The notes under the pieces: generated by a model
Seen by the model: the letters and a program-made list of their open reading frames with translations, nothing else
Database searches by the model: none
Told to the model about the DNA's origin: nothing
NCBI GenBank assembly: GCA_016788425.1
Contig: JAEURQ010000004.1
Location: forward strand, 1 to 64,000
Direction: 5' to 3'
Length of the DNA: 64,000 nucleotides
From: Chthonomonas sp.
GTDB lineage: Bacteria > Armatimonadota > Fimbriimonadia > Fimbriimonadales > Fimbriimonadaceae
Translations under genes and position numbers: made by a program
Shown: piece by piece, positions 1 through 64,000 of the stretch
Layout of the letters: the number at the start of each line of letters is the position of its first letter
Position numbering within the stretch: position 1 is the first letter of the stretch

Positions 1-738
1 GAGCACCGCGCAACCGTCCTCAAGTTCTTCCGGGCCAGCACGATTCAAAATCCACCCAGCGGACTCATTCACGGAACCAAGGGCGGTGCCTATGTTCACG
101 TGGACAATATCGACAGCATTTTCACGATCAATGAGCTTCGAGAAGTCGCGAAATCCATTGCTTCGGTCGAAGGGATTGAGGACTGGCAAAACCACGGCAA
201 CGTACTTGCAAGCCGAAACAAACCCAAACTCATCGTCCTTGCTTGGGAATTCGAGATGGACCTTCGCCGAAGGGTTGAGGGCGTGGAAGCCGAAACCGGA
301 GTCGAAATCACGCTGAAGTACATTCCCCGCGAAATCATGGAGCCAAACCGAGACACGGTTCAGTTCTTCGACGCGGCGGCTCTGGATGCAGAAGCCGTGA
401 TCAAAGAAAAGGACGGAAAGAAGCAAATTGACGTGAAGCTCACGAACTTCTACCCGGCCCTCACCGAAGTCCCCGATAAGGAACTCGAAGCTCTGAAGGA
501 ACGGGCGGTGAAATCACCCTTTGACTTCATCGACTTTTGGGCGATTGATTTTGAGTACCGAGAAGACAAGCCGTTCGAGCACCACTGGCAGGATTACCGA
601 ACCCGCAAAGATCGGTCGCTCAAAACGACTTCTGATTTGGGTTGGGAGTATGAGACGAAAGGCTTGAAGCGAATCTGCGTGAAGGTGATCGACGTTTTTG
701 GGATTGATACAACCAAGGTGATCGAGGTGAAAGTGTGA
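1..738 (+). CDS. DNA methyltransferase (type III-like Mod), C-terminal part
   Basis: The frame is open from base 1, so this is the 3' end of a gene that starts outside the window; the GTG at 100 is not the start. About 245 residues are visible. They contain GLIHGTKGGAYVHV, then a mixed alpha/beta part with IPREIM, and a tail with FWAIDFEY, DYRTRKDRSL and KVIDVFGIDTTK. This is how site-specific DNA methylases paired with type III-like restriction helicases end. The catalytic DPPY and SAM motifs would lie upstream and cannot be checked. It overlaps the restriction gene by 4 bases, so the two are probably co-translated. The family call comes from remembered similarity of the C-terminus. Confidence 0.7.
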   Translation, partial: EHRATVLKFFRASTIQNPPSGLIHGTKGGAYVHVDNIDSIFTINELREVAKSIASVEGIEDWQNHGNVLASRNKPKLIVLAWEFEMDLRRRVEGVEAETGVEITLKYIPREIMEPNRDTVQFFDAAALDAEAVIKEKDGKKQIDVKLTNFYPALTEVPDKELEALKERAVKSPFDFIDFWAIDFEYREDKPFEHHWQDYRTRKDRSLKTTSDLGWEYETKGLKRICVKVIDVFGIDTTKVIEVKV

Positions 739-3700
739 GTCAAGACTTTTCCGCTTTGGAGCCACTTTACGCACCTTGGGAGGAGCCGAACAAGCACCGC
801 GTCAAAGACGTGGGAATCGTTCCCGGTCGTCGCACTTCTCGGGCAACCCTAGTTCCCTACATTCGGAGCCAAGTTTCGGATTGGCGACACTCGGGTTACG
901 AAGGGGCGAGCGAAACCACGAAAACGCTTCTCAACCACTGGTTCGAAACCGCCCATGAGGACGACTTTAGGTACCACTTCTGCCAGCGAGAGGCCGTTGA
1001 GACAATCATTTGGCTTGCCGAAGTCAAGCGGTACCTGATCCCCTCAGACCTCTTCAGTTCGATTCTCTCCGAAGATCACCCGCACTACACCGCCTTCACG
1101 AACGTCAAGCCGGATGATGACCACTGGGGACGATATTGCTCGAAGCTCGCAACCGGAGCGGGCAAAACAAAGTGCATGAGCTTGGTCATGGCGTGGAGCT
1201 ACTTCCATAGCCTCTATGAAACCGACTCTCCCTTCCCTCGGCATTTTGTGGTCGTCGCGCCAAACCTGATCGTCTTCGACCGACTGAAGGATGACTTCGA
1301 GTCGGCGAAGATTTACTACTCCGACCCGATCTTGCCGCCCGAGTTCCAAGAAGATTTCAATATGCAAGTCGTCATGCAGGACGACTCGGGAGGAGGAAGT
1401 TACCGGGGAACGATCTACCTTACCAACGTTCACCGCCTGTTCCCCAAAAAATCCGATAACGAAAACGTTGCCGGAAGTTCAAGCATCCTCGGACCGACCG
1501 TCAACAAGAACCAAGTTTTCAAGATTGGAGAGCTTCTCCGCAATCGGATTTCTGAGCATCCTTCGGTGATGGTGCTCAACGACGAAGCGCACCACTTGCA
1601 CGACCCCGAATCGGCCTGGAATGAAGCGATTGACGCGATTCACCGCCAAAGCATCACCAAGGGCAACCGAGGAGTAGTCCTTCAAGCTGACTTTACGGCG
1701 ACTCCAAAACACAACAACGGAGACCTCTTCCGGCATATCATCAGTGACTTCCCTTTGGGTGAAGCGGTTGACGCAGGAATCGTGAAGGTTCCGGTGATTG
1801 GACGGTCGGAGGAAATCAAGGCCAATGACGCCGCGGGAGACGCTTTCGAGAAGTACCGAACTCACCTGCTCTTGGGCTATCAACAGTATCAATACATGTG
1901 GGACGAGTGGAATCAGGTTCGAAAGCCGATTCTTTTTGTCATGTGCGAGACCGCGCAAGCCGCGAACGAAATCGCGGCGAAGCTCAACGACGATGAGCGG
2001 TTTCCGTTGCTCAAGGGGAAAGTCCTAAACCTTCACACCCGACTCGAAGGAAAGATCGTCACGCGCAAATCTGGAAAGCAGGAGTGGAAGGAATTCGTCT
2101 ACTCGGAAACCAAACTCAAAGACGATGACCTCAAGGAGATTCGAAGGTGGTCGGCTGACCTTGACAAAGCCGATTCTCCTTACCGATGCGTCGTTTCGGT
2201 TTTGATGCTTCGGGAAGGTTGGGACGTTCGGAACGTGACGACCATTGTTCCGCTTCGACCGTACTCAGCGAAATCGAACATTCTTGCGGAGCAAACCTTG
2301 GGTCGAGGTCTCCGAAGAATGGAGCGGCCCGGCCCGGACGCACCCTTCGAGCGCGTGACGGTCGTCGAGCATCCTTCGATGCTCGCACTTTACAACGAAG
2401 AACTTGAGCAGGAAGGACTCGAACTCGGCTCAATCGAACTCAACGGCCCGAAGCCTCAAACGGTGCCGATCTTTGTTGACCCCAAGAAGGACACTGAGGC
2501 ACTTGATATTCTCATTCCCCAGGTTTCAGATTCAATCGAGACGACGGTCACGCTAAACGAGCTTCAATTTGAGGAGATAGAAGCTCAGTTTCGGAAGGTT
2601 TCGAACGGCAAATTGCCAATTGGAAAAGCAAAGTCGGGGGCGATCAAGTTTGAAGAACGGACGCTTTTTACAGACGAGGTCGTCAAGACCTACGAAATTG
2701 ATCGTGGTTTGTTGGCCCAAGGCTATACCGCTGTTTCCGTGTTTGTGAAGGTGCTTGAAAAGGCCTGTCGGCTACAGAGTGCCCATTCGACTCTTGCCCC
2801 GCTCGTGCAACGGTTCATCGAGGAAGTTCTTTTCGAGCGGCCCATCAGCTTGTTTTCGGGAGAGGTCGATCATCGGCTTGCGGCCCTAGACGTGCGAGAG
2901 CATATCGAAGCAACCTTTGCCCCTCTCATCAAGAGCCAGACCAACAAGGAAACCAAACGCAAAAAGCAGAGTTCCGGTCTTGCGCTTTCCTCTTGGAGAG
3001 CCTTTCAAGCAACCCAGAGTCCAAAGCGACCCTGCGAAGAAGCCGCGAAGACACTCTTCAACCTCGTCGCTTGCGCTAACCATTTCGAAGCTGAGTTTGC
3101 GGCCTTCTGCGACGATTGTCTAGACGTTTCGTCTTTTGCGAAGAATGCCGGACCGCAAAAGCTCGCCATTGACTACCTCTCTGCCAGTGGTCGGCCCGCT
3201 CTCTATTGGCCCGATTTCTTTGTCCGATCAAACTCGGGGACGAACTACCTTGTTGAGACAAAGGGCCAAGAAGATTCTTCCGTAGCACTGAAAGCAAAGG
3301 CCGCTATCGAGTGGTGCAAGGCCGCTTCGAGCGAGAAGCAAAAGTGGGAATATGCCTTTGTCCCTCAGTATCTATTCGACCAGAACACTGAGCCGTCGTT
3401 GGAAGGATTGCTTCGAGCGTGTGAACCAAAGAAGAAAGCCCTAGTTGAGTCACTCAAGACCTCTCAATTGGTTTTGCCGCTCGACTCCACTTCGACCGAA
3501 ACCCGAGATCAAAAGTCAGCCGAATTCTTGAGCGACATTGATGTTTCCTCTCTACCTGAATCTATTCTTCAACTCGTCAAGCAGAGCATTCTTCAGTTGG
3601 ACTACGACAAACGAATGCAAAGTCCTCGTTACGGAGCCTGCTTCCAAACGCTCTTTGAAGCACTTGAAAATCTCTGTGGCACACTCCTGATTTCCCTCGC

Positions 3701-4127
3701 CTCACCGATCATTCCCCAGTCACCGAACGAGCATCGAACATTCTTTGATCCCTACTTACCGAGTGGGGTCGAAAACCTATCTCCATTGCTTCGTGATCAG
3801 GCAAAGAAGCTTCGGCGCAACGTTGTTGACCGAGGTCGATCAAATCTCTTGGGCAACTTCTTGTTCATGCTTGGATTCTCTAGGCAAACTAAGTTCAGCC
3901 AGGTTCATGGGGTCCCTATCTGGGACGCAGTTCGAGAAGCTTTTGGCGATTCATCCTTCGATGAACTCTATGATCAGATTGACTCCTGCAACGCTTTTCG
4001 AAACACCTACATAGCTCATGGAGATACTCCTCTGACTGATCCGGCTCTAGCCGAAGACAATCTGAGGAGCTGGATACAGTGCATCATCGAGCTACATTCC
4101 GAAGTGAATTCTAGGACTTCCCATTAA
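735..4127 (+). CDS. Type III-like restriction endonuclease (SF2 helicase + PD-(D/E)XK), with HEPN-like tail
   Basis: An 1130-residue translocase-nuclease that would cut DNA lacking the partner's methylation. Visible motifs are Walker A ATGAGKT (139-145), DEAH (283-286), TATP (321-324) and a motif VI arginine run QTLGRGLRR (520-528). A PD-(D/E)XK nuclease follows, with D827 in WPDFF and E841-T-K843. It resembles the BPTD_3080-type restriction enzymes. The last 170 or so residues are helical and end in RNTYIAH (R1089, H1095), an Rx5H motif of the kind found in HEPN RNases; calling that a HEPN domain is inference. The 3' end overlaps the convergent integrase gene by 17 bases. GC is lower than in the rest of the window. 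Confidence 0.85.
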   Translation: MSQDFSALEPLYAPWEEPNKHRVKDVGIVPGRRTSRATLVPYIRSQVSDWRHSGYEGASETTKTLLNHWFETAHEDDFRYHFCQREAVETIIWLAEVKRYLIPSDLFSSILSEDHPHYTAFTNVKPDDDHWGRYCSKLATGAGKTKCMSLVMAWSYFHSLYETDSPFPRHFVVVAPNLIVFDRLKDDFESAKIYYSDPILPPEFQEDFNMQVVMQDDSGGGSYRGTIYLTNVHRLFPKKSDNENVAGSSSILGPTVNKNQVFKIGELLRNRISEHPSVMVLNDEAHHLHDPESAWNEAIDAIHRQSITKGNRGVVLQADFTATPKHNNGDLFRHIISDFPLGEAVDAGIVKVPVIGRSEEIKANDAAGDAFEKYRTHLLLGYQQYQYMWDEWNQVRKPILFVMCETAQAANEIAAKLNDDERFPLLKGKVLNLHTRLEGKIVTRKSGKQEWKEFVYSETKLKDDDLKEIRRWSADLDKADSPYRCVVSVLMLREGWDVRNVTTIVPLRPYSAKSNILAEQTLGRGLRRMERPGPDAPFERVTVVEHPSMLALYNEELEQEGLELGSIELNGPKPQTVPIFVDPKKDTEALDILIPQVSDSIETTVTLNELQFEEIEAQFRKVSNGKLPIGKAKSGAIKFEERTLFTDEVVKTYEIDRGLLAQGYTAVSVFVKVLEKACRLQSAHSTLAPLVQRFIEEVLFERPISLFSGEVDHRLAALDVREHIEATFAPLIKSQTNKETKRKKQSSGLALSSWRAFQATQSPKRPCEEAAKTLFNLVACANHFEAEFAAFCDDCLDVSSFAKNAGPQKLAIDYLSASGRPALYWPDFFVRSNSGTNYLVETKGQEDSSVALKAKAAIEWCKAASSEKQKWEYAFVPQYLFDQNTEPSLEGLLRACEPKKKALVESLKTSQLVLPLDSTSTETRDQKSAEFLSDIDVSSLPESILQLVKQSILQLDYDKRMQSPRYGACFQTLFEALENLCGTLLISLASPIIPQSPNEHRTFFDPYLPSGVENLSPLLRDQAKKLRRNVVDRGRSNLLGNFLFMLGFSRQTKFSQVHGVPIWDAVREAFGDSSFDELYDQIDSCNAFRNTYIAHGDTPLTDPALAEDNLRSWIQCIIELHSEVNSRTSH

Positions 4128-5250
4128 GAAGGCGTTCTAGCCCATTCACGGCATCGGATTCCAGTGCCGGAACAAGGTGAACGTAAGTGTCGGCGGTCAA
4201 ACTGATTTGCGAGTGCCCGAGGACATCAGAAACAGTCTTGATGCTCACTCCAGATTGAAGCATCAATGTTGCCGCAGAATGCCGCAGATCATGAACTCGG
4301 ATTCTTGGCTCTTCGATACGGTCCATGAGTTCATCGAGAATTCGTCCGACCTTCCTCGGATCGAGCGGTGTACCGATTGAAGAAGTAAAGACGTGTCCGC
4401 TGTCAACCCATTCAGACCACTCTTCCTTAAGCTGCAACTGACGCTCTCGCTGTGCCCGGAGTCGTTGCACGAGGATATCCGGGAGCCTCATTGTCCGCTT
4501 TGACTTTTGGGTCTTCAGTTGGGTTAGCAATAGAACCCCATTTTCGTATTGAAGTTGGCCCAACACTTGGACTGTTCCTTCTTCAAAATTGACTGCTTCC
4601 CACTTCAACCCGAGTGCTTCCCCTTTCCTCAAGCCAAGGGTAAGAATGGTCTGTATTAGCAATCCTTGGGGATGATCATTGCAGGCGGCAATCAACTTGA
4701 CAGCGACTTCGTCTCGCAGTGCTGAAGCGGTCTTGTGCTCCACTCTTGGCGATTTCGTCTTTCGAACAACGTTTTGCGTGAGGAGGTCGTCTCTAAACGC
4801 CTGTTCGAGCATGTTGTTGAGAACAATCCGAATGATTCGAATTGTATTCGCTGACTTGCCTTGCTTTTCGTGGAGCCGAAACAGGTTCACGACTGATTCA
4901 CGCGTGATGGCACTCAGCTTCAGACTCCCTAGGTACGGACGAATGTAGCTTTCGACCATGAGTTGGTAGCTCCGATACGTTGAAGGCCGCACTTCGGATT
5001 GACGTTCGTTCAGCCACTGCGTGAGGTACTCGCTTACCGTTGGTTCCTGTTTGGAAAGGTCCTTGCCGCGTCCTCGTTGGCGGTTCATTTCTTCGAGCCA
5101 CTTATTGCCTTCAACCTTTGTTTTTGCGTTGAAGGTCTTGTGACGAGTTTTGCCCTCGGCGTCCTTGACCTCTATGCGACAAAACCAAATGTCTCCTTTC
5201 TTCGTGATAGAACCTGAACCTTTCGCTCGACGGTTTGTTGTACGTTTCAT
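4111..5250 (-). CDS. Tyrosine site-specific recombinase (phage-type integrase)
   Basis: A 379-residue integrase. The N-terminus (about 10-60) looks like an arm-binding domain, residues 70-165 form the SAM-like core-binding domain, and the rest is the catalytic domain. The catalytic set is readable: R208 in TLGLRKGEALGL, probably K246, H320-x-x-R323 in VHDLRHSAAT, H346 in LGHS and Y356 in ADTYVH. It should excise and integrate the element carrying 1-8900, most plausibly at the 3' end of tRNA-Lys at 8901. Its start overlaps the stop of the upstream 324-aa gene (TAATG), so they form one transcript. Confidence 0.93.
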   Translation of the reverse strand: MKRTTNRRAKGSGSITKKGDIWFCRIEVKDAEGKTRHKTFNAKTKVEGNKWLEEMNRQRGRGKDLSKQEPTVSEYLTQWLNERQSEVRPSTYRSYQLMVESYIRPYLGSLKLSAITRESVVNLFRLHEKQGKSANTIRIIRIVLNNMLEQAFRDDLLTQNVVRKTKSPRVEHKTASALRDEVAVKLIAACNDHPQGLLIQTILTLGLRKGEALGLKWEAVNFEEGTVQVLGQLQYENGVLLLTQLKTQKSKRTMRLPDILVQRLRAQRERQLQLKEEWSEWVDSGHVFTSSIGTPLDPRKVGRILDELMDRIEEPRIRVHDLRHSAATLMLQSGVSIKTVSDVLGHSQISLTADTYVHLVPALESDAVNGLERLLNGKS

Positions 5251-6224
5251 TAAAAGTCACCTCCTAGCTTGCCCTTAAGAAGCAGACCCGCCCTTGCCGC
5301 CCTTATATCGCGCCTGAGGTTCGCATCACTTTGAGAGATTGAGAGGTCTGGGAACCGAACTCGCATAACTCGTCTGACTTCTGCCAAATCTGGTTCCGAA
5401 CTTCCGAGTTCGATGGAGACGAGGGCAAGAGCCTTTCTCGTTCGAGTCAAACTCTTTGTTTTGAACATGTGCGAACGCACTTCGTTGTATAGATATCCGA
5501 CGTCCTTGACGCTCATCCAAACCGGAACGCGGAGAGTGATCAGAGAAGCAATGGGAAACTTGTCGTTTCCCGAGACTTCAATAGACGGAACACGGAAATG
5601 CGGGACTTCTCCCAGGAGGATCATTCCTACGATCTCCGATCTAACCCAAGGCACAATTCCCGAAATGCGGGCAACTAGGAATCCGAGATCAACCAACGGT
5701 TGATTTCTCGGTGAGTAAACGATAACCGCTGAATTCGAGCCGACCCGAACCGACAGAAGCTTCGGTTCATCTTGCTCTTGAACTTTGACTGACGCGGCTT
5801 TTGCCCGCAACCGACTGATGAGTTCTTCAGCATTTGTCCAAGGCAGTTGCTTTTTTATGGCGGCAAGTTCTTCACGAAACAGTTTCTCTACTTCCGCTTT
5901 TAGTGCAAGCGAAGTGAGCCACTCTTCTCCTTCATCGGTATCTAGAAGGGCCGCGTCGGACTCGAAATCAGTGACGCTCGTGACACTGTTTTTGCTCCCG
6001 AGATCATTCTTGACGCGAGAACGCACAGACCCAAGTACGTCCTCAATCTCTTCCCGAAGTTCAGCCAGGTCCGCCGAACTTTGGCTCGCAACGAAGTTGT
6101 TGTAAGCATTCGTTACTTGAATGCTATCACGGAGCCTTCTGAAGTCAGCGTCGGAGAGTTGGCGTCCGGAAGCTTCTTCTAGATTAGCTCTGCTATCCTC
6201 TGGCATCATTTTATATCGTTTCAT
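5250..6224 (-). CDS. Element protein of unknown function, 324 aa
   Basis: I do not recognise this protein. The N-terminal half (to about residue 150) is charged and probably helical, with several ELREEIEDVL-like stretches. The middle (about 155-235) is hydrophobic beta-like sequence, and the C-terminus ends in a basic segment (RRDIRAARAG). There is no membrane helix or signal peptide. It is translationally coupled to the integrase and divergent from the excisionase and primase genes, so it may be a regulator or accessory factor of the element; that role comes from position only. Confidence 0.6.
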   Translation of the reverse strand: MKRYKMMPEDSRANLEEASGRQLSDADFRRLRDSIQVTNAYNNFVASQSSADLAELREEIEDVLGSVRSRVKNDLGSKNSVTSVTDFESDAALLDTDEGEEWLTSLALKAEVEKLFREELAAIKKQLPWTNAEELISRLRAKAASVKVQEQDEPKLLSVRVGSNSAVIVYSPRNQPLVDLGFLVARISGIVPWVRSEIVGMILLGEVPHFRVPSIEVSGNDKFPIASLITLRVPVWMSVKDVGYLYNEVRSHMFKTKSLTRTRKALALVSIELGSSEPDLAEVRRVMRVRFPDLSISQSDANLRRDIRAARAGLLLKGKLGGDF

Positions 6225-6298
6225 TCTGATTATCGTTCTTGATTATGATTCATTTGTTCATGGGTGTCAAGAGTGCCCTGTGAACAAAGAGGACAATC
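6225..6298. promoter_or_regulatory. Divergent control region of the integrated element
   Basis: This is a 74-bp AT-rich gap between the minus-strand int operon and the plus-strand excisionase-primase operon. It holds an inverted repeat TTTGTTCA (6253-6260) / TGAACAAA (6281-6288), extended inward by GGG/CCC, which suits an operator. Two GATTAT direct repeats (6228-6233 and 6241-6246) lie beside the start of the minus-strand gene; read on that strand the first gives GATAAT, a possible -10. Functionally this resembles an integration/excision switch; that is inference. Confidence 0.45.
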
Positions 6299-6505
6299 AT
6301 GGAGAAACAGTTTTTCAAGACAAGTGAAGCCGCCGAAGTGATCGGCATTTCCCGAACAGGAATCTACAAGTTGATCTGGCAGGGACGCCTCGCCAGTATC
6401 CTGATCAACGGCCGCAACCGGAGGATTCCCCGAGCGTCACTCGAAGAGTTCATTCGGGCCGAGAACGACCGGGCAAACCACGTTCACAAGGAGGTAACTC
6501 AATGA
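6299..6505 (+). CDS. Excisionase-family helix-turn-helix protein
   Basis: A 68-residue protein with the MerR/Xis-type winged HTH: FFKTSEAAEVIGISRTGIYKLIWQGRLASI, followed by RRIPRASLEEFI. Proteins of this form act as recombination directionality factors or small repressors in integrative elements. The purine-rich AGAGGA lies just upstream of the ATG. Its stop overlaps the primase start (ATGA), and a strong AAGGAGG site for that gene lies inside this one. It probably also binds the inverted repeat just upstream. Confidence 0.8.
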   Translation: MEKQFFKTSEAAEVIGISRTGIYKLIWQGRLASILINGRNRRIPRASLEEFIRAENDRANHVHKEVTQ

Positions 6506-8784
6506 CTTGCCTTCAATGGTCAAGAAAGTACGTGGACTTGGGGTTTTCTCCAATCCCGTTAGCCAAGGGAAAGAAGCATTGCGCGTTGAGGGGATGGCCC
6601 TCGAAGGACTTCACGTCGGACCTCGAAGCATCATTTCGAAGCGCATCAGGAGTTGCGCTCCACTTGAAGGACGGCTTGACTCAGGTTGACTTCGACTGCA
6701 AGGAGGCTGAGCTTCTCGGTCAGGAACTATTGCCTACAACTGGAGCAATCAGCGGAAGGCAATCAAGTCCCCAAATGCACCTTGTTTTTAGGGTGATTGG
6801 ACGACCCGTAAAGCGGTCTTTCAAGCTGAGCATGGGGACCGGGCGGGACATGATCGTCGAAATTCGCTCTGCTATGGGGGCGAGTGAAGGGGTTGCTATG
6901 CCAGTGGAACCTAGCTTTCATCCAGAAGGAGAGCAATACGCTTGGCACACACTAGGGGAGCCTGCTGAGGTGAGTGGCGAAGACCTCATCAGAGCGTGTG
7001 TCGAGGTGACGATTGGAACAGCGATAGCAAGAGTCGCGAAAAGTGGCTCCAGGCATGAAGTTTATCTTCGTACGGCTTCAGTGATGCTTCGCCGAGGTTG
7101 GACTTCGGAACGAGTCAAACGAATCTTTCGGTCCGTTTGCCGCGTGATTGGTGACCAAGAAGTGAGCGATAGATTGAAGGCAGTCGATACAACGGAATCG
7201 AAGATTGAGAATGGTGAAGCAGTCACGACTGACGAAGACTTATCGGAACTGTTTTCTAACCCAAAATGCTTCGGCGAATTCGTGAGGTTAATTGAGGGAG
7301 ATTCTACTTCACCGAGTAAGAGAGCGAAAAATGAGACCGATTCACTCAAAAGAAGCATCGTAGACGAATGCCTCAAATTGAGTCGCGTCAAGGATAGAAC
7401 TGGCATCGTGTATGTTCGGATTCCAACACGGCAAGGACACAACGTCGTATCAATCGAATCGCGTGACTTCAATGATTGGATTTCTTCGATAGCCTTCACA
7501 AGGTTCAAAGCACCAAGCAAGCAACTGATCCAAGACTCCATTCACTATGTACTCAGTCTCACGAGAACGGACGCAGAAACCCCGACGGTTCAGCCGAAGG
7601 TTAGATGCTCCAGAGAAGGCGATATCATTTGGGTTCAGTTGGGGCCGTCAAGGTTTGTGAGAATCGACTCTAACGGCTGGGAGGTAGTTTCGGAATCTCC
7701 AGTTTGGTTCTTATGGTCGCCCGCGATGGAGGAGCTTCCGGACCCGAAGAATGGACAAAAACTAAGCATAGTCCGCGAGCTAATAGGAATCTCAAGGAAC
7801 TACTCTTGGCTCGCAGTTTGCTCATGGTTAATCTCCGCCACGGCGGGCCAAGGCCCGTTTCCGGTTCTTCTTGTGAACGGGCCTCAGGGCTCCGGAAAGT
7901 CAACTCTTTGTGCCGCCCTGAAGAGCCTAGTTGATCCTGAATCAAGCTCTTCTATTGGAAGCGGCAACCTTAGTCAAGAACGGCTCTTCCAACTCGCCAA
8001 AAGAAGGCACGTCCTGATGATCGACAACCAAAGTACAGTGTCAGCGGAAATGAGCGACGGACTTTGCCGACTCGCTTCGGGTGGCGAGGTGATCAATAGG
8101 CGGCTATACACTGATGACGAAGAGCTTCACTACCAGGCGAGCAGACCTCTCATTCTCAACGGAATAACAGAGTTCGCAACTGCTCCAGACCTCCTTGACA
8201 GATCAGTTCTCTGCATACTTGATCCCGTCTCGCCAGAGAAGCGGAAACTGCTAGCCGACTTAAATACTCGTCTCCAGAGCTACAGGTCAGAGCTTTTAGG
8301 GGCGATCTATGGCGCGATCTCTGTTGGCCTACGGCGAATTCAATCTGGTTTCAAACCTGAGTTACCTCGAAATGCGGATTCTATGCTTCTCGCGTTGGCT
8401 TGCGAAGAGAGTTTCGAGTGCCCTCAAACAACGTTACTGGAAATGATCGAGGAGACAAGTTCCGTACAATCGGAAGTCGCACTGGACAATTCTCCGGTTG
8501 GAAGAGTTGCTCTGATTCTAGGGCGCACCGGTTGGAAAGGAACCTCAACTGATTTTTTTGAGGAAATGAGTCAACGAGATATGACAAAACCAGGCATGGG
8601 CCTTACGTCGCGTAAGGTCAAGCGTGAGCTTGACCGTCTCCGAGGTGATCTGTTCAAGAAAGGGGTCTCGTACGATACGAAGCGCACGAATGAAGAGAGA
8701 TTGATCATTCTGGAACCCCTTCTGGACTCGGTTGAAGAACCCAAGAAGTCATTTCGAATCTCGAAGAAGAATCCTGAGTCTTGA
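6502..8784 (+). CDS. Primase-polymerase / helicase replication protein
   Basis: A 760-residue protein with two parts. The N-terminus (about 1-160) resembles bifunctional primase/polymerase (Prim-Pol) domains: D63-F-D65 as a likely metal-binding pair, then a conserved His (H93) in QMHLVF. The C-terminal half has a P-loop ATPase, GPQGSGKST (460-468), a Walker B VLMIDN (504-509) and the sensor-like PLILNGI, as in D5/SF3-type helicases of phages and satellites. It would replicate the excised element. It begins within the stop codon of the excisionase gene. Confidence 0.8.
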   Translation: MTCLQWSRKYVDLGFSPIPLAKGKKHCALRGWPSKDFTSDLEASFRSASGVALHLKDGLTQVDFDCKEAELLGQELLPTTGAISGRQSSPQMHLVFRVIGRPVKRSFKLSMGTGRDMIVEIRSAMGASEGVAMPVEPSFHPEGEQYAWHTLGEPAEVSGEDLIRACVEVTIGTAIARVAKSGSRHEVYLRTASVMLRRGWTSERVKRIFRSVCRVIGDQEVSDRLKAVDTTESKIENGEAVTTDEDLSELFSNPKCFGEFVRLIEGDSTSPSKRAKNETDSLKRSIVDECLKLSRVKDRTGIVYVRIPTRQGHNVVSIESRDFNDWISSIAFTRFKAPSKQLIQDSIHYVLSLTRTDAETPTVQPKVRCSREGDIIWVQLGPSRFVRIDSNGWEVVSESPVWFLWSPAMEELPDPKNGQKLSIVRELIGISRNYSWLAVCSWLISATAGQGPFPVLLVNGPQGSGKSTLCAALKSLVDPESSSSIGSGNLSQERLFQLAKRRHVLMIDNQSTVSAEMSDGLCRLASGGEVINRRLYTDDEELHYQASRPLILNGITEFATAPDLLDRSVLCILDPVSPEKRKLLADLNTRLQSYRSELLGAIYGAISVGLRRIQSGFKPELPRNADSMLLALACEESFECPQTTLLEMIEETSSVQSEVALDNSPVGRVALILGRTGWKGTSTDFFEEMSQRDMTKPGMGLTSRKVKRELDRLRGDLFKKGVSYDTKRTNEERLIILEPLLDSVEEPKKSFRISKKNPES

Positions 8785-8795
8785 GAAGTGTTCAA

Positions 8796-8832
8796 GGACG
8801 TTTCTGGACGTTACTGTAGTCTCAATGTAGTC
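8796..8832. repeat. Helically phased short direct repeats beside the presumed att site
   Basis: Two copies of GGACGTT (8796-8802 and 8806-8812, 10-bp period) are followed by two copies of TGTAGTC (8815-8821 and 8826-8832, 11-bp period). They lie 70-105 bp from the tRNA-Lys 3' end. Spacing near one helical turn and position next to an attachment site suit integrase arm-type or Xis binding sites. The repeats are visible directly; their role is inferred. Confidence 0.4.
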
Positions 8833-8862
8833 CAAACTAAAACAGGGAGCCACTAAATGCAG

Positions 8863-8888
8863 AAAATCCCGCTCCGAGGCGGGATTTT
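8863..8888. terminator. Bidirectional intrinsic terminator
   Basis: A perfect 10-bp stem AAAATCCCGC / GCGGGATTTT (8863-8872 and 8879-8888) with a 6-base loop. The A and T runs at either side let it terminate transcription from both directions: the primase operon from the left and tRNA-Lys from the right. Confidence 0.75.
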
Positions 8889-8900
8889 GAACCTAAAACT

Positions 8901-8976
<76 letters not shown>

Positions 8977-8990
8977 ATCGGACAGCCACC

Positions 8991-9019
8991 ATTATACCAC
9001 GCCCAAAATGCGTGAGCAA
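8991..9019 (-). promoter_or_regulatory. Promoter of tRNA-Lys
   Basis: On the minus strand, TTGCTC (9014-9019) and TATAAT (8991-8996) are separated by 17 bases, with the tRNA 5' end 14 bases downstream of the -10. The promoter covers 9008, which argues against the early ATG there as the start of the CBM9 gene. Confidence 0.7.
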
Positions 9020-9088
9020 CCCGAGCGACTCGCAATCGGCGAGCAGGGGCGGCGCGAGCCCGGCAAGGAACAGGGCAAACTCTCCGGC

Positions 9089-9802
9089 ATGACGCCGCGC
9101 GTTTACCGATGCCCCCGCGCTGACCAGCTGTGGCAAGCACAAGACCTCCAAATCCGGCCCGACGATTGGATTGACATCCCCTGGTCGGAGCCGTTTGTCG
9201 ACATCGAAGGGGACCCGAGCAAGCCGCCGCGCCACCAAACCCAGGTCAAAATCGCCTACGGCGAGCACGGTCTCATGATCCTTGCCCACATGCAAGGGCC
9301 GGAGATCTGGGCGACGCTCACCGAGCGCGACAGCGTCATTTTCCACGACAACGACATCGAGCTGTTCCTCGATCCCGATGGCGATGGCGAGCTGTATCTC
9401 GAGCTCGAAATGAACGCCCTCAACACGGTTTGGGATTTGGTGCTCGTGCGGTCCTATCGCAATGGCGGGCCGCCGCTGGATTCGTTCGACGTGAAGGGCT
9501 TGCAAACCGCGGTCCGGATTGATGGCGAACTCAACCTCGCCAACCCGGCGAACCTCGGCTGGTGGGCGCACATGCAAATCCCGTACCGCAGCCTTAAGGA
9601 ACTCGCCGGCAAGCAAAACTTCCCGCCGCAGCCCGGCGACGAATGGCGCATCAACTTCAGCCGGGTGCATTGGGATGCCGAAATCGTCGAGGGCCGCTGG
9701 CAAAAAGTCCCGGATCGGCCCGAGCACAATTGGGTGTGGTCGCCCATGGGCGAGGTGGATATGCACCTGCCCGATCGCTGGGGGCGGCTGCAGTTCGTCT
9801 AG
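9089..9802 (+). CDS. Carbohydrate-binding family 9-like protein
   Basis: A 237-residue protein that looks like one CBM9-like beta-sandwich. Characteristic parts are WIDIPWSEPFVDIEG, QVKIAYGEHGLMILAHM, FHDNDIELFLDPDGDG, YLELEMNALNTVWDL and WRINFSRVHWD. Such domains bind carbohydrate and in this phylum are often encoded as stand-alone proteins. No signal peptide is visible. I chose the ATG at 9089 because the earlier one at 9008 lies inside the tRNA-Lys promoter and adds a non-conserved, charged extension. The 3' end overlaps the convergent gene by 4 bases. Confidence 0.8.
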   Translation: MTPRVYRCPRADQLWQAQDLQIRPDDWIDIPWSEPFVDIEGDPSKPPRHQTQVKIAYGEHGLMILAHMQGPEIWATLTERDSVIFHDNDIELFLDPDGDGELYLELEMNALNTVWDLVLVRSYRNGGPPLDSFDVKGLQTAVRIDGELNLANPANLGWWAHMQIPYRSLKELAGKQNFPPQPGDEWRINFSRVHWDAEIVEGRWQKVPDRPEHNWVWSPMGEVDMHLPDRWGRLQFV

Positions 9803-10611
9803 CGCGGCATCACTTCAAACTGCGCGCCGAGCATTTGCCCGCGATACGAGAGCGTCCATTGGCCGTTGGCGTTGGCCTGCACGGTGCCGGCCAGCCGACC
9901 CTTGTTGCGCACGGTCACGCGGGCAAACGGCGAGGCAATTCCGCGCACCAAAAGCGTGCCGCCCATCGGCTGCACCTTAATCAGCACCGGTCGAATCGCG
10001 GTCCGCTTATCGCGGAATCCGCTCACGCTGGCGTGGCCGCCCAGGCCGCGCGCGGTCAACACGTTTGTGCCCACGATGGTCTTGGTCGAAAACGACCAAG
10101 CGCCCATTTCGTTCACCTCGGTGCGGGCCACGTCGCGCCCGTTGAGCAACAATCGCAGCGAGGTCCCCGGCTCGGCCAGGCCGTTTAGGGTCACCTCTTT
10201 GCCAAACTTTCCAAGCGGCGCCGGGTTCAAAATTGTGGGCCGGTTCGGGTCATAGACCATCAGTTCCAGCGAGGTCTTAAAGTCGCCGCTTTGCACGCTC
10301 AGGGTGTGCTCGCCGGGCGGTTGCGGCGGCAAGTGCGCCATCCATCGCCGGTCGGCGGTCGCGTGGGTCACGGCCAGGGTTTGGTCGCCCAGCCGAATCA
10401 CCACCTTGGCGTCGGCGGGGGCGATGCCGTTTAGGCTCACGCCGGTGGTTGGCAATCCGCGGGTGGGTTCCGTCGCGTCAAATACCAGCGGTTTGCCGTC
10501 GGCGGTTTTCAGCTCCTCCGGAAGGTCTTGGGCGGGTAGCGAAACAATGCCGACCAACATTCCCGCCGCGATCAGCGCTTTGGCCGTATCGATCCAGCCG
10601 TAGCTACTCAT
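9799..10611 (-). CDS. Exported protein with Ig-like repeats
   Basis: 270 residues. A hydrophobic N-terminal segment (about 9-27, ending SLPAQ) acts as signal or anchor. The rest is beta-rich with repeated bacterial Ig-like elements: TTGVSLNGIAPADAKVVIRLG, then a related copy around KEVTLNGLAEPGTSLRLLLNG with an NEMGAWSFS segment, then a third around GTLLVRGIASPFARVTVRN followed by ANGQWTLSY. Such domains usually decorate envelope proteins. The gene starts inside the end of the upstream 183-aa gene (8-base overlap), so they are an operon and may work together at the envelope. No enzymatic motif is seen. Confidence 0.7.
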   Translation of the reverse strand: MSSYGWIDTAKALIAAGMLVGIVSLPAQDLPEELKTADGKPLVFDATEPTRGLPTTGVSLNGIAPADAKVVIRLGDQTLAVTHATADRRWMAHLPPQPPGEHTLSVQSGDFKTSLELMVYDPNRPTILNPAPLGKFGKEVTLNGLAEPGTSLRLLLNGRDVARTEVNEMGAWSFSTKTIVGTNVLTARGLGGHASVSGFRDKRTAIRPVLIKVQPMGGTLLVRGIASPFARVTVRNKGRLAGTVQANANGQWTLSYRGQMLGAQFEVMPR

Positions 10612-11155
10612 GCGGCTGCTCCATGGCTTCGGCGGCGTAAATCGCGGCCGCTCGTCGCCAACTCAAAAAGTCCAGGTTTTGCCATTCCTGCGGGTGAATG
10701 ATGTCGCGCAGGCGCTCTTCGCTGGTCGCCGCAAGATCGCTGTACTTGAGAATCCCCGATTCCCAAAGCCGCTGCTGATACACCGGGCCGATGCCCTCAA
10801 TGCGCTCGAAAATGTCCTTGACAATCGCCACTACTTTGGTCGATCGGGTCTCGTGAATCTCCTTAATCGCCTGGTCCAATCGCCATTGGTTCGACCGCAC
10901 GCCGAGGCGTAGCTCGTCGTTTTCCTGCTTCAGTTGGCTCAGGGTGTGGGTCAGTCGCACGTTCTCGTCGCGCAGCTTCATCACGTCCTCGTTTTCGCCT
11001 TCATATATGGTGGGCGTCGGTTCGGCGGGAGTGGACACGGGCGCCGGGACGGGTTCGGGCTGCTGGCGAAGCCTGCGCCGCAAAATCGCGACGTCCACCA
11101 GCCATTCCAAAAGGAACCCCGCCAGCAGGCCAATCAGTGCGCTCCGCCAATCCAT
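10604..11155 (-). CDS. Membrane-anchored coiled-coil protein with helix-hairpin-helix-like domain
   Basis: 183 residues. One N-terminal membrane helix (ALIGLLAGFLLEWLVDVAIL) is followed by a Pro-rich linker, a coiled coil (about 55-110) and a C-terminal motif FERIEGIGPVYQQRLWESGILKYSDLA. That motif matches the helix-hairpin-helix-like fold found at the ends of several small bacterial membrane proteins. Function is unknown. It is the first gene of a two-gene minus-strand operon. Confidence 0.7.
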   Translation of the reverse strand: MDWRSALIGLLAGFLLEWLVDVAILRRRLRQQPEPVPAPVSTPAEPTPTIYEGENEDVMKLRDENVRLTHTLSQLKQENDELRLGVRSNQWRLDQAIKEIHETRSTKVVAIVKDIFERIEGIGPVYQQRLWESGILKYSDLAATSEERLRDIIHPQEWQNLDFLSWRRAAAIYAAEAMEQPHE

Positions 11156-11206
11156 GTGGCAAGTATGGCAAACCGCTTGCGGTTCTCAAGCTAGTAGTTT
11201 TGCTGG

Positions 11207-11234
11207 GTGACATGGAGTGCATCTTTTGTATAAT
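11207..11234 (+). promoter_or_regulatory. Promoter of the 11243 prepilin gene, apparently leaderless
   Basis: GTGACA (11207-11212), 16 bases, then TATAAT (11229-11234). The GTG start codon at 11243 is 8 bases after the -10, about where transcription should begin, so the mRNA probably lacks a leader. Confidence 0.6.
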
Positions 11235-11242
11235 GCGGGTAA

Positions 11243-11785
11243 GTGAAGTTGCGCCGAGCATTTACCTTAATGGAGGTGATCACCGTCATGGCGATCATCG
11301 CGATTTTGGCCGCCATCGCGGCGCCGCATCTGGCCTCGGCGCGACAGCGCGCTGAGCAAACGGTGACCGTCAACCACCTGAGGCAATCCGCGATGGCGCT
11401 GAGTCTCTATCGCAGTGAAAACGATGGCGACGGCAAACTTGGTAAGCCGACGCAAATGGGACTGCCGCCTCTGAAGACGTTCGCTTTCCAGTTCGGCGAC
11501 CGATTCATGCGCCCGCTCCCCTGTAGCTATCGCAAGTCATCGGACTACATTTATTGGGCGCTGGACTTTTCCCGCCCCGAAGAAGACCCCGAGCCGTGGG
11601 AGTGGGTCGTCGCGCAAACGGGCGAGCAATCGCCGCTCATTTCCACTACGGACTGTACCGACCCAGGCATCAACCGGCTCAGCGTTTACGAGCGAAAGCT
11701 CGGTCTGGCGGTGCAGTTGGACCTCGGCTTGATCCGGCGCACGCGCACTGGCAACGACAGTAGATTGGCGTGGTGGAAGGATTGA
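11243..11785 (+). CDS. Type IV pilin-like / pseudopilin protein
   Basis: 180 residues with a class III prepilin leader: [36 protein letters not shown]. Cleavage would be before the Phe, leaving the hydrophobic N-terminal helix with the conserved Glu at +5. The C-terminal globular part is short and has two Cys (CSYRK, TTDCTD). The start is GTG; no earlier start is credible because the -10 box lies just upstream. It overlaps the next gene by 16 bases. Confidence 0.8.
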   Translation: MKLRRAFTLMEVITVMAIIAILAAIAAPHLASARQRAEQTVTVNHLRQSAMALSLYRSENDGDGKLGKPTQMGLPPLKTFAFQFGDRFMRPLPCSYRKSSDYIYWALDFSRPEEDPEPWEWVVAQTGEQSPLISTTDCTDPGINRLSVYERKLGLAVQLDLGLIRRTRTGNDSRLAWWKD

Positions 11786-12474
11786 AAACGCCCATAAAAG
11801 TCCTGCGGGTGTTGGCGGTGTTGTCGATTGTGGCGAGCTTCGGCATCATCTACTGGGTTTATCAGGGGCCAGACAGCGTCCGAGGTGCCGCCCGCAGGCT
11901 CGGCACATGCCTGGCGAAGGAGGATGTTGAGTGCATCATGTCCTTCGCCACGCCGGAAGAACTGGCGCAGTATGACCTGACGCCGGCGCAGGCGAAGAAG
12001 GTGGTGCGGGACATGCTCCAACTCCGCCGAACCCGCGCCAAATACGATGGTGGCAACCAAAAGGTTTTTGCCGAAGCCACCGATAGCGAGAGCCCAAACC
12101 CGGAGTTGGGAGTGGCATCGGTCGTGGTGCCGCTCAAGTTGCATCGTGGCGGCGAAACTGCCTGGGGCACATTTGTAACACGGGTGGACCGCAAGCCGGT
12201 CGCGCCGGAACTGATCACCAGCATGATCACCTCGTTTATAACGGACGAACCCACCCCCGCCAAGGCCGATCCGAAGCTCGCCAAGATTCTGCGCATGATT
12301 CGGTTTGCCGAGCAAACCGGCCCCGCGTTGGAGCGCATTGGTGCCCGCGGAATATGGCGAAGCGATGAACTGCGCCTGATGTCGTTTGCTGAGTACGCCG
12401 CCCGCTACCGCCGCTCGGTCGAAGGCATGCCCGGCGGACGCGAGCAGCTAGCCCTTCTGAACGAGCTCAATTAA
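11770..12474 (+). CDS. Membrane-anchored protein of unknown function
   Basis: 234 residues with a GTG start inside the 3' end of the prepilin gene. One N-terminal membrane helix (VLRVLAVLSIVASFGIIYWVY) is followed by a soluble domain of mixed structure, including a segment (about 40-80) with SFATPEELAQYDLTPAQAKKVV. I do not recognise the family. Coupling to the prepilin suggests an envelope or pilus-related role, from position only. Its last 27 bases overlap the convergent VOC gene. Confidence 0.65.
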   Translation: MVEGLKTPIKVLRVLAVLSIVASFGIIYWVYQGPDSVRGAARRLGTCLAKEDVECIMSFATPEELAQYDLTPAQAKKVVRDMLQLRRTRAKYDGGNQKVFAEATDSESPNPELGVASVVVPLKLHRGGETAWGTFVTRVDRKPVAPELITSMITSFITDEPTPAKADPKLAKILRMIRFAEQTGPALERIGARGIWRSDELRLMSFAEYAARYRRSVEGMPGGREQLALLNELN

Positions 12475-12858
12475 GTTGCCAAAGGGGTCGCGGAAAAACA
12501 CGTACCGATAGCCGAACGGGGGCACCGGCGTAATCTCGCTGATGACCTCAATGCCGTTGGCCCGGGCTTCGGCGACGGCCGCCTCAATGTCGGCGGTCTC
12601 CAGGGCAAAGTGCCGCCAACCTTCGTAGGGCAAACTTGCGCCGACGTCGCAGTGCTCGGGTTCGGTGCGGCGCGCATCGGGCGTGCCGAACAGCTCGATG
12701 ATCGCGCCTCCCGGATGCGAAATCAGCACAATTTCGAGCGTGCCGACCGCCACCCGTCGCACGTCGCCAAAGCCCAATCGGTCGCAATACCAAGTGATGG
12801 CCGCCTCCAAATCGGGCACGGTGAGTCCAATGTGGTGAGCGACGCCTAAAGATTGCAT
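12448..12858 (-). CDS. VOC (glyoxalase/dioxygenase superfamily) protein
   Basis: 136 residues spanning a complete vicinal-oxygen-chelate unit with two beta-alpha-beta-beta-beta modules. They are HHIGLTVPDLEAAITWYCDRLGF, then IIELFG, WRHFALETADIEAAVAEARANG and FFRDPFGNLIELVQ. Metal-ligand candidates are the first His (HIGL), Glu (IIELF), His (WRHF) and Glu (LIEL). The substrate cannot be told. I placed the start at 12858 because the 37 residues upstream in the frame are not conserved-looking. Confidence 0.85.
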   Translation of the reverse strand: MQSLGVAHHIGLTVPDLEAAITWYCDRLGFGDVRRVAVGTLEIVLISHPGGAIIELFGTPDARRTEPEHCDVGASLPYEGWRHFALETADIEAAVAEARANGIEVISEITPVPPFGYRYVFFRDPFGNLIELVQKG

Positions 12859-12934
12859 AAGAAAATTATGGCGGGCCCTAAAGATTTCGGCGCGGCGAAC
12901 CGTTATCCAATTGAGGCCCCTTGGGCCAAGCAGA

Positions 12935-13010
12935 AAAAGGCAACCCTGGGGGCGACCCCTTGGACGCAAAGCCTAGGATCTCGCCGACGCGAGACAGCCG
13001 GGACGCCTGT
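12935..13010 (+). ncRNA. c-di-GMP-I (GEMM) riboswitch
   Basis: The run AAAAAGGCAACC (from 12934) and GGACGCAAAGCCT (12962-12974) are the GEMM hallmarks. AGGC (12938-12941) pairs with GCCT (12971-12974). Between them is a hairpin capped by the GNRA loop GCGA (12952-12955 region). The second helix is TCTCGC/GCGAGA, with CAGCCGGGACGCC closing the aptamer. A good Shine-Dalgarno (GGAGG at 13021) lies just downstream, so control may act on translation. It sits directly in front of the FlgM-like gene. Confidence 0.85.
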
Positions 13011-13030
13011 TTGAGATTTCGGAGGAAACA

Positions 13031-13297
13031 ATGAGAATTTCAGACATTGAATTGAAGAAGGTCGTTGAGACCCAAGGCTACGCGATGGTCGAAGCCGATC
13101 ACGGCTTTGAGCCCTCCCCTCGAGAGAGCGACATGGAAATGATTCGAGAACTCACCGCGAAGGTCATTGCGATGCCCGACCGCGAAGAGATGATCGCCGA
13201 CCTGAAAGAGCGCATTGCTCGCGGCGAATACAATCCCGCTGGTTCGGACATTGCCGACACGATGATTCGGCGATCGATCGCCGACCGTATTCGGTAA
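13031..13297 (+). CDS. flgM: FlgM-like anti-sigma-28 factor
   Basis: 88 residues. The C-terminal half matches the FlgM sigma-28-binding region: ELTAKVIAMPDREEMIADLKERIARGEYNPAGSDIADTMIRRSIAD. FlgM holds flagellar sigma factor FliA inactive until the hook is finished. No other flagellar gene is in the window. The start follows GGAGGAAACA and lies 20 bases after the c-di-GMP riboswitch, linking it to motile/sessile control. The N-terminal 40 residues are not distinctive. Confidence 0.75.
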   Translation: MRISDIELKKVVETQGYAMVEADHGFEPSPRESDMEMIRELTAKVIAMPDREEMIADLKERIARGEYNPAGSDIADTMIRRSIADRIR

Positions 13298-13370
13298 CCC
13301 GGTTCGAGTTGGATGACGTCATAGTGTGGAGGTCTCCTGCGCGGCGGTGGTGCTTACTGAGTCAGGTGCA

Positions 13371-13460
13371 GTCCGTGTTCGCTTCCGCTGACGGTGGCGA
13401 AAGTGCGCTTGAAGGCAACTCTCCACGGACCTAAGAGCCGCACCGGCTCTCAAGTGTTTT
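13371..13460 (+). ncRNA. Possible structured RNA with terminator-like hairpin
   Basis: In a gene-free stretch, GTCCGTG (13371-13377) pairs with CACGGAC (13424-13430). Inside it TTCGC (13378-13382) pairs with GCGAA (13397-13401), enclosing CCG/CGG. Then AGAGCCG / CGGCTCT (13434-13440, 13444-13450) forms a 7-bp hairpin followed shortly by TTTT. The layered stems plus a terminator-like end suggest a small RNA or a leader. It does not match SRP, 6S or tmRNA hallmarks that I know. No clear promoter is visible. Confidence 0.3.
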
Positions 13461-13541
13461 GTCTTCCGGTCACCGCTCAATAAGGTGGGTGGGCTACAAT
13501 GACTGCACCCCACCCAATTCAGCTGAGCCCGAGGCGACTAC

Positions 13542-13781
13542 TTAATTCTCGCTCAGAATGAGTAGGATTGCAGCCGCTGACAGGCTAAAGGCGATTGAAA
13601 GACAGGTGTAGATGTGACCAGCGTAAAGCCTGGCATAACCGCAAGTGACTGCGGTGGAGCCTCCACAACTGAAGGCCGCGCTGACTAATGCAAGTCGTAG
13701 TGACAAGGCATGTTCTGATGTGGATTGTTTCATAGTCATCCCCACTAACTTGGAGACTCGCCCTGCGCGAACTTGGTTCAA
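13542..13781 (-). CDS. Possible small membrane protein
   Basis: Up to 79 residues; a later Met at residue 15 or 17 is also possible. The second half is hydrophobic (RLALVSAAFSCGGSTAVTCG, then YTCLSIAFSLSAAAILLIL), consistent with two membrane helices. There is no recognisable family and the ribosome site is weak, so this may be chance. The flanks 13461-13541 and 13782-14033 show nothing else I can support beyond AT-rich sequence. Confidence 0.3.
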   Translation of the reverse strand: MNQVRAGRVSKLVGMTMKQSTSEHALSLRLALVSAAFSCGGSTAVTCGYARLYAGHIYTCLSIAFSLSAAAILLILSEN

Positions 13782-14033
13782 TAATTTTGTGCAAAATGCA
13801 CATAAAGATTCCAGATGGATTTCATGACCGAGATATTGGCAAATATTGCATTAAATTGTCTATCAAGTGTATTAAAAGACGCTAGATTGCACGCGCTTGC
13901 TCATCAGTCGCGAGCCGCCAATTTGCGGCGATAGAGAAGGTTGTTTCAGGAATACGGATTCACGAGCAATTCTTGATGCATTGGATCAAAATTGCATCTA
14001 TTGTCGTCTGAAGATTAATGGAGAAAAAATGAA

Positions 14034-15824
14034 ATGAGCCTTGCCAAGCAGAATTACGAGCATTCAACATCTTTTCCGTCTATCGGACGGGCAGTGAAAA
14101 CACTAACCACCGCAGTCTCGGACCAGTTGGGCAGAAAGCTTCTTGACTTGTATCCAGTGTTTGCGAAGCGAGAGGGGGGGAATGGTCGCACGCCATACGA
14201 GTCGATCACCAAAGGGAGAGAAAAGCGCCTTGCGAGGTACCTGATCGTCGCAGATTCACTGAGGGCGTTGGTGGATGAGCCTAGCGAGAGCGTATTGGCT
14301 GCCTACGAAGAAACAAAAAGGCTGGTTGCGGCGGCTGAGGTTGTTGCCGAGGGCGTGACTCTGGGCGCTCTGCCTGCTGCGTCCGGCCGCACGACATCTG
14401 TCCGCGGTTTGATCGTCAAGAAAGATCCCGGTCTTGCATTCGTGAAGCTATGCGAATTGAAGGCACCAGAAGATTTCTCAGAACTGAGGGAGTTTCAGGC
14501 AAAACTGCGCGACTCGATTTCGATGCTCAACCCGGCACAGGCAGCACAGCGTGAGCAAGGCATATTGGATGCAGTGCTAGGGGGACATCTTTACGGCGCC
14601 ACATCTCATTCTAAACGGGATATCACGGAGTTGGTTCGCCAACATCAGGAAAATGAACGGACTTCCAAGTGGCTAGTCTCATGCCGCTCGCGCCTAGCGA
14701 ATTTGAAGTTCCCTGCCCCATATCGAGACTCGTGGAGGTTTCTGGACCAGATTTTGGCCGGATCGTCAACTGCGGGGCGAGACCGTTCCGAGCCGAAGTC
14801 GTCGTTTCGCGGGGAGCACGCGATACTCATAGATCATCAGCACGATACCGCCGCTCAGCGGCTTGCGCCCGCGACATCAACCAGCCAGTGGGAGAATGTA
14901 CGGCGATTTTCTCGTCCTCTCCATACGCTCTATTCCCGGCAATGTTGTTTCGATTCAGCAGCGGCACCCCAAAAAGTGTCTCACCGCATTAAGGGCTTAT
15001 TGCCTAGTCTGATTCGTGCATTATCTGACGAGCAGGTCCTCCTTCACGATAAAGAGATTTGTTGCGCCGATGTTGCTCCAACCGCTCTCAATGCCAACAT
15101 TCCGGTTTACAAAACAACGTACTTTGCTGCAACTCTGTCGACCAGATCTGTCGCGCTCGATGCTTACAGTGAGGACGGCGCCAGAACGTTTGACGGTCTT
15201 GGTATGGTGGAAGAAGATGGTACTTGGCTCCTTTTGAGGTCAAATCATACGATCAAGCCTCTTCTTGTCATGGTGCTCCTTGTTACAAACGATTCCCAAG
15301 TGATCTTTAGCTTGCCGAGGTCCTGCGGGCACTCGAGTGCAAAAACATGGTTGCCAACCATCAGTGGATACATGATTCCCGAGGATTTCAACAGTAAGTC
15401 CGAACTTGTTTCAGCTGTGCATGCTTGCAGCCAGCGGATGCTGAGAAGTTCTGCCGTGCCCTCAGTCGACTACGACATCCAGTGCACTGGCTTCGGCCTC
15501 GACGCGTGCTATGGGCTTCGACCAACCTTTTTTGTGCTTGCTCGGACGAAGACTGTAGAAAGTTCCCAGTATGTGGAATGCGCGTCAGATCCTAGCACGA
15601 TTTTTCGTTACCATAGCTTAGTTGCAGACAACCCACAAGTTTCGTTTAATGAACTGCTTAACCTGCCACGGTATGCGCATGCGGACATGCTGCAGGCCAG
15701 CTTCTACTTTGCCCGCCAGTACTTTGAACTTCTTCGTAGGCTCGGATTGCCGGCAAGCGTTGATGCGATCGGAAAGCTAAGCTGGGCTGGCCAAGAGCCT
15801 GGGGAAGGTGGGGACACCAGTTAA
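14034..15824 (+). CDS. ORFan protein of 596 aa, low GC
   Basis: I do not recognise this protein. Residues 1-130 look helical and charged, about 130-290 helical with many Arg/Lys, and the C-terminal half is beta-rich with several Cys (ALSDEQVLLHDKEICCAD, SLPRSCGHSS, FGLDACYGLRPTFFVLA). There is no signal peptide or membrane helix, and no motif of a nuclease, ATPase or protease. Codon and base use are visibly unlike the neighbours, suggesting transfer. A Shine-Dalgarno (ATGGAGAA) sits about 10 bases before the ATG. It stands alone between two gaps. Confidence 0.6.
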   Translation: MSLAKQNYEHSTSFPSIGRAVKTLTTAVSDQLGRKLLDLYPVFAKREGGNGRTPYESITKGREKRLARYLIVADSLRALVDEPSESVLAAYEETKRLVAAAEVVAEGVTLGALPAASGRTTSVRGLIVKKDPGLAFVKLCELKAPEDFSELREFQAKLRDSISMLNPAQAAQREQGILDAVLGGHLYGATSHSKRDITELVRQHQENERTSKWLVSCRSRLANLKFPAPYRDSWRFLDQILAGSSTAGRDRSEPKSSFRGEHAILIDHQHDTAAQRLAPATSTSQWENVRRFSRPLHTLYSRQCCFDSAAAPQKVSHRIKGLLPSLIRALSDEQVLLHDKEICCADVAPTALNANIPVYKTTYFAATLSTRSVALDAYSEDGARTFDGLGMVEEDGTWLLLRSNHTIKPLLVMVLLVTNDSQVIFSLPRSCGHSSAKTWLPTISGYMIPEDFNSKSELVSAVHACSQRMLRSSAVPSVDYDIQCTGFGLDACYGLRPTFFVLARTKTVESSQYVECASDPSTIFRYHSLVADNPQVSFNELLNLPRYAHADMLQASFYFARQYFELLRRLGLPASVDAIGKLSWAGQEPGEGGDTS

Positions 15825-15940
15825 GTTGACCAAGAGTGAAGGCTCTGTCGGGGGTTATCCCCTTCCACTTGTTGGTGCCGCTCGAATCAGGACTCAAGTC
15901 GAAAGCGGAACGTCAGCGATCCGACCGAGAAACAGCGCCC

Positions 15941-15962
15941 AACGTTAACGTTCGCTTAAGCG
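15941..15962. repeat. Two abutting perfect palindromes
   Basis: AACGTTAACGTT (15941-15952) is directly followed by CGCTTAAGCG (15953-15962). Both are perfect palindromes. They lie in the 227-bp gap between the ORFan gene and the dockerin-type gene and could be operators or a recombination scar. A small GGGG/CCCC hairpin lies nearer the ORFan stop, near 15855. Confidence 0.35.
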
Positions 15963-16051
15963 GATGTTAAATGAAACCGCGCACAACAAACCCTTAAACT
16001 TCCCGCGAAACACTCGTCCTCGGGGGCCGAAACGGCAACCCGGAGACGACC

Positions 16052-17536
16052 ATGAAAACGGGATCCATTCTATTTCTTGCCGCTGTTGCGACAAATGCCT
16101 TCGCCAATTTCACGGCGGGCAACCTTGTGGTGGCCACGATCGGTGACGCGGGTGCGGACAACCTGAACCAGCCGGTTCAACTGCTGCAATACACCAAGTC
16201 CGGTTCGGCCGTCGGTTCGCCGCTGAGCCTCAACAACCTCGGCAGCCGCAACATCACCACCGACTGGGGCGAAACCTCGGAAGGCGCGCTCGAACTCTCG
16301 GCCAACGGTCAGTATCTGATGATCGCCGGTTACGACGAAGCCCCGCTCAGCGCGCTGTGGAACAAGTTCGACTCGGCCCGCGCCGTGGCTCGCATCAACC
16401 CGGCTGGTCAAGTCGAGTTCTCGAGTCCGTTTAGCCTGTACGATCAAAATCTGCAACTGGGCGACGGGGCTCGCGCAGTGGCCTCGCAAACCGGTAGCGA
16501 CTTTATTGTCACGGGCGGCGATGCTGGTCTTTACAAGGGCACCTTTGGCAACCCGACCGGCACGCAAGTGTTCAATCCGGCGCTCTCCACGCGCATGGCC
16601 AAGTACTTTGGCGGCAACTTCTACTTCAGCGGCTCCAACGCTTACTATGCGTCGGAATCCGGCAGTGGCGTCAACGGTCTGACCACCTGGTCGACCAACC
16701 CGGCCGATTCGTTTGCAAAGCCGGGCCTCTTCGCTACCCCGAACACGAATGGTGGCACGCCCGGCAGCGGCCGCGACTTCGAATTCGTGGATGCCAACAC
16801 CATGTACTACGCCACGTCTTCGGGCACTGTCGGTTTGGTCAAGATGGTTCGCACGGGCGGCGTGTGGAGCGAGGCGTATCGCCTGGCTGGCACCGGCTTC
16901 AACAGCATTGCGGTGGACACCAGCGGTCCGCAAAACGTGATCTACATCACGGGTTCGGCGGGCGCTGATCTCTTCAAGATCACGGACATGGGCACCGGCT
17001 TCTCGGCGACCACGAGCATCGCGACGGCTCCGGCCAACACCCGCTTCCGCGGCGTGAGTTTCGCTCCGACGAGCGGCGCGACGATCAGCGGTTCGATCAA
17101 CCTTGGCAGCTACGTAGGTAGCGTGTCGGGTAGCGCGACGGTGGCCGTCACGTTCCAACTGTTCGATTCCAGCAGCAACTTGGTGCAAACCTCGACGGTC
17201 AACGTCGCGCCGAGCGCCGGCATTGCTTCGTACTCGCTGCCGGTTACCGCGAGCGTTTCGGGTGCCGTCACCCTGCGCGCCGGTGCCGCCACTTGGCTGG
17301 TTCGCCCGGTCTCGACGACGATCGGCGCGACGAACGCTAACTTCGTGCTTCCGAACGGCGACGTCGTGAAGGACGGCATCGTGGACATCGCTGACTACTC
17401 GGCCCTCGCCGCCGCGTTCGACTCGAACTTTGGCGACGCCAACTACCTCGCCGGTGCTGACCTCAACAAGGACGGCATCGTGGATATCGCGGACTACTCG
17501 ACGCTGGCCGCCAGCTTCGACCTCGGCGACCTCTAA
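16052..17536 (+). CDS. Secreted repeat protein with C-terminal dockerin-like domain
   Basis: 494 residues. The signal peptide MKTGSILFLAAVATNAFA is followed by a long beta-rich, probably propeller-like region (about 20-340) with repeated G/S/N-rich strands and a beta-sandwich (about 345-425). The C-terminus holds two dockerin-type repeats: VVKDGIVDIADYSALAAAF, then DLNKDGIVDIADYSTLAASF; the second keeps the calcium-loop DxNxDG. Dockerins normally bind cohesins; in this phylum such ends are common on secreted proteins without a cellulosome. A terminator follows, then a prepilin gene. Confidence 0.75.
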   Translation: MKTGSILFLAAVATNAFANFTAGNLVVATIGDAGADNLNQPVQLLQYTKSGSAVGSPLSLNNLGSRNITTDWGETSEGALELSANGQYLMIAGYDEAPLSALWNKFDSARAVARINPAGQVEFSSPFSLYDQNLQLGDGARAVASQTGSDFIVTGGDAGLYKGTFGNPTGTQVFNPALSTRMAKYFGGNFYFSGSNAYYASESGSGVNGLTTWSTNPADSFAKPGLFATPNTNGGTPGSGRDFEFVDANTMYYATSSGTVGLVKMVRTGGVWSEAYRLAGTGFNSIAVDTSGPQNVIYITGSAGADLFKITDMGTGFSATTSIATAPANTRFRGVSFAPTSGATISGSINLGSYVGSVSGSATVAVTFQLFDSSSNLVQTSTVNVAPSAGIASYSLPVTASVSGAVTLRAGAATWLVRPVSTTIGATNANFVLPNGDVVKDGIVDIADYSALAAAFDSNFGDANYLAGADLNKDGIVDIADYSTLAASFDLGDL

Positions 17537-17546
17537 GACCAACCCT

Positions 17547-17577
17547 GCGAGGGCGGAGATTGTCCGCCCTCGCTTTT
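17547..17577 (+). terminator. Intrinsic terminator
   Basis: GCGAGGGCGGA (17547-17557) pairs perfectly with TCCGCCCTCGC (17563-17573) around a 5-base loop, followed by TTTT. It ends the dockerin gene transcript. Read-through would reach the prepilin gene 18 bases later. Confidence 0.85.
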
Positions 17578-17594
17578 CCACCTCCACAACCCCC

Positions 17595-18536
17595 ATGAAG
17601 AAAGCATTCACACTCATCGAGCTTCTCGTCGTGATCGCGATTATTGCGATCCTCGCCGCGATTCTGTTCCCGGTTTTCACCAAGGCTAAGATGGCCGCCA
17701 AGAAGACCGCCGACCTGAGCAACTCGAAGCAAATCGGCATCGCTCTGCAGCTTTATCTCAACGAAAGCGACGACGTGTACCCGCCGAGCAATCACCGCGA
17801 AAACGACGATCCCGACAAGGAAGTCCATTGGAGCTGGATGATTCTGCCGTACATGAAGAACGAGCAGATTTTCATCTCCCCCGCCGACAAGGTGGGCGGA
17901 TGGGCCCCGACGACCTGGAACGTACTGAATAACAACCGCGGCTTCGGCGTGCCGTCGTTCCAGCAAAGCCTGGGCCGCAGCACCAACCCGGGAACCCGAC
18001 AGGTGGCCCGCATTAGCTATGTCGCCAATCAAAACCTCATCGGTCGCAAGCGCCAAAGCACCGACACCAGCAACGTGGTGCCGCAGTTTGAAGTCAACGA
18101 CGTGAGCGGAACGATTATCATTGCTCCGGCCACCGAAGCCCCGCGGTGCATGAACGCCGATTGGGTTCCGGGCGGCAACGGCGGCGAGTTCCGCACGTAC
18201 CGGCCGGCGTTTGGCATCGCCAGCAAGGGTCAGCGCGCGCTCAGCGGCTCGGCTCAGCCCTCGCTCGGCGAACAACCGCTCGAAGCTCTCACCTGGGCCA
18301 CCGCGACTCGCATTTGGAACTGCGAACAAAACGTCGTGGGTCCGGATCACACGTTGCGATTTACGCACAGCGGTCGATTCGACGCGGGGAACAACTACGT
18401 GATGGCCGACACCAGCGCGAAGTACTGGAACACCGCGGCCACGTTCAGGGCGCAGCGATTCGCGTGGGGCCGCAAGGGGTACAGCGTCGGATTCCTGACG
18501 GTGATCGACCCCGCCACGGGCCTCGCGCTCGAATAG
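17595..18536 (+). CDS. Prepilin-like protein (H-X9-DG / DUF1559-like)
   Basis: 313 residues starting with [20 protein letters not shown], a type IV prepilin-like leader and helix, followed by ILFPVFTKAKMAAKKTADLSN. A large globular domain with THSGRFDAGNNYVMADTSAKYW near the end corresponds to the H-X9-D signature of the family. Such proteins are abundant in Armatimonadota and Planctomycetes; their roles are unclear, probably surface display or secretion. The frame extends upstream to 17430 but overlaps the dockerin gene there, so the ATG at 17595 is the start. Confidence 0.85.
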   Translation: MKKAFTLIELLVVIAIIAILAAILFPVFTKAKMAAKKTADLSNSKQIGIALQLYLNESDDVYPPSNHRENDDPDKEVHWSWMILPYMKNEQIFISPADKVGGWAPTTWNVLNNNRGFGVPSFQQSLGRSTNPGTRQVARISYVANQNLIGRKRQSTDTSNVVPQFEVNDVSGTIIIAPATEAPRCMNADWVPGGNGGEFRTYRPAFGIASKGQRALSGSAQPSLGEQPLEALTWATATRIWNCEQNVVGPDHTLRFTHSGRFDAGNNYVMADTSAKYWNTAATFRAQRFAWGRKGYSVGFLTVIDPATGLALE

Positions 18537-18544
18537 TTAGCAAG

Positions 18545-18572
18545 CCGGGGGGCGAAAAACTTCGTCCCCCGG
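18545..18572 (+). terminator. Terminator-like hairpin
   Basis: CCGGGGGGCGA and TTCGTCCCCCGG form a long GC-rich stem with a short A-rich loop just after the prepilin stop codon. The T run is short (CCTTTCCC), so termination may be weak. Confidence 0.5.
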
Positions 18573-18633
18573 AGGGCCTTTCCCACGTATTATTGAGTGA
18601 AGGGTCGCTCGTTGGCCCGGTTGAGGAGTGACT

Positions 18634-19062
18634 ATGACCAAGAAAACGAAAATTATCGCCATCGCCGCCGTGACCCTGCTGATGACCCCGATCGCGGTTC
18701 CGCAGATCAAGCAGATTATCAAGGTGATTGGCGTGGGCGCCGCCGTCAAGCAGTTCAACAAGGACATTAACAAGGCGTTTAACAAGCTCGCCAACCGCAG
18801 CGACACGGCCACCAAGATGACCAAGGTCGTCCCGATTCTCACCGTCGGCATCGGCAAATCAAACGCCATCGGCGCCGCCCAAGTCATGGGTCCGCCCAGC
18901 CTGGTGAAGCGGGTGAACGCCGTGGCCGCGCCCGAAACCGAGCTCTTCGGCAAGGAAATTCGCATTCGCGCGCTGATCCCGGTGGAGGACATGGACGTGA
19001 GTAAGGGCATCGACACCGTGGACGGCGTCGGCGTCAGCGGCATCGTCGATCTGAAGCTCTAA
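18634..19062 (+). CDS. Exported or membrane-associated protein of unknown function
   Basis: 142 residues. The N-terminus is hydrophobic (KIIAIAAVTLLMTPIAVPQIKQIIKVIGVGAAVKQF), perhaps a signal peptide with cleavage near the Pro. The rest is a small alpha/beta domain ending EDMDVSKGIDTVDGVGVSGIVDLKL. I do not recognise the family. I chose the ATG at 18634, with GAGGAG 6-8 bases upstream, over the GTG at 18628. A possible -10 (TATTAT) lies near 18587. It converges on the isomerase gene with a 4-base overlap. Confidence 0.6.
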   Translation: MTKKTKIIAIAAVTLLMTPIAVPQIKQIIKVIGVGAAVKQFNKDINKAFNKLANRSDTATKMTKVVPILTVGIGKSNAIGAAQVMGPPSLVKRVNAVAAPETELFGKEIRIRALIPVEDMDVSKGIDTVDGVGVSGIVDLKL

Positions 19063-19910
19063 CTTTGCAGAATCTCGTCTAGCGCCCGGCTGGTGTTCGC
19101 AATGCGAACCATCGGCGAGCGGGCGTAAAGCGGAATCATCTCCGCCGTGAGTGGCCCTTCGTACCCAATGGCGCGGAGGGCCTTCATCACGGCCGGGAAG
19201 TCCACATCGCCTTCGAGCAAGTCGACAAATCCGGCCGCGGTGCCCACCGATCGTCGGAAGTCCTTCATGTGGATGGCGGCGATTTTGTCACCGAGGTGCA
19301 GAATCCAGTCTTCGGGGTAGCCAAACGGCAGGATGTTGCCGACGTCGAGATACGCGCCGATCCACTCGCTATCAAACTGGGCGAGAAACATTTCCATTTC
19401 GCCCGGCGACATGAGGATCTTGTTCCAGACGTTCTCGATGCCCAGTCGCACCTTGTGCTCGGCTGCCAGCGGCAACACTTCGCGAAGTCCGGCGGCGGCG
19501 TTGCGCATGACCTCGCCATACGGCTGCGGAGCACGATCGGGCAGAAAGAACACGTCCACCGCGCCGGGAATCGTCAGCAGTACCGTCGCTCCGAGCCAAC
19601 TGGTGATGCGGATCATCGCCCGCAAGTCTTCGATCGCGGTTGCCCTCAGCGCCGGATCAGTGTCGCCCACCGAGCGACCCCAATACATGCCGCTGGCGAC
19701 CGTGTGCAAGCCAACTCCTTGCGACTCGGCATAGGCCACAATCTCGCGGCATTCCGCCTCGGTTGTGGAGAGGCAGAGCTCGGTGTCGCAGTTAATGGCC
19801 AGTTCGAGAGCGGGGAAACCGTTGTCGCGCGCCAGGTCAATTGCCTCGCGAGCCGGGAGCGTGCCTTCCAGACCGCCCGGGAACGACCAATAGTTGATCG
19901 CCTTGATCAC
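19059..19910 (-). CDS. Sugar phosphate isomerase/epimerase (xylose isomerase-like TIM barrel)
   Basis: 283 residues with the AP-endonuclease-2/IolE-like fold: INYWSFPGG, FPALELAIN, GLHTVASGMYWG, a metal-binding Glu in LGIENVWN, YLDVGNILPFG, then HMKDFRR and the final Glu in LTAEM. The family isomerises or epimerises sugars and inositols. The GTG start overlaps the stop of the upstream oxidoreductase (GTGA), so the pair is co-translated and probably acts in one sugar or inositol pathway. The substrate is unknown. Confidence 0.85.
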   Translation of the reverse strand: MIKAINYWSFPGGLEGTLPAREAIDLARDNGFPALELAINCDTELCLSTTEAECREIVAYAESQGVGLHTVASGMYWGRSVGDTDPALRATAIEDLRAMIRITSWLGATVLLTIPGAVDVFFLPDRAPQPYGEVMRNAAAGLREVLPLAAEHKVRLGIENVWNKILMSPGEMEMFLAQFDSEWIGAYLDVGNILPFGYPEDWILHLGDKIAAIHMKDFRRSVGTAAGFVDLLEGDVDFPAVMKALRAIGYEGPLTAEMIPLYARSPMVRIANTSRALDEILQS

Positions 19911-20896
19911 TGCGCGGCCTCCTTCACCTGGCGGATTTCGTCGAGCGTGACTTCCAGCGAACGCAGCGCCGAAGTCGGCGTGCATCGGTCCATCGGGCGG
20001 CCCGTGGTCAGGCAGTCGTAAAAGTATTTCAACTCGTGGTAGTAGCCGCCGAGGTCGTTGAGGTTGCCGCCGATATCGCCAGCGCTCATGCTCGCGAACA
20101 CGGGCACAAAGTTGGTCCCGTCGGCTTGGAACACCGTGAGCGGACCGCCATCGAAAATCGCCGCGCCGCGCTCAAAAATCGCTCGGAAGGCGTGCTTGAA
20201 CGGCGTCTTGGGGGGCAGGTTCCAGCCGCCCTCGGCGTGCACCACGGTCTTGCCGAACCGCATGGTGGTGAAAATTTGGCTCGGGCCGCGATCGTCAATT
20301 GTGCCGCGCGAGAACACCTCGTCGGGTTGCCCCAGCAGATGCAGCGCAAAGTCGGTGTCGTGGATGTGCATGTCCAGCGCGGCGCCACCACTCCGGGCTT
20401 CGTCGCCGATCCAGCCGTCAATGCTCCAACTCGGGAACTCGCCGTAGCGAATAAGGTTCAGCGAGAGCAACTCACCCAACTCGCCGGACTTTTTGAGCCG
20501 CTCCAACTCGGCGTACTCGTTCCAAAAGCGAATGCAGTGCCCGATCATCAACTGCCGGTTATTGCGTTCGGCGGCGGCGATCATTGCCGTGGCCTGAAAC
20601 GAATCGCGCGCCATCGGCTTTTCGCAGAACACGTGCTTGCCGTGGTCCAGCGCGGCGATCGCGGTTTCGGCGTGTACGTCGGTCGGCAGGCAGATATCCA
20701 CGACGTCAACATCGTTGGATTCGAGAATCTCTTTGAGGTCGTGCACCACGGTCGCGCCGTGATCGGCGGCGAGTTTCTCGGCACCTTCCATGCGGCTGGC
20801 GTGGGTCGCCACCACCTGCACGTCGGGCAGGCTTGAATAGACCGAACTGTGCATGCGGCCCATAAACCCGCATCCGACCAAAGCGACTCGAAGCAT
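19907..20896 (-). CDS. Gfo/Idh/MocA family oxidoreductase
   Basis: 329 residues. The Rossmann fold begins with RVALVGCGFMGRMHSSVY (GxGxxG), followed by DVVDICLPTDVHAETAIAAL, the signature HVFCEKPMA with the catalytic Lys, and GGAALDMHIHDTDFALHLLG with the conserved Asp/His pair. It oxidises or reduces a sugar or inositol derivative with NAD(P). It is the first gene of a two-gene operon with the isomerase. It is divergent from the ABC operon, with 74 bases between the two starts. Confidence 0.9.
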   Translation of the reverse strand: MLRVALVGCGFMGRMHSSVYSSLPDVQVVATHASRMEGAEKLAADHGATVVHDLKEILESNDVDVVDICLPTDVHAETAIAALDHGKHVFCEKPMARDSFQATAMIAAAERNNRQLMIGHCIRFWNEYAELERLKKSGELGELLSLNLIRYGEFPSWSIDGWIGDEARSGGAALDMHIHDTDFALHLLGQPDEVFSRGTIDDRGPSQIFTTMRFGKTVVHAEGGWNLPPKTPFKHAFRAIFERGAAIFDGGPLTVFQADGTNFVPVFASMSAGDIGGNLNDLGGYYHELKYFYDCLTTGRPMDRCTPTSALRSLEVTLDEIRQVKEAAQ

Positions 20897-20956
20897 GGCG
20901 CGAGTTTACTAAGAATTGCCCTGACTTTGGTCCCGCCCTGCGGAGGGGGCAACGTG

Positions 20957-20962
20957 TAGAAT
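20957..20962 (+). promoter_or_regulatory. -10 box of the ABC/NamZ operon
   Basis: TGTAGAAT (box TAGAAT at 20957-20962) lies 8 bases before the ATG at 20971, so transcription should begin at or next to the start codon. No Shine-Dalgarno fits between them. No convincing -35 is visible. Confidence 0.5.
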
Positions 20963-20970
20963 GCGAAGGT

Positions 20971-21885
20971 ATGTCTTTGGTCGAAGCTCGCAACCTCACG
21001 GTCCAATACCGAGCGTTCACGGCCCTCCAAAACTTTAGCGCGAGCATTGGTCCCGGTTGTACGGGTCTGCTGGGGCCAAACGGGGCGGGCAAAACGACGT
21101 TCATCAAGACCATGATGGGGTTCATTCGCCCCGCGGTCGGTTCGGTGACCGTCCTCGGATTGGACTCGGCGACCGAGAGTCGCAAAATTCGGCAAGCCGT
21201 CGGGTTTATGCCCGAGCAGGATTGCCACATTCCGGGCATCAGCGCGGTGGGCTTTGTCGCCTATGCCGGAGAGCTCTCGGGCATGCCCGCCGACCAGGCG
21301 CTGCGCCGCGCCCACGAGGTGCTGGAATACTGCGGCCTCGGCGAGGCGCGCTACCGGCTGGTGGAGACCTACTCCACCGGGATGAAGCAGCGCATCAAGC
21401 TGGCGCAAGCTCTGATTCACGGGCCGAAACTCTTGTTTTTGGATGAGCCGACGAACGGCCTCGACCCGCGTGGTCGCGAAGACATGCTGGAACTTGTGCG
21501 CTCGATTTCGCACGGCAAGGATGTCAACGTGATTGTGAGCTCGCACTTGCTGCCCGACATCGAGCGCACCTGCGACCAAGTGGTCGTGGTCGCCAAGGGC
21601 GAACTCCGCGCGGAGGGATTGATTTCCGACCTGACCCGCCTGGAAGGCGCGCCGCTGGACATCGAGCTCAAGGAGGCCAGCCCCGGCTACGTGCACGCCC
21701 TGCAAGAAGCGGGGCTTCAATTCATCCACGCGCTCGGCAGCACGGTTCGAGTGCGCGGCGAAGGCCGCCCCGAGGAGACCGGTCGCCGCGTGCTGGAAAT
21801 CGCCCGGAAAGCCGGTGTGCAGGTTCGCGGCTACCAGGTCGCCACACGCAGTTTGGAAGAAGCATTTTTGGAGGTCATTCGATAA
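20971..21885 (+). CDS. ABC transporter ATP-binding protein
   Basis: 304 residues with Walker A GPNGAGKTT, Q-loop MPEQD, an ABC signature variant STGMKQR, Walker B LLFLDEP and the switch His in VSSHLL. The C-terminal 80 residues form an accessory domain usual in ABC-2 exporter ATPases. It is the first gene of a five-gene operon, ATPase-permease-ATPase-permease-NamZ, with overlapping or abutting ends. The two ATPases may pair with the two permeases as one export system. Confidence 0.92.
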   Translation: MSLVEARNLTVQYRAFTALQNFSASIGPGCTGLLGPNGAGKTTFIKTMMGFIRPAVGSVTVLGLDSATESRKIRQAVGFMPEQDCHIPGISAVGFVAYAGELSGMPADQALRRAHEVLEYCGLGEARYRLVETYSTGMKQRIKLAQALIHGPKLLFLDEPTNGLDPRGREDMLELVRSISHGKDVNVIVSSHLLPDIERTCDQVVVVAKGELRAEGLISDLTRLEGAPLDIELKEASPGYVHALQEAGLQFIHALGSTVRVRGEGRPEETGRRVLEIARKAGVQVRGYQVATRSLEEAFLEVIR

Positions 21886-22865
21886 TGGCGAGCGAAGAAC
21901 ACTATCTGTCCCCGGTCGCCGACCTCACCTATCGCAACTACGATGGGCCGCTCGGCTCGGTCAAGGCGCGTTGGCTGGCCATCGCCCTGTATCAACTCAA
22001 ACGCAGCATCAAGAACCGCTTCCTGTGGGTCATGGCGGTCGGCTCGGGTTGGTACTACTTCATGATGATGATCATCTTCTTTTTCCTTGAGCAAGTTGTT
22101 GGTCAGGGAGGGGAAGCCGGTCAGCGGCAGTTCAAGGAGTTTCTCGCGCGCATCAATTGGCGGGACCAGTTTCTTCTTGGCTTCAGCTACAGCCAACTCA
22201 TCTACTTCATCTTGGCGTGGATGCTCGGCGCGGGCGCGATTGCCAACGACAACCGCTCTAACGCGCTGCTCGTGTATCTGAGCAAGCCGTGCAGCAAGTT
22301 CGACTACGTATTCGGCAAGTGGATGGGCGTGTTTATGCCGCTCTTTGGCCTGCAGATGTTGGCGACCATCTTCTTTTGGCTCTACGGCGGGCTGAGCTTC
22401 AACTCGTATGGGTTCATGTCGCAGGCGGGTGTGGTGATCCTGCAGATGATCCCCGTTCACCTGATGAGCGCGGCGCTCCTGGCGAGCGTCGTCATTGGCA
22501 TTTCGAGCCTGTTCAACCAAGGCCGGGTAGCGGGCTCGACCTTTGCCGGGGTCTATCTCATCACCAACTTCTTTACGCAGTTTGTGGTGATGACGATCTT
22601 GAGTCAGCTGCGAGACGGCGGTTCCCGCTTGGCCAACGTCAAACCGGGGCTATTCACCATGTACTACTGCTCGCTGGATGGAATTCAAATCGGCCTTGCG
22701 AAAATCCTGCTGGGCACGGATGGCTCCCCGGCGTTTGGGATCAATAGTCGCTTACCGAATATCCCGATACCGAGCACATTCCTCATGGTGGCGGCGTGGC
22801 TCGTTATCTGCCTCATTGGCATCGGCATCGCCTGGAAGAAGGTGCAAGCCGTGGAGGTGGTCTAA
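21885..22865 (+). CDS. ABC-2 type transporter permease
   Basis: 326 residues with about six membrane helices, including FLWVMAVGSGWYYFMMMIIFFF, LIYFILAWMLGAGAIANDNRSNALLVYLSKP and VVILQMIPVHLMSAALLASVV, and a last one near the C-terminus (FLMVAAWLVICLIGIGIAW). The AIANDNRSNALLVYLSKP stretch is typical of ABC-2 permeases. The start overlaps the ATPase stop (TAATG) and the stop abuts the next ATPase. Confidence 0.85.
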   Translation: MASEEHYLSPVADLTYRNYDGPLGSVKARWLAIALYQLKRSIKNRFLWVMAVGSGWYYFMMMIIFFFLEQVVGQGGEAGQRQFKEFLARINWRDQFLLGFSYSQLIYFILAWMLGAGAIANDNRSNALLVYLSKPCSKFDYVFGKWMGVFMPLFGLQMLATIFFWLYGGLSFNSYGFMSQAGVVILQMIPVHLMSAALLASVVIGISSLFNQGRVAGSTFAGVYLITNFFTQFVVMTILSQLRDGGSRLANVKPGLFTMYYCSLDGIQIGLAKILLGTDGSPAFGINSRLPNIPIPSTFLMVAAWLVICLIGIGIAWKKVQAVEVV

Positions 22866-23777
22866 ATGATTACCTTCGAGTCGGCGAGTCGCTGGTACGG
22901 GCAGGTTATCGGCATGAACGATGTCACCTGCACGATCCCGAGCGGAGTCACGGCGTTGCTCGGCATGAATGGCGCGGGCAAAACTACGATGCTGCGGCTG
23001 ATCACCGGGCAACTTCGGCCAACCACTGGTCGCGTGCTCGTCGAAGGTATGGAGCCGTTTGCCAACCCCGATGTCTACCGCCTGCTAGGTTATTGCCCCG
23101 AGATTGACAACTTCTACGAAACCATGACTGGCACGCAGTTTGTCACGCACCTCGCGCGGCTGGCCGGTTACGACGCGGCGGAGGCTCGTCGTCGAGCGGC
23201 GATGATGATCGAACGCGTGGGCATGGCCGAGCGCGCCGACCGCAAGATCAAGGGCTACAGCAAGGGCATGCGGCAGCGCATCAAACTCGCGCAGGCCATG
23301 GTGCACGACCCCAGGGCGATTCTGCTCGACGAGCCGCTCAACGGCCTCGACCCCGTGGGCCGACGCGAATTTATGGACTTGCTCCACAGCTTTGCGCAAG
23401 AGGGCCGCACGATTTTGGTGAGTAGCCACATTCTGTTTGAGGTCGAGCAGATGACCTCGAACATCGTGCTCTTGCATCGCGGAAGGTTGCTGGCGAATGG
23501 CAATATCCGCGTGATCCGCGATTTGATCGACCGGTTTCCGCACCGGATTTCGATCCACACTCCGGCGCCCGACCAAGTCGCCAGTTTGCTGGCGCAGCAG
23601 GCTTTCACGATCTCCGTGCGCAAAACGCGCGACGGCGTGGAAGTCGAGACTCGCCAACCCGACCAGTTCTATGAGTTCATTCCGCAGGTCGCGCTTGATC
23701 ATCAATTGCCGATCGTCGGCTTTAGCAGCCCCGACAACAACTTGGAATCCGTGTTCCGCTACCTGGTGACGACATGA
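22866..23777 (+). CDS. ABC transporter ATP-binding protein
   Basis: 303 residues: Walker A GMNGAGKTT (Met replaces the usual Pro), Q-loop CPEIDNF, signature YSKGMRQR, Walker B AILLDEPLNGLDP and switch His VSSHILFEVEQM. A C-terminal accessory domain (about 215-303) follows. It is paired with the permease at 23774, whose ATG overlaps this stop codon. Confidence 0.92.
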   Translation: MITFESASRWYGQVIGMNDVTCTIPSGVTALLGMNGAGKTTMLRLITGQLRPTTGRVLVEGMEPFANPDVYRLLGYCPEIDNFYETMTGTQFVTHLARLAGYDAAEARRRAAMMIERVGMAERADRKIKGYSKGMRQRIKLAQAMVHDPRAILLDEPLNGLDPVGRREFMDLLHSFAQEGRTILVSSHILFEVEQMTSNIVLLHRGRLLANGNIRVIRDLIDRFPHRISIHTPAPDQVASLLAQQAFTISVRKTRDGVEVETRQPDQFYEFIPQVALDHQLPIVGFSSPDNNLESVFRYLVTT

Positions 23778-24541
23778 TCGGCTACATCTTTAGCAGTAGT
23801 TTCCGCGAGTTGATGCGGCCTCGGCGCGTAGCGCCGTGGATTTTGGCGATCGTCCTGATTGCCATGATCGGCGCGTTCACCGCCACGCAAATGCGCGGCA
23901 CGCCCATCCGGGATGCGTATGGCTCGATCTCCTCGCTGTTCATTTTTCGGCTTGTCGCGCTCATGAGCAGCGTGTTCAGCGTCGCGGTGGTGGCGCAAGA
24001 AGTCGAGCAAAAGACGATTGTGTATTTGCTGACCCGGCCCGTGGATCGGCGGACGATGCTGATCGGGCGCGCGCTGGCGAGTGCGGCCACGGTCGGCGCG
24101 CTGTCCTCGCTCGCGGTCATCGTGTTCCGCCTGCTTGTGATGCGCAATTCGCCGCAATTGTGGTCGGGTGTGGGCGCGGAGCTGCTCGCCGTGAACCTCG
24201 GCGCGTTTGCCTACGCCGGGCTGTTTGTGTTCATTTCGCTGCTCGCCAACAAGGCGACCACGATTTGCTTGCTCTACGCGTTCGGGTTCGAAACCTTCAC
24301 CGGCGTTACGCCGGGCTCGCTGCAGTACGGCTCGATTTTCGCGCACATGAACGGCATCGCGCAGCATCCCTCGCTCAGCAGTGGCGGCGTGCTCAGCGGC
24401 CTGAGCGGCCAGTCGAACAACAACCCGATCTTGCCCGGCGTAGCGATTCCGGTGCTGCTGATTGTTGGCGCGGCCGGGCTCAGCATCGCCGCGTACTGGT
24501 TCTACGTGTTCGAGTTTCTGCCGCGCGAGGACGCCGAGTGA
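23774..24541 (+). CDS. ABC-2 type transporter permease
   Basis: 255 residues with six predicted membrane helices, starting WILAIVLIAMIGAF and ending LLIVGAAGLSIAAYWFYVFEFLP. The VAQEVEQKTIVYLLTRPVDRRTMLIGR segment is the cytoplasmic loop typical of ABC-2 permeases of this type. It overlaps both neighbours by 4 bases. The substrate is unknown; the NamZ gene next door hints at a cell-wall link. Confidence 0.85.
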   Translation: MIGYIFSSSFRELMRPRRVAPWILAIVLIAMIGAFTATQMRGTPIRDAYGSISSLFIFRLVALMSSVFSVAVVAQEVEQKTIVYLLTRPVDRRTMLIGRALASAATVGALSSLAVIVFRLLVMRNSPQLWSGVGAELLAVNLGAFAYAGLFVFISLLANKATTICLLYAFGFETFTGVTPGSLQYGSIFAHMNGIAQHPSLSSGGVLSGLSGQSNNNPILPGVAIPVLLIVGAAGLSIAAYWFYVFEFLPREDAE

Positions 24542-25704
24542 CGCGGATTGGGGCCGAGATTTGGGCGGCCGATGGTTTCGCCGCTCTTCGCGGCAAGCGA
24601 GTTGGCTTGGTGATGAACCAAGCCAGCATGCTTTCGGACTTCACCTCGACGCTGGATGCGATGCTCGCCGCCAAGGTGGACCTACGCACGGTTTTCGGCC
24701 CGCAGCACGGCCTTTGGGGGCACACCCAAGACAACATGATCGAGTGGGAGGGCGAGGGCGAAACCGGTTCGGGATTCCGCATTCTTTCGCTGTACGGGGA
24801 GCACCGCGAGCCGACCGATGCGATGCTGGCCGGGCTCGATGTGTTGGTGGTGGATCTTCCGGATGTCGGCGCGCGCTACTACACGTTCATTTGGACGCTG
24901 GCCCTGTGCATGCGGGCCTGTAGCCGCGTGGGGTTGCCGGTGGTGGTGCTCGATCGCCCGAATCCGATTGGCGGCGAGGTGGTCGAGGGTCCGCGCATGC
25001 GGCCCGAAATGGAAAGTTTCGTCGGGCTGTTTCCGATTGTCGCCCGCCACGGCATGACGATCGGCGAGATCGCGCGCTGGCTCCAGGCGACCCAGTTTCC
25101 GAAGTGCGAGCTCTCGGTGGTCGAGATGGAGGGCTGGACTCGCAACATGCATTGGCCGCAAACCGGTCGTCCGTGGGCCATGCCCAGCCCCAACATGCCG
25201 ACCTACGAAACCGCGCTCGTCTACTCCGGCATGTGCCTTTTTGAGGGCACGAAAATGAGTGAGGGTCGCGGCACGACGCGCCCGTTTGAGATTCTTGGCG
25301 CGCCCGGCGTGGACGGCGCGCGACTCGCCGCGCTCCTCAACGCCGAGCAATTCCCGGGCGTGGTGTTCCGTCCGTACTCGTTTGAGCCCACGTTCCAAAA
25401 GCACGCGCGGCAGATTTGTGGCGGCGTGCATTGGCACGTCACCGACCCGTTCGCGCTCGAATCGGTGGAGGTGACGTTCGTAATGCTGCAGTTGCTGTGG
25501 CGGCACTGGCCGGATGTAGCGATCCACCAAGACCCGCCCTACGAGTATGTGTGGGATCGTCGCCCGCTCGATCTGCTCACCGGCGACCCAGCGCTCACGG
25601 CGTGGATCGAGGAAGGTGGTCCGCGGGAGGAATTGGAAGATCGGCTGGACGCGGACGCGTCGGCCTGGCGCGCGGAGCGGCAGCCGCACTTGTTGTACGG
25701 CTAG
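24538..25704 (+). CDS. namZ: NamZ-family exo-beta-N-acetylmuramidase (DUF1343)
   Basis: 388 residues with the family hallmarks RVGLVMNQASML, FGPQHGLWG, LSLYGEHREPT, VVDLPDVGARYYTFIWTL, VLDRPNPIGG and FEGTKMSEGRGTTRPFEILGAP. NamZ removes N-acetylmuramate from the non-reducing ends of peptidoglycan fragments. The GTG start overlaps the permease stop (GTGA). No signal peptide is visible, unlike secreted NamZ proteins, so a cytoplasmic role on imported or recycled muropeptides is possible. Confidence 0.88.
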   Translation: MTRIGAEIWAADGFAALRGKRVGLVMNQASMLSDFTSTLDAMLAAKVDLRTVFGPQHGLWGHTQDNMIEWEGEGETGSGFRILSLYGEHREPTDAMLAGLDVLVVDLPDVGARYYTFIWTLALCMRACSRVGLPVVVLDRPNPIGGEVVEGPRMRPEMESFVGLFPIVARHGMTIGEIARWLQATQFPKCELSVVEMEGWTRNMHWPQTGRPWAMPSPNMPTYETALVYSGMCLFEGTKMSEGRGTTRPFEILGAPGVDGARLAALLNAEQFPGVVFRPYSFEPTFQKHARQICGGVHWHVTDPFALESVEVTFVMLQLLWRHWPDVAIHQDPPYEYVWDRRPLDLLTGDPALTAWIEEGGPREELEDRLDADASAWRAERQPHLLYG

Positions 25705-25728
25705 CACTATAGCTCTTAGTGCTATAGT
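25703..25728 (+). promoter_or_regulatory. Operator/promoter of the XRE gene
   Basis: AGCACTA (25703-25709) and TAGTGCT (25717-25723) form an inverted repeat, and CTATAG appears twice 15 bp apart. The second arm runs into the -10 box TATAGT (25723-25728), which lies 6 bases before the ATG. A repressor bound here would block its own leaderless promoter. Confidence 0.55.
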
Positions 25729-25734
25729 TAGCGG

Positions 25735-26052
25735 ATGGCGAAGACTTATCGGTCAAGTGCAATGGTGTCGGCGCATCAAACCGCCGACGACCTGGCCGAG
25801 ATCGGCCTGATCAGCAAGCAGACGATGCGAGAATTTGATGACGCCTGTCTCACAACGATCGGTGTTCTGAGCGCTGAGGAGATTCGCGACATCCGGCTTA
25901 AGGCTCAAGTCAGCCAAGCGGTTTTTGCCATGTATCTCAATGTTTCGGTTGGCGTGGTCAGCAAGTGGGAGCGTGGAGAAAAGCACCCGTCGGGCACCGC
26001 GCTCAAGCTACTCACGGTCGTGCGAGAGAAGGGCCTTGAAGCCATCGCCTAG
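25735..26052 (+). CDS. XRE-family HTH regulator, HigA2/antitoxin-like, without a toxin
   Basis: 105 residues: a flexible N-terminus, then an XRE HTH at about 50-95 (LSAEEIRDIRLKAQVSQAVFAMYLNVSVGVVSKWERGEKHPSGTALKLL). This matches HigA-like antitoxins that usually follow a RelE/HigB toxin gene. Here the upstream gene is NamZ and downstream is tRNA-Val, so no toxin is present. Self-control through the overlapping inverted repeat is likely. A stand-alone repressor is the alternative. Confidence 0.8.
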   Translation: MAKTYRSSAMVSAHQTADDLAEIGLISKQTMREFDDACLTTIGVLSAEEIRDIRLKAQVSQAVFAMYLNVSVGVVSKWERGEKHPSGTALKLLTVVREKGLEAIA

Positions 26053-26065
26053 AACGAAGGTGGAA

Positions 26066-26140
26066 TGGTGGTCGGTACGGGATTTGAACCTGTGACCCCT
26101 ACAATGTCAATGTAGTGCTCTACCACTGAGCTAACCGACC
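26066..26140 (-). tRNA. tRNA-Val (GAC)
   Basis: The minus strand folds as a 75-nt tRNA: acceptor GGTCGGT/ACCGACC, discriminator A, encoded CCA, D arm TAGCTCAGTGGTAGAGC, anticodon arm CTACATTGACATTGTAG with anticodon GAC, and T arm CAGGTTCAAATCC. A -10 TATAAT (plus-strand ATTATA, 26151-26156) precedes it, in the same GTGGTATAAT context as tRNA-Lys. Confidence 0.95.
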
Positions 26141-26176
26141 CGGTGAGGGGATTATACCACCCGGACTTTCGCCGTG

Positions 26177-26908
26177 TTACTGCAGTCGCGGGGTCCAATT
26201 CGCCAGCGAACTGCGCGTCAAACTGGCCAGTTCCATGCGCGTGGATTCGCTGCCGCCGACCGCGTAGAAGCTGTAGCCCTTGGTCTGCCAACCGGTGCCC
26301 TGACAGCAGTACACCACGGTGCCGCACGGCAGCTTCATGCTCTTGCCGGCGGTGAAGTCGCAGTCCAGGCCGGGGCGCATGTATACGCGCACCTTTTCGC
26401 CTTCGACAAGTAGGTCCATGCACGCCCATTCTTTGCCGCATTCGACCTTCTGAATCTGCCCCACGGTCATCACGGGAACGTCGAAATTGGTTTGCTGACG
26501 CGCGTAATCGGCGGCGGCGTTGGGGTTGGAAACCACCAGCTGCCCGACCACCGGACCCTGCGCAAACAGGTTCGGATCGCCCGCTCCCGGTTGGTCGCTG
26601 CGCCCGAACATGCTCGGCGCGATCAACACGCCGGCAACCACGCATGTGGCGGCTCCGGCGAGCACCAGGCCCAAGCCCCAGCGCTTGCGCGCAGGCATGG
26701 GTTGATTCTTAAATTGGCATTGGGCGCGGAGTCGGTCTAGCGGCACCGAATCGCCTTGGCAACACGAGCCGATGGCTTGGCAGCACTGCTGATATCCCGC
26801 GAGTTCGTCTCGTAGCGCCGGATCGTTCGCCAGTTGCTCGTCGATGCGGGCGCGGTCGGCGGCGGGCATCGTCCCGTCCAAATAGCTGAGCCAGCAGGTT
26901 GGTTTCAT
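26177..26908 (-). CDS. Anti-sigma factor, membrane-anchored
   Basis: 243 residues. The N-terminus (about 1-60, LSYLDGTMPAADRARIDEQLANDPALRDELAGYQ) has the anti-sigma fold of RsgI/ChrR-like factors. A CCQAI...SCCQG cysteine group follows, then one membrane helix (LGLVLAGAATCVVAGVLIAP) and an extracytoplasmic domain that may sense a signal. It overlaps the sigma-factor gene by 4 bases, as expected for a sigma/anti-sigma pair. Confidence 0.8.
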   Translation of the reverse strand: MKPTCWLSYLDGTMPAADRARIDEQLANDPALRDELAGYQQCCQAIGSCCQGDSVPLDRLRAQCQFKNQPMPARKRWGLGLVLAGAATCVVAGVLIAPSMFGRSDQPGAGDPNLFAQGPVVGQLVVSNPNAAADYARQQTNFDVPVMTVGQIQKVECGKEWACMDLLVEGEKVRVYMRPGLDCDFTAGKSMKLPCGTVVYCCQGTGWQTKGYSFYAVGGSESTRMELASLTRSSLANWTPRLQ

Positions 26909-27474
26909 GAATTCACCTCGATGCGCCCGGTGAGCTTGGTGCGGATCATTTGGCGTCCGCGGGAAAGGCGCGAGCGCACGGTGCCAATGGGAATATCCAG
27001 GGCTTCGGCAATCTCTTGATAAGTCATTTCTTCAACATCAAACATGTGCACCACCAGGCGATAGGATTCCGGGATGCATTCGAGCGCTTCGAGCACGGAT
27101 GTGGCTTCGAGGCGACCCGAAATCTCGGACCAGCCATCGCCCACGGGCGGCTCCCATTCTTCGGGAAACTCCTCGGTCGGGTGGCGTCGCTTGTAGCGGA
27201 TATCGGTGAGCAGTTCGTTGCGCAAAATCGCAATCAGCCAACTGCGTAAGTGGCGACCATCGAACGATTCAAAGTTCAATAGCGCCTTTTGGATCGCGCC
27301 GCTCACCAAATCCTCAGCGTCGTCGGCGCTGGGAGTCAGGCGACGCGCAACCCGATACAGCGTCGGGAGCTGCTCGACCAGGGCCTGTTCAAAGCGGTGG
27401 CGCGAGCGTTTGGCAAGGAAGGAGGGAATCACGAGGCGAACGGCAGTTGGTTCGAATGTACCAGCTTGATTCAT
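26905..27474 (-). CDS. ECF-type RNA polymerase sigma factor
   Basis: 189 residues with region 2 (YRVARRLTPSADDAEDLVSGAIQKALLNFESFDGRHLRSWLIAILRNELLTD) and region 4 (ALECIPESYRLVVHMFDVEEMTYQEIAEALDIPIGTVRSRLSRGRQMI). It directs transcription of an unknown stress or envelope regulon and is held by the anti-sigma factor that follows. I prefer the ATG at 27474, which has AGGGA 7-8 bases upstream, over the GTG at 27489. Confidence 0.9.
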   Translation of the reverse strand: MNQAGTFEPTAVRLVIPSFLAKRSRHRFEQALVEQLPTLYRVARRLTPSADDAEDLVSGAIQKALLNFESFDGRHLRSWLIAILRNELLTDIRYKRRHPTEEFPEEWEPPVGDGWSEISGRLEATSVLEALECIPESYRLVVHMFDVEEMTYQEIAEALDIPIGTVRSRLSRGRQMIRTKLTGRIEVNS

Positions 27475-27568
27475 GACGATTCCCTGCACACCTCATGAAT
27501 GCCAGATGAACGGCCAAAGTTCCACGTTTGTTCGGGCGGGCCGTTCGGTACACTATCGGCGAACGGTC

Positions 27569-28558
27569 ATGGAAGTTCAAACCCGCATGTCGAGCGAATC
27601 CATCTCCACGCTGCAACGCGTTTTGCGGCAAGAAGCCAACGCCATCGCCCACTTGGCCGATCGCCTTTCGACCGCGTTTGAAACCGCCGTGGATTGGATG
27701 CTCGCCGGCACGGGGCGGGTGATCTGTTGCGGCATCGGTAAGAGCGGGCATGTGGCGCGCAAAACCGCCGGAACCCTCGCCAGCACGGGCACGCCGAGCA
27801 TGTTTTTGCACGCCGCCGAGGCGGTGCATGGCGATCTGGGCATGGTCACCTCGCAGGACATCGTGCTGCTCTACACGCACAGCGGCGAAACCGATGAGCT
27901 GGTCAAGCTGTTCGCCTCGCTCAGCATGATCGGGGCGCGCACCATTTTGATTACGGGCCGCCCGGATTCCAGCGCGGGCCGCCTCGCCGACTTGGTGCTC
28001 GATACCGGGGTGACCGAAGAAGCGTGCTCCAACAACTTGGCTCCGACCACGAGCACGACGGTGATGATGGCGCTCAGCGATGCGCTGGCCGTGGCGGTCA
28101 TGGAACAGCGCGGATTCAGCCGGGAAGATTTCGCTCGATTCCACCCCGCAGGCGCGCTCGGCAAGCGTTTGCTGCTGACCGTGCGCGACGTGATGCGGCA
28201 AGGCGAAGACTTGGCGCTGGTCGTCCCGGCGACGCCGCTGCACGATGTCATGGAGCTCATCACGCGGGCTGGCTCAGGCGGCGCGATTGTGGTGGGCGAG
28301 GCGGGCGAGATGCTCGGCTTTATCTCCGATGGCGACCTGCGACGCGCGATTCTTGCGGACGCTGAGAATCTTCATCGCGAGGCCAGCCTGATCATGAACG
28401 GCGATGTGAGCGTGATTGACCCCGAGCTTTTGGCTGCCGATGCGCTGGAAACCTTCCAGAATCACCCGCGCAAAATCGGCGACATGCCGGTGGTGGAGCG
28501 AGGCCGCGTCGTCGGCATGCTCTCGCTCAAAGACCTCCTGCGGAGCGGAATCTTTTGA
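27569..28558 (+). CDS. kdsD: Arabinose-5-phosphate isomerase
   Basis: 329 residues: a SIS domain ([43 protein letters not shown]) followed by two CBS domains, [14 protein letters not shown] and [14 protein letters not shown]. It converts ribulose-5-phosphate to arabinose-5-phosphate for Kdo, which implies a lipopolysaccharide-bearing outer membrane. A -10 TACACT (27549-27554) puts the transcript start about 8 bases before the ATG at 27569, ruling out the earlier ATG in the frame. It overlaps purE. Confidence 0.92.
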
Positions 28559-29046
28559 AGCCGATCGTCGGCATTATCATGGGCAGCGAAAGCGACTTGC
28601 CCACCATGCAAGCCGCGGCCGATGCGCTGGCCGAGTTCGGCGTGCCGTACGAAATTGATGTCGTGAGTGCGCACCGCACCCCCCGCAAGATGGTGGATTA
28701 CGCCGAAAGTGCTCGCGACCGCGGCCTCAAGGTCATCATTGCGGGCGCCGGCGGCGCCGCCCATTTGCCGGGCATGGTCGCCGCGCTCACCACGCTCCCG
28801 GTGATTGGCGTGCCGGTGCAAAGCAAGGCCATGAGCGGGATGGATTCGCTCTACAGCATCGTGCAGATGCCGGCGGGAATTCCGGTGGCAACCGTGGCCA
28901 TTGGCAACGCCCGCAACGCGGGGTTGCTCGCGTGCCAAATTTTGGCCGTCGCCGATGCGGATTTAGCCGCAAAGCTCGACACCTTCCGCGCTGACCAGCG
29001 TCGGCTGGTGGAAGAGCAGTCCGCTCGCGTTCGCCCGCAAGGGTAA
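28555..29046 (+). CDS. purE: 5-(carboxyamino)imidazole ribonucleotide mutase
   Basis: 163 residues with class I PurE motifs: [42 protein letters not shown] and [37 protein letters not shown]. It rearranges N5-CAIR to CAIR in purine synthesis. The start is TTG, overlapping the kdsD stop (TTGA). No purK is present nearby. Confidence 0.95.
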
Positions 29047-29050
29047 CCTG

Positions 29051-29158
29051 CTGGTTCCGAGCCTCGTGGTGAAACTGGTGAGAATCCAGTGCTGTGCCGC
29101 AACGGTGTGAGCCATCGCTCAAGTCCGATCCCGCGTCGCTCGTTGTCACATCACGAGC
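29051..29158 (+). ncRNA. Cobalamin riboswitch (short form)
   Basis: The core matches cobalamin aptamers: GAAACTGGTGAGAATCCAG (29071-29089, with CTGG/CCAG hairpin), then GCTGTGCCGCAACGGTG (29091-29107), a GAGC/GCTC hairpin and AAGTCCGATCCCGC (29121-29134). An 8-bp closing helix pairs CTCGTGGT (29063-29070) with ATCACGAG (29150-29157), ending one base before the ATG at 29159. Formation of that helix would hide the start codon. It lacks the larger peripheral arms of the long form. Confidence 0.85.
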
Positions 29159-29833
29159 ATGAAACACGCATTTACTCTTATTGAGCTTCTGGTCGTCATC
29201 GCGATCATCGCCATCCTCGCCGCGATCTTGTTCCCGGTGTTCGCCCGCGCCAAGTCCGCCGCCATTGATACGAGTTGCCTCAGCAACATCCGTCAACTCG
29301 GCCTCGCCTGGCAACTGTACGCCAACGACTCCGACGACACGGCGTGCCTCTCGTACATCTACAACGGCTCGCGGGAGATCGCGTGGGATTTCGACACCGA
29401 CTACGCGACCGGCGAGGTGAAAGGCGGGCTCCTGCACCCCTATCACAAGGATCAGCGCATCCACGCGTGCCCGCGGTTTCGCGGCGAATCGTGGGGTCGC
29501 CCGACGACCGGCTACGGCTACAACACGTCGTATGTTGGCGGCGAGGAGTTCGCCGGCAAGCCGCCTGCAATCCTCTCGAACCTCGATCCGGCGACGATCG
29601 TGTTCGCCGACTGCGGATTCGGATCGCCGGTGAAGGGCTCTAACTTCCTGCGCGCGCCGAGCGACCCGTTCTTTGCCGGCGGCAAAGGCGACTTTCGTCA
29701 CGCGGGCAAGGCGGCAACCTTGGAGGCGAGTGGGCGCGCGGTGTTTGTGAAGGTGCGGTACCTGGCCGAACAATCTGAGCCCACCTTGGGCGCGTTGGGC
29801 CCCAATGATCGGCAATATGGCGGCGAAAACTAA
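29159..29833 (+). CDS. Prepilin-like protein under cobalamin riboswitch
   Basis: 224 residues with leader [20 protein letters not shown] and the hydrophobic helix, then a globular domain with three Cys-containing segments (TSCLSN, HACPRF, FADCGF) and a degenerate H-X9-DG end ([19 protein letters not shown]). No B12-related motif is seen. Its start codon sits at the 3' edge of the riboswitch, so translation should respond to cobalamin. The next gene has its own promoter. Confidence 0.82.
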
Positions 29834-29872
29834 GGGTTTGATTAAAATTTCCTAAGAAAATTGCTGGGCCCC

Positions 29873-29901
29873 TTGAAAGTGCCGGGTTCGTTCCGTATAA
29901 T
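29873..29901 (+). promoter_or_regulatory. Strong promoter of the OmpM-like gene, with long leader
   Basis: TTGAAA (29873-29878), 17 bases, TATAAT (29896-29901). Transcription should begin near 29908, giving a leader of about 165 bases before the ATG at 30073. The leader has a hairpin AACCGG/CCGGTT near its 5' end and a GGAG 10-11 bases before the start. Long structured leaders can stabilise mRNAs of very abundant proteins. Confidence 0.8.
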
Positions 29902-30072
29902 TGTAGATGGAACCGGACTCCATGCCGGTTTCGATCTAGGAGCGAAGGAACGCGCCCGAACACGATGATTGGGAGACCTCATAGGAAACTTAAGGAAGTT
30001 GTGAGGACAAGCAATCGGACATGTTCACCCCGCGATCCCAAGATCCCGGATCCCATTGGAGAAAAAAACACA

Positions 30073-31893
30073 ATGAAGAACATGTTCAAGGTTGCTCTTC
30101 TTGCTGTGGTTGGCGCGATGACCGTCGTTCCGGCCCTGGCTCAAGACAACTTCCCGGATGTTCCGGAAAATCACTGGGCTTTTGAAGCCGTTGAAAACCT
30201 GAAGCGAGAAGGCATTCTCGTTGGTTACCCGGATGGCCGCGTTCGCGGCAGCCGCTTCATGACTCGCTACGAGTTCGCCGTTGCTCTCAACGCTGCGTAC
30301 AAGAAGCTGATGTCGATGAACAGCGGTCTGGCTGATCAAATCGAAGAAATGAAGAAGATGGTCGGCACCGGTAGCGATGGCGATCTGAAGGCTCAACTCA
30401 GCGACCTTCAAAAGCAGCTTGCTGCAATGAAGAGCTGGGGCGACGATATCGCCGCCATGAAGAAGATGGCTGGCACCTTCGAAAAGGAACTCGCATCGCT
30501 CGGCGTTGACGTCGAAGCCATGAAGAAGGACCTGGAAGCCATGAAGGGCGGTCGCTCGACCCCCATGATGGGCATGCCGATCAGCATCAGTGGCGAAGCC
30601 AACGTGATCGTTTACGCTGGTAACAGCCGCGACGGTCTGAAGCACATGACCAAGGATGGACACATCGTCGGTCAAGCTGCTACGGGCGGCGCCTCGGTCG
30701 GTCTGACCAAGGACACCAACATCTACCACGACGTCGCAGTGAGCCTCGGTGGCACCAACAGCGAAGGTCCGAAGTGGAATGCAACGCTCGTGTTTGGCAA
30801 CCTGCTCTCGGGCGTCGGTAGCCAAAGCCTCCGCAACGGCGGTACCTTCAGTGACAACGTGAGCGGCGACGTTCATGTTCAAGATCTGTCGGTGAGCTTC
30901 AACGAATCGCTGCTGGGCCTCGGCTTCAGCGCCGAAGTTGGTCGCGTTGGCTTCATGGTCTCGCCCTATATGTTCAAGAAGGGCAACACCCTTCCGTACA
31001 GCAACGTGTCGTACTACAACGACGGCATGTACCGCTTGGACGGTGCTAAGGTTGGCTTCGGCTTCGGTGAAAACACCAAGCTGATGGTCGTCGCTGGTAA
31101 GAACAGCAACCGCAACACCACCAACGGCGCTGACCTGAACGCCATCCCGTTTGGCGCAGGCAAGGTTGACGGAACCCTGGCCATCGTTGCTGACATCAAG
31201 GTCAACGACATGCTCAGCGGTAAGGCTGCCTACCTGTTCCACGATACGGAAACCCCCGGTGCTCCGAACCGACTCAACGTCTACGGCGTTGACGGTACGA
31301 TCAAGATCGGTGGCTTCGGCATCAACGGCGGCTACAGCGAATCGCAATTCAGCACCAACACCAACAACGTTGGCGCTCGCGGTAAGGCTGCTTACGCAAA
31401 CACCAGCTACAGCGTGAACGACAAGGTCGGCATCGGCGTGGAATACCGCCGCGTGAACCCGAACTACGTCGCCGCTGGTGACTGGCGCCGAATCGGTACC
31501 TTCTGGAACCCGACCAACATCGAAACTTGGACCGGTATGCTTGATGTCAAGCTGAACGACACCATGAGCCTCAGCTACATGGGCGAATTCGGCGACCTCA
31601 ACTACAACGGCCCGACGACCGACATCGTTAGCCACGTTGCAAAGCTGAACTACAAGCTCGGCGATAACTGGAAGGTTATGCTCGGTTACGAAGACGTGAA
31701 GGTTGACTTCGCACCGACGTCGCTCTCGCAAAAGTGGGCTTCGCTCGGCTTCGGCTACAACCTCGGCACCAATGCCATGCTTGACTTCGCTTACGAATTT
31801 GGCGAAGCTCGCAACCCGGTAACTTGGGGCACGGGTGCCACCGGCACCTACAAGGGTGGCTTCCTTTCGAGCCAACTCCGCATCAAGTTCTAA
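30073..31893 (+). CDS. OmpM-like outer-membrane protein: SLH domain, coiled coil, beta-barrel
   Basis: 606 residues. The signal peptide (NMFKVALLAVVGAMTVVPALAQ) is followed by one SLH domain (about 25-80, FPDVPENHWAFEAVENLKREGILVGYPDGRVRGSRFMTRYEFAVAL), a coiled coil (about 85-165) with repeated AMKK units, and a long barrel of alternating strands ending in LRIKF. This is the layout of OmpM/SlpA-type proteins that tether the outer membrane to the cell wall in diderm Terrabacteria. The ATG at 30073 is preceded by GGAG. Codon use is that of a highly expressed gene. Confidence 0.88.
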   Translation: MKNMFKVALLAVVGAMTVVPALAQDNFPDVPENHWAFEAVENLKREGILVGYPDGRVRGSRFMTRYEFAVALNAAYKKLMSMNSGLADQIEEMKKMVGTGSDGDLKAQLSDLQKQLAAMKSWGDDIAAMKKMAGTFEKELASLGVDVEAMKKDLEAMKGGRSTPMMGMPISISGEANVIVYAGNSRDGLKHMTKDGHIVGQAATGGASVGLTKDTNIYHDVAVSLGGTNSEGPKWNATLVFGNLLSGVGSQSLRNGGTFSDNVSGDVHVQDLSVSFNESLLGLGFSAEVGRVGFMVSPYMFKKGNTLPYSNVSYYNDGMYRLDGAKVGFGFGENTKLMVVAGKNSNRNTTNGADLNAIPFGAGKVDGTLAIVADIKVNDMLSGKAAYLFHDTETPGAPNRLNVYGVDGTIKIGGFGINGGYSESQFSTNTNNVGARGKAAYANTSYSVNDKVGIGVEYRRVNPNYVAAGDWRRIGTFWNPTNIETWTGMLDVKLNDTMSLSYMGEFGDLNYNGPTTDIVSHVAKLNYKLGDNWKVMLGYEDVKVDFAPTSLSQKWASLGFGYNLGTNAMLDFAYEFGEARNPVTWGTGATGTYKGGFLSSQLRIKF

Positions 31894-31915
31894 GGAACGA
31901 GAAGCAGAGTGAAGA

Positions 31916-31947
31916 CGGGCCGCGAGAAATCGCGGCCCGTTTTCTTT
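31916..31947 (+). terminator. Intrinsic terminator
   Basis: CGGGCCGCGA (31916-31925) and TCGCGGCCCG (31930-31939) make a perfect 10-bp stem with a GAAA loop, followed by TTTTCTTT. It ends the OmpM-like transcript and touches the stop codon of the convergent DUF1003 gene. Confidence 0.92.
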
Positions 31948-32410
31948 ATGCTTGCGGGCGGACCTGCGCGCGCAGCTCCTGAATCTCGGTGAGCAGTTCG
32001 AGCATCACCTTGTCCTGCACCTTCAGGTGCTCCATGATCATGCAGATTTCCTGGCCCGCGGTCACATTCACCTCGTAGTCGTTATGCGCCACCAGGCGAT
32101 CCTTCTCGGCTTGCCGATTCTGACTCATCATCACCACCGGGCCGGTGTACGCCGCCTGAAAGCTCAGAATCAGGTTCAAAAGGATAAAGGGGAAGGGGTC
32201 AAACGGCTTGCCGGCGCGGACGTTGAACACGATCCACGCGGTGAGAATGAGGCTCTGGCCGCCGATAAACCACCAACTGCCGACCAGTGAGCTGATGCCG
32301 TCGGCCAGGCGTTGGCCGGCCGTCTGCGCCTCGTCGTGCTGGTCGTTGACGTTGCGGGCGGCCGGGCGCGGATTCGCCTGATAAAGCGGACTAGAGCTGA
32401 ACGGGTCCAC
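31946..32410 (-). CDS. DUF1003 membrane protein
   Basis: 154 residues. Two membrane helices (WFIGGQSLILTAWIVFNV and FILLNLILSFQAAYTGPVVMMSQNRQ) match the DUF1003 core, followed by a C-terminal amphipathic or coiled-coil tail. The family is widespread and of unknown function. It stands alone between the OmpM-like gene and the aminopeptidase. Confidence 0.82.
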   Translation of the reverse strand: MDPFSSSPLYQANPRPAARNVNDQHDEAQTAGQRLADGISSLVGSWWFIGGQSLILTAWIVFNVRAGKPFDPFPFILLNLILSFQAAYTGPVVMMSQNRQAEKDRLVAHNDYEVNVTAGQEICMIMEHLKVQDKVMLELLTEIQELRAQVRPQA

Positions 32411-32450
32411 ACCTTAGCATAACCCCGTTCAACGCTCGGCCGAGCCGCGT

Positions 32451-33572
32451 CTACGCGAGATTTTCGGGATTCAGACCGGCGAGTTCCGGCAACACAAAGA
32501 GGCCGTCCTTGCGGACGAGCACTCCGTCCATCCAGATTTCTCCTCCGCCGTAGTCGGGCCGCTGAATCAGAACGGTGTCCCAGTGGATCGCCGACTTGTT
32601 GCCGTTGCCGCCGGGCGGCGGATAGGCGTTGCCGGGCGTCAGGTGGAAGCTACCGGCGATCTTCTCGTCGAACAGCGTGTCCTTCATCGGGTGCAGCACG
32701 TGCGGGTTGAAACCGATGGCCCACTCGCCAAAGTAGCGCGCGCCTTCGTCGGTATCCAAAATCTCGTTGAGCTTGGCCGTGGTCGCGCCCGATTCGGCGA
32801 CCTCGATCCGGCCGTTTTTCACCTTGTAGTGAATGTTGTTGAACTCGGTGCCTTGGTACAGCGACACCGTGTTATAGGTGATTTCGCCGTTCATCGAGTC
32901 CTTCACCGGGCAGCTGAAACACTCGCCGTCGGGGATGTTTGCCTCGCCGCAGCAGGCGACGGCGCCGATGTCCTTGATGGAGAACGTGAGGTCGGTGCCA
33001 GGCCCCTTGATGTGCACCATGTCGGTGCGGTTCATCAGGTCTTCCAGCGGCTTGCAAGCCTCGGCCATCTTGCCGTAGTCCACGCAACACACCTTGAAGT
33101 AGAAGTCCTCAAAAGCGCTCGTGCTCATGCTCGCCTGTTGGGCCATCCCCGGGCTCGGCCAGCGGGTGACGGCCCACTTGGTGTGCGGAACGCGCTGCCC
33201 GAAGACGACCGGTTGACCGTACTCACGCTGCCACATGCTCATGATGTCGCCCGGCACATCGGCCATTTCGGCATAGTTGGCCCCGCCGCGCAATGCGATG
33301 TACGCCGTCATCTGCTTCATTTCTTCCAGCTCGATGTGGGCGATCGTCCGCGCGTTCTCGGTGGTCATGCCCAGCATCAGTTGACGCTTGACGTGGGCTT
33401 GCTCCAGCCGAACGGCGACCTGTGCGCCTTTGGATTGGGCAATGCGGACGAACTCGGCGATCGCCTCGGCGGGGATGTCGAAGGCGTGGATCAAGAGCTT
33501 ATCGGAGCTATTGAGCTTGGTCGAGTGGCCGCAGAAGAGCTCGGCCAACTGCGTGACGCGGGGATCTAGCAT
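32451..33572 (-). CDS. M29-family (thermophilic) aminopeptidase
   Basis: 373 residues. Family features include KLLIHAFDIPAEAI, VPGDIMSMWQREYG, a metal-site Glu in SGATTAKLNEIL, YFGEWAIGFNP, and HLTPGNAYPPPGGNGNKSAIHWDTVL with the conserved His-x-Asp. M29 enzymes are metal-dependent cytoplasmic aminopeptidases. The start at 33572 skips 25 upstream residues rich in Pro/Arg. It is last in a minus-strand run, 10 bases after the ABC ATPase. Confidence 0.85.
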   Translation of the reverse strand: MLDPRVTQLAELFCGHSTKLNSSDKLLIHAFDIPAEAIAEFVRIAQSKGAQVAVRLEQAHVKRQLMLGMTTENARTIAHIELEEMKQMTAYIALRGGANYAEMADVPGDIMSMWQREYGQPVVFGQRVPHTKWAVTRWPSPGMAQQASMSTSAFEDFYFKVCCVDYGKMAEACKPLEDLMNRTDMVHIKGPGTDLTFSIKDIGAVACCGEANIPDGECFSCPVKDSMNGEITYNTVSLYQGTEFNNIHYKVKNGRIEVAESGATTAKLNEILDTDEGARYFGEWAIGFNPHVLHPMKDTLFDEKIAGSFHLTPGNAYPPPGGNGNKSAIHWDTVLIQRPDYGGGEIWMDGVLVRKDGLFVLPELAGLNPENLA

Positions 33573-33582
33573 AGGCGAAAGC

Positions 33583-34293
33583 CTACCAGGATGGCGCGGC
33601 CCAGATGGTGCGACCATCGGGAGTAGTGGCCTGGACCAGCCGCGCATCGAAGGCTTGCGCCAGGCTTTCGGGGGTGAGCTCGCGGCTGACCACTTGCCCC
33701 GCCTTGAGCAGCAACACCTGGCTGGCCACGCTGGCCGCCCAGTTCAGGTCGTGCGAGGCCAGCACCACCGTGCGACCCGAACCCCGGATTGTGGCCGCCA
33801 GCGCCCCGAGGTGGGCGACATCGAGGTGGGCGGTGGGTTCGTCGAGCAGCAGGATCGGCGCGCCGGTGGCCCAAGCCCGCGCGATGAGCGCTCGCTGCAG
33901 TTCGCCGCCGCTGATGCTGCGCACCGACTGCCCGGCGAGTTGTCCCAGGTCAAAGCGCGTGATCGCCGCCGCGACATCGGCGTCTCGACCGAAGTAGGCG
34001 GCCGTCGCCACGAGCTCGCCGACGGTGAAATCAAACGCGTGGCTTTCCGCCTGGGGCACCCACGCGATGCGACGCGCGCGCTCGAGGTCCGGCAGGCCGT
34101 GCAACGCGTCGCCGCCCATTTGCACCTCGCCCTGACAGGGTTCCAGGCCGGCCATTGCTCGCAGCAAGGTGGATTTTCCGCTCCCGTTGGGGCCGATGAG
34201 CGCCAGAATTCCGCCGGTGACAACCTCCAGTGAAGAGACCGTGAGATGAAACCCGCCCTTGGTCACGCGCAGGTCGCGCGCCGTGATGTTCAT
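33583..34293 (-). CDS. ABC transporter ATP-binding protein (FecE/BtuD-like)
   Basis: 236 residues: Walker A GPNGSGKST, Q-loop VPQAESHAFDFTVGELV, signature ISGGELQR, Walker B ILLLDEPTAHLD and switch His LASHDLNW. The VPQ-FDFTV pattern resembles ATPases of iron-siderophore and cobalamin importers. No permease or binding-protein gene of that type is nearby, so its partners are elsewhere or it works alone. The start overlaps the upstream exporter gene (ATGA). Confidence 0.85.
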   Translation of the reverse strand: MNITARDLRVTKGGFHLTVSSLEVVTGGILALIGPNGSGKSTLLRAMAGLEPCQGEVQMGGDALHGLPDLERARRIAWVPQAESHAFDFTVGELVATAAYFGRDADVAAAITRFDLGQLAGQSVRSISGGELQRALIARAWATGAPILLLDEPTAHLDVAHLGALAATIRGSGRTVVLASHDLNWAASVASQVLLLKAGQVVSRELTPESLAQAFDARLVQATTPDGRTIWAAPSW

Positions 34294-36035
34294 CAGCTTT
34301 CGGAGCCCGCGAGGAACGACTCGTACATGTGCGCGAACGGGCCTTGGGCATCCAGCAGAGCGCGGAACGGGCCTTGCTCAATGATCTCGCCCTTGCGCAG
34401 CACCACGATTCGGGTGGCGCGGGCCGCGGTCGTTAAGCGGTGGGCAATCAGCAGCGTCGTGCGGCCCGGCATGATCTCGTCCAGTGCCTCGGTCACGGCC
34501 TTCTCGCTCACGGCGTCGAGGTTGCTGGTAGCTTCGTCCAGCAGCAGAATCTTCGGCTTGCGGATGAGTGCCCGCGCGATCGCGATGCGCTGAGCTTGGC
34601 CGCCGCTCAGCCGCACACCACGCTCGCCGAGTTGCGTCTCAATGCCGTTCGGCATTTCGTCAATAAATCCACTCGCGTGAGCGGCAACGGTCGCCTCGCG
34701 AATGTCCGCCGCCGAGGCCTCGGGCGCGGCCATCTGGATGTTCTCCGAAATCGAGCCGGCGAACAAAAAGTTGGTTTGCGGCACCACGCCAATCTGCCGG
34801 CGATACCAATCGGTGTCTAACTCGCGAACATCGGTGCCGTCGTAGAGAATCACGCCCGACGTCGGGTCGTAAAACCGCATGAGGAGGTCGGCGATGGTGG
34901 ACTTTCCCGCGCCGGAATTCCCGACAAGCGCGAGGCTTTCGCCGGGCCGAATCACGAAGCTCACCGACCGCAAGGCTTCGGTGCCGTCCGGATACGTAAA
35001 ACTCACGTCGCGGAACTCGATTTCGCCGCGCGAGGTGCTCGGCACCAGCCGACCGGCCGTCGCCGTGTCTTCGGCGGTCACGCTCATGACCTCGGTGTAG
35101 ATGCGGTCGCTGGCGGCTTGCACCTGAGCCTTGGTCTGCTTGAGCGAACCAATGGATTGGATCCCGCGGTTGATCGCGTCCAGCGTGATGACGAACCCGC
35201 CCAGATCGGCCGCGCCAAGCTCTCCGCGCGAAGCCAACACCCCGCAGAGATAGACCACGATGCCGAGCGCCACCGCCCCGATGAACTCGACCATCGGCTT
35301 GAGGGTGGCCACGCGCCGGGCGGCCTTTAATTGTGCGGCGAGCAGCGCGTCTGAATGCTGCGCGAACTTGCGATCGGTGACTTCTTCCGCGCCAAACGCC
35401 TTGACAATTCGCGTGCCTTGCAACGACTCGTTCATGAACGCGGTCACGTGCCCGAGATTCTCCTGGACTTCGGCTTGCGCAACCTTCATCTTGCGGGCGT
35501 TGCGTTGAATGAACAACACCATGAATGGCAGCACGAGCATCGCCGCCAGAGTCAGCTTCCACTGAATCAGAACGATGACAACGAACCCGATGGCGACTTT
35601 GATCGGCCCGTCAATCGAATCTTTCAGCGCGACCACGGCGTTCTGGTAGACCATCACGTCGTTGGCGAGCACGCTCTGAATCGCCCCTGCGCGCTTCTCG
35701 TTAAAGTAGGTCACGGGCAACCGGAGGAGCCGCGCGAAGAGTGCCTGCCGAATGTTTTGCGTCATCCGCGTGGCCGCTTCGGAGAGAAAGTACGACTGAC
35801 CCCGCGTGAGGAAGTACTTGATGCCGAACAGCACGATGACGCCGAGACTCATGTAGGTCAGCAGCGAGTAGCTGCGCTCGCTGATCGCGACGAGCAGATA
35901 CTTGACCAGCAGCCCGGTCAGCGAAATGAGCGCCGCGGCCCCCGCCGAGCAGAGCAGACCCTTGTAGATCGGGCCGCGCTGTTCGTACAGCTCGTTCTCA
36001 ATTCGAGGATCGAACTGGGCGAACAGGCGACGCAT
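34293..36035 (-). CDS. ABC transporter, fused membrane and ATPase domains (MsbA-like)
   Basis: 580 residues: an ABC1 membrane domain with six helices (about 25-310), then an ATPase with GNSGAGKST, Q-loop VPQTNFLF, signature LSGGQAQR, Walker B ILLLDEATSNLD and switch His LIAHRL. Such half-exporters flip lipids, lipid A precursors or drugs. It is coupled to the small ABC ATPase downstream and lies 15 bases after the E1-beta gene. Confidence 0.92.
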   Translation of the reverse strand: MRRLFAQFDPRIENELYEQRGPIYKGLLCSAGAAALISLTGLLVKYLLVAISERSYSLLTYMSLGVIVLFGIKYFLTRGQSYFLSEAATRMTQNIRQALFARLLRLPVTYFNEKRAGAIQSVLANDVMVYQNAVVALKDSIDGPIKVAIGFVVIVLIQWKLTLAAMLVLPFMVLFIQRNARKMKVAQAEVQENLGHVTAFMNESLQGTRIVKAFGAEEVTDRKFAQHSDALLAAQLKAARRVATLKPMVEFIGAVALGIVVYLCGVLASRGELGAADLGGFVITLDAINRGIQSIGSLKQTKAQVQAASDRIYTEVMSVTAEDTATAGRLVPSTSRGEIEFRDVSFTYPDGTEALRSVSFVIRPGESLALVGNSGAGKSTIADLLMRFYDPTSGVILYDGTDVRELDTDWYRRQIGVVPQTNFLFAGSISENIQMAAPEASAADIREATVAAHASGFIDEMPNGIETQLGERGVRLSGGQAQRIAIARALIRKPKILLLDEATSNLDAVSEKAVTEALDEIMPGRTTLLIAHRLTTAARATRIVVLRKGEIIEQGPFRALLDAQGPFAHMYESFLAGSES

Positions 36036-36050
36036 GACCGAACGCGGCCT

Positions 36051-37070
36051 CTACTGGCCGACCGACGTGACCGCGTGTTGCGGCACGCGTTGGCGACCGA
36101 GCACCTGCATGACCTTGTCCACAATGTGCTGAGCGGTGGGGTAGTACGCCTTCTCCTCGCTGGTGGCGCTAGGCGCCGGGCAATCGGGGAGCGTAACACG
36201 TAGAATCGGCGCCTTCAAAGCGTGGAACGCCTTTTCGACGATGCGCGCGGCAATGTCGCCGGCGACGCCGCCGGTGTACCAGCCGCTATCGCAAACCACG
36301 ACGTGGCCGGTCTTGCGAACCGAGCTAAAAATGTGGTCTTCATCCAGCGGAGAAATCGTTCGCGGGTCAACAATCTCGACGTTGATGCCCTGTTGAGCGA
36401 GCACCATCGAGGCTTCTTGCGCGAGCTTCACCATGTAGCTCACCGCCACAATGGTCACGTCGGTGCCGGTTTTGAGGGTGTTGGCCTTGCCGAGCGGAGT
36501 CTTGTAGTACTCAGTCGGGACGTTGCCCTCTTCCGAGTACAGCCAGCGATCGTCAATGTAGATCACGGGGTTGTCGTCTTCCACCGCCGCGCAAAGCAGG
36601 CCCTTTGCATCGTAGGGAGTAGCCGGCATCACAACCTTGAGGCCCGGGACGTGGTTAAACATCGCGTGGATGGCCTGGCTGTGCTGCGCGCCTTGTTCGC
36701 CGCCGCGATTGATGATGCCGCGGATGACGACGGGGCAGGCTTGTTGCCCGCCAAAAACGTAGCTCCAGTTGCTCGCCTCGTTCACCACTTGCTCAAAACC
36801 CATGAGCAGGAAGTCCAGGCGTGGGTGAATGGTGATCGGTCGCATCCCGGCGAGAGCCGCGCCAATCACGACGCCGTTCATGCCGTTTTCGCTGACCGGC
36901 GGATCGATCACGCGTCCGCTGGGGGCGTACTTGGTGTCGAGGCCGCGGGCGGTTTCGCCGACGTACCACGGGTTGAGCACGCCTTGGCCGAGGACAAACA
37001 CGCGCTCGTCGCGCTCCATGGATTGGTGGAAGCCTTCGTTAATCGCGAGGCCGTAGCTCAGCTTTCTCAT
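36051..37070 (-). CDS. pdhB: 2-oxoacid dehydrogenase E1 component, beta subunit
   Basis: 339 residues with the transketolase-like beta-subunit pattern: LSYGLAINEGFHQSMERDERVFVLGQGV, PVSENGMNGVVIGAALAGMRPI, EASNWSYVFGGQ, GEQGAQHSQAIHAMF and the C-terminal transketolase domain with EIVDPRTISPLDEDHI. It binds thiamine diphosphate jointly with the alpha subunit. Pyruvate, acetoin or branched-chain substrates cannot be separated by eye. No E2/E3 gene is nearby. It overlaps the alpha gene by 4 bases. Confidence 0.85.
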   Translation of the reverse strand: MRKLSYGLAINEGFHQSMERDERVFVLGQGVLNPWYVGETARGLDTKYAPSGRVIDPPVSENGMNGVVIGAALAGMRPITIHPRLDFLLMGFEQVVNEASNWSYVFGGQQACPVVIRGIINRGGEQGAQHSQAIHAMFNHVPGLKVVMPATPYDAKGLLCAAVEDDNPVIYIDDRWLYSEEGNVPTEYYKTPLGKANTLKTGTDVTIVAVSYMVKLAQEASMVLAQQGINVEIVDPRTISPLDEDHIFSSVRKTGHVVVCDSGWYTGGVAGDIAARIVEKAFHALKAPILRVTLPDCPAPSATSEEKAYYPTAQHIVDKVMQVLGRQRVPQHAVTSVGQ

Positions 37071-38071
37071 GCTTGCACCCCGGTGAACACGTGCTCAAGC
37101 ACGCCGCTGCTGGCGGGTTGTTCGCTGGCGCGGGCGAATTCTGTCGCGTCGTCCACTTCGGCGGTGACCTCAACGCGCACGAGTTGGAGCTCGGCAGAGG
37201 AGGAGAATCCAAGTTCAATCATGGTTTGTTCGAGCTGCGTTATCGGGTCGCGATCCTTCCAGCTTTGCAAGACTTCGGGGTCGCGGATGCCGACGTCAAG
37301 GTCGTCGCTCGGGCCGACGTGGCCCAGGTAGCGATAGCATTCCGCTTCAATAAAGGTCGGCCCTTCGCCCGCCCGGGCGCGGCGCACGGCTTCCAAACCG
37401 ATGTCGTGCATCTCGAGCACGTTCATGCCGTCGGCGCGGATCGAAGCGAGTCCTTCCATTTTAACGAAGGCGTGAATCGCTTCTTGCGTGCGGCGATCGA
37501 GCAACGGAAGGTGGCTCGACATGTAGTTGTTTTCGCAGACGAAAATCATCGGCAGTTGATGCAGAGCGGCAAAGTTGACCGACTCAAAGAAGATGCCTTC
37601 CTCAGTCGCGCCGTCGCCGAAAAAGGCCACGCTCACGTAGTCGCGGCGTTGCAGCTTGGCGGCTAATGCGCCGCCGACGCCGATCGGAATCGTCGCGGCG
37701 ACCATGGGCACCGTGCCCAGCATGCCGATTTCTTTGTTAAAGAGGTGCATCGAGCCGCCGCGCCCCTTTGAGCAACCGGTTTCCTTGCAGAGCAACTCGG
37801 CCATCAGCGATCGCATGTCGCCGCCCTTGGCGAGGTAGTGGCCGTGCGAACGGTGGTTGCCGTGTACCAGGTCGTCGTTGCGGAGCGCCTGGCAAATGCC
37901 AGCGGCGACTGCTTCCTGCCCGATGTAGAGGTGGCAGGCGGTGCGGATTTCTTTCGAGCGCAACAGTTCGGCCGCGCGCTCTTCGAAGAGTCGGATGCGG
38001 ACCAGTTGGCGGTGAAGTCGGGAGAGTGTGGCCGCGCCGTGCGAGCGACCCCTTTCGAGCAAATCAGACAT
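37067..38071 (-). CDS. pdhA: 2-oxoacid dehydrogenase E1 component, alpha subunit
   Basis: 334 residues. The thiamine-diphosphate motif is GDGATEEGIFFESVNFAALHQLPMIFVCENN. Other family features are IRLFEERAAELLRSKEIRTACHLYIGQEAV, the HGNHRSHGHYLAKG His cluster and GCSKGRGGSMHLF. The ATG at 38071 is preferred to the frame start at 38140, which lies in the divergent promoter region. Acetoin dehydrogenase AcoA is an alternative. It is first gene of a minus-strand run of five. Confidence 0.85.
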   Translation of the reverse strand: MSDLLERGRSHGAATLSRLHRQLVRIRLFEERAAELLRSKEIRTACHLYIGQEAVAAGICQALRNDDLVHGNHRSHGHYLAKGGDMRSLMAELLCKETGCSKGRGGSMHLFNKEIGMLGTVPMVAATIPIGVGGALAAKLQRRDYVSVAFFGDGATEEGIFFESVNFAALHQLPMIFVCENNYMSSHLPLLDRRTQEAIHAFVKMEGLASIRADGMNVLEMHDIGLEAVRRARAGEGPTFIEAECYRYLGHVGPSDDLDVGIRDPEVLQSWKDRDPITQLEQTMIELGFSSSAELQLVRVEVTAEVDDATEFARASEQPASSGVLEHVFTGVQA

Positions 38072-38156
38072 GCGAACAGTTAGTTTACCTGGGACGACCC
38101 CGCTCCTCGAAAGTTTCGGCGGACAACCGGGCGGCAGCAATCTTCACAAAAATGTC

Positions 38157-38582
38157 ATGATTAACGTCATGGATGCATCGCCCTCTGCTGCCACCATTCC
38201 CGCTGTTTCTCCGACCCGCATTGCGCCGGGCTGTTGCGGGTTGCTTCAACTGTGTCGCCCCGGATTTGTCGCCGTGAACACGATTCACTGCGCCCCGGAG
38301 TACGTCAGCCGCTTTACCGACCTCTTTGAGACCCGCGCCCAAGCCATTGACCGCATGCCCGGATTTCTGGGGATGTACGTTCTGGCTCCGCACGAGGAAG
38401 GCGGCCCGTATCTGGTCATCAGCCACTGGGTCAATGGCGAGGCATTTGAGGCGTGGACCGGCTCGCCCGAGTTCCACGAGGGCCACAAGCGCGCCTTCGC
38501 CGACCTCAAGGCTTATAAGGAGCGCGGCGAGGAGCCGCCGATGAAATCTTCGTTCCACACGTACACGGTCCTCACCGTCTAA
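38157..38582 (+). CDS. Antibiotic biosynthesis monooxygenase-domain protein (HmoA/IsdG-like)
   Basis: 141 residues; the ATG at 38169 is an alternative start. After a 35-residue N-terminal tail comes a ferredoxin-like ABM domain: FVAVNTIHCAPEYVSRFTDLFETR, MPGFLGMYVLAP, YLVISHWVNGEAFEAWTGSPEFHEGH. The pattern matches heme-degrading monooxygenases, which free iron from heme; the His in EGHKRAF could be the heme ligand. Function is inferred from family. It lies between the E1 run and the ribosomal cluster. Confidence 0.75.
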   Translation: MINVMDASPSAATIPAVSPTRIAPGCCGLLQLCRPGFVAVNTIHCAPEYVSRFTDLFETRAQAIDRMPGFLGMYVLAPHEEGGPYLVISHWVNGEAFEAWTGSPEFHEGHKRAFADLKAYKERGEEPPMKSSFHTYTVLTV

Positions 38583-38590
38583 GACCGGGA

Positions 38591-38620
38591 TTGTCAGGAG
38601 AGGGTGCCTTGTGGTATCCT
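38591..38620 (+). promoter_or_regulatory. Promoter of the ribosomal-protein cluster
   Basis: TTGTCA (38591-38596), 18 bases, TATCCT (38615-38620). A start near 38627 would leave a leader of about 80 bases before rpsN, containing small GC-rich hairpins that could serve autoregulation. Confidence 0.6.
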
Positions 38621-38705
38621 CTCTTTTCGCGTCAGACCCTGGCGCAACCGCGTGCGTAGTGTCGCCTCGCTAGAGGGGGCAAACCGCTCGAGAACGGTGT
38701 TATTT

Positions 38706-38999
38706 ATGGCTAAAAAATGTTTAATCGAAAAGCATAAGCGTCAAGCGGAAACGTTTGCGCGTCTCGCTGCCGAAGAGCGCGAGATCATGCAACTGCCCAA
38801 GGAAAAGCGGGACGAAGCGCTGGCTGCCCTCACGGCACGCCGCGTGAAGAACCGCCAGTTCAAGACTCGCAAGTACAACCGATGCATGCTCACGGGCCGC
38901 GCCCATGGCTATGTCGGCTACTTCGGGATTTGCCGCCAATCGTTCCGCGAACTTGCTCACAAGGGCATGCTTCCGGGCGTGACCAAGTCGAGCTGGTAA
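38706..38999 (+). CDS. rpsN: 30S ribosomal protein S14 (uS14)
   Basis: 97 residues: [27 protein letters not shown], then [53 protein letters not shown]. It is the long, zinc-free form: only two of the four zinc cysteines remain (RCMLTG, ICRQS). The ATG at 38706 gives the conserved N-terminus. It is the first gene of this ribosomal block; rplN, rplX and rplE, which normally precede it, are absent. Confidence 0.95.
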
Positions 39000-39026
39000 G
39001 CGCGACTGTTTTTCTGAGGAACCAGT

Positions 39027-39422
39027 ATGCATAGTGATCCTATCGCGGACTTGCTCACGCGTATTCGAAACGGCGCGAGCGCTCGACATATGAGCGTGGA
39101 TGTGCCGAACAGCAAGATTAAGGTGGATATCGTCAAGATTCTCGAGGCCGAAGGCTTCGTGAAGTCGCACGAGATTTCGACCGAAACCAAATTCCCGACC
39201 CTTCGAGTTCACCTCTCGTACGACAACAAGCGCAAGCCGCTGATCCACAAGCTCACCCGCGTGAGCCGGCCGGGTCTTCGCGTTTACAAAAGTTGCGACG
39301 ATTTGAGGCCGCTTCGCAGTGGTCTGACGACCCGCATCCTGAGCACGAGCCAGGGTGTCATGACCGATCGCGAGGCTCGCAAGCGCAAAATTGGCGGCGA
39401 GATCCTCTGCGAAGTCTACTAA
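39027..39422 (+). CDS. rpsH: 30S ribosomal protein S8 (uS8)
   Basis: 131 residues, complete: HSDPIADLLTRIRNGASARH at the start, the RVSRPGLRVYKSCDDL middle and ILSTSQGVMTDREARKRKIGGEILCEVY at the end. S8 binds the central domain of 16S rRNA and in many bacteria represses the spc operon. It lies 27 bases after rpsN with a GAGG site before the ATG. Confidence 0.97.
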   Translation: MHSDPIADLLTRIRNGASARHMSVDVPNSKIKVDIVKILEAEGFVKSHEISTETKFPTLRVHLSYDNKRKPLIHKLTRVSRPGLRVYKSCDDLRPLRSGLTTRILSTSQGVMTDREARKRKIGGEILCEVY

Positions 39423-39433
39423 GGAGCGCAACG

Positions 39434-39997
39434 ATGTCAAGAATTGGAAAGCTTCCGATCAAGGTGCCGGCCAACGTAACCGTCACCATCGACGGCGATA
39501 ACCTCGTCACGGTCAAGGGACCGAAGGGTGAACTCAAGCAAATGGTCGCCCGCGAACTGACCCTGGACCAAAGCGACGGTGTATTGACCCTTGCGCGTCC
39601 CAACAACCAATCGCGAAACCGCGCTCAGCACGGCCTCGCTCGCACCCTGATCAACAACATGATTGTGGGCGTGACGCAAGGACACTCGAAGTCGCTCCAA
39701 ATTATTGGGGTTGGTTACCGTGTGGCCGCCGAAGGCAAGGGCCTGTTGCTGAACATGGGCTACTCGCACCCGGTGCGCATTCCCGCCACCGAAGGAATCG
39801 ACTTTGACGTCAAGGTAGACGACAAGGCTCGTACCCAACATATCGTCGTAAACGGCATCGACAAGGCCCTGGTGGGTCAACTCGCCGCCGACATCCGCAA
39901 GGTCCGCAAGCCCGAACCGTACAAGGGGAAGGGGATTCGGTACACCGGAGAAGTCATCAAGCTCAAGGCTGGTAAGCGAGCCGGGGCGAAGAAGTAA
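39434..39997 (+). CDS. rplF: 50S ribosomal protein L6 (uL6)
   Basis: 187 residues: SRIGKLPIKVPANVTVTIDG, KGPKGEL, RTLINNMIVGVTQGHSKSLQIIGVGYRVAAEGKGL and the C-terminal motif RKPEPYKGKGIRYTGEVIKLKAGKRAGAKK. L6 supports the factor-binding side of the large subunit. The frame opens further upstream inside rpsH, but the ATG at 39434 after AAGGAG is the start. Confidence 0.97.
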   Translation: MSRIGKLPIKVPANVTVTIDGDNLVTVKGPKGELKQMVARELTLDQSDGVLTLARPNNQSRNRAQHGLARTLINNMIVGVTQGHSKSLQIIGVGYRVAAEGKGLLLNMGYSHPVRIPATEGIDFDVKVDDKARTQHIVVNGIDKALVGQLAADIRKVRKPEPYKGKGIRYTGEVIKLKAGKRAGAKK

Positions 39998-40006
39998 GGA
40001 ACTCAT

Positions 40007-40360
40007 ATGGCAACTAAAACTCGATCTCAACTTCGTGTCATTCGCCACACTCGTGTGCGAAAGACCGTTTCGGGTGCCGCCGAGCGCCCTCGACTGGCCG
40101 TCTTCCGCAGCCTGAAGCACATCTCGTGCCAGGTCATTGATGACAGCACCGGCCGCACTCTGGTCGCCGCCAGCTCCATGGAAAAGGATCTCAAGGCCAC
40201 CGGCAACGTGGAAGGCGCGACCCTCGTCGGTCAAGCCATCGCCAAGCGCGCCGCGGAAGCTGGCATCAAGGCCGTGGTCTTCGACCGCGGTGGGTTCCGC
40301 TACCACGGACGTGTGTCGGCTTTGGCCGAAGGCGCCCGCAAGGGAGGACTTGAATTCTAA
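40007..40360 (+). CDS. rplR: 50S ribosomal protein L18 (uL18)
   Basis: 117 residues: [95 protein letters not shown]18 carries 5S rRNA to the large subunit. Its stop overlaps the rpsE start (TAATG). Confidence 0.97.
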
Positions 40361-40938
40361 TGAGAATGCAACAACGCAGCGGACAACGCCGCCCGAGCAA
40401 CCAGCAACAAGATGGACCTCAGCTCGACGTGCGCGTCATCCGGTTGAACAAGGTTTCGAAGACGCACAAGGGCGGTAAGACCATGTCGTGGTCGGTTCTC
40501 GTCGTGGTCGGCGACAACAAGGGCAAGGTCGGGGTTGGTCTCGGCAAGGCTCGCGGTGTCCCCGACGCCATCCGCAAGGGTGAAGAAGCGGCGCGCAAGG
40601 ACATGATGAAGGTTCCGATGATCGGCACCACCATCCCCCACGCCGTGGAATCGCGATGCGGAACGGCCAGCGTGATGCTCAAGCCGGCTTCGCCCGGTAC
40701 CGGCGTCAAGGCCGGTTCGGCCATCCGAGCATGCCTCGAATGCGCCGGGGTCCACGACGTGCTCGCTAAGTCGCTTGGCTCGCGCAATCCGGTGAACATG
40801 GCGTATGCCACCATCGAAGCGTTTAAGGAACTTCAAGTCCCCGAGCAAGCCGCGTCCCGACGTGGGCTCGACTCGTCTGAGCTGATTCCTTGGCTTGCCA
40901 AGGCCCGTAAGGAGGAAGAGGATAATGCTACGCATTGA
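40360..40938 (+). CDS. rpsE: 30S ribosomal protein S5 (uS5)
   Basis: 192 residues with the double-stranded-RNA-binding-like N domain (LDVRVIRLNKVSKTHKGGKTMSWSVLVVVGDNKGKVGVGLGKARGVPDAIRKGEEAARKDM) and the C domain (PGTGVKAGSAIRACLECAGVHDVLAKSLGSRNPVNMAYATIEAF). A short basic and Gln-rich N-terminal extension (residues 1-22) precedes the core. S5 acts in decoding fidelity. It overlaps rpmD by 14 bases. Confidence 0.97.
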   Translation: MRMQQRSGQRRPSNQQQDGPQLDVRVIRLNKVSKTHKGGKTMSWSVLVVVGDNKGKVGVGLGKARGVPDAIRKGEEAARKDMMKVPMIGTTIPHAVESRCGTASVMLKPASPGTGVKAGSAIRACLECAGVHDVLAKSLGSRNPVNMAYATIEAFKELQVPEQAASRRGLDSSELIPWLAKARKEEEDNATH

Positions 40939-41149
40939 ACTAGTGAAGAGCCTGATCGGCCAAAAGCCGGTCACGAAGAACAACGTCAAGGCCCTGGGCC
41001 TCGGCAAAATCAATAGCTTCGTGATCCAAAAGGACACTCCGCAAGTCCGTGGTCAACTCCACCGCATCCAGCACATGGTGACGGTGACCGAGATCGCTGA
41101 CGAAGCCCCGAAGAAGGCCGAAAAGAAGACGGCTAAGAAGGAAAGCTAA
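40925..41149 (+). CDS. rpmD: 50S ribosomal protein L30 (uL30)
   Basis: 74 residues. The L30 core is LRIELVKSLIGQKPVTKNNVKALGLGKINSFVIQKDTPQVRGQLHRIQHMVTV. A charged tail EAPKKAEKKTAKKES is longer than in most L30 proteins (about 60 residues). The start is the ATG at 40925, with AAGGAGGAAGAGG just upstream inside rpsE. Confidence 0.95.
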   Translation: MLRIELVKSLIGQKPVTKNNVKALGLGKINSFVIQKDTPQVRGQLHRIQHMVTVTEIADEAPKKAEKKTAKKES

Positions 41150-41152
41150 GAC

Positions 41153-41752
41153 ATGAGTTTGCACAATCTCCGCCCCTCCAAGGGCTCGACCAAGCGCCCG
41201 CGACGACTCGCTCGTGGGATCGGCTCCGGCCTCGGCAAAACCGCTGGCCGCGGCATGAAGGGTCAAAAGGCTCGACGACAAGTCCACCCGAACTTTGAAG
41301 GTGGACAAACGCCGCTTCAACGCCGCTTGCCGGTCAAGAAGGGTTTCCGCAACGTGAACCATAAGGAGTTCGCGATTGTAAACCTGGACGACCTTGAGCG
41401 ACTGTTTAAGGCGGGCGACACGGTGAGCCCGGAAACCCTCAAGGCAACCGGCATCATCAGCGGGATTAAGGACGGCCTCAAGATTCTGGCCTTCGGCGAC
41501 CTCAAGAAGAAGTTGAGCGTTTCGGCGCACAAGTTCAGTAAGGCTGCTCAGGAAGCAATCGAAAAGGCGGGTGGTTCGGTGACCGTGCTGGAAAGCAAGG
41601 CCAAGAGCAATCCGGTGAAGAAGGACAAGAAGGGCGAAGCCGCGCCGAAGGCCGAAAAGGCCGCGAAGGCGGAAGCCAAGGCGCCAGCCAAGAAGGCCGC
41701 CGCCACCAAGACTGCTCCGAAGACGACGAAAGCCAAGAAATCGGCTGAGTAA
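41153..41752 (+). CDS. rplO: 50S ribosomal protein L15 (uL15) with long Lys/Ala tail
   Basis: 199 residues against the usual 145 or so. The core is normal: [99 protein letters not shown]. The last 50 residues are low-complexity Lys/Ala/Pro and probably disordered. L30 just upstream has a shorter tail of the same kind. Confidence 0.95.
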
Positions 41753-41791
41753 CGACCCCAACCCCCAGCACAACAAAGGAACAACAACAGG

Positions 41792-43138
41792 ATGAATATG
41801 GACGCATACGGCCAAGGCAGCGGTGACAAGAACCTCAAGATGAATCTTGCGGATACCATTCGCCTTGCCTGGGCCGATGAGGACCTCCGTACGCGGATCA
41901 TGTTCATCCTGAAAGTGTTCGCGATCTACGTGGCCGGTATCCACATTCGGGTTCCGATCCCCGGGGTCAACATGGAAAGTTTCGCCCGCGCGGTGGGCTC
42001 TTCCACCTTCTTCGACCTGATCAACACCCTCGGTGGTGGCGGTCTGAAGAAGATTTCAATTTTCGCTCTGGGCCTTGGCCCGTACATCACGTCCAGCATC
42101 ATCATGCAGATCCTGACCTCGGCCAATCCGGCTTGGAAGAAGGAAATGGCGGAAGGCGGACAGTACGCTCGGCAGCAACAGAACAAGCGCACCAAGGCAC
42201 TCACGCTCTTGCTGTGTGTGTTCCAAGGCATCACCTTTTTGCGGATGATCTCGAGCGCTGGCGGCGGCACATTCTCGCCGTTCGTCATGACCTCGGTCAT
42301 CATCTTTTGGACGGCGGGTTCCTACTTCCTCCTCTGGCTGGGCGAACAGCTTAGCGAAAAGGGCATCGGAAACGGCACTAGCCTGCTGATCTTCGCCGGG
42401 ATTGTCATTGCGTTCCCCTCGCAGATTGAGGTGATCATCAGCGGTATCCGCACCGGCAACCTCGCGTTTTGGCAGCCGATCGTGCTCATCGCGATGTTCT
42501 TTGCGAGCACCTGGTTTGTTGTTCACTTCACCGTCGCACAGCGCCGAATTCCGATTCAGCATATGCGGCGTCAGATGGGCACCAAGGCCATGGGCGGCGG
42601 AACCAACTACCTGCCGTTCAGCGTGAACATGGTCGGCGTCATTCCCATCATCTTTGCCTCGGCACTGCTCGCGTTACCATCGCAGTTGGCGGGTGCCTTC
42701 AAGGCGGGAACACCGACGTATGACTTCTTTCAGTCAGTGCAGCTCTTCACCTACCCGGACTTTTCAAGGTGGCAAGGGTATGTGGGCGCCTTCGTGTACA
42801 TGGTGCTGATCTTCTTCTTCACCTACTTCTACACGGCCATTCAATTTAGTGTCGACGACATCTCGGACAACCTCAAACGCCACGGATCGTTCATTCCGGG
42901 CGTCCGTCCGGGTAAGCAAACGCGCGACTTCCTGGACACGATCATCTCCCGGATCACCGTCATTGGAGCGTTGTTCCTCTCGATCGTTTCGTTGTCGCAG
43001 TTCCTGGTGCCGCTCGTGGTGCCGGTTCGTGGCCTGAGCCAGATTTTCGGGACGTCGCTGCTCATTATGGTGAGCGTCGCGCTGGAAACCATGCGGCAGA
43101 TCGAGGCGAACTTGATCATGAAGCAGTACGGCAACTAA
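41792..43138 (+). CDS. secY: Protein translocase subunit SecY
   Basis: 448 residues with ten membrane helices. Landmarks are the plug-side IPGVN, FALGLGPYITSSIIMQILTSANP, GQYARQQQNKRTKALTLLLCVFQG, GEQLSEKGIGNGTSLLIFAGI, the RRIPIQHMRRQMG loop, LPFSVNMVGVIPIIFASALLALPSQL and SFIPGVRPGKQT before the last helices. It forms the membrane channel of the Sec translocon. It sits at its usual place between rplO and adk. Confidence 0.97.
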   Translation: MNMDAYGQGSGDKNLKMNLADTIRLAWADEDLRTRIMFILKVFAIYVAGIHIRVPIPGVNMESFARAVGSSTFFDLINTLGGGGLKKISIFALGLGPYITSSIIMQILTSANPAWKKEMAEGGQYARQQQNKRTKALTLLLCVFQGITFLRMISSAGGGTFSPFVMTSVIIFWTAGSYFLLWLGEQLSEKGIGNGTSLLIFAGIVIAFPSQIEVIISGIRTGNLAFWQPIVLIAMFFASTWFVVHFTVAQRRIPIQHMRRQMGTKAMGGGTNYLPFSVNMVGVIPIIFASALLALPSQLAGAFKAGTPTYDFFQSVQLFTYPDFSRWQGYVGAFVYMVLIFFFTYFYTAIQFSVDDISDNLKRHGSFIPGVRPGKQTRDFLDTIISRITVIGALFLSIVSLSQFLVPLVVPVRGLSQIFGTSLLIMVSVALETMRQIEANLIMKQYGN

Positions 43139-43148
43139 GATTTGGATC

Positions 43149-43198
43149 GGAGGGGTCTCCCCTCCATCTGAAACCTGTGCGCACAACGGCGTGCGCAC
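43149..43198 (+). promoter_or_regulatory. Two hairpins between secY and adk
   Basis: GGAGGGG/CCCCTCC (43149-43155, 43159-43165) forms a 7-bp stem with a TCT loop. Next, the 8-base palindrome GTGCGCAC occurs twice (43177-43184 and 43191-43198), so it can fold on itself or as a larger stem. No T run follows, so simple termination is unlikely; processing, attenuation or an operator are possible. Confidence 0.45.
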
Positions 43199-43207
43199 TC
43201 GAAAAAC

Positions 43208-43861
43208 ATGAACATCATCCTCATTGGACCGCCCGGCGTGGGTAAGGGCACGCAATCGGAACTGTTGCAACAGCGTCTTGGGCTGTTGCCGCTCTCCACT
43301 GGCGTTATCTTCCGTCAGGAAATCGAGGCGCAAACCGATCTCGGTCGTCTCGCCAAGCGCTACATTGACCAGGGTCGCCTGGTTCCCAACGGCGTCACCA
43401 TTGAGATGATCGCGAAACGTCTTCGCAACTCCGACGTGCGCCACAAGGGATTTATTCTGGACGGCTTCCCGCGGACCATTGATCAAGCCGTGGCCCTCAC
43501 CGAAATCGGCGAAGAAAACGACATTGACATTGATGGCGCGGTCTCGCTCGAAGTGCCCGACGATGTGATCGTGGGTCGCCTGAGCGGTCGCCAGGGCTGC
43601 ACCAAGTGTGGGGCGATTTACCACTTAACCAACAAGCCACCCAAGCGCCCGGACATTTGCGACAACTGCAATTCGCCGCTGTTCATCCGCGCGGACGACA
43701 AGCCGGACGCGATCTCCGAGCGACTCCGCATTTTCCACGAATCCACGATGCCCGTGATTGCCTACTACGAGGGCAAAGGCATGCTCACCCGGGTGGACGC
43801 GAGCCGTGAGCCGGAAGATGTGTACGCAGAGATCATCGAGAAGTTTAAGGCTCCGGCATGA
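43208..43861 (+). CDS. adk: Adenylate kinase, zinc-lid type
   Basis: 217 residues: P-loop GPPGVGKGT (7-15), GVIFRQEIEAQT, GFILDGFPRTIDQA and the LID with four cysteines C131-x2-C134 and C151-x2-C154, as in zinc-binding long adenylate kinases. It interconverts ATP, ADP and AMP. The stop overlaps the map start (ATGA). Confidence 0.95.
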   Translation: MNIILIGPPGVGKGTQSELLQQRLGLLPLSTGVIFRQEIEAQTDLGRLAKRYIDQGRLVPNGVTIEMIAKRLRNSDVRHKGFILDGFPRTIDQAVALTEIGEENDIDIDGAVSLEVPDDVIVGRLSGRQGCTKCGAIYHLTNKPPKRPDICDNCNSPLFIRADDKPDAISERLRIFHESTMPVIAYYEGKGMLTRVDASREPEDVYAEIIEKFKAPA

Positions 43862-44604
43862 TCCACCTGAAGTCGCCGGAAGAGCTCGACATCATGCGCG
43901 AGAGCGGCCGCATCCTCGCCCGGGTGCTGCGCACCGCGGGTGAAATGGTCGCCCCCGGCGTCACTCCGCTGCAAATCGACGGCGAGATCCACCGCATGAT
44001 CACCGAAGCCGGTGGCCAGCCCTCGTTTTTGGGCTACAACGGCTTTCCCAACAGCGCCTGCATCTCGGTGAACGAGGTGGTGGTGCACGGGATTCCGACC
44101 GACGTGCCCCTGGTCGAAGGCGACCTCATCGGGCTCGATCTCGGCGTGTATATCAACGGATTTCATACCGACGCGGCGTGGACGTTCGCGGTCGGGAAGA
44201 TCAGCCCGGCCCACGTCAAGCTCATGGAGGTCACCGAGGCGAGTCTCTACGCCGGCATCGCGCAGGCGAAGGTGGGCAACAAGGTGGGCGATATCTCCAG
44301 CGTTATCGAGAAGATGATCACCAAGGCGGGCTACGGCAACGTGCGCGAGCTTGTCGGTCACGGCATCGGACGGAGCCTCCACGAGGAGCCGAGCGTGCCG
44401 AACTACGGCATCGCCGGTAAAGGGCCGGTGCTCAAGCACGGCACGACCATTTGCATTGAGCCGATGATCAATCTCGGCACGCACAAGGTGAAGACGCTGC
44501 CCGACAACTGGACCATCGTGACCGCCGACCGCAAGGCGAGTGTGCACTTTGAGCACACGATTGCGGTGACCAAAGACGGCCCGCTCATCCTCACGCAGGA
44601 GTAA
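43858..44604 (+). CDS. map: Methionine aminopeptidase, type I
   Basis: 248 residues with the pita-bread metal site: Asp in GLDLGVYINGFHTDAAWTF (two), His in VGHGIGRSLHEEP, Glu in CIEPM and Glu in FEHTIAVT. It removes the initiator Met from nascent proteins. It is translationally coupled to adk, the usual order in spc-type clusters. Confidence 0.95.
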   Translation: MIHLKSPEELDIMRESGRILARVLRTAGEMVAPGVTPLQIDGEIHRMITEAGGQPSFLGYNGFPNSACISVNEVVVHGIPTDVPLVEGDLIGLDLGVYINGFHTDAAWTFAVGKISPAHVKLMEVTEASLYAGIAQAKVGNKVGDISSVIEKMITKAGYGNVRELVGHGIGRSLHEEPSVPNYGIAGKGPVLKHGTTICIEPMINLGTHKVKTLPDNWTIVTADRKASVHFEHTIAVTKDGPLILTQE

Positions 44605-44631
44605 AGTTGCCCTGAGGCAAGGGGTGGCTGG

Positions 44632-44637
44632 TACACT
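44632..44637 (+). promoter_or_regulatory. Extended -10 promoter of infA
   Basis: TGGTACACT (box 44632-44637) lies 9 bases before the infA ATG, implying a leader of only a few bases. TTGCCC at 44607-44612 could be a poor -35 with 19-base spacing. No Shine-Dalgarno precedes infA, in line with a near-leaderless transcript. Confidence 0.5.
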
Positions 44638-44646
44638 CCGCATTGA

Positions 44647-44916
44647 ATGGCGAAAAGAAAATTTCACCCTAAGAAGGACAAACACCCCGACGATCACAAG
44701 GAGGAGGGGATTGAGTTAGAAGGCGTTGTGCTGGAAAACTTGCCCAACGCGCGCTTTCGCGTGGAGATTCCTGACCTTCAAACCGAAATTTTGGCCCACG
44801 TCAGCGGAAAAATGCGCATGAACTGGATCAAGATTTTGCCGGGGGACAAGGTGAAAGTTGAAGTTTCGCCGTACGATCCCACTAAAGGTCGGATCACTTA
44901 CCGTATGCGTGTCTAA
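44647..44916 (+). CDS. infA: Translation initiation factor IF-1
   Basis: 89 residues; a single OB fold of IF-1 ([70 protein letters not shown]). The usual length is about 72; the extra N-terminal part [17 protein letters not shown] is basic and charged. IF-1 binds the ribosomal A site during initiation. Confidence 0.95.
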
Positions 44917-44929
44917 AAAACCCGCGAAT

Positions 44930-44965
44930 GGAGTACCCATCGTCAATCAGGCGTGGGTATACTCC
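44930..44965 (+). promoter_or_regulatory. Hairpin between infA and rpmJ
   Basis: GGAGTACCCA (44930-44939) pairs with TGGGTATACTCC (44954-44965) with a 2-base bulge. The 3' arm contains GGTATACT, which reads as an extended -10 and may start the rpmJ-rpsM transcript. The 128-base gap has no other gene. Confidence 0.4.
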
Positions 44966-45044
44966 CCCATTGCGTTGACGAATCTTTGTCGGCGCGTTTG
45001 CTCCGGTTTCGGGGCGCCATCATAAGACCAGACGTAACAAAGCC

Positions 45045-45158
45045 ATGAAAGTTAGGGCCAGTGTAAAGAAAATTTGCGACAAGTGCAAGGTGATTAAGCG
45101 CGAGGGAGTCGTGCGAGTCATCTGCGTGAATCCTAAACACAAGCAACGTCAAGGTTGA
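45045..45158 (+). CDS. rpmJ: 50S ribosomal protein L36 (bL36)
   Basis: 37 residues: [36 protein letters not shown]. The zinc site is the C+ form: Cys-x2-Cys, then Cys and His (ICVNPKHKQ). It lies in its standard place between infA and rpsM. Confidence 0.97.
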
Positions 45159-45185
45159 TCTGAGGAGAACTGAAGAAACAAACTT

Positions 45186-45563
45186 ATGGCTCGTATTGCC
45201 GGGATTGACTTACCACGAGAAAAGGCGGTTCTTTACGCCCTGCCGTTGATTTATGGGCTTGGCCCAAAGACGACGGCCGACCTGCTTGAGAAGACGGGCT
45301 TGGACCCGCGCAAGAAGGTGAAGGACCTGACGGACGCTGAGATTTCGAAGCTCCGCGAAGCGATTGATTCGGACTACCAAGTCGAAGGCGATCTGCGTCG
45401 CGAAGTGCACCAGAACATTCGTCGCCTGATGGAAATTGGCTGCTTCCGCGGCCTGCGCCATCGCCGTGGTCTGCCGACTCGTGGTCAACGCACGCGCACT
45501 AACGCTCGAACTCGCAAGGGTAAGGCAAAGACCGTCGCCGGCAAGAAGAAGGCCCGCAAGTAA
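45186..45563 (+). CDS. rpsM: 30S ribosomal protein S13 (uS13)
   Basis: 125 residues: [39 protein letters not shown], then [64 protein letters not shown]13 contacts tRNA and the large subunit at the head of 30S. A GAGGAG site precedes the ATG. Confidence 0.97.
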
Positions 45564-45572
45564 GGAACGGAT

Positions 45573-45968
45573 ATGGCACGAAAGACAACTACGCGAGGAA
45601 AGCAAAAGGAAAAGCGTCAGGTGGCCAGTGGGTGTGCTTACATTCACAGCTCCTTCAACAACACGATCATTTCGATCACCGATCCGCAAGGCGCGGTTCT
45701 GGTTTGGTCCAGCGCTGGGGCAGTGAACTTTAAGGGTAGCCGCAAGGGTACGCCGTTCGCCGCTCAAGTCGCCGCCGAACGAGCCGCCAAGAACGCGATC
45801 GAAGGTCACGGCCTTAAGAAGGTGGAAGTGAACGTGAGCGGCCCTGGTGCGGGACGCGAAACCGCGATCCGATCGCTGGCTGCCGCCGGCCTTGAAGTAA
45901 TCGCCATTAAGGACATCACCACGATTCCCCACAACGGTTGCCGCCCGCCCAAGAAGCGCCGCGTCTAA
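45573..45968 (+). CDS. rpsK: 30S ribosomal protein S11 (uS11)
   Basis: 131 residues: [62 protein letters not shown], ending [14 protein letters not shown]11 shapes the 30S platform. In most bacteria rpsD follows; here the next gene is rpoA. Confidence 0.97.
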
Positions 45969-45991
45969 TCGCTCGCATTGAATTTTTCAAG

Positions 45992-46013
45992 GCCGGAGTA
46001 GCAATGCTCCGGC
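45992..46013 (+). promoter_or_regulatory. Hairpin between rpsK and rpoA
   Basis: GCCGGAG (45992-45998) pairs perfectly with CTCCGGC (46007-46013) over an 8-base loop. It occupies the 66-base gap where rpsD normally lies. With no T run it is not a classical terminator and may modulate rpoA expression or RNA stability. Confidence 0.45.
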
Positions 46014-46034
46014 TCTGACCTGAACAACCATCAC

Positions 46035-47027
46035 ATGCCGTACATTCAGACACTTGAACTCAACTCCACTTACGGGAAGTTTGTCCTCGAGCCGCTAGAG
46101 CGCGGTTACGGGCAAACGATTGGTAACGCACTTCGCCGTGTGTTGCTCAGCTCGATCAATGGGATGGCCGTCACCGGCATTCGTATTGATAAGGTTTTCC
46201 ATGAGTTCGCTCAGATCCCCGGCGTGAAGGAAGATGCGACCATGTTCATTCTGAACGTCGCCAACCTCGCCATCACCAGCGACATGGAGTTCCCGCCGAC
46301 CGAACCGGTCAGCTTCACCATCAGCGTTAAGGGTCCGGGCAAGGTCACCGGCGCCGACGTCGTCTGCCCCGAAGGCTATTCGATCGCCAATCCTGAAGTT
46401 TATCTTTGCTACGTGAGCGACGCGAAGGTCACCTTCAACTGCGAACTGCTCGCCGAATGGGGTTCGGGCTACGTGCTTCCGGATCGCCACGAGCGCTGGA
46501 AGGGCCTCATTGGCACGCTCGCCATGGGCACGCAATTCACCCCGGTCCGCAAGGTCAACTACATTGTCGAACAAACACGCGTGGGCAACCGCACCGACTA
46601 CGAGCGCCTGGTGCTCGAAGTCACCACCAACGGCAGCGTGCCGCCGAACGACTCGGTGACGCAGAGCGCGCAGATTCTTGACAAGTACTTCAAGATGTTC
46701 TTCGACCTCGGCAAGGCCAGCATCGACATGGGCTTCGACGAAGCCGAAGCGGAAGAACCGGAACTCAGCAACGTTCCGGAAATCAAGATTGAAGAAATGG
46801 ACTTCAGTCAGCGCACGTTCAACTGCTTGCGCCGCGCCGGGCTCCTCACTCTTCGCCACCTCGCCACGGTCACCGAAAGCGACCTCATCGGCATTCGCGG
46901 TTTCGGCAAGAAGTCGCTCAACGAGGTCCGCGATAAGCTCGAAGAGCACGGTCTGGCCATTAAGCCTCCCAAGGGCGGCTACCGACCGATTGATTTTGAC
47001 GACGACGAAGAAGAAGACTTCGACTGA
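46035..47027 (+). CDS. rpoA: RNA polymerase alpha subunit
   Basis: 330 residues: N-terminal dimerisation domain (YGKFVLEPLERGYGQTIGNALRRVLLSSINGMAVTGIRI, then VEQTRVGNRTDYERLVLEVTTNGSVPP), an acidic linker, and the C-terminal domain with helix-hairpin-helix (QRTFNCLRRAGLLTLRHLATVTESDLIGIRGFGKKSLNEVRDKLEEHGL). It ends in an acidic tail. The CTD binds UP elements and activators. Confidence 0.97.
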   Translation: MPYIQTLELNSTYGKFVLEPLERGYGQTIGNALRRVLLSSINGMAVTGIRIDKVFHEFAQIPGVKEDATMFILNVANLAITSDMEFPPTEPVSFTISVKGPGKVTGADVVCPEGYSIANPEVYLCYVSDAKVTFNCELLAEWGSGYVLPDRHERWKGLIGTLAMGTQFTPVRKVNYIVEQTRVGNRTDYERLVLEVTTNGSVPPNDSVTQSAQILDKYFKMFFDLGKASIDMGFDEAEAEEPELSNVPEIKIEEMDFSQRTFNCLRRAGLLTLRHLATVTESDLIGIRGFGKKSLNEVRDKLEEHGLAIKPPKGGYRPIDFDDDEEEDFD

Positions 47028-47049
47028 GATTTAACTAAGGACAAAGACT

Positions 47050-47499
47050 ATGTATCACAAGATTGATCACCGTAAGTTGGGTCTTCCGCACGATCAGCGG
47101 ATGGCGCTCCTCCACAACCTGTGCCGCCAATTCGTGCGCGTGGGCTACGTGCACACCACGTTTGGTCGCGCCAAGGAACTGCAACGCATGGCCGAAAAGC
47201 TGATTACGCTGGCCAAGGCCGATACGCTGGCTTCGCGCCGAGCGGCGCGCAAGATTCTCGTCGGTCACTCGGCGAGCACGCCGAAGCCCGCTCGCCTGCT
47301 GGCCGGGAAAAGCGATATCGAGAAGCTCGAAATCCTCAAGCAACGGAGCCTCATCAATGGCGAAGACCTGGTCAAGCACCTCTTCGATCACGTGGCTCCG
47401 CGCTTTAAGGATCGCAAGGGCGGCTACACCCGATTGACCAAGACCGGGATGCGACGCGGCGACGCGGCCATCACTGCGGTTCTTGAACTCGTCGACTAA
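47050..47499 (+). CDS. rplQ: 50S ribosomal protein L17 (bL17)
   Basis: 149 residues: DHRKLGLPHDQRMALLHNLCRQFVRVGYVHTTFGRAKELQRMAEKLITLAK, with the conserved C-terminal RLTKTGMRRGDAAITAVLELVD. L17 lies near the peptide exit tunnel. It overlaps the truA start by 17 bases. Confidence 0.96.
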   Translation: MYHKIDHRKLGLPHDQRMALLHNLCRQFVRVGYVHTTFGRAKELQRMAEKLITLAKADTLASRRAARKILVGHSASTPKPARLLAGKSDIEKLEILKQRSLINGEDLVKHLFDHVAPRFKDRKGGYTRLTKTGMRRGDAAITAVLELVD

Positions 47500-48310
47500 G
47501 CCACGCCGCATACAACTCGTCGTCGCTTACGACGGCACTGACTTTTGCGGCTGGGCCGCACAACCGGACCAACGGACGGTCCAATGCACATTAATAGAAG
47601 CCGTGCGCCAGATCTCGGGCGAAGATTGCGAGATCATTGGAGCAAGCCGCACCGATAGCGGAGCTCACGCCCGGGGACAAAGTTGCCATTTCGACTGTAA
47701 GGTCAACTTGCCCACCGAGCGATGGGCCCGCGTTCTCAACCGCCAACTGCCGCCCGATATCGCGGTGGTTCGAGCGCGCGAGGTTCCGGAGCACTTCCAC
47801 GCTCGATTCAGCGCTCGCTGGCGCACCTACCGTTACCGTATCGCCCGCGACAAAGACCCGCTGGCCCTACGAACGGCCCACTGGGAACCCCGCGAACTGA
47901 ACTTGGCGAGGATGCAACAGGCCGCCGCTCACCTTGTCGGCGAACATGACTTTCGCTGGTATAGCGAGCAGTGCCAGGACGTGGAGAACACCGTGCGCAA
48001 ACTTGCCTACCTCCATGTGACGCGCCACGCTGACCAAACTTGGATCGAGATCCGAGGCAACGCGTTTGTCCGCGGCATGATGAGGAGGATCGCCGGAGGG
48101 CTACTGGAAGTCGGACTGAACCGACGCCCCGCCCGCGATTTGGCCGAGATGCTCCACCCGCGCGAACGCGAATCGCACATGCCCCCGGTTGTGCTGCCCG
48201 CGCGCGGACTGACCCTCCTACGGGTCAGTTACCACCGACAATTTCGAGATCTCCGTGAAGACGGAGGACTTGGGAAACAAAAAAACTCGATACAGGAAAG
48301 CGATGAATAG
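47483..48310 (+). CDS. truA: tRNA pseudouridine synthase A
   Basis: 275 residues: IQLVVAYDGTDFCGWAAQPDQRTVQ, the catalytic-Asp motif GASRTDSGAHARGQ, WRTYRYRIA, FRWYSEQCQD and FVRGMMRRIAGGLLEVG. It makes pseudouridine at positions 38-40 of tRNAs. The start must be TTG at 47483, inside rplQ, because no ATG or GTG comes before the conserved N-terminus. It overlaps rplM by 8 bases. Confidence 0.93.
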   Translation: MNSSTKPRRIQLVVAYDGTDFCGWAAQPDQRTVQCTLIEAVRQISGEDCEIIGASRTDSGAHARGQSCHFDCKVNLPTERWARVLNRQLPPDIAVVRAREVPEHFHARFSARWRTYRYRIARDKDPLALRTAHWEPRELNLARMQQAAAHLVGEHDFRWYSEQCQDVENTVRKLAYLHVTRHADQTWIEIRGNAFVRGMMRRIAGGLLEVGLNRRPARDLAEMLHPRERESHMPPVVLPARGLTLLRVSYHRQFRDLREDGGLGKQKNSIQESDE

Positions 48311-48737
48311 AACATTCTCAGCTAAGCCGGCGGAGATCGACCGCAAGTGGCATATCGTAGACGCAACGGGACTTCCCGTTGGTCGCATTGCCGCCCAAGT
48401 CGCTCAAGTCCTGCGAGGCAAACACAAGCCAACCTTTACTTACAACCAAGATTGTGGGGACTTTGTCGTCATTATCAATGCCGATCGTGCCGTCCTTACG
48501 GGCAGTAAGCGCGATGAACTGATCTACTGGCACACCATGTGGCCGGGCGGACTCCGCAGCGTTAGCCGCGGTAAGATGCTCGACGAAAAGGCCGACCAGT
48601 TGGTCGCCAAGGCCGTTTGGGGCATGATGCCCAAGACCAAGCTGGGTCGCGCGATGTTCAAGAAGCTCAAGGTTTACACCGGCAGCGAACACCCGCACGA
48701 AGCCCAACAACCGACCCCCCTGAAGGTGACTAAGTAA
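48303..48737 (+). CDS. rplM: 50S ribosomal protein L13 (uL13)
   Basis: 144 residues: [59 protein letters not shown], then [49 protein letters not shown]. The ATG at 48303 is used; the frame opens earlier inside truA. It abuts rpsI (TAATG). Confidence 0.97.
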
Positions 48738-49129
48738 TGGCAGCAGATCGATTTTATGGCACCGGCCGCCGCAAGTGCGCCGTCGCCCGTGTTTGGGTGA
48801 AGGCCGGCGAAGGCAAGATCCTCATCAACGGTCGCGATTGCGCCGAGTACCTCGGTCGCCCGGTTCTGGAAATCCTCGTGAAGAGCCCAATCGCTCTTCT
48901 CGACATCGACGGTCGCTACGACATCACTTGCTTGGTCAAGGGTGGCGGCATCTCCGGTCAAGCCGGGGCCATTCGACTCGGCATTAGCCGTGCGCTGATG
49001 GAGATGGATGCCAACCTCCGCCCGTCGCTCAAGCGCGCCGGTTTTGTCACCCGCGATGCTCGCATCAAGGAACGCAAAAAGTACGGTCGCAAGAAAGCCC
49101 GCCGCGGCTTCCAGTTCGTCAAACGCTAA
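48737..49129 (+). CDS. rpsI: 30S ribosomal protein S9 (uS9)
   Basis: 130 residues: [54 protein letters not shown] and the C-terminal tail [24 protein letters not shown], whose last Lys-Arg reaches the P-site tRNA. It is the last gene of the ribosomal block. Confidence 0.97.
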
Positions 49130-49153
49130 GCGTTTTTTCGAACTCACGACCCA

Positions 49154-49186
49154 GAGCCCCGTTGCCCAGCAACAGGGCTCTTTTTT
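49154..49186 (+). terminator. Intrinsic terminator of the ribosomal cluster
   Basis: GAGCCC (49154-49159) with GGGCTC (49175-49180), and inside GTTGC (49161-49165) with GCAAC (49169-49173), form a long stem followed by TTTTTT. It separates the ribosomal block from the proteasome operon. Confidence 0.92.
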
Positions 49187-49202
49187 GTGCGTAACTTAAG
49201 GA

Positions 49203-50600
49203 GTGCGTCGCTACGGAATCGAAACGGAATACGGCTTTTTGGTGGAGGGCCATGGCGCCGCCGACCAAGTGGAGCTGGCGCGCGACGCCGTGCGCCTCGC
49301 CCCCGGCTTTGCCGACCGCTGGGATTACTCGCGCGAGCATCCGCGCCGCGATCTGCGCGGGTTCTCGGTCGAGGCGCTGCAGGTGGATCCCACCGACTGG
49401 AAGTTTGAGGAAGGCTCCCGCGCCCGCCAAAGCAGCGCCGATACTCGCGCCGACCGCGTGCTGTCGAGCGGGGCCCGGTTCTACAACGATCACGGCCACC
49501 CGGAGTTCGCCACGCGCGAATGCGCGACCCTCGCCGAACTCGTGGCCCAAGACCGCGCCGGAGAGGAATTCGTGCGGCAGGTGTGCGCGCTCTACGCGCA
49601 ACAGAGCGGGCGACGAGTTGAGGTCTACAAGAACAACACCGACTTTCACGGCGCAAGCTACGGCACCCACGAGAACTACTTGGCGCCGCGCCACCTCGGA
49701 TTCGATGGCCTCGCGCCGGTGCTCATCCCCATGCTCATCGCGCGCACTGTGCTCTGCGGCGCGGGAAAGGTTGGGCGCGAGGCGGGCCCGGAATGCGACT
49801 TCCAGCTCAGTGCGCGGGCCGACTTTTTCTCCGAGACCGCGAGCGTGGACACGCTCTTCAAGCGACCCTTGATGAACACGCGCGACGAGCCGCACGCGCC
49901 GGAGAACGACTGGATTCGGGTGCACGTGATTACCGGCGACGCCAACATGATGCCCGGTTGCACCGCCCGCAAGGTCGCGTTGGCGCAGCTCGCGCTGGAT
50001 CTGGCCGCGCAAGGGTGGAAGCCGCCACGCCTGGAGAATCCGGTGGCCGCGTTTCAGCAGGTCAGCCGCGAGGAATGTTTCCGGCTCGCGGATGGAAGCT
50101 TCGAAACCGCCGATGGGCTGCTGTGGCGATACTTGGACGCCGCGGGCGAGGCCCCGATCGCGCACCATTGTCGCCGACTGCTGGACTTGCTCGCCGAAGA
50201 TTGGCGTCTGGCCGCGCCCGAGATTGATTGGGCGGCGAAGCGCTTCCTTATTGAGCACGCAGGCACGGATTCGTTGGCCGAGCAGCGCTCGCTCGACCTG
50301 GCGTATCACTCGCTGGACCCGGAAACCAGCCTGTACGCGGGTCTGGAGGGGAGCGGCTGGGTTGCCAACCCCGCCTTGCCCAATGAGCCAAAGGTCATCA
50401 CCCGCGGCCAGGTTCGCGGACACTTCGTCAGCCAGTTTGCGGAGGCCGTGGAGGCGGTCACGTGGTCGGCGATACGGTTGCGCGGCGGCCGCACGATTGA
50501 ATTGCGGATCGAAACCGATTACCCCGCGTCCATCTTGGCGACATCTGACGTAGAATCGTGTATATCCTTAACGGAACAAGCCCATGGGAATTCAAGCTGA
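49203..50600 (+). CDS. Dop/PafA-family ligase-deamidase of the UBact system
   Basis: 465 residues of the carboxylate-amine ligase fold shared by Pup ligase PafA and deamidase Dop. Mg/ATP-binding E7 and E9 lie in YGIETEYG, and the likely catalytic D96 in GARFYNDHGHPEF. KNNTDFHGASYGTHENYL and ADFFSETASVDTLFKRPLMNTRDEPHA are closer to Dop than to PafA. It would activate or remove the ubiquitin-like tag encoded next. The GTG start has AAGGA directly against it, too close for a ribosome site; a leaderless start is possible. It overlaps the UBact gene by 17 bases. Confidence 0.88.
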   Translation: MRRYGIETEYGFLVEGHGAADQVELARDAVRLAPGFADRWDYSREHPRRDLRGFSVEALQVDPTDWKFEEGSRARQSSADTRADRVLSSGARFYNDHGHPEFATRECATLAELVAQDRAGEEFVRQVCALYAQQSGRRVEVYKNNTDFHGASYGTHENYLAPRHLGFDGLAPVLIPMLIARTVLCGAGKVGREAGPECDFQLSARADFFSETASVDTLFKRPLMNTRDEPHAPENDWIRVHVITGDANMMPGCTARKVALAQLALDLAAQGWKPPRLENPVAAFQQVSREECFRLADGSFETADGLLWRYLDAAGEAPIAHHCRRLLDLLAEDWRLAAPEIDWAAKRFLIEHAGTDSLAEQRSLDLAYHSLDPETSLYAGLEGSGWVANPALPNEPKVITRGQVRGHFVSQFAEAVEAVTWSAIRLRGGRTIELRIETDYPASILATSDVESCISLTEQAHGNSS

Positions 50601-50769
50601 TCGACGAACAATGCCGGGAATGCCGGAGCCCGAGCGCAAGCTGGGCGACGAGAGTGGCCCGAGCAAACCCGACCTGAAAAAGCCGGCGCTGCCCAACGAA
50701 CTGCTGCGCCGCATGAAGAATGTTGACCCCGACCAGGCGAAGAAGTACCGCCAGCGATCGGGCGAATGA
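50584..50769 (+). CDS. Ubiquitin-like protein UBact
   Basis: 61 residues, polar and Pro-rich, almost certainly disordered: MPEPERKLGDESGPSKPDLKKPALP, then LLRRMKNVDPDQAKKYRQRSGE. The C-terminal RQRSGE, ending in Glu, is the hallmark of UBact, a Pup relative attached to target lysines through its terminal glutamate. A ready-made Glu needs no deamidation, so the upstream enzyme may act mainly as ligase or depupylase. It is wedged between dop-like and prcB with overlaps on both sides. Confidence 0.88.
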   Translation: MGIQADRRTMPGMPEPERKLGDESGPSKPDLKKPALPNELLRRMKNVDPDQAKKYRQRSGE

Positions 50770-51488
50770 CGTTTCAACAGCTCGTCAAGTGGCGGCCCTC
50801 GCCGCTCTCGCCGGAGGTTCCGGATACGCATGGCACCACGGTTATCGCCTTGCGCTATGCCGAGGGTGTGGTGATTTTGGCCGACCGCCGCGCCACCATG
50901 GGCAACCTCATCATGTACGATCAGGCCGAGAAAATCGGCGCGATTGACAACTCCACCTTGCTCGCCATCAGCGGGTCGTTTGCCCGCGCCATCGAGGCGA
51001 TTCGTATGCTGAAGCACAGCTTTAAGTATTATCGCCGCGCGCAGATGGTCGAGATGTCGGTGGAGGGCAAGCTGCAGGAAATTGGCCGCAGTGTGGCTGC
51101 CAATATGGCCGCCAGCATGGAGGGCGTGGGCATCTACATCCCCATTGTGGCCACCTACGACAAGCCAAAAGACGAGTTTTTGATCTACTTCTTCGATGGC
51201 GCCGGGGCGCGGTTTCCGCACCCTCACTACGCCGCGGCGGGGAGCGGCTCGGAGCGGATTCGCGGGATGTTTGACTATATCACGCGCACCAAACCGGCTT
51301 GGGAAAAGCGGCCTTTGGCCGATGTGTTGGGCGATGGCCTGACCATGCTGGACATCGCCGCGGATTTGGATTCGGCGACCGGCGGCTGGAACAAGGTGCT
51401 CCCTTCGGCTTATGTGCTCACCCGCGAGGGCGCGGCAAAGGTGGAAGATGCGGTTCTGCGAAAAGCCGCGGACGCGGCGCGGAGATAG
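50766..51488 (+). CDS. prcB: 20S proteasome beta subunit
   Basis: 240 residues. A propeptide of 23 residues ends HG|TTVIALRY; T24 becomes the catalytic Thr1, D40 (ILADRR) matches Asp17 and K56 (DQAEKIG) matches Lys33, so the active site is intact. The rest follows the Ntn-hydrolase fold (SGSFARAIEAIRMLKH, AAAGSGSERIRGMFDY). It overlaps the UBact gene by 4 bases. The alpha subunit, a second ligase and the Mpa/ARC ATPase are not in the window. Confidence 0.9.
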   Translation: MTFQQLVKWRPSPLSPEVPDTHGTTVIALRYAEGVVILADRRATMGNLIMYDQAEKIGAIDNSTLLAISGSFARAIEAIRMLKHSFKYYRRAQMVEMSVEGKLQEIGRSVAANMAASMEGVGIYIPIVATYDKPKDEFLIYFFDGAGARFPHPHYAAAGSGSERIRGMFDYITRTKPAWEKRPLADVLGDGLTMLDIAADLDSATGGWNKVLPSAYVLTREGAAKVEDAVLRKAADAARR

Positions 51489-51495
51489 GGCGGTT

Positions 51496-52011
51496 ATGCA
51501 CTTTGACCTCGTGCCGATTGGGGACGTAGATGTTCAGCTCGCGGCCAAGATCGCGACCCTGCAAGACGGAACGCGCGAATGGCGCGGCGAATTCGAGTCC
51601 ATGTCGCCCGAAGAACTGACCTGGCAGCCCTATCCGGACGGGCCGAGCATCGGCGGCTGCATCTTGCACATGGCGGGTTGCGAGGCCTGGTGGCTTCAGG
51701 CGGTGGTGCGCGGCGAGGAACTCGACGCGTCGAATCCGGCGATCGCTTATGATGCAGCGCTGGACCAAGATAACCACGTGTGGCCGACTCCGCCCGCCGA
51801 AAGTCCGGAGTGGTACTTTGACATTCTTTCCGCGCAACGCGAGAAGACGATTGCTCTCATCACGGAGCACAACGATCCGGACTCGGTGCATGTCCGCCCA
51901 AGCGGAAACTCGTTTACGTTTCGCTGGATTGTGGCACGCCTTGTGCAACACGATTCGTATCACGGTGGGCAGTGCGTGATGCTCCACGAAATGTGGAAAA
52001 AGCGCGGTTAG
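51496..52011 (+). CDS. DinB-family metal-dependent protein
   Basis: 171 residues of the DinB/YfiT four-helix fold: LTWQPYPDGPSIGGCILHMAGCEAWWLQAVV, then FTFRWIVARLVQHDSYHGGQCVMLHEMW. The likely metal-ligand histidines are in LHMAG and HDSYH. Members include bacillithiol S-transferases and many uncharacterised enzymes. It starts 7 bases after prcB, so it may be co-transcribed. It converges on the DUF1287 gene with a 4-base overlap. Confidence 0.85.
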   Translation: MHFDLVPIGDVDVQLAAKIATLQDGTREWRGEFESMSPEELTWQPYPDGPSIGGCILHMAGCEAWWLQAVVRGEELDASNPAIAYDAALDQDNHVWPTPPAESPEWYFDILSAQREKTIALITEHNDPDSVHVRPSGNSFTFRWIVARLVQHDSYHGGQCVMLHEMWKKRG

Positions 52012-52625
52012 GCTTTAACAACGCGATAATGGCCGATCATGCGCCAAGCGAATAGCACGTCCTCAAACTGCGTGCCACGCCCGATGTTGTGTACCATCAG
52101 CGGCGTCACGCCATCGTTCGCAAACTGGTTGGTGACCATTCCGGTGTGAGCGCGGCCATCCTTCAGCCGCCAAGTCACGATATCTCCCGCGCGAAAATCG
52201 CTCGGCTTGTTGGATAGTGGAAGGCTATAGCCTTTGCGCGAAAACCACACTTCGAGGTTAAGCACGCGGCGATGATCGATGTTGCGATCGGGCTTGCGCA
52301 AACCCCAGTTTTGCGGATACTTGTTAAAGTGTTTCGCCATGTCCTCATGGAGTTCCTTTTGCAGATCGATATTGGCCGCGCGCAGCGCGCGCACAATCAC
52401 ATCCGCGCACACCCCGCGCTCCATCGGCACATCGCCGCCGGGGTACTTGAGCTGCACGTAAGCCGGGTCGTAGAACTTGGTCAGCCGCGCCTGCTCCTTC
52501 GCACTGATCATCACCGCCGACTCGCGCTCGGTCATCGGGGTTTGGCGCGTCGTCGTCGTCTTCGTTTGCTGGCAGGCAACGAGGACGAGTGCCGCCGCTC
52601 CGAGGCAAAGGGTTCCGAGTTTCAT
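52008..52625 (-). CDS. DUF1287 lipoprotein (NlpC/P60-like)
   Basis: 205 residues. The signal ends with a lipobox, ALVLVAC (Cys as lipid anchor). The DUF1287 domain follows: YPGGDVPMERGVCADVIVRALRAANIDLQKELHEDMAKHF, DRNIDHRRVLNLEVWFSRKG, RAGDIVTWRLKDGRAHTGMVTN, MVHNIGRG. The Cys in GVCAD and the His in GRAHTGM suit an NlpC/P60-type Cys/His amidase. It is probably an envelope hydrolase. The ATG at 52625 is used; the longer frame runs into the repeat at 52694. Confidence 0.85.
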   Translation of the reverse strand: MKLGTLCLGAAALVLVACQQTKTTTTRQTPMTERESAVMISAKEQARLTKFYDPAYVQLKYPGGDVPMERGVCADVIVRALRAANIDLQKELHEDMAKHFNKYPQNWGLRKPDRNIDHRRVLNLEVWFSRKGYSLPLSNKPSDFRAGDIVTWRLKDGRAHTGMVTNQFANDGVTPLMVHNIGRGTQFEDVLFAWRMIGHYRVVKA

Positions 52626-52693
52626 GAGGGTCCTGATGATAGGATACTTGAGGTTGCCAAACGCGCATTGGCCATACCTTCCTTGCTTCCTTG

Positions 52694-52774
52694 CGGCAGC
52701 CCGAGCCCCCGTCTGGGCAAAGCGACTAGCGTGAGCGTAGTCGCGCGGGCGTGGCAAGTGGGCAGACGGGGGCG
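52694..52774. repeat. Palindromic cassette repeat, copy 1
   Basis: CGGCAGCC (52694-52701) begins the copy. The outer stem is GCCCCCGTCTG (52705-52715) / CAGACGGGGGC (52763-52773), 11 bp perfect. The inner stem is GCGACTA/TAGTCGC (52722-52728, 52738-52744) around GCGTGAGCG. The arms are joined by GGCAAA on the left and GCGGGCGTGGCAAGTGG on the right. It is one of five copies in the next 6 kb. Confidence 0.92.
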
Positions 52775-52816
52775 GGCCAGATAAGATAAGAGAGTTGTAA
52801 AAAGTCGCTCAGGAAC

Positions 52817-52904
52817 TTGCTCCGTCACAACTCTATTGCTATACTGGCTATAGGTGGAGCACGTCGCAGTGCGAAACCTGAGGTTTTGAAAGTGTGCTCT
52901 CCAC
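52817..52904 (+). promoter_or_regulatory. Cassette 1 promoter and structured leader
   Basis: TTGCTC (52817-52822), 17 bases, TATACT (52840-52845). The leader has GTGGAG (52854-52859) / CTCCAC (52899-52904) and, as an alternative overlapping register, GAGCAC (52857-52862) / GTGCTC (52894-52899). The 3' arm covers the region just after a GTG start at 52892, which has GAGG 8 bases upstream. The same arrangement follows repeat copies 2 and 3. Confidence 0.7.
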
Positions 52905-53176
52905 AGCCTGAACGGGACCAACTTCTCCTCTACTATAGGGCCATCATTGGTCACAGCGAGCTTGCGGAATTGGTATCATCAGTTGAAATTGAGGATGGCA
53001 AGAACGGACTTCAGCTGGTGCTTGTGTTCCGATACGCACCTACGACTGAAGATATTGAGGATGCTGACGTTACCGTGACTGAACTCTACGCTAGCTTTCC
53101 AAGCCTACAACATATCGACCTTGCGATTATTCATGGGGACAAGGTTTGGCAAGTGCCAGATTGCCTGAACGACTAG
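52892..53176 (+). CDS. Cassette 1 protein, unknown, 94 aa
   Basis: A small soluble acidic protein with GHSELAELVSSVEIEDGKNGLQLVLVFRYAPTTEDIEDADV and IDLAIIHGDKVWQVPDCL; probably a compact alpha/beta fold. No family is recognised. I chose the GTG at 52892 because it lies in the position of the leader start codons of cassettes 2 and 3 and is downstream of the promoter; TTG at 52886 is possible. The size and acidity would suit an immunity-type protein, but that is only a guess. Confidence 0.5.
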   Translation: MCSPQPERDQLLLYYRAIIGHSELAELVSSVEIEDGKNGLQLVLVFRYAPTTEDIEDADVTVTELYASFPSLQHIDLAIIHGDKVWQVPDCLND

Positions 53177-53183
53177 CAATTAC

Positions 53184-53540
53184 ATGTGGTGGTTAAGTGG
53201 AATTTTGCCGAACTACGAGGTGCTGCTCTACAGCGCCTTTATCCTATGCTTTGTCTTAGGGCCAGGGATGATGTACCTAGTGATTATTCTCCTCAGTGCA
53301 TCTATACTGCCATTGATTCTGGTGACGTGGAAGGCTCTGCGCAAGAAAGGCACTCGCTGGTCCGAATGGCTGCTCGCGGTGTTCATCTTCTTTAGTTGGC
53401 TTCAGCCGTTTGTCCCTCAAGACCCGTCGTTCCTCCTGCCAAATATCTTGCTCCTCTACTTAGGAACCATACTGGCTTACACGTACATCTCGAAAACGAC
53501 CAACTGGTTTAAGAAATCGTCCAAGCAGAGCAAGGTCTAG
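53184..53540 (+). CDS. Cassette 1 small membrane protein
   Basis: 118 residues with three or four hydrophobic segments: LLYSAFILCFVLGPGMMYLVIILLSASILPLILVTW, then WLLAVFIFFSWLQPFV and LLPNILLLYLGTILAYTYI, ending in a basic tail. It starts 7 bases after the preceding stop. The family is unknown. Low GC and no ribosome site of note. Confidence 0.55.
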   Translation: MWWLSGILPNYEVLLYSAFILCFVLGPGMMYLVIILLSASILPLILVTWKALRKKGTRWSEWLLAVFIFFSWLQPFVPQDPSFLLPNILLLYLGTILAYTYISKTTNWFKKSSKQSKV

Positions 53541-53768
53541 GGATTGTTGAAGTACAACCGTTTCCTCAGATTCGTGTGTCGTACAGTACTGGCCCATCCG
53601 CGATCCTCGCTGCTGCACCTACGAGGACCGGGCGGTTTGTGTCGCCACTCTCTTGGCGAATGCATTCGGAGCGCTGATCGATTGGGCATGATACGAACAC
53701 TTCACTCGCGAAAGCCCGAGCTAGTACCGAGGCAAAGCGAGTAACGAGTAGGGTGCGCTCTCCAAGCG
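53541..53768. other. Intergenic stretch before repeat copy 2
   Basis: There is no convincing gene here. GC rises toward the repeat. A segment near 53730-53750 reads GAGGCAAAGCGAGTAACGAG and resembles the centre of the cassette repeat, so it may be a decayed copy. Confidence 0.3.
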
Positions 53769-53848
53769 CCGCAGCCTCAGCCCCCGTCTGGGCAAAGCGA
53801 CGAGCGAAGCGTGGTCGCGCGGGCGTGGCAAGTGGGCAGACGGGGGCG
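53769..53848. repeat. Palindromic cassette repeat, copy 2
   Basis: The outer stem GCCCCCGTCTG (53780-53790) / CAGACGGGGGC (53837-53847) is identical to copy 1. The inner stem is changed to GCGACGA/TGGTCGC, keeping five pairs (GCGAC/GTCGC) around GCGAAGCG. The total core is 68 bp, one less than the others. Confidence 0.92.
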
Positions 53849-53872
53849 GCGCACAAAAAGTCCTCCAGAAAG

Positions 53873-53987
53873 TTGTTTCGCCACAACTCAGTTGCTATAC
53901 TGACATTTGTGGAGCGCGTTGCAGAACGAAATTGGAGGTGTTGACATTGCGCGCTCAACAGCCTGGTCCGGACGGAGGTAGTTAAAC
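53873..53987 (+). promoter_or_regulatory. Cassette 2 promoter, structured leader and leader peptide
   Basis: TTGTTT (53873-53878), 17 bases, TATACT (53896-53901). GAGCGCG (53912-53918) pairs with CGCGCTC (53950-53956). A TTG at 53947, 8 bases after GGAGG, opens a 12-residue frame ending in TAA at 53983-53985, two bases before the ATG of the next gene. Compared with cassette 1, both arms changed but pairing is kept. Confidence 0.65.
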
Positions 53988-54668
53988 ATGAGAAGGTTTG
54001 CCCTGCTTGTTGCTTGCAGTTGTGCGTCGTTCGCTTTGGCGAAAACGCCCGAACAGCTGTTCATCGAACAGCGCTTTGACCAAATCAAATCCATGAAGGC
54101 ACCGCCGAAACAGAACCAGTTCAGCACAGTGGTGTACCGATTTTCACGGGTGCAAGGTGAAAAGGGAAGACTGAAGCACATAAAGGAGTATCTTACAGCC
54201 CTTCGACCTCATTTTGACTTAAACAGCAGTTCATTCAGAGGGGGAGAAGATTCGGACCGCAAAGTCGAGGCGATTATGGCTTCGGTTAAATTTCTTACGG
54301 TTAAATATCAGAGTACTGAAGCATTCAATTGTTTCTTTCAGATGACATCCGATGGTGCGATTGCCGAGTATTGGGACGAGGAGGTTCGAGTTGCTGTATG
54401 CGGCAGCTACGCCGCAGTGAATGAGTACTTGAAGCAGAATCCTAAAAAGTATCGTGACTTGCTCTATACGTTGAGCGTATATGGCCCGCCACCGGAATCA
54501 CAGCGAAAAACTGTACCTATCTCGTTGAGCATTGCGAGGCGCAAAAAGCTCGTCCACTATGAAAGGCTCATGAAGGACTGGTTGAAGGTCAAAAGTGAGT
54601 TCGGGGATAAGTGGTGGCTAACGTCATTTTTGCCATATTCGAATTGCTCTTCATCCGTGCAAGTTTAG
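53988..54668 (+). CDS. Cassette 2 exported protein, unknown, 226 aa
   Basis: The signal peptide RRFALLVACSCASFALAK is followed by a soluble, mostly helical domain (EQLFIEQRFDQIKSMKAPP, then HIKEYLTALRPHFDL, CFFQMTSDGAIAEYWDEEVRVAVCGSYAAVNEYLKQNPKKYRDLLYTLSVYGPP). No family is recognised. The region around 100-160 resembles helical-repeat proteins loosely. A ribosome site (ACGGAGG) lies 13 bases upstream, at the end of the leader peptide frame. Confidence 0.6.
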   Translation: MRRFALLVACSCASFALAKTPEQLFIEQRFDQIKSMKAPPKQNQFSTVVYRFSRVQGEKGRLKHIKEYLTALRPHFDLNSSSFRGGEDSDRKVEAIMASVKFLTVKYQSTEAFNCFFQMTSDGAIAEYWDEEVRVAVCGSYAAVNEYLKQNPKKYRDLLYTLSVYGPPPESQRKTVPISLSIARRKKLVHYERLMKDWLKVKSEFGDKWWLTSFLPYSNCSSSVQV

Positions 54669-54678
54669 TTAGCACACC

Positions 54679-55014
54679 ATGTACGGCATAACTCTCGGAC
54701 CCCGCGCATTTATTAGCATTTTCGAATCCAGTGCAATAGAGTTATTGGCGATATCTGCGCTGGCAGTGGGCGGTTTGATTAACTTAGTTTATCTGACTAA
54801 ACTCTCGCGGGCAGCAAGGGTGCAAGACCCGATCACAGCACGCCGTGCGAAGAAGGCGCTTGCGTTTGTGGGTATCGGCGCAGTCGCCTTCTTACTCGCG
54901 CCAGATCCTCCCGGACTTGGGTTGCACTGGCTCGATGGGGTCTTTGCCCTGTATCTGGCTGCCTGTTCCATTGCTCATCTAAGGGTCTTTTCGAGTGGGT
55001 TGCATAGAACGTGA
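54679..55014 (+). CDS. Cassette 2 small membrane protein
   Basis: 111 residues with three hydrophobic segments: IELLAISALAVGGLINLVYLTKL, KKALAFVGIGAVAFLLAPDPPGLGLHWLDGVFALYLAACSIAHL. It starts 10 bases after the preceding stop. The order soluble or exported protein followed by a small membrane protein is the same as in cassette 1. The family is unknown. Confidence 0.5.
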   Translation: MYGITLGPRAFISIFESSAIELLAISALAVGGLINLVYLTKLSRAARVQDPITARRAKKALAFVGIGAVAFLLAPDPPGLGLHWLDGVFALYLAACSIAHLRVFSSGLHRT

Positions 55015-55066
55015 CGGTGAGTGCTTTCCAAAGCGACCCCAAACGTTGCCCCAGCCTCCTATCTCG

Positions 55067-55147
55067 CGGCAGCCTCAGCCCCCGTCTGGGCAAAGCGACT
55101 AGCGCAAGCGTAGTCGCGCGGGCGTGGCAAGTGGGCAGACGGGGGCG
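55067..55147. repeat. Palindromic cassette repeat, copy 3
   Basis: CGGCAGCC (55067-55074), the outer stem GCCCCCGTCTG (55078-55088) / CAGACGGGGGC (55136-55146), and the inner stem GCGACTA/TAGTCGC around GCGCAAGCG. It is nearly identical to copies 1 and 5. Confidence 0.93.
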
Positions 55148-55184
55148 GCGCATATAAGAGAGATATAAAAAGCTCTCCAGGAAC

Positions 55185-55275
55185 TTGTTCTGCTAGAGCG
55201 CGGTTGCTATAATGAGTTGAGCCTACGGATATTCATGATCAGGTCAAAGCGCAACATGTCGAACTCAACAAGATC
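55185..55275 (+). promoter_or_regulatory. Cassette 3 promoter, structured leader and leader peptide
   Basis: TTGTTC (55185-55190), 17 bases, TATAAT (55208-55213). GTTGAG (55216-55221) pairs with CTCAAC (55264-55269). A small frame MSNSTRS begins at ATG 55256, just 5' of the 3' arm, and its stop overlaps the ATG of the next gene (ATGA at 55276-55279). The layout matches cassettes 1 and 2. Confidence 0.65.
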
Positions 55276-55701
55276 ATGATTCATTCAGGGATTGCAACGT
55301 CCGTTTTGTCAGACCATATTTACTGGCCCTCCACAAATTTCCTTATCTTCATTGGCTTGGGCAGTTTGCTCGTGCGATGGTACGTTTCAAGAGTCGTTCA
55401 ACATGTCGAAGCAAATTCAAAGAGTAATGCAAATAGAGTCGGGCTTGATGTTTCTGAATTTTTTCCAGATTTAGTCATTCGGAAAAGGCAAGTGCTATAC
55501 TTCTTCTTAGTTGCAGTTGTCACATTTGTTTGCGTGGACTTCTTCTCGAAACGGAATTCTCATCTTGATCAGTCATTGGTTAATCTGTTGGTTTTGATTT
55601 TGTTTTCGGTGATGCTCTCTTATGCCGTGCTAACCTTTCCTCATTGTTCTCTAGCCAAACTTGTTATTGAACCAGCTAAGAATCCTGAAGAGGTTAGATA
55701 A
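55276..55701 (+). CDS. Cassette 3 membrane protein, 141 aa
   Basis: Membrane segments: FLIFIGLGSLLVRWYVSRVV, VLYFFLVAVVTFVCVDFF and LVNLLVLILFSVMLSYAVLTFPHCSLA. A cytoplasmic charged loop (about 45-70) lies between the first two. No family is recognised. It is translationally coupled to the leader peptide just upstream. Confidence 0.55.
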   Translation: MIHSGIATSVLSDHIYWPSTNFLIFIGLGSLLVRWYVSRVVQHVEANSKSNANRVGLDVSEFFPDLVIRKRQVLYFFLVAVVTFVCVDFFSKRNSHLDQSLVNLLVLILFSVMLSYAVLTFPHCSLAKLVIEPAKNPEEVR

Positions 55702-55702
55702 G

Positions 55703-55984
55703 ATGATATTGAGCACTGCAGTGCTGTTTCTGGGTGCAGTCCCTTACTTGCTCGTGGGTTCCTCCGAAGGGAGATCTGGGTCTCGTGCTAAGAATTGGCT
55801 TCTTGCGAGTGGAATGGTTGCGTTATCCTACTCGTCATTCTTCCTGAGCTTGTGTGCGTTGGTATCGTGGAGAAGCCAGGTAAATCCTTCCTTTGCTCCC
55901 AATGGTGGGCCAGAATCCCTGGAAACATTTCGACATGCGTCGGGTTCTGGTGCATTGTTGCTACTTGCTTTTGGTGTATCATGA
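55703..55984 (+). CDS. Cassette 3 small membrane protein, possibly frameshifted
   Basis: 93 residues: ILSTAVLFLGAVPYLLVGSSEGRSGSRAKNWLLASGMVALSYSSFFLSLCALVSW, then a loop and the start of another hydrophobic segment (GALLLLAFGVS) where the frame ends. A plausible continuation in another frame follows at once (55990-56106), so the gene may be broken. The start is the ATG at 55703, next to the previous stop. Confidence 0.5.
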   Translation: MILSTAVLFLGAVPYLLVGSSEGRSGSRAKNWLLASGMVALSYSSFFLSLCALVSWRSQVNPSFAPNGGPESLETFRHASGSGALLLLAFGVS

Positions 55985-55989
55985 CATGA

Positions 55990-56106
55990 ACCATTTTCAA
56001 TTGGGCGCGAGTAGGCCTTCGCATTTTATGTGGACCGTTCGCGGGCATGATGCTCGGAGTACCTATTGCCGGCACGATGCCGGAGTTTCTATATCTCGGA
56101 ACTTAA
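55990..56106 (+). pseudogene. Possible displaced C-terminus of the 55703 gene
   Basis: In a different frame from the 55703 gene, 38 residues without a good start codon read ARVGLRILCGPFAGMMLGVPIAGTMPEFLYLGT and a stop. The sequence looks like a natural membrane-protein end rather than random translation. A frameshift near 55980 would join it to the preceding hydrophobic segment. Sequencing error or decay are both possible. Confidence 0.25.
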
Positions 56107-56142
56107 TATGTCACCCCCTTATTGTGATCAACAGCTGACGGG

Positions 56143-56430
56143 ATGGCCGCCGAAGCCGCCCTCCAAACATTTCGTCTTCCAAGTTCTTGGAATAGTAGCA
56201 CTGTGAAGTTTATATTTCCTGCCGTATTTGTCGTTTCAATTTTCGTAAGCAGTTTTCTTATCGCTAGAAAGTTGGTGCGTGGTGACAAAGCGAATATGCA
56301 ACTGCTCTTCGGGCACGCCCTTTCCGTCTTGCCAGCTTTTGTAATGCCGGATGCAGTTCTTACATATATGTGGGGTTTGCTTTGGGCGTGGACGTGGAGC
56401 GTCGTTCTGGTCCACACGGAGAGCAGATGA
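56143..56430 (+). CDS. Cassette 3 small membrane protein, 95 aa
   Basis: Hydrophobic segments VKFIFPAVFVVSIFVSSFLIA and LLFGHALSVLPAFVMPDAVLTYMWGLLWAWTWSVVLV. No family is recognised. It overlaps the next gene by 4 bases (ATGA), indicating co-translation. No clear ribosome site before the ATG. Confidence 0.5.
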   Translation: MAAEAALQTFRLPSSWNSSTVKFIFPAVFVVSIFVSSFLIARKLVRGDKANMQLLFGHALSVLPAFVMPDAVLTYMWGLLWAWTWSVVLVHTESR

Positions 56431-56663
56431 GCCCATCGCAGATTGGAATTACCGGGATTGTTGGCGCTACGCTCCTCATCAATATCTGGTTGGCTAGGCC
56501 AAGAGCCTTGAAGTTTGTTTGCGTCTGTCTTGGAGTTGCTGTCAGTTTTTGGCTGTGGAACTTGCCCACTGAGGGAGCGATGCTTGCGCACGGCTTCGGT
56601 GCTTTCGTCATATCCTATTGTGCTATCTTTATCCAAACGCGAGCCTACTTCAGAAGAAAATGA
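56427..56663 (+). CDS. Cassette 3 small membrane protein, 78 aa
   Basis: Three short hydrophobic segments: IGITGIVGATLLINIWLA, FVCVCLGVAVSFWLW and HGFGAFVISYCAIFI, ending YFRRK. The start is within the stop of the preceding gene. The family is unknown; with its partner it may be a two-protein membrane unit. Confidence 0.5.
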   Translation: MSPSQIGITGIVGATLLINIWLARPRALKFVCVCLGVAVSFWLWNLPTEGAMLAHGFGAFVISYCAIFIQTRAYFRRK

Positions 56664-56715
56664 TATGATCACGGCAGCTAGATTTAATAGACTCCTGACA
56701 AAGGAGGTGTAAACG

Positions 56716-57114
56716 ATGAGCAGTTACATGGAGCAGTTACCGTCAAGAGCGATGGTAGATTTGATGGACGGACAATACGTGCTGCCATTCATTGCGATCG
56801 GCGCCTTTCTGTTGGTTTCGTTCACATGTTTGTTGATCTTCCTCGTTGCCCGAGCTTGCATCGCGAAGCATTGTCGATCTGTCTGGTCCGCGATTGCCAT
56901 CGCCATCGGATGTTGCCAATGGCTACTCCTCTGCATCTGGCCCCTCGGGCCCCTGGGGGGCGCCATGGTTTTCGGTGACGCGCTTTTGCTTGTTTCCCTG
57001 ATCATCGGATTTTATGTCGGCACCAAAGGATTCTTGTGCACGCGCGTCAAGCCTCGCTCGCATCTGGGAGTGCTTGGGCAACACGACTCCATGGGTGAAG
57101 GTATGAGGGACTAG
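56716..57114 (+). CDS. Cassette 3 membrane protein, 132 aa
   Basis: Three membrane helices: FIAIGAFLLVSFTCLLIFLVARA, WSAIAIAIGCCQWLLLCIWPL and AMVFGDALLLVSLIIGFYVG, then a polar tail. An excellent ribosome site AAAGGAGGTG lies before the ATG, unlike the other cassette genes. Function is unknown. GC is somewhat higher than in its neighbours. Confidence 0.6.
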   Translation: MSSYMEQLPSRAMVDLMDGQYVLPFIAIGAFLLVSFTCLLIFLVARACIAKHCRSVWSAIAIAIGCCQWLLLCIWPLGPLGGAMVFGDALLLVSLIIGFYVGTKGFLCTRVKPRSHLGVLGQHDSMGEGMRD

Positions 57115-57119
57115 AGGCG

Positions 57120-57452
57120 ATGACAAAGTGGTGGATCGTGGCAAATTTGAACGAAGCGATTGAACAGCTGCAAGACATTGTTACTAGACTTGAGGAGGGT
57201 GATACTGATGAAGATGGCCTCCGGTATGATTTGGGTCATGCATACTATCACATCAACGCAGCCTACAATGGGCGCCATTTAGTTGGTCTTGATGAAAAAG
57301 AGTTTTGGGACCAAAAGGATCCGTTCAGAACACTACGACCCTTCCCAAGGGATCTTCCGAAAACATATGGGGGATGGTTTTCTAGAGCGAAACCGGTCCT
57401 ACCTCCCATTCGAGGAGGCGAGGGTGGATCGGAACCGAAGGGCCTTGAGTAG
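57120..57452 (+). CDS. Cassette 3 soluble protein, 110 aa
   Basis: The N-terminal half is a helical hairpin (LNEAIEQLQDIVTRLEEGDTDEDGLRYDLGHAYYHINAAYNGRH) and the C-terminal half is Pro-rich (RTLRPFPRDLPKTYGGWF). It starts 5 bases after the preceding stop. Small acidic helical proteins like this occur among immunity proteins, and the next gene is one, but I cannot place it in a family. Confidence 0.55.
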   Translation: MTKWWIVANLNEAIEQLQDIVTRLEEGDTDEDGLRYDLGHAYYHINAAYNGRHLVGLDEKEFWDQKDPFRTLRPFPRDLPKTYGGWFSRAKPVLPPIRGGEGGSEPKGLE

Positions 57453-57473
57453 GATTGCAATAGGAAGAATCTG

Positions 57474-57836
57474 ATGACGACTAAAACTCTAGTTTTTGCG
57501 ATGGGCTTGTTGTGTGGCGGCGCCATGGTCATGGCCGAGCCCGATCGCCCGCCGAAAGACGGCTACGTCCCGAACGAGCGAACCGCCATTGCGATCGGTG
57601 TGGCGGTGGCGGAAAACGTGTTTGGAAAAGGCCTTGTCGAAAAGCAGAAGCCGCATCAGGCGGAGCTGGAGAAAGGGGTCTGGATGGTTTCAGGAAGCCT
57701 GCCACCACCCGAGGTGCTCCCCAACGGCGACAGAAAAGTTTGGGTGGGCGGCACGTTCGAGGTTTTTCTGAACAAGTCGGATGGCCGCATCCTCAAGGTC
57801 ATTCATAGCTTGTACGGACTTACAAGTACGGGATAA
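57474..57836 (+). CDS. NTF2-fold immunity protein, exported
   Basis: 120 residues with a signal peptide (LVFAMGLLCGGAMVMA). The body matches the NTF2-fold immunity family: GYVPNERTAIAIGVAVAENVFGKGLVEKQKPHQAELEKGVWMVSGSLP, then GGTFEVFLNKSDGRILKVIHS. Such proteins neutralise toxins of polymorphic or contact-dependent systems. No toxin is encoded nearby, so this looks like an orphan immunity gene. It is last in cassette 3. Confidence 0.75.
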   Translation: MTTKTLVFAMGLLCGGAMVMAEPDRPPKDGYVPNERTAIAIGVAVAENVFGKGLVEKQKPHQAELEKGVWMVSGSLPPPEVLPNGDRKVWVGGTFEVFLNKSDGRILKVIHSLYGLTSTG

Positions 57837-57892
57837 GCGAATTGCTATCCTTCACATCGGAACTAGCACTCACTCCCTAGCTGCCTTTCCCG

Positions 57893-57924
57893 CGGCAGCC
57901 CCAGCCCCCGTCTGGGCAAAGCGA
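57893..57924. repeat. Cassette repeat, copy 4: left half only
   Basis: CGGCAGCC (57893-57900), then GCCCCCGTCTGGGCAAAGCGA (57904-57924), then it stops exactly where the inner palindrome begins. The right half is missing and is replaced by GTGACCGGTACACTGG, whose TACACT (57933-57938) may be the -10 of the next gene. Confidence 0.85.
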
Positions 57925-57949
57925 GTGACCGGTACACTGGAAGGCAGTC

Positions 57950-58501
57950 ATGGGGAGCGGCAAATCTCGTCAAAGAAAGCTAAAGCAGTTTCTTTACTTG
58001 GAGTGGAACGAAGAGTCTCGATCTTACGTGCGTGAAGAGCTCCAAAAGTTGGAAATTCTGCCTAAGTGGAACGGCATGTATGCGCTCGGTATACGGAAAG
58101 GACACTCACTCAAGAATGCTTCACTGGATGAGATCATGGCGAGTCTGGATGATTACGCCATGGCGGGCCTCGCTGCCGCCGCTGAAATCGTGGCCGATCC
58201 GCGAAACGGTGGACTCTTTAATGGCGTAGCGATCGGGGGCAACTCCGACGGCGAAACGTTGGCAATTCAAGCCAAGATACGGTACACCGTAAAGTATTGG
58301 GAGAACGATAGTGACTATTACGGCGAATTTTTGTTGTGTGTAGGGAAGGTCAGCCCGGAGACTTATGGTCTCCACTGCGAGGCTAGGTCGTATCAGGAAG
58401 TTCGAGATTGGAGCCGCAAGCCGCTTTTCTCCCAAAAGGTTGTGAAGAGACTGCGCGCCGAGCTTGGCATTGATGATTCCAATCGGCCGCGGCAGCCTTA
58501 G
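57950..58501 (+). CDS. Cassette 4 protein, unknown, 183 aa
   Basis: A soluble protein: basic N-terminus (GSGKSRQRKLKQFLYLEW), helical middle (SLDEIMASLDDYAMAGLAAAAEIVADP), then a beta-rich part (GNSDGETLAIQAKIRYTVKYWENDSDYYGEFLLCVGKVSPETYGLHCEARSYQEVRDW). No family is recognised. Its last residues and TAG stop lie in repeat copy 5 (from 58490), so the natural C-terminus may have been replaced by the repeat. A -10-like TACACT lies 11 bases before the ATG. Confidence 0.6.
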   Translation: MGSGKSRQRKLKQFLYLEWNEESRSYVREELQKLEILPKWNGMYALGIRKGHSLKNASLDEIMASLDDYAMAGLAAAAEIVADPRNGGLFNGVAIGGNSDGETLAIQAKIRYTVKYWENDSDYYGEFLLCVGKVSPETYGLHCEARSYQEVRDWSRKPLFSQKVVKRLRAELGIDDSNRPRQP

Positions 58502-58570
58502 CCCCCGTCTGGGCAAAGCGACTAGCGCAAGCGTAGTCGCGCGGGCGTGGCAAGTGGGCAGACGGGGGCG
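58490..58570. repeat. Palindromic cassette repeat, copy 5
   Basis: CGGCAGCC (58490-58497), the outer stem GCCCCCGTCTG (58501-58511) / CAGACGGGGGC (58559-58569), and the inner stem GCGACTA/TAGTCGC around GCGCAAGCG. It is the last copy. It supplies the stop codon of the 183-aa gene and lies 64 bases before the typA -10 box. Confidence 0.93.
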
Positions 58571-58633
58571 CTTCGCAACCCCACCTCCGAACCCGCGACC
58601 AAAGATTTAACCGGGGTTGAGCGGGCGAACAGG

Positions 58634-58639
58634 TATAAT
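58634..58639 (+). promoter_or_regulatory. -10 box of typA, leaderless
   Basis: TATAAT (58634-58639) lies 7 bases before the ATG at 58647. Transcription would start at or next to the A of ATG. This rules out the upstream GTG at 58617 as the start. Confidence 0.65.
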
Positions 58640-58646
58640 TCTGTCT

Positions 58647-60479
58647 ATGCCCCCCGCCATTCGCAACATCGGCATTATCGCGCACGTCGACCACGGAAAA
58701 ACGACCCTGGTAGACGCCATTTTCCGTCAAGCCGGTCTGTTCCGCGAAAACCAACACGTCGCCGAACGCGTGATGGACTCCAACGATTTGGAGCGCGAAA
58801 AGGGCATCACCATTCTTTCCAAGGTCGCCAGCGTGCGCTACAAGGGCGTGAAAATCAACATCGTTGACACCCCCGGCCACGCCGATTTCGGCGGCGAAGT
58901 CGAGCGTGTGCTCAGCATGGTGGATGGCGTGCTGCTCATCGTCGACGCCAACGAGGGCCCCAAACCGCAAACCCGATTTGTCCTGCGCAAGGCGTTCGAT
59001 AACAAGCTCAAGCCGGTGGTCTGCGTCAACAAGGTGGACCGCGAAGGCGCCCGCCCGCTGGAGGCCTACGACAAAACTCTCGACCTGTTTATCGATCTCG
59101 GCGCCAACGAAGACGACCTGTTTTTCCCGCACCTCTACACCAGCGGCGCGTCCGGCTTTGCCCGTTCGGAACCGAACGGGAAAGAAACCGATATGCGCGA
59201 GCTGTTCGAGATGATCGTCAACGCGATCGCCCCGCCCGAAGCTGACCTCGACGCCCCATTTTTGCTGCAAGTCAACAACCTCGATTACAGCGAGTACCTC
59301 GGTCGCATGTTCGGTGGCAAGGTCATCCGCGGCAAGATCAAGGTAGGGGATCGCATGGAGCACCAACGCGAGGGCTCCGATAAGCGAATCGGCTTCAACG
59401 TCACCAAGCTTTGGATCTACGAAGGCATCCAACTGAAGGAAGTGGAGCAGGTGGAAGCCGGCGAAATCGTCATGCTTAGTGGCCTCAGCGACGTGCTCAT
59501 CAGCGACACCATCAGCGTGCCGGATACCACGCCGCCGCTGCCGAGCATCAAGGTCGAGCCGAGCACCCTGACCATGAACTTTTACGCCAACAACTCGCCG
59601 CTGGCCGGCAAAGATGGCGGCAAGTTCCTGACCATCCACAAGATCAAGGAGCGCATCGAAAAGGAAGAGGCGGTCAGCGTGAGCATTAAGCTGGACAAGG
59701 GTTCCGCGGCCGATACGGTGAAGGTTTCCGCGCGCGGCGAACTGCAGCTGGCGATCCTGATTGAAACCATGCGCCGCGAGGGTTACGAAATGCAGATTAG
59801 CCGCCCGCAGGTTATCTTTAAGCGCGACGAGCAAGGCGACCTTACCGAGCCCTACGAAGTGGTGGCGTTGGAAATGCCGGACGATTCGCTCGGTACCGTC
59901 ATGGAAGACCTGGCCCGCCGACGCGGCGAACTGCGCGACATGGCCAGCCAAGAAAACGGCACCACCCGTGTGGAATATCACATTCCCACGCGCGGCCTCA
60001 TCGGGTTCCGCTCGAACTACCTCACCATGACCCGCGGTCTGGGCATTGCCAACTCGATTTTCGATGGCTATCACCCGTACAAGGGCGAAGTCGAAAGCCG
60101 CTCGCAAGGCGCGCTCATCGCCAAGGATCCGGGCAAAATCACCCGCTACGCCTACGAAGATGTGCAGGAGCGCGGGACGATGTTCTACGAAGTCAGCACC
60201 GAGGTGTACGGCGGCATGATCATCGGCGCGTGCTCGCGCGATGAGGATATGGTGGTGAACATCACCAAGCAAAAGGCGGCCACCAACATGCGCTCGGCCA
60301 ACGCCGATTCGACCACGGTTTTGGATCAGCACCGCGACTTTTCGCTGGAGCAAGCTCTCGGCTGGCTTCGCGATGACGAGCTGCTCGAGGTGACGCCGAA
60401 GATGCTGCGCTTCCGCAAGAAGGTTCTGGATCATAGCGAGCGCCGTGTGATCGAGCGTCGAGCCGAACTCCCGGTGTAG
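58647..60479 (+). CDS. typA: Ribosome-associated GTPase TypA/BipA
   Basis: 610 residues. The G domain has AHVDHGKTT, the switch [10 protein letters not shown] and NKVD. EF-G-like domains III and V follow, with the TypA-specific C-terminal domain ([71 protein letters not shown]). TypA helps ribosome assembly under stress. The gene lies just past the cassette array and probably marks its chromosomal edge. Confidence 0.96.
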
Positions 60480-60492
60480 ACAACCGCCCGCC

Positions 60493-61395
60493 ATGCCCGA
60501 GCTGCCCGATATCACGCTCTACCAGGTTCGCCTGCGCGAGCGGCTGGTGGGGCAGTCGGTCACCAACATCGGCGTGTGGTCCATGTTCGTCCTTCGCTCG
60601 GTGGAGGTGGCCCCGCGCGACCTTATCGGCGACACCGTACGCGACGTGTTCCGCGTCGGCAAACGCCTGGTTTTCGAATTTGAATCCGGTCGGACTCTTA
60701 TTGTCCACCTCATGATCTCGGGCCGGTTTGTGTGGCGCGAAGGCGAGAAGCTCGCCCGCCCCAAGGCGCGCGATATTCTCTGGGGAATTGAGTTTCCTAA
60801 CGGAGTTCTTTCGGTGGCCGAAGCATCTAAAAAGAAGCGTAGCTCGCTGCACATCCTCCCCGATCGAGCCAGCGCGGAGCGATTGGGTCGCGGCGGCGAA
60901 GACGTTCGCGCAATGAAAACCGAACGGTTCCAAACTATTCTGCAGCAAGAGAATCGCACGCTCAAGCGTGCGCTGGCCAACCCTTCGTGGTTCGATGGCA
61001 TCGGCAACGCGTTCTCGGATGAGATTCTGTTCCACGCCAAGCTCAGTCCCATGCGCCTAACGCAAGCGCTCAAACCAGAGGAAATCCAGAGATTACATGA
61101 GGCGGCGAAGCAAACTTTAGAAATGTGGACCGAACGGCTCCAAAATGAAATCAAGGAGTTTCCGAAGCCGAGCCAGGTCACCGCGTTCCGGCCCGACTTC
61201 GCCACGCACGGCAAGTTCGGCAAGCCATGTCCGGTGTGCGGGGTGCCGATCCAGCGCATTGTGTACGCCGAGAACGAGACGAACTACTGCGCCCGCTGTC
61301 AAAACGAAGATCGGATTCTCGCGGATCGCGGCCTCAGCCGTCTGCTGAAGGATGACTGGCCGCGGACCGTCGAGCAAATGCTTGGGGAGGAATAA
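60493..61395 (+). CDS. Fpg/Nei-family DNA glycosylase
   Basis: 300 residues starting PELPD, where Pro2 is the nucleophile and Glu3 a catalytic acid. Lys in VGKRLVFEF is the conserved beta-strand Lys. It has the helix-two-turn-helix (NPSWFDGIGNAFSDEILF) and a C-terminal zinc finger CPVCGVPIQRIVYAENETNYCARCQ. It removes oxidised bases from DNA. The PELPDITLY start, instead of PELPEVE, sets it apart from classical MutM, so I give no symbol. It lies 13 bases after typA. Confidence 0.88.
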   Translation: MPELPDITLYQVRLRERLVGQSVTNIGVWSMFVLRSVEVAPRDLIGDTVRDVFRVGKRLVFEFESGRTLIVHLMISGRFVWREGEKLARPKARDILWGIEFPNGVLSVAEASKKKRSSLHILPDRASAERLGRGGEDVRAMKTERFQTILQQENRTLKRALANPSWFDGIGNAFSDEILFHAKLSPMRLTQALKPEEIQRLHEAAKQTLEMWTERLQNEIKEFPKPSQVTAFRPDFATHGKFGKPCPVCGVPIQRIVYAENETNYCARCQNEDRILADRGLSRLLKDDWPRTVEQMLGEE

Positions 61396-61397
61396 GA

Positions 61398-61483
61398 TGG
61401 TGGGCAGAGCAGGATTCGAACCTGCGTAGGCTCTCGCCGACAGATTTACAGTCTGTTCCCATTGGCCACTCGGGCATCTGCCC
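61398..61483 (-). tRNA. tRNA-Tyr (GTA)
   Basis: The minus strand folds as an 86-nt class II tRNA: acceptor GGGCAGA/TCTGCCC, discriminator A, encoded CCA, D arm GCCCGAGTGGCCAATGGG, anticodon arm CAGACTGTAAATCTG with anticodon GTA, a long variable arm (GGCGAGAGCC) and T arm CAGGTTCGAATCCTG. A -10 TATAAC precedes it (plus-strand 61497-61502). Confidence 0.95.
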
Positions 61484-61512
61484 CCAACGCAAAGACGTTA
61501 TACCACGTTCTT

Positions 61513-62373
61513 TTAGTTTGCGTCCCAGAGGTAGGCGCCGCGATCAATAATTCTGCCTTGCCAGCGGGGCTTCATGTCGCAACCCACTGTGCTCGCCGGG
61601 AGCGAGCGGCGAACCACCGCGCCATCGAGCATCGCCTGGTTCATGGTGCCGCCGTGGAATGCCCAAGCGCCGCCATAAACAAGCTTCTTATCGTGAAAAT
61701 CGAGGCTCCAGCCCGGTGAAAGGCTCGCTTGGTTGTAAACCGGCGAGACCGAACCAAGGGTATCAAGGCTCGCGCCTCCTTCAAAAGAGAATCGGCAGGG
61801 CGGCAACACAATGTAGTTGCCTCCGCCAGTCGTGCGACCACCAGAAATTTCCCACGCCGTCTCAGCGAACAAAATCGTGCCGCTGGGGTTGGTCACCTGC
61901 GATTGTTGCACCGGCGCGACGTACCACTCGGAACCGCTGTAGTAGGCGGGCGAAAGATTCAAGGCGTTGTAGCCGTAGTTAGTGCGCTCCGCCCAGCGAT
62001 ATGCCAAAGCGTCGGCATCTCGCATCAGCGAGGAGGGGTCGTTCAGGCTGGTGTCCGGATGCTTAAAGGTGTCGCTCGGACAGCGGAACATCTTGAAATT
62101 GCGCGTGTAGGGAAGCAAAAGCTGCGGCCAGCGGCGGTCGTAAACCGGGGTTTGGTCGGTGTCGGAGCGGTACTGCGCTGGCATTAGGCCATCGTCGTAC
62201 TCACTGGCGTAGAGGCCCGTTGCCAAGCCAAGTTGCTTCAATTGGGTGGCGCAAACGGCGTGCGTACCCTGAGCACGGGCGCGCTGGAACACGGGGAACA
62301 ATAGAGCGCTCAAAATCGCGATGACCATGATCACCACAATGAGCTCAATTAAGGTAAATGCTCGCTCCCTCAT
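61513..62373 (-). CDS. Prepilin-like protein (H-X9-DG family)
   Basis: 286 residues with leader RERAFTLIELIVVIMVIAILSALLFPVFQRARAQ and a globular domain. The C-terminal signature AFHGGTMNQAMLDG is an exact His-x9-Asp-Gly. Four Cys-containing segments occur (HAVCAT, MFRCPS, LPPCRF, TVGCDM). It stands alone, divergent from nothing, between tRNA-Tyr and the acetyltransferase. It is one of four prepilin-like genes in the window. Confidence 0.88.
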   Translation of the reverse strand: MRERAFTLIELIVVIMVIAILSALLFPVFQRARAQGTHAVCATQLKQLGLATGLYASEYDDGLMPAQYRSDTDQTPVYDRRWPQLLLPYTRNFKMFRCPSDTFKHPDTSLNDPSSLMRDADALAYRWAERTNYGYNALNLSPAYYSGSEWYVAPVQQSQVTNPSGTILFAETAWEISGGRTTGGGNYIVLPPCRFSFEGGASLDTLGSVSPVYNQASLSPGWSLDFHDKKLVYGGAWAFHGGTMNQAMLDGAVVRRSLPASTVGCDMKPRWQGRIIDRGAYLWDAN

Positions 62374-62391
62374 GCCGCTACCTTGTTTATA

Positions 62392-63156
62392 TTAACGCAT
62401 TTTGTGGGGATTTGTATAGATTTTTACCGAACCTATTTCAATTCCTCCTCGTTCGCGATACCAAACCACCATGCGGCTGTCGGCTTGGAAGGTGAAAATC
62501 TTGCCTCGGGCGGAGGCCTGAGCCTGGCAAAAGTGCAGGATTCCCGAACCCACACCCTCGCGGCGACGTCGCGGCGCGACGCAGAGGTTATACATGCCGA
62601 GCGATTCGGGGCGATCTACGAGCATCACCGCGCCTTCCGGCGGGCTGCCCGGCGAGCCACACACCCATAGCTCAAACGGCGAGCGCAAGTTGGCTTCCAT
62701 GACAAACCGCCTTAGAGCCGGGTCGCGGCGACTGAAGAACGTGCCGACCATAAAGTCAATCACGGTGCGACGCTCGGCGTCGGTCTCCACCAGCCGCATC
62801 GCGGCGGGCACATCGTCGGGGTCGGCGGGGCGGGTCATCAGGGCGAGCGAGTATTCCAGCGTGAAGCCCTCAGCCATGAGCCACAGCCCCAAGTCTTCGG
62901 GCTGGTCGCCCGAAGCCTGAAACACGCGAAACGCCTTGCTTCGCCCCGATGCCAACCGGAAATCCGCGACGACCTGCGCGACGTCGGCCTCCGGAATCTG
63001 GCAGTCAATCACCATATTGCAAATCGTGAGCGGCGCGGTGGAGACGGTTTGCGTGAACTGGCCGCGCTGATGCACGCTTGTGCCGGGCACGTTTCGCGCG
63101 AGTTCGACATAGGTGTGTCGCAGATTGTCGCGGGCCGCGCGCAGATCGTCGTTCAA
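62392..63156 (-). CDS. GNAT-family acetyltransferase
   Basis: 254 residues. The N-terminal half resembles a degenerate GNAT-like domain (QIPEADVAQVVADF, DLGLWLMAEGFTLEYSLALM). The C-terminal half is a typical GNAT fold with acetyl-CoA-binding MYNLCVAPRRRREGVGSGILHFCQAQASARG and a final strand VVWYRERGGIEIG. The substrate is unknown. It overlaps the hydrolase gene by 4 bases, so both are in one operon. Confidence 0.82.
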   Translation of the reverse strand: MNDDLRAARDNLRHTYVELARNVPGTSVHQRGQFTQTVSTAPLTICNMVIDCQIPEADVAQVVADFRLASGRSKAFRVFQASGDQPEDLGLWLMAEGFTLEYSLALMTRPADPDDVPAAMRLVETDAERRTVIDFMVGTFFSRRDPALRRFVMEANLRSPFELWVCGSPGSPPEGAVMLVDRPESLGMYNLCVAPRRRREGVGSGILHFCQAQASARGKIFTFQADSRMVVWYRERGGIEIGSVKIYTNPHKMR

Positions 63157-64000
63157 AGCACGAAGCTCCAGCTGAGGCGGGGGCGCACGGGTTGCTTCGG
63201 CCCCACCGCCACGCCGATGCTCACGCTCTTACTCAGCTGGAAGTTGGGGTACAGCGAGATGTTGCGCGGCGACAGCTGGAGGCTCAGGTTGGCTCCGGCG
63301 GGGTCACCGAGCAGGTTCACACCGCCAAACACTTCGAGCCCTTGGTTCGGAGTGAGGCTCGCGCCAAAGCGCAGCGTGGGCGCGCGCAGGTTCCGCGGGC
63401 GATATCCGACTCCGGCGAACGCGCTCGCGAAAAACTCGGTTTGCGACCGCAGGATGGGCCGTGCGATGAGAACGCCACCGAAGTGGCCCGTATCCATGCG
63501 CTCGACGGCGGGGTTGCTCAGCGCGGCAATCAGGCGATCCGCCGACTGGCCCGGGATAATCGTGTCGAACTGGGCTCTGACCACCAGCGCCGGACGCGGC
63601 GCGCTTGCTTTCAGCAGCGGCTCGGGCTCCACGCTCGCGAGTTCGCGGCGCAGCCCATCCTCGGTGTAGCCTTGTCGCCGGAGTTCGTCGCGCACCGCGA
63701 CCACGCGGCTGGATCGCCATACGATGTGGGCGAGGTCCACGCCGCCAATAAGGTAGCACTGCGGGCCAATGCGCGGTTCCACGGCGCTTGCCGAGGCCGC
63801 CACAATCGCGCCGAGACTTGTGCCCGAGATGCCGATCGCGCCGCGCCGGAATTCGGGATGCGTTTCCATCCAATCAATCGTGCGGCGTACGTCTTGCGTG
63901 GCCTGCACCATCGTCTCGCGCAAGGCGGCGGGGTCGGGACGCACGGCGAGTTGACCGCTGGAAACTCCGCGCGGTGACCGCCGCATGTGGAACGGTAGGG
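63153..64000 (-). CDS. Alpha/beta hydrolase with C-terminal beta-rich tail, 5' end missing
   Basis: The frame is open to the window edge, so the start lies beyond 64000; at least 281 residues are visible. The nucleophile elbow is GISGTSLGA (Ser in GTSLG), the acid probably Asp in RAQFDTIIPG and the base His in DTGHFGG. After the hydrolase domain, about 85 residues read as alternating beta strands (NLRAPTLRFGASLTPNQGLEVFGGVNLLGDPAGANLSLQLSPRNISLYPNFQLSKSVSIGVAVG), like a small barrel or surface domain. That tail is unusual for the family. Confidence 0.75.
   Translation of the reverse strand, partial: LPFHMRRSPRGVSSGQLAVRPDPAALRETMVQATQDVRRTIDWMETHPEFRRGAIGISGTSLGAIVAASASAVEPRIGPQCYLIGGVDLAHIVWRSSRVVAVRDELRRQGYTEDGLRRELASVEPEPLLKASAPRPALVVRAQFDTIIPGQSADRLIAALSNPAVERMDTGHFGGVLIARPILRSQTEFFASAFAGVGYRPRNLRAPTLRFGASLTPNQGLEVFGGVNLLGDPAGANLSLQLSPRNISLYPNFQLSKSVSIGVAVGPKQPVRPRLSWSFVL

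Follow-up and report, generated by a model that had tools for sequence, protein, structure and literature searches.

In integrons, small co-oriented genes alternate with imperfect palindromes, the attC sites, which carry the core sites GTTRRRY and RYYYAAC and in which stem shape is conserved more than sequence. Short genes are likewise lined up in the recombinase-associated acquired interbacterial defence (rAID) arrays of Bacteroidales, which are recognized by a tyrosine recombinase at the array start, at least two co-directional short genes below 41% GC, and an intergenic motif (PMC12247911). The portions of two further reports considered here describe the poly-immunity loci of polymorphic toxin systems, found with Imm-NTF2-2 beside RHS toxins (PMC3482391), and the T6SS orphan immunity arrays of V. 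cholerae (PMC5361080). As for dispersed palindromes, REP/BIME elements occur with RAYT, and tagged REPs are palindromes of 20–40 bp with GTAG or CGTC at one end (PMC3733652, PMC2817692).

Here, we analyzed a 64,000-nucleotide stretch of a Chthonomonas sp. genome (Armatimonadota; hereafter, the window), which carries a repeat array at 52.7–58.6 kb. As in rAID arrays, short co-oriented genes (about 100–300 codons) with a GC content below that of the genome are accompanied by a conserved intergenic motif, here a hairpin, and the orphan immunity genes of rAID may have a counterpart here, where one gene matches PF15631 and the others have no family. The window array differs in its host phylum, in starting without a tyrosine recombinase, in having as its motif a covarying hairpin that belongs to a dispersed family, and in lying above the rAID GC bound, since its blocks stand at 49.5–52.6%, though about 9 points under their flanks. 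With the poly-immunity loci and T6SS arrays, as far as the cited portions describe them, the locus shares mixed rows of probable immunity genes, the presence of Imm-NTF2-2 and, for a second array of the same genome (array 2), a position directly behind an Rhs gene; its module borders, however, consist of a hairpin and a promoter-like header, and no such module-border hairpin was found described in those portions of PMC3482391 and PMC5361080. We favor, with moderate confidence, the view that both arrays are polymorphic-toxin immunity arrays, the window array being an orphan one, punctuated by a lineage-specific dispersed hairpin.

Organization of the Repeat Array

The initial annotation had described five near-identical repeats of 80 bp, one of them a half copy, that divide low-GC blocks of genes in one orientation between ordinary high-GC genes, and this description was confirmed. 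Four full hairpins and one 5′ half copy, all on the + strand, delimit four blocks (table 1). The hairpin itself measures 69 bp and reaches about 82 bp once the common 13-nt 5′ flank (cGCGGCAGCCTCA) is counted, which accounts for the annotated size; the 19-mer CCCCGTCTGGGCAAAGCGA occurs five times in the window, where dinucleotide shuffles predict 0.02. The outer arms, announced as an invariant 11-bp stem, show no deviation in any of the four full copies. The inner stem has 7 bp in three of them; in R2, it shrinks to 5 bp and one mismatch. Every plausible gene located between repeats is encoded on the + strand, and the GC content of blocks 1–4 is 50.7, 50.1, 49.5, and 52.6%, against 59.7% in the left flank (Pup ligase/proteasome, DinB-like, and DUF1287 genes, named from their sequence rather than by profile) and 61.0% in the right flank (TypA, Fpg). 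Several short frames overlap one another at 55.7–56.7 kb, a stretch that may be decayed. The DUF1287–typA interval was not conserved in the relatives in which its synteny was sought, one congener included.

Table 1. Features of the array and of its borders (positions in the window).
Feature	Position	Strand	Remarks
DUF1287 protein	52008..52625	-	Left border
R1	52692..52773	+	Array start; 5′ flank and hairpin (core 52705-52773); upstream of DUF1287
Block 1 header	52774..52870	+	Promoter-like; ends in extended -10 TTGCTATACTG
ORF, 119 aa	52817..53176	+	Soluble; start uncertain (longest reading given); no family match
ORF, 118 aa	53184..53540	+	~3 TM; homologue in Rhs-linked array
Element 5′ half	53705..53750	+	Weak, degenerate, partial copy
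R2 hairpin	53767..53847	+	Core 53780-53847
Block 2 header	53848..53925	+	Promoter-like
ORF, 226 aa	53988..54668	+	Probable signal peptide; no family match
ORF, 111 aa	54679..55014	+	~2 TM; no family above cut-off
R3 hairpin	55065..55146	+	Core 55078-55146
Block 3 header	55147..55222	+	Contains TTGCTATAATG
ORF, 141 aa	55276..55701	+	~2 TM
ORF, 95 aa	56143..56430	+	~1 TM
ORF, 132 aa	56716..57114	+	~3 TM
ORF, 110 aa	57120..57452	+	Soluble; no family above cut-off
Imm-NTF2-2 immunity protein	57474..57836	+	PF15631
R4	57891..57924	+	Hairpin 5′ half only (core 57904-57924); no right half, no header
ORF, 183 aa	57950..58501	+	Soluble; no family match
R5 hairpin	58488..58569	+	Core 58501-58569; header-less array end, upstream of typA
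TypA	58641..60479	+	Right border

Five blocks, those of R1, R2, R3, R6, and R7, open with a hairpin followed by a homologous promoter-like header, which is common to the window array and array 2; the block 1 header with its hairpin is 85% identical to C2:782881-783050. Both arrays read [hairpin–header–genes]n–hairpin, the final copy having no header. Consensus scans of the array for promoters and terminators gave no excess over shuffles, so that the promoter reading is drawn from the shared header; every header would then drive its own block. The homology of these headers, together with the 118-aa paralogues present in both arrays and the tandem duplication evident among another group of copies in this genome (group B, see below), could also reflect the tandem duplication of one ancestral operon with its upstream hairpin, followed by gene divergence. 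We regard this as unlikely, as both the number and the kind of genes vary from block to block and sequence comparison detected no protein homology between blocks outside the 118-aa family.

A Structured Element Dispersed in Fimbriimonadaceae

A search of the whole 2.67-Mb genome recovered 12 close copies of the hairpin, seven of them outside the window. Their distribution is not an even one unconnected to accessory genes: eight of the 12 lie in the two accessory arrays, and only one cluster turned up in 400 kb sampled in another part of the genome. The annotated view of the blocks as accessory gene modules is supported. R3 and R5 are identical over 69 nt to each of the three hairpins of array 2, which makes five such copies over two contigs, and all eight array copies have the same orientation relative to their genes. 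Subfamilies with uniform stems exist within genomes: group A (GCCCCCGTCTG) and group B (AGCCGCGTCGG) here, and CCCCCTGTCTCT in genome G026. In group B, the fusion of hairpin, header, and gene recurs with a different gene family, that of PEP-CTERM surface genes.

An exact DNA search in 60 relatives gave matches in the Chthonomonas sp. genome only, but the species-specific repeat that this suggested was overturned by covariance models (R1 and R2), which revealed a wider family in at least 15 of 85 Fimbriimonadaceae genomes, a lower bound given that 58 candidates per genome were scored, the cap over all covariance-model counts being 58–120 candidates for each genome. Over 60 copies (58 distinct), 92.2% of cells are paired, and 334 cells carry a change in both partners, where shuffles gave 107.6 and slid controls 58–113, with compensatory changes at 11/11 outer and 7/7 inner pairs. 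The core GGC...GGGN..GGC..GGG is invariant in 38 non-redundant copies. The internal-loop core of the element is conserved, while both stems vary freely yet stay paired. At one orthologous site in three species, the element was kept while the surrounding intergenic DNA diverged, and its inner stem was rebuilt through compensatory changes. Pattern matches in other phyla (L091-L094, L103-L105) and in a viral contig were set aside as chance, an outer stem of comparable length being absent. In G102, a 2.45-kb two-gene deletion begins no more than a few tens of bases from a copy of the element, an observation that is suggestive only, because the intergenic region is short and the other end has no second copy.

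Such covariation of both stems around an invariant purine-rich internal loop is what a structured RNA would display, and the hairpin follows one block and precedes the promoter of the next, as would a cis-acting RNA or insulator that ends or protects transcripts once transcribed. We nonetheless consider this quite unlikely: the hairpin has no T-tract, terminator scans called none at the repeats, orientation to neighbouring genes is random over the 60 copies, and Rfam (4227 families) gave no match in 52.0–59.0 kb at E up to 1.

In relatives, copies are scattered, intergenic, and found in all orientations (17/15/13/13), and no evident cargo was seen at these dispersed copies. This scatter outside arrays makes the element a dispersed hairpin by which module boundaries are marked, rather than a site dedicated to cassettes. 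The REP/MITE-like family that the initial annotation had offered as an alternative was thus the better half of its guess. Like REP/BIME elements, the hairpin forms intergenic palindromes in both orientations with genome-specific subfamilies, but it is about 70 bp long and combines two stems with an asymmetric internal loop that is conserved, and the GTAG/CGTC end tags are absent, these motifs being confined to the arms, to the loop, or to sites at some distance. RAYT was rejected as a mobilizer: no Y1 transposase was found in four element-bearing relatives (G003, G024, G098, G002), and the single weak Y1 match of the Chthonomonas sp. genome is bordered by an array of another repeat. No target-site duplications were evident by eye.

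That such a hairpin merely accumulated in the relaxed intergenic DNA of an accessory hot spot rich in genes, with no role in building arrays, would fit its dispersed, orientation-neutral distribution in relatives and its uniform-stem subfamilies, as expected of recent amplification. This is possible but doubtful, because random insertion predicts neither the common orientation of array copies nor the fusion of most of them to a homologous header, the latter being repeated in group B; the single cluster of the 400-kb sample also argues against it.

Tests for a Cassette System

The initial annotation also noted an integron-like layout with no integrase nearby and no attC boxes, and this was borne out. 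Imperfect palindromes between small co-oriented genes, with stem shape conserved over sequence, recall integrons, but a promoter-like header lies inside each block, and neither IntI nor R′/R′′ core sites were found. The genome has nine PF00589 matches, two of them Xer-like in sequence, the one at C4:471 kb included. Among the six compared with NCBIfam (two short matches on C3 being left out), none passed the IntI cut-off, the best TIGR02249 score (116, cut-off 265) belonging to a XerC-like protein. No PF00589 match falls inside either array, the nearest one in the window being at 4174-4719. GTTRRRY occurs within 40 bp of the hairpin in 0 of 10 copies, and RYYYAAC once, in isolation, at a lone copy.

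A site-specific cassette system, in which a distant recombinase cuts and joins the hairpin (perhaps as attC-like ssDNA) and hairpin, header, and genes form the cassette, would account for the layout with its header-less last copy in both arrays, the co-orientation of all eight array copies, the identical copies at two loci, and the attC-like stems, and Xer-like candidates exist. It appears very unlikely, since neither array adjoins a recombinase, IntI and core sites were not found, no cassettes are evident at the dispersed copies, whose orientation varies freely in relatives, and the repeats do not bound the gene that the arrays share. The related idea that a recombinase or HUH-type nuclease acts on the hairpin, with its constant core and free stems, and moves hairpin–promoter–gene modules, hence an Armatimonadota cassette system separate from integrons, seems to us very unlikely as well; if true, it would supply the same genome with immunity genes (group A) and PEP-CTERM surface genes (group B).

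Probable Immunity Genes and Possible Recombination between Arrays

Turning back to the preferred reading of immunity arrays, the product of 57474..57836 matches PF15631 with 50.9 bits (cut-off 26, E=1.8e-13), which makes one profile-confirmed immunity domain among about 11 window-array genes, the rest having no family match. Array 2 immediately follows an Rhs toxin gene (PF05593 5.2e-54, Rhs_assc_core). Near the window array there is no Rhs gene; the closest one on its contig is at about 415 kb. The 118-aa ORF is 83% identical in DNA to a gene of array 2 (L015 10176-10532), and two further paralogues are found there. This homology coincides exactly with the ORF, so that shuffling of genes also takes place apart from the repeat; the counterpart in array 2 lies away from any repeat, which, with the cargo-less dispersed copies, speaks against the annotated role of the repeat as a gene-capture unit. 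PDB sequence searches with two array proteins gave no match, and AF2 models computed from single sequences for the proteins of 183 aa (pLDDT 38.7) and 226 aa (pLDDT 41) were unusable and too low in pLDDT to enter a fold search.

The block genes probably protect the bacterium from toxins injected by neighbours, and the remaining small soluble and membrane proteins would mostly confer immunity to toxins from kin or neighbours. The element itself may spread as a small non-autonomous DNA or represent a structured RNA locus. Recombination at the hairpin is plausible: near-identical direct copies could give RecA-type recombination a foothold, whereby blocks would be duplicated, deleted, or exchanged between arrays, and the R4 half copy and a truncated gene beside R6 may be scars of such events. 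The link between hairpin and immunity arrays may be specific to the Chthonomonas sp. genome, because dispersed copies elsewhere have no evident cargo.

Implications

Contact-dependent competition in Armatimonadota has, to our knowledge, been little studied. Our observations add a structured element without Rfam match that is spread over a bacterial family, and whose free stem sequence, combined with kept pairing and core, raises the question of the protein or process that recognizes it. They also suggest that Armatimonadota have rAID-like immunity-gene arrays, with a hairpin in the position that a recombinase-linked motif holds in Bacteroidales. If hairpins do mediate the exchange of blocks, these genomes would show how immunity arrays can grow without a resident integrase.

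Two Arrays of Small Genes Share Hairpins, Headers, and a Likely Immunity Function

The palindromic repeats described in the initial annotation were confirmed in the window as a 69-bp hairpin (outer stem 11 bp, inner stem 7 bp, internal-loop core), with four full cores and one half copy (R1–R5) on the same strand, and the 19-mer core of the repeat occurs five times there when 0.02 occurrences are expected. The four blocks between them (1006, 1230, 2757, and 576 bp) are indeed low in GC, at 49.5–52.6% versus 60–61% in the flanks. Bacterial proteasome genes (Pup ligase, Pup-like, and proteasome-like, named from sequence only) lie beside the array at 49203-51488, and a 381-aa tyrosine integrase of phage/ICE-type appearance is found at 4174-4719 (-), ~48 kb from the array, possibly within an integrated element at the start of the window.

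BLAST recovered 12 copies across the 2.67-Mb source genome. Five of them are identical over 69 nt despite lying on two contigs, namely R3 and R5 in the window and all three belonging to a second array (array 2). In the copy at C3:119.4 kb, the outer stem differs in sequence (GCCCCGCCGG/CCGGCGGGGC) but still pairs completely. Array 2 follows immediately on an Rhs gene (L015 2841-6758; PF05593, 5.2e-54, Rhs_assc_core), ends near dnaE and, as in the window array, consists of small genes in a row, in one orientation and with lowered GC. A common header of ~60–95 bp, promoter-like and containing an invariant TTGCTATA.TG, opens the blocks after R1, R2, and R3 in the window and after R6 and R7 in array 2 (R1 and R6, headers included, are 85% identical over 170 bp), and the final repeat lacks a header in both arrays. 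The 118-aa membrane gene at 53184-53540 recurs in array 2 as a copy with 83% identity, alongside two additional paralogues, of which one is truncated just upstream of R6. Since the homology between the arrays ends exactly at the ends of this ORF and the array-2 copy adjoins no repeat, genes move independently of the hairpins as well.

The sole clear family in the window array is Imm-NTF2-2 (57474-57836; 50.9 bits, Pfam cut-off 26); its other genes matched no family in Pfam or NCBIfam, and about half of them have predicted TM segments. On the basis of this match and of the Rhs-linked sister array, we infer a role in polymorphic-toxin immunity for both arrays, with that of the window as an orphan (nearest Rhs gene on its contig ~350 kb away). 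Orphan immunity genes were already known to form arrays (PMC5361080; PMC3482391). Elsewhere in the genome, C3:500-516 kb (L062) carries several Rhs genes (1524, 1578, and 613 aa) with near-duplicate repeats, a small NifU_N-domain gene beside each of the two largest, and no hairpin element.

Locations of the hairpin copies, their subfamilies, and the array borders
Feature	Location	Strand	Remarks
R1 core	window 52705-52773	+	
R2 core	window 53780-53847	+	
R3 core	window 55078-55146	+	
R4	window 57904-57924	+	5' half only
R5 core	window 58501-58569	+	
Left neighbours of window array			Pup ligase/proteasome, DinB-like, DUF1287 protein (names read from sequence)
Right neighbours of window array			TypA, Fpg
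Source-genome copies	window array		five
Source-genome copies	C2:782.9-788.3 kb (L015)		three, array 2
Source-genome copies	C2:19.3 kb		tandem pair
Source-genome copy	C2:36.5 kb		single
Source-genome copy	C3:119.4 kb		single
Group B site, source genome	C4:214-217 kb (L136 5238-8700)		
Group B site, source genome	C4:265 kb (L161, 264-267 kb)		
Group B site, source genome	C2:45 kb (L014 14777-16991, 44-46 kb)		
Orthologous element, three species	G102:C1:2195.6 kb, G103:C1:225.5 kb, G108:C279:8.9 kb (L188-L190)		downstream of superoxide-dismutase-like gene

Comparison with Known Systems and Proposed Mechanism

An integron, whose layout the array had been said to resemble, is ruled out by the absence of attC core sites at the repeats, in line with the lack of attC boxes first reported, and by the fact that none of the scanned tyrosine recombinases (6 of 9 hits in the source genome) passed the IntI cut-off. 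A tagged REP is likewise ruled out: the element has no GTAG/CGTC end tag, four element-bearing relatives have no Y1 transposase, and the only Y1 match in the source genome, a weak RAYT-like one (C1:1052-1330, L107), sits within an array formed by another short repeat (CGCCGAGACGGCGAAGATACTCG...). This Y1 gene adjoins the apparent 3' end of a 16S rRNA gene. The closest layout is that of rAID arrays (PMC12247911); however, the window array lacks their defining recombinase and falls outside their GC criterion, and is for this reason not filed among them.

Most likely, the element would be a small hairpin that spreads non-autonomously. Lying between modules as direct, near-identical repeats, its copies would allow homologous recombination to duplicate, delete, or exchange hairpin–header–gene modules; the headerless half copy R4 and the gene truncated next to R6 have the appearance of junction scars. 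In the relative G102, a two-gene block (ECF sigma-like and a 580-aa membrane protein) has been deleted starting next to its copy of the orthologous element, which is loosely compatible with such recombination. The gene-capture reading put forward initially finds partial support: accessory immunity modules with repeat-marked borders are likely, and the repeat as a dedicated cassette site is conjectural.

A Family-Wide Structured Element

Outside clusters, the element is scarce in the source genome, a 400-kb systematic sample yielding three hits within one 1.5-kb cluster. These hits represent another subfamily (group B; stem AGCCGCGTCGG), whose copies lie among PEP-CTERM genes of a ~320-aa family that occur both in tandem and dispersed; some of these genes have inverted hairpins on either side. 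The same plan recurs in group B for a different gene family, with the hairpin joined to a promoter-like, conserved header (GGCTTATACTG) and a gene. Copies of one subfamily are uniform within a genome, as after recent amplification or conversion.

A DNA search among 60 relatives found no match to the repeat, nor did Rfam to the element. The covariance-model search advocated at the outset did reach relatives: model R1 (not to be confused with copy R1) found two copies in G024, and model R2 placed the element in at least 15 of 85 family genomes. With a pattern of the core, copies turned up in several members of GTDB family f1, including genomes labelled Fimbriimonadaceae and Chthonomonas UBA2017/UBA2391; the outer stems of these copies differ entirely in sequence, yet mostly pair over 7–13 bp. 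Stems are GC-rich or AT-rich (e.g., GTTTTTTGTTCGG/CCGAACAAAAAAT), and 38 non-redundant copies have in common an internal-loop core (5' side GGC; 3' side GGGN(GT)GGC..TGGG). In relatives the element is scattered, with random orientation to neighbouring genes (17/15/13/13, simple ORF calling). One genome, G026, holds seven copies in 6.5 kb (C4:101-107.5 kb, L137 4053-10460), in both orientations among ordinary genes near alaS, most with outer stem CCCCCTGTCTCT, beneath which two kinds of inner hairpin occur.

In an alignment of 60 copies, 58 of them distinct, 92.2% of cells are paired and 334 are changed on both sides, versus 107.6 in shuffles and 58–113 in slid controls. This alignment was fitted to the structure and is biased in its favour, but it is separated from the slid controls by a very large gap. 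Compensatory changes affect 11/11 outer and 7/7 inner pairs, and MAFFT-aligned orthologues give the same pairing pattern. At one locus of genus g30, three species keep the element at the same place, with an inner stem rebuilt through compensatory changes, in intergenic DNA that has otherwise diverged. Hence the element is maintained as a structure, be it DNA or RNA. We regard this hairpin family as the more novel part of the finding.
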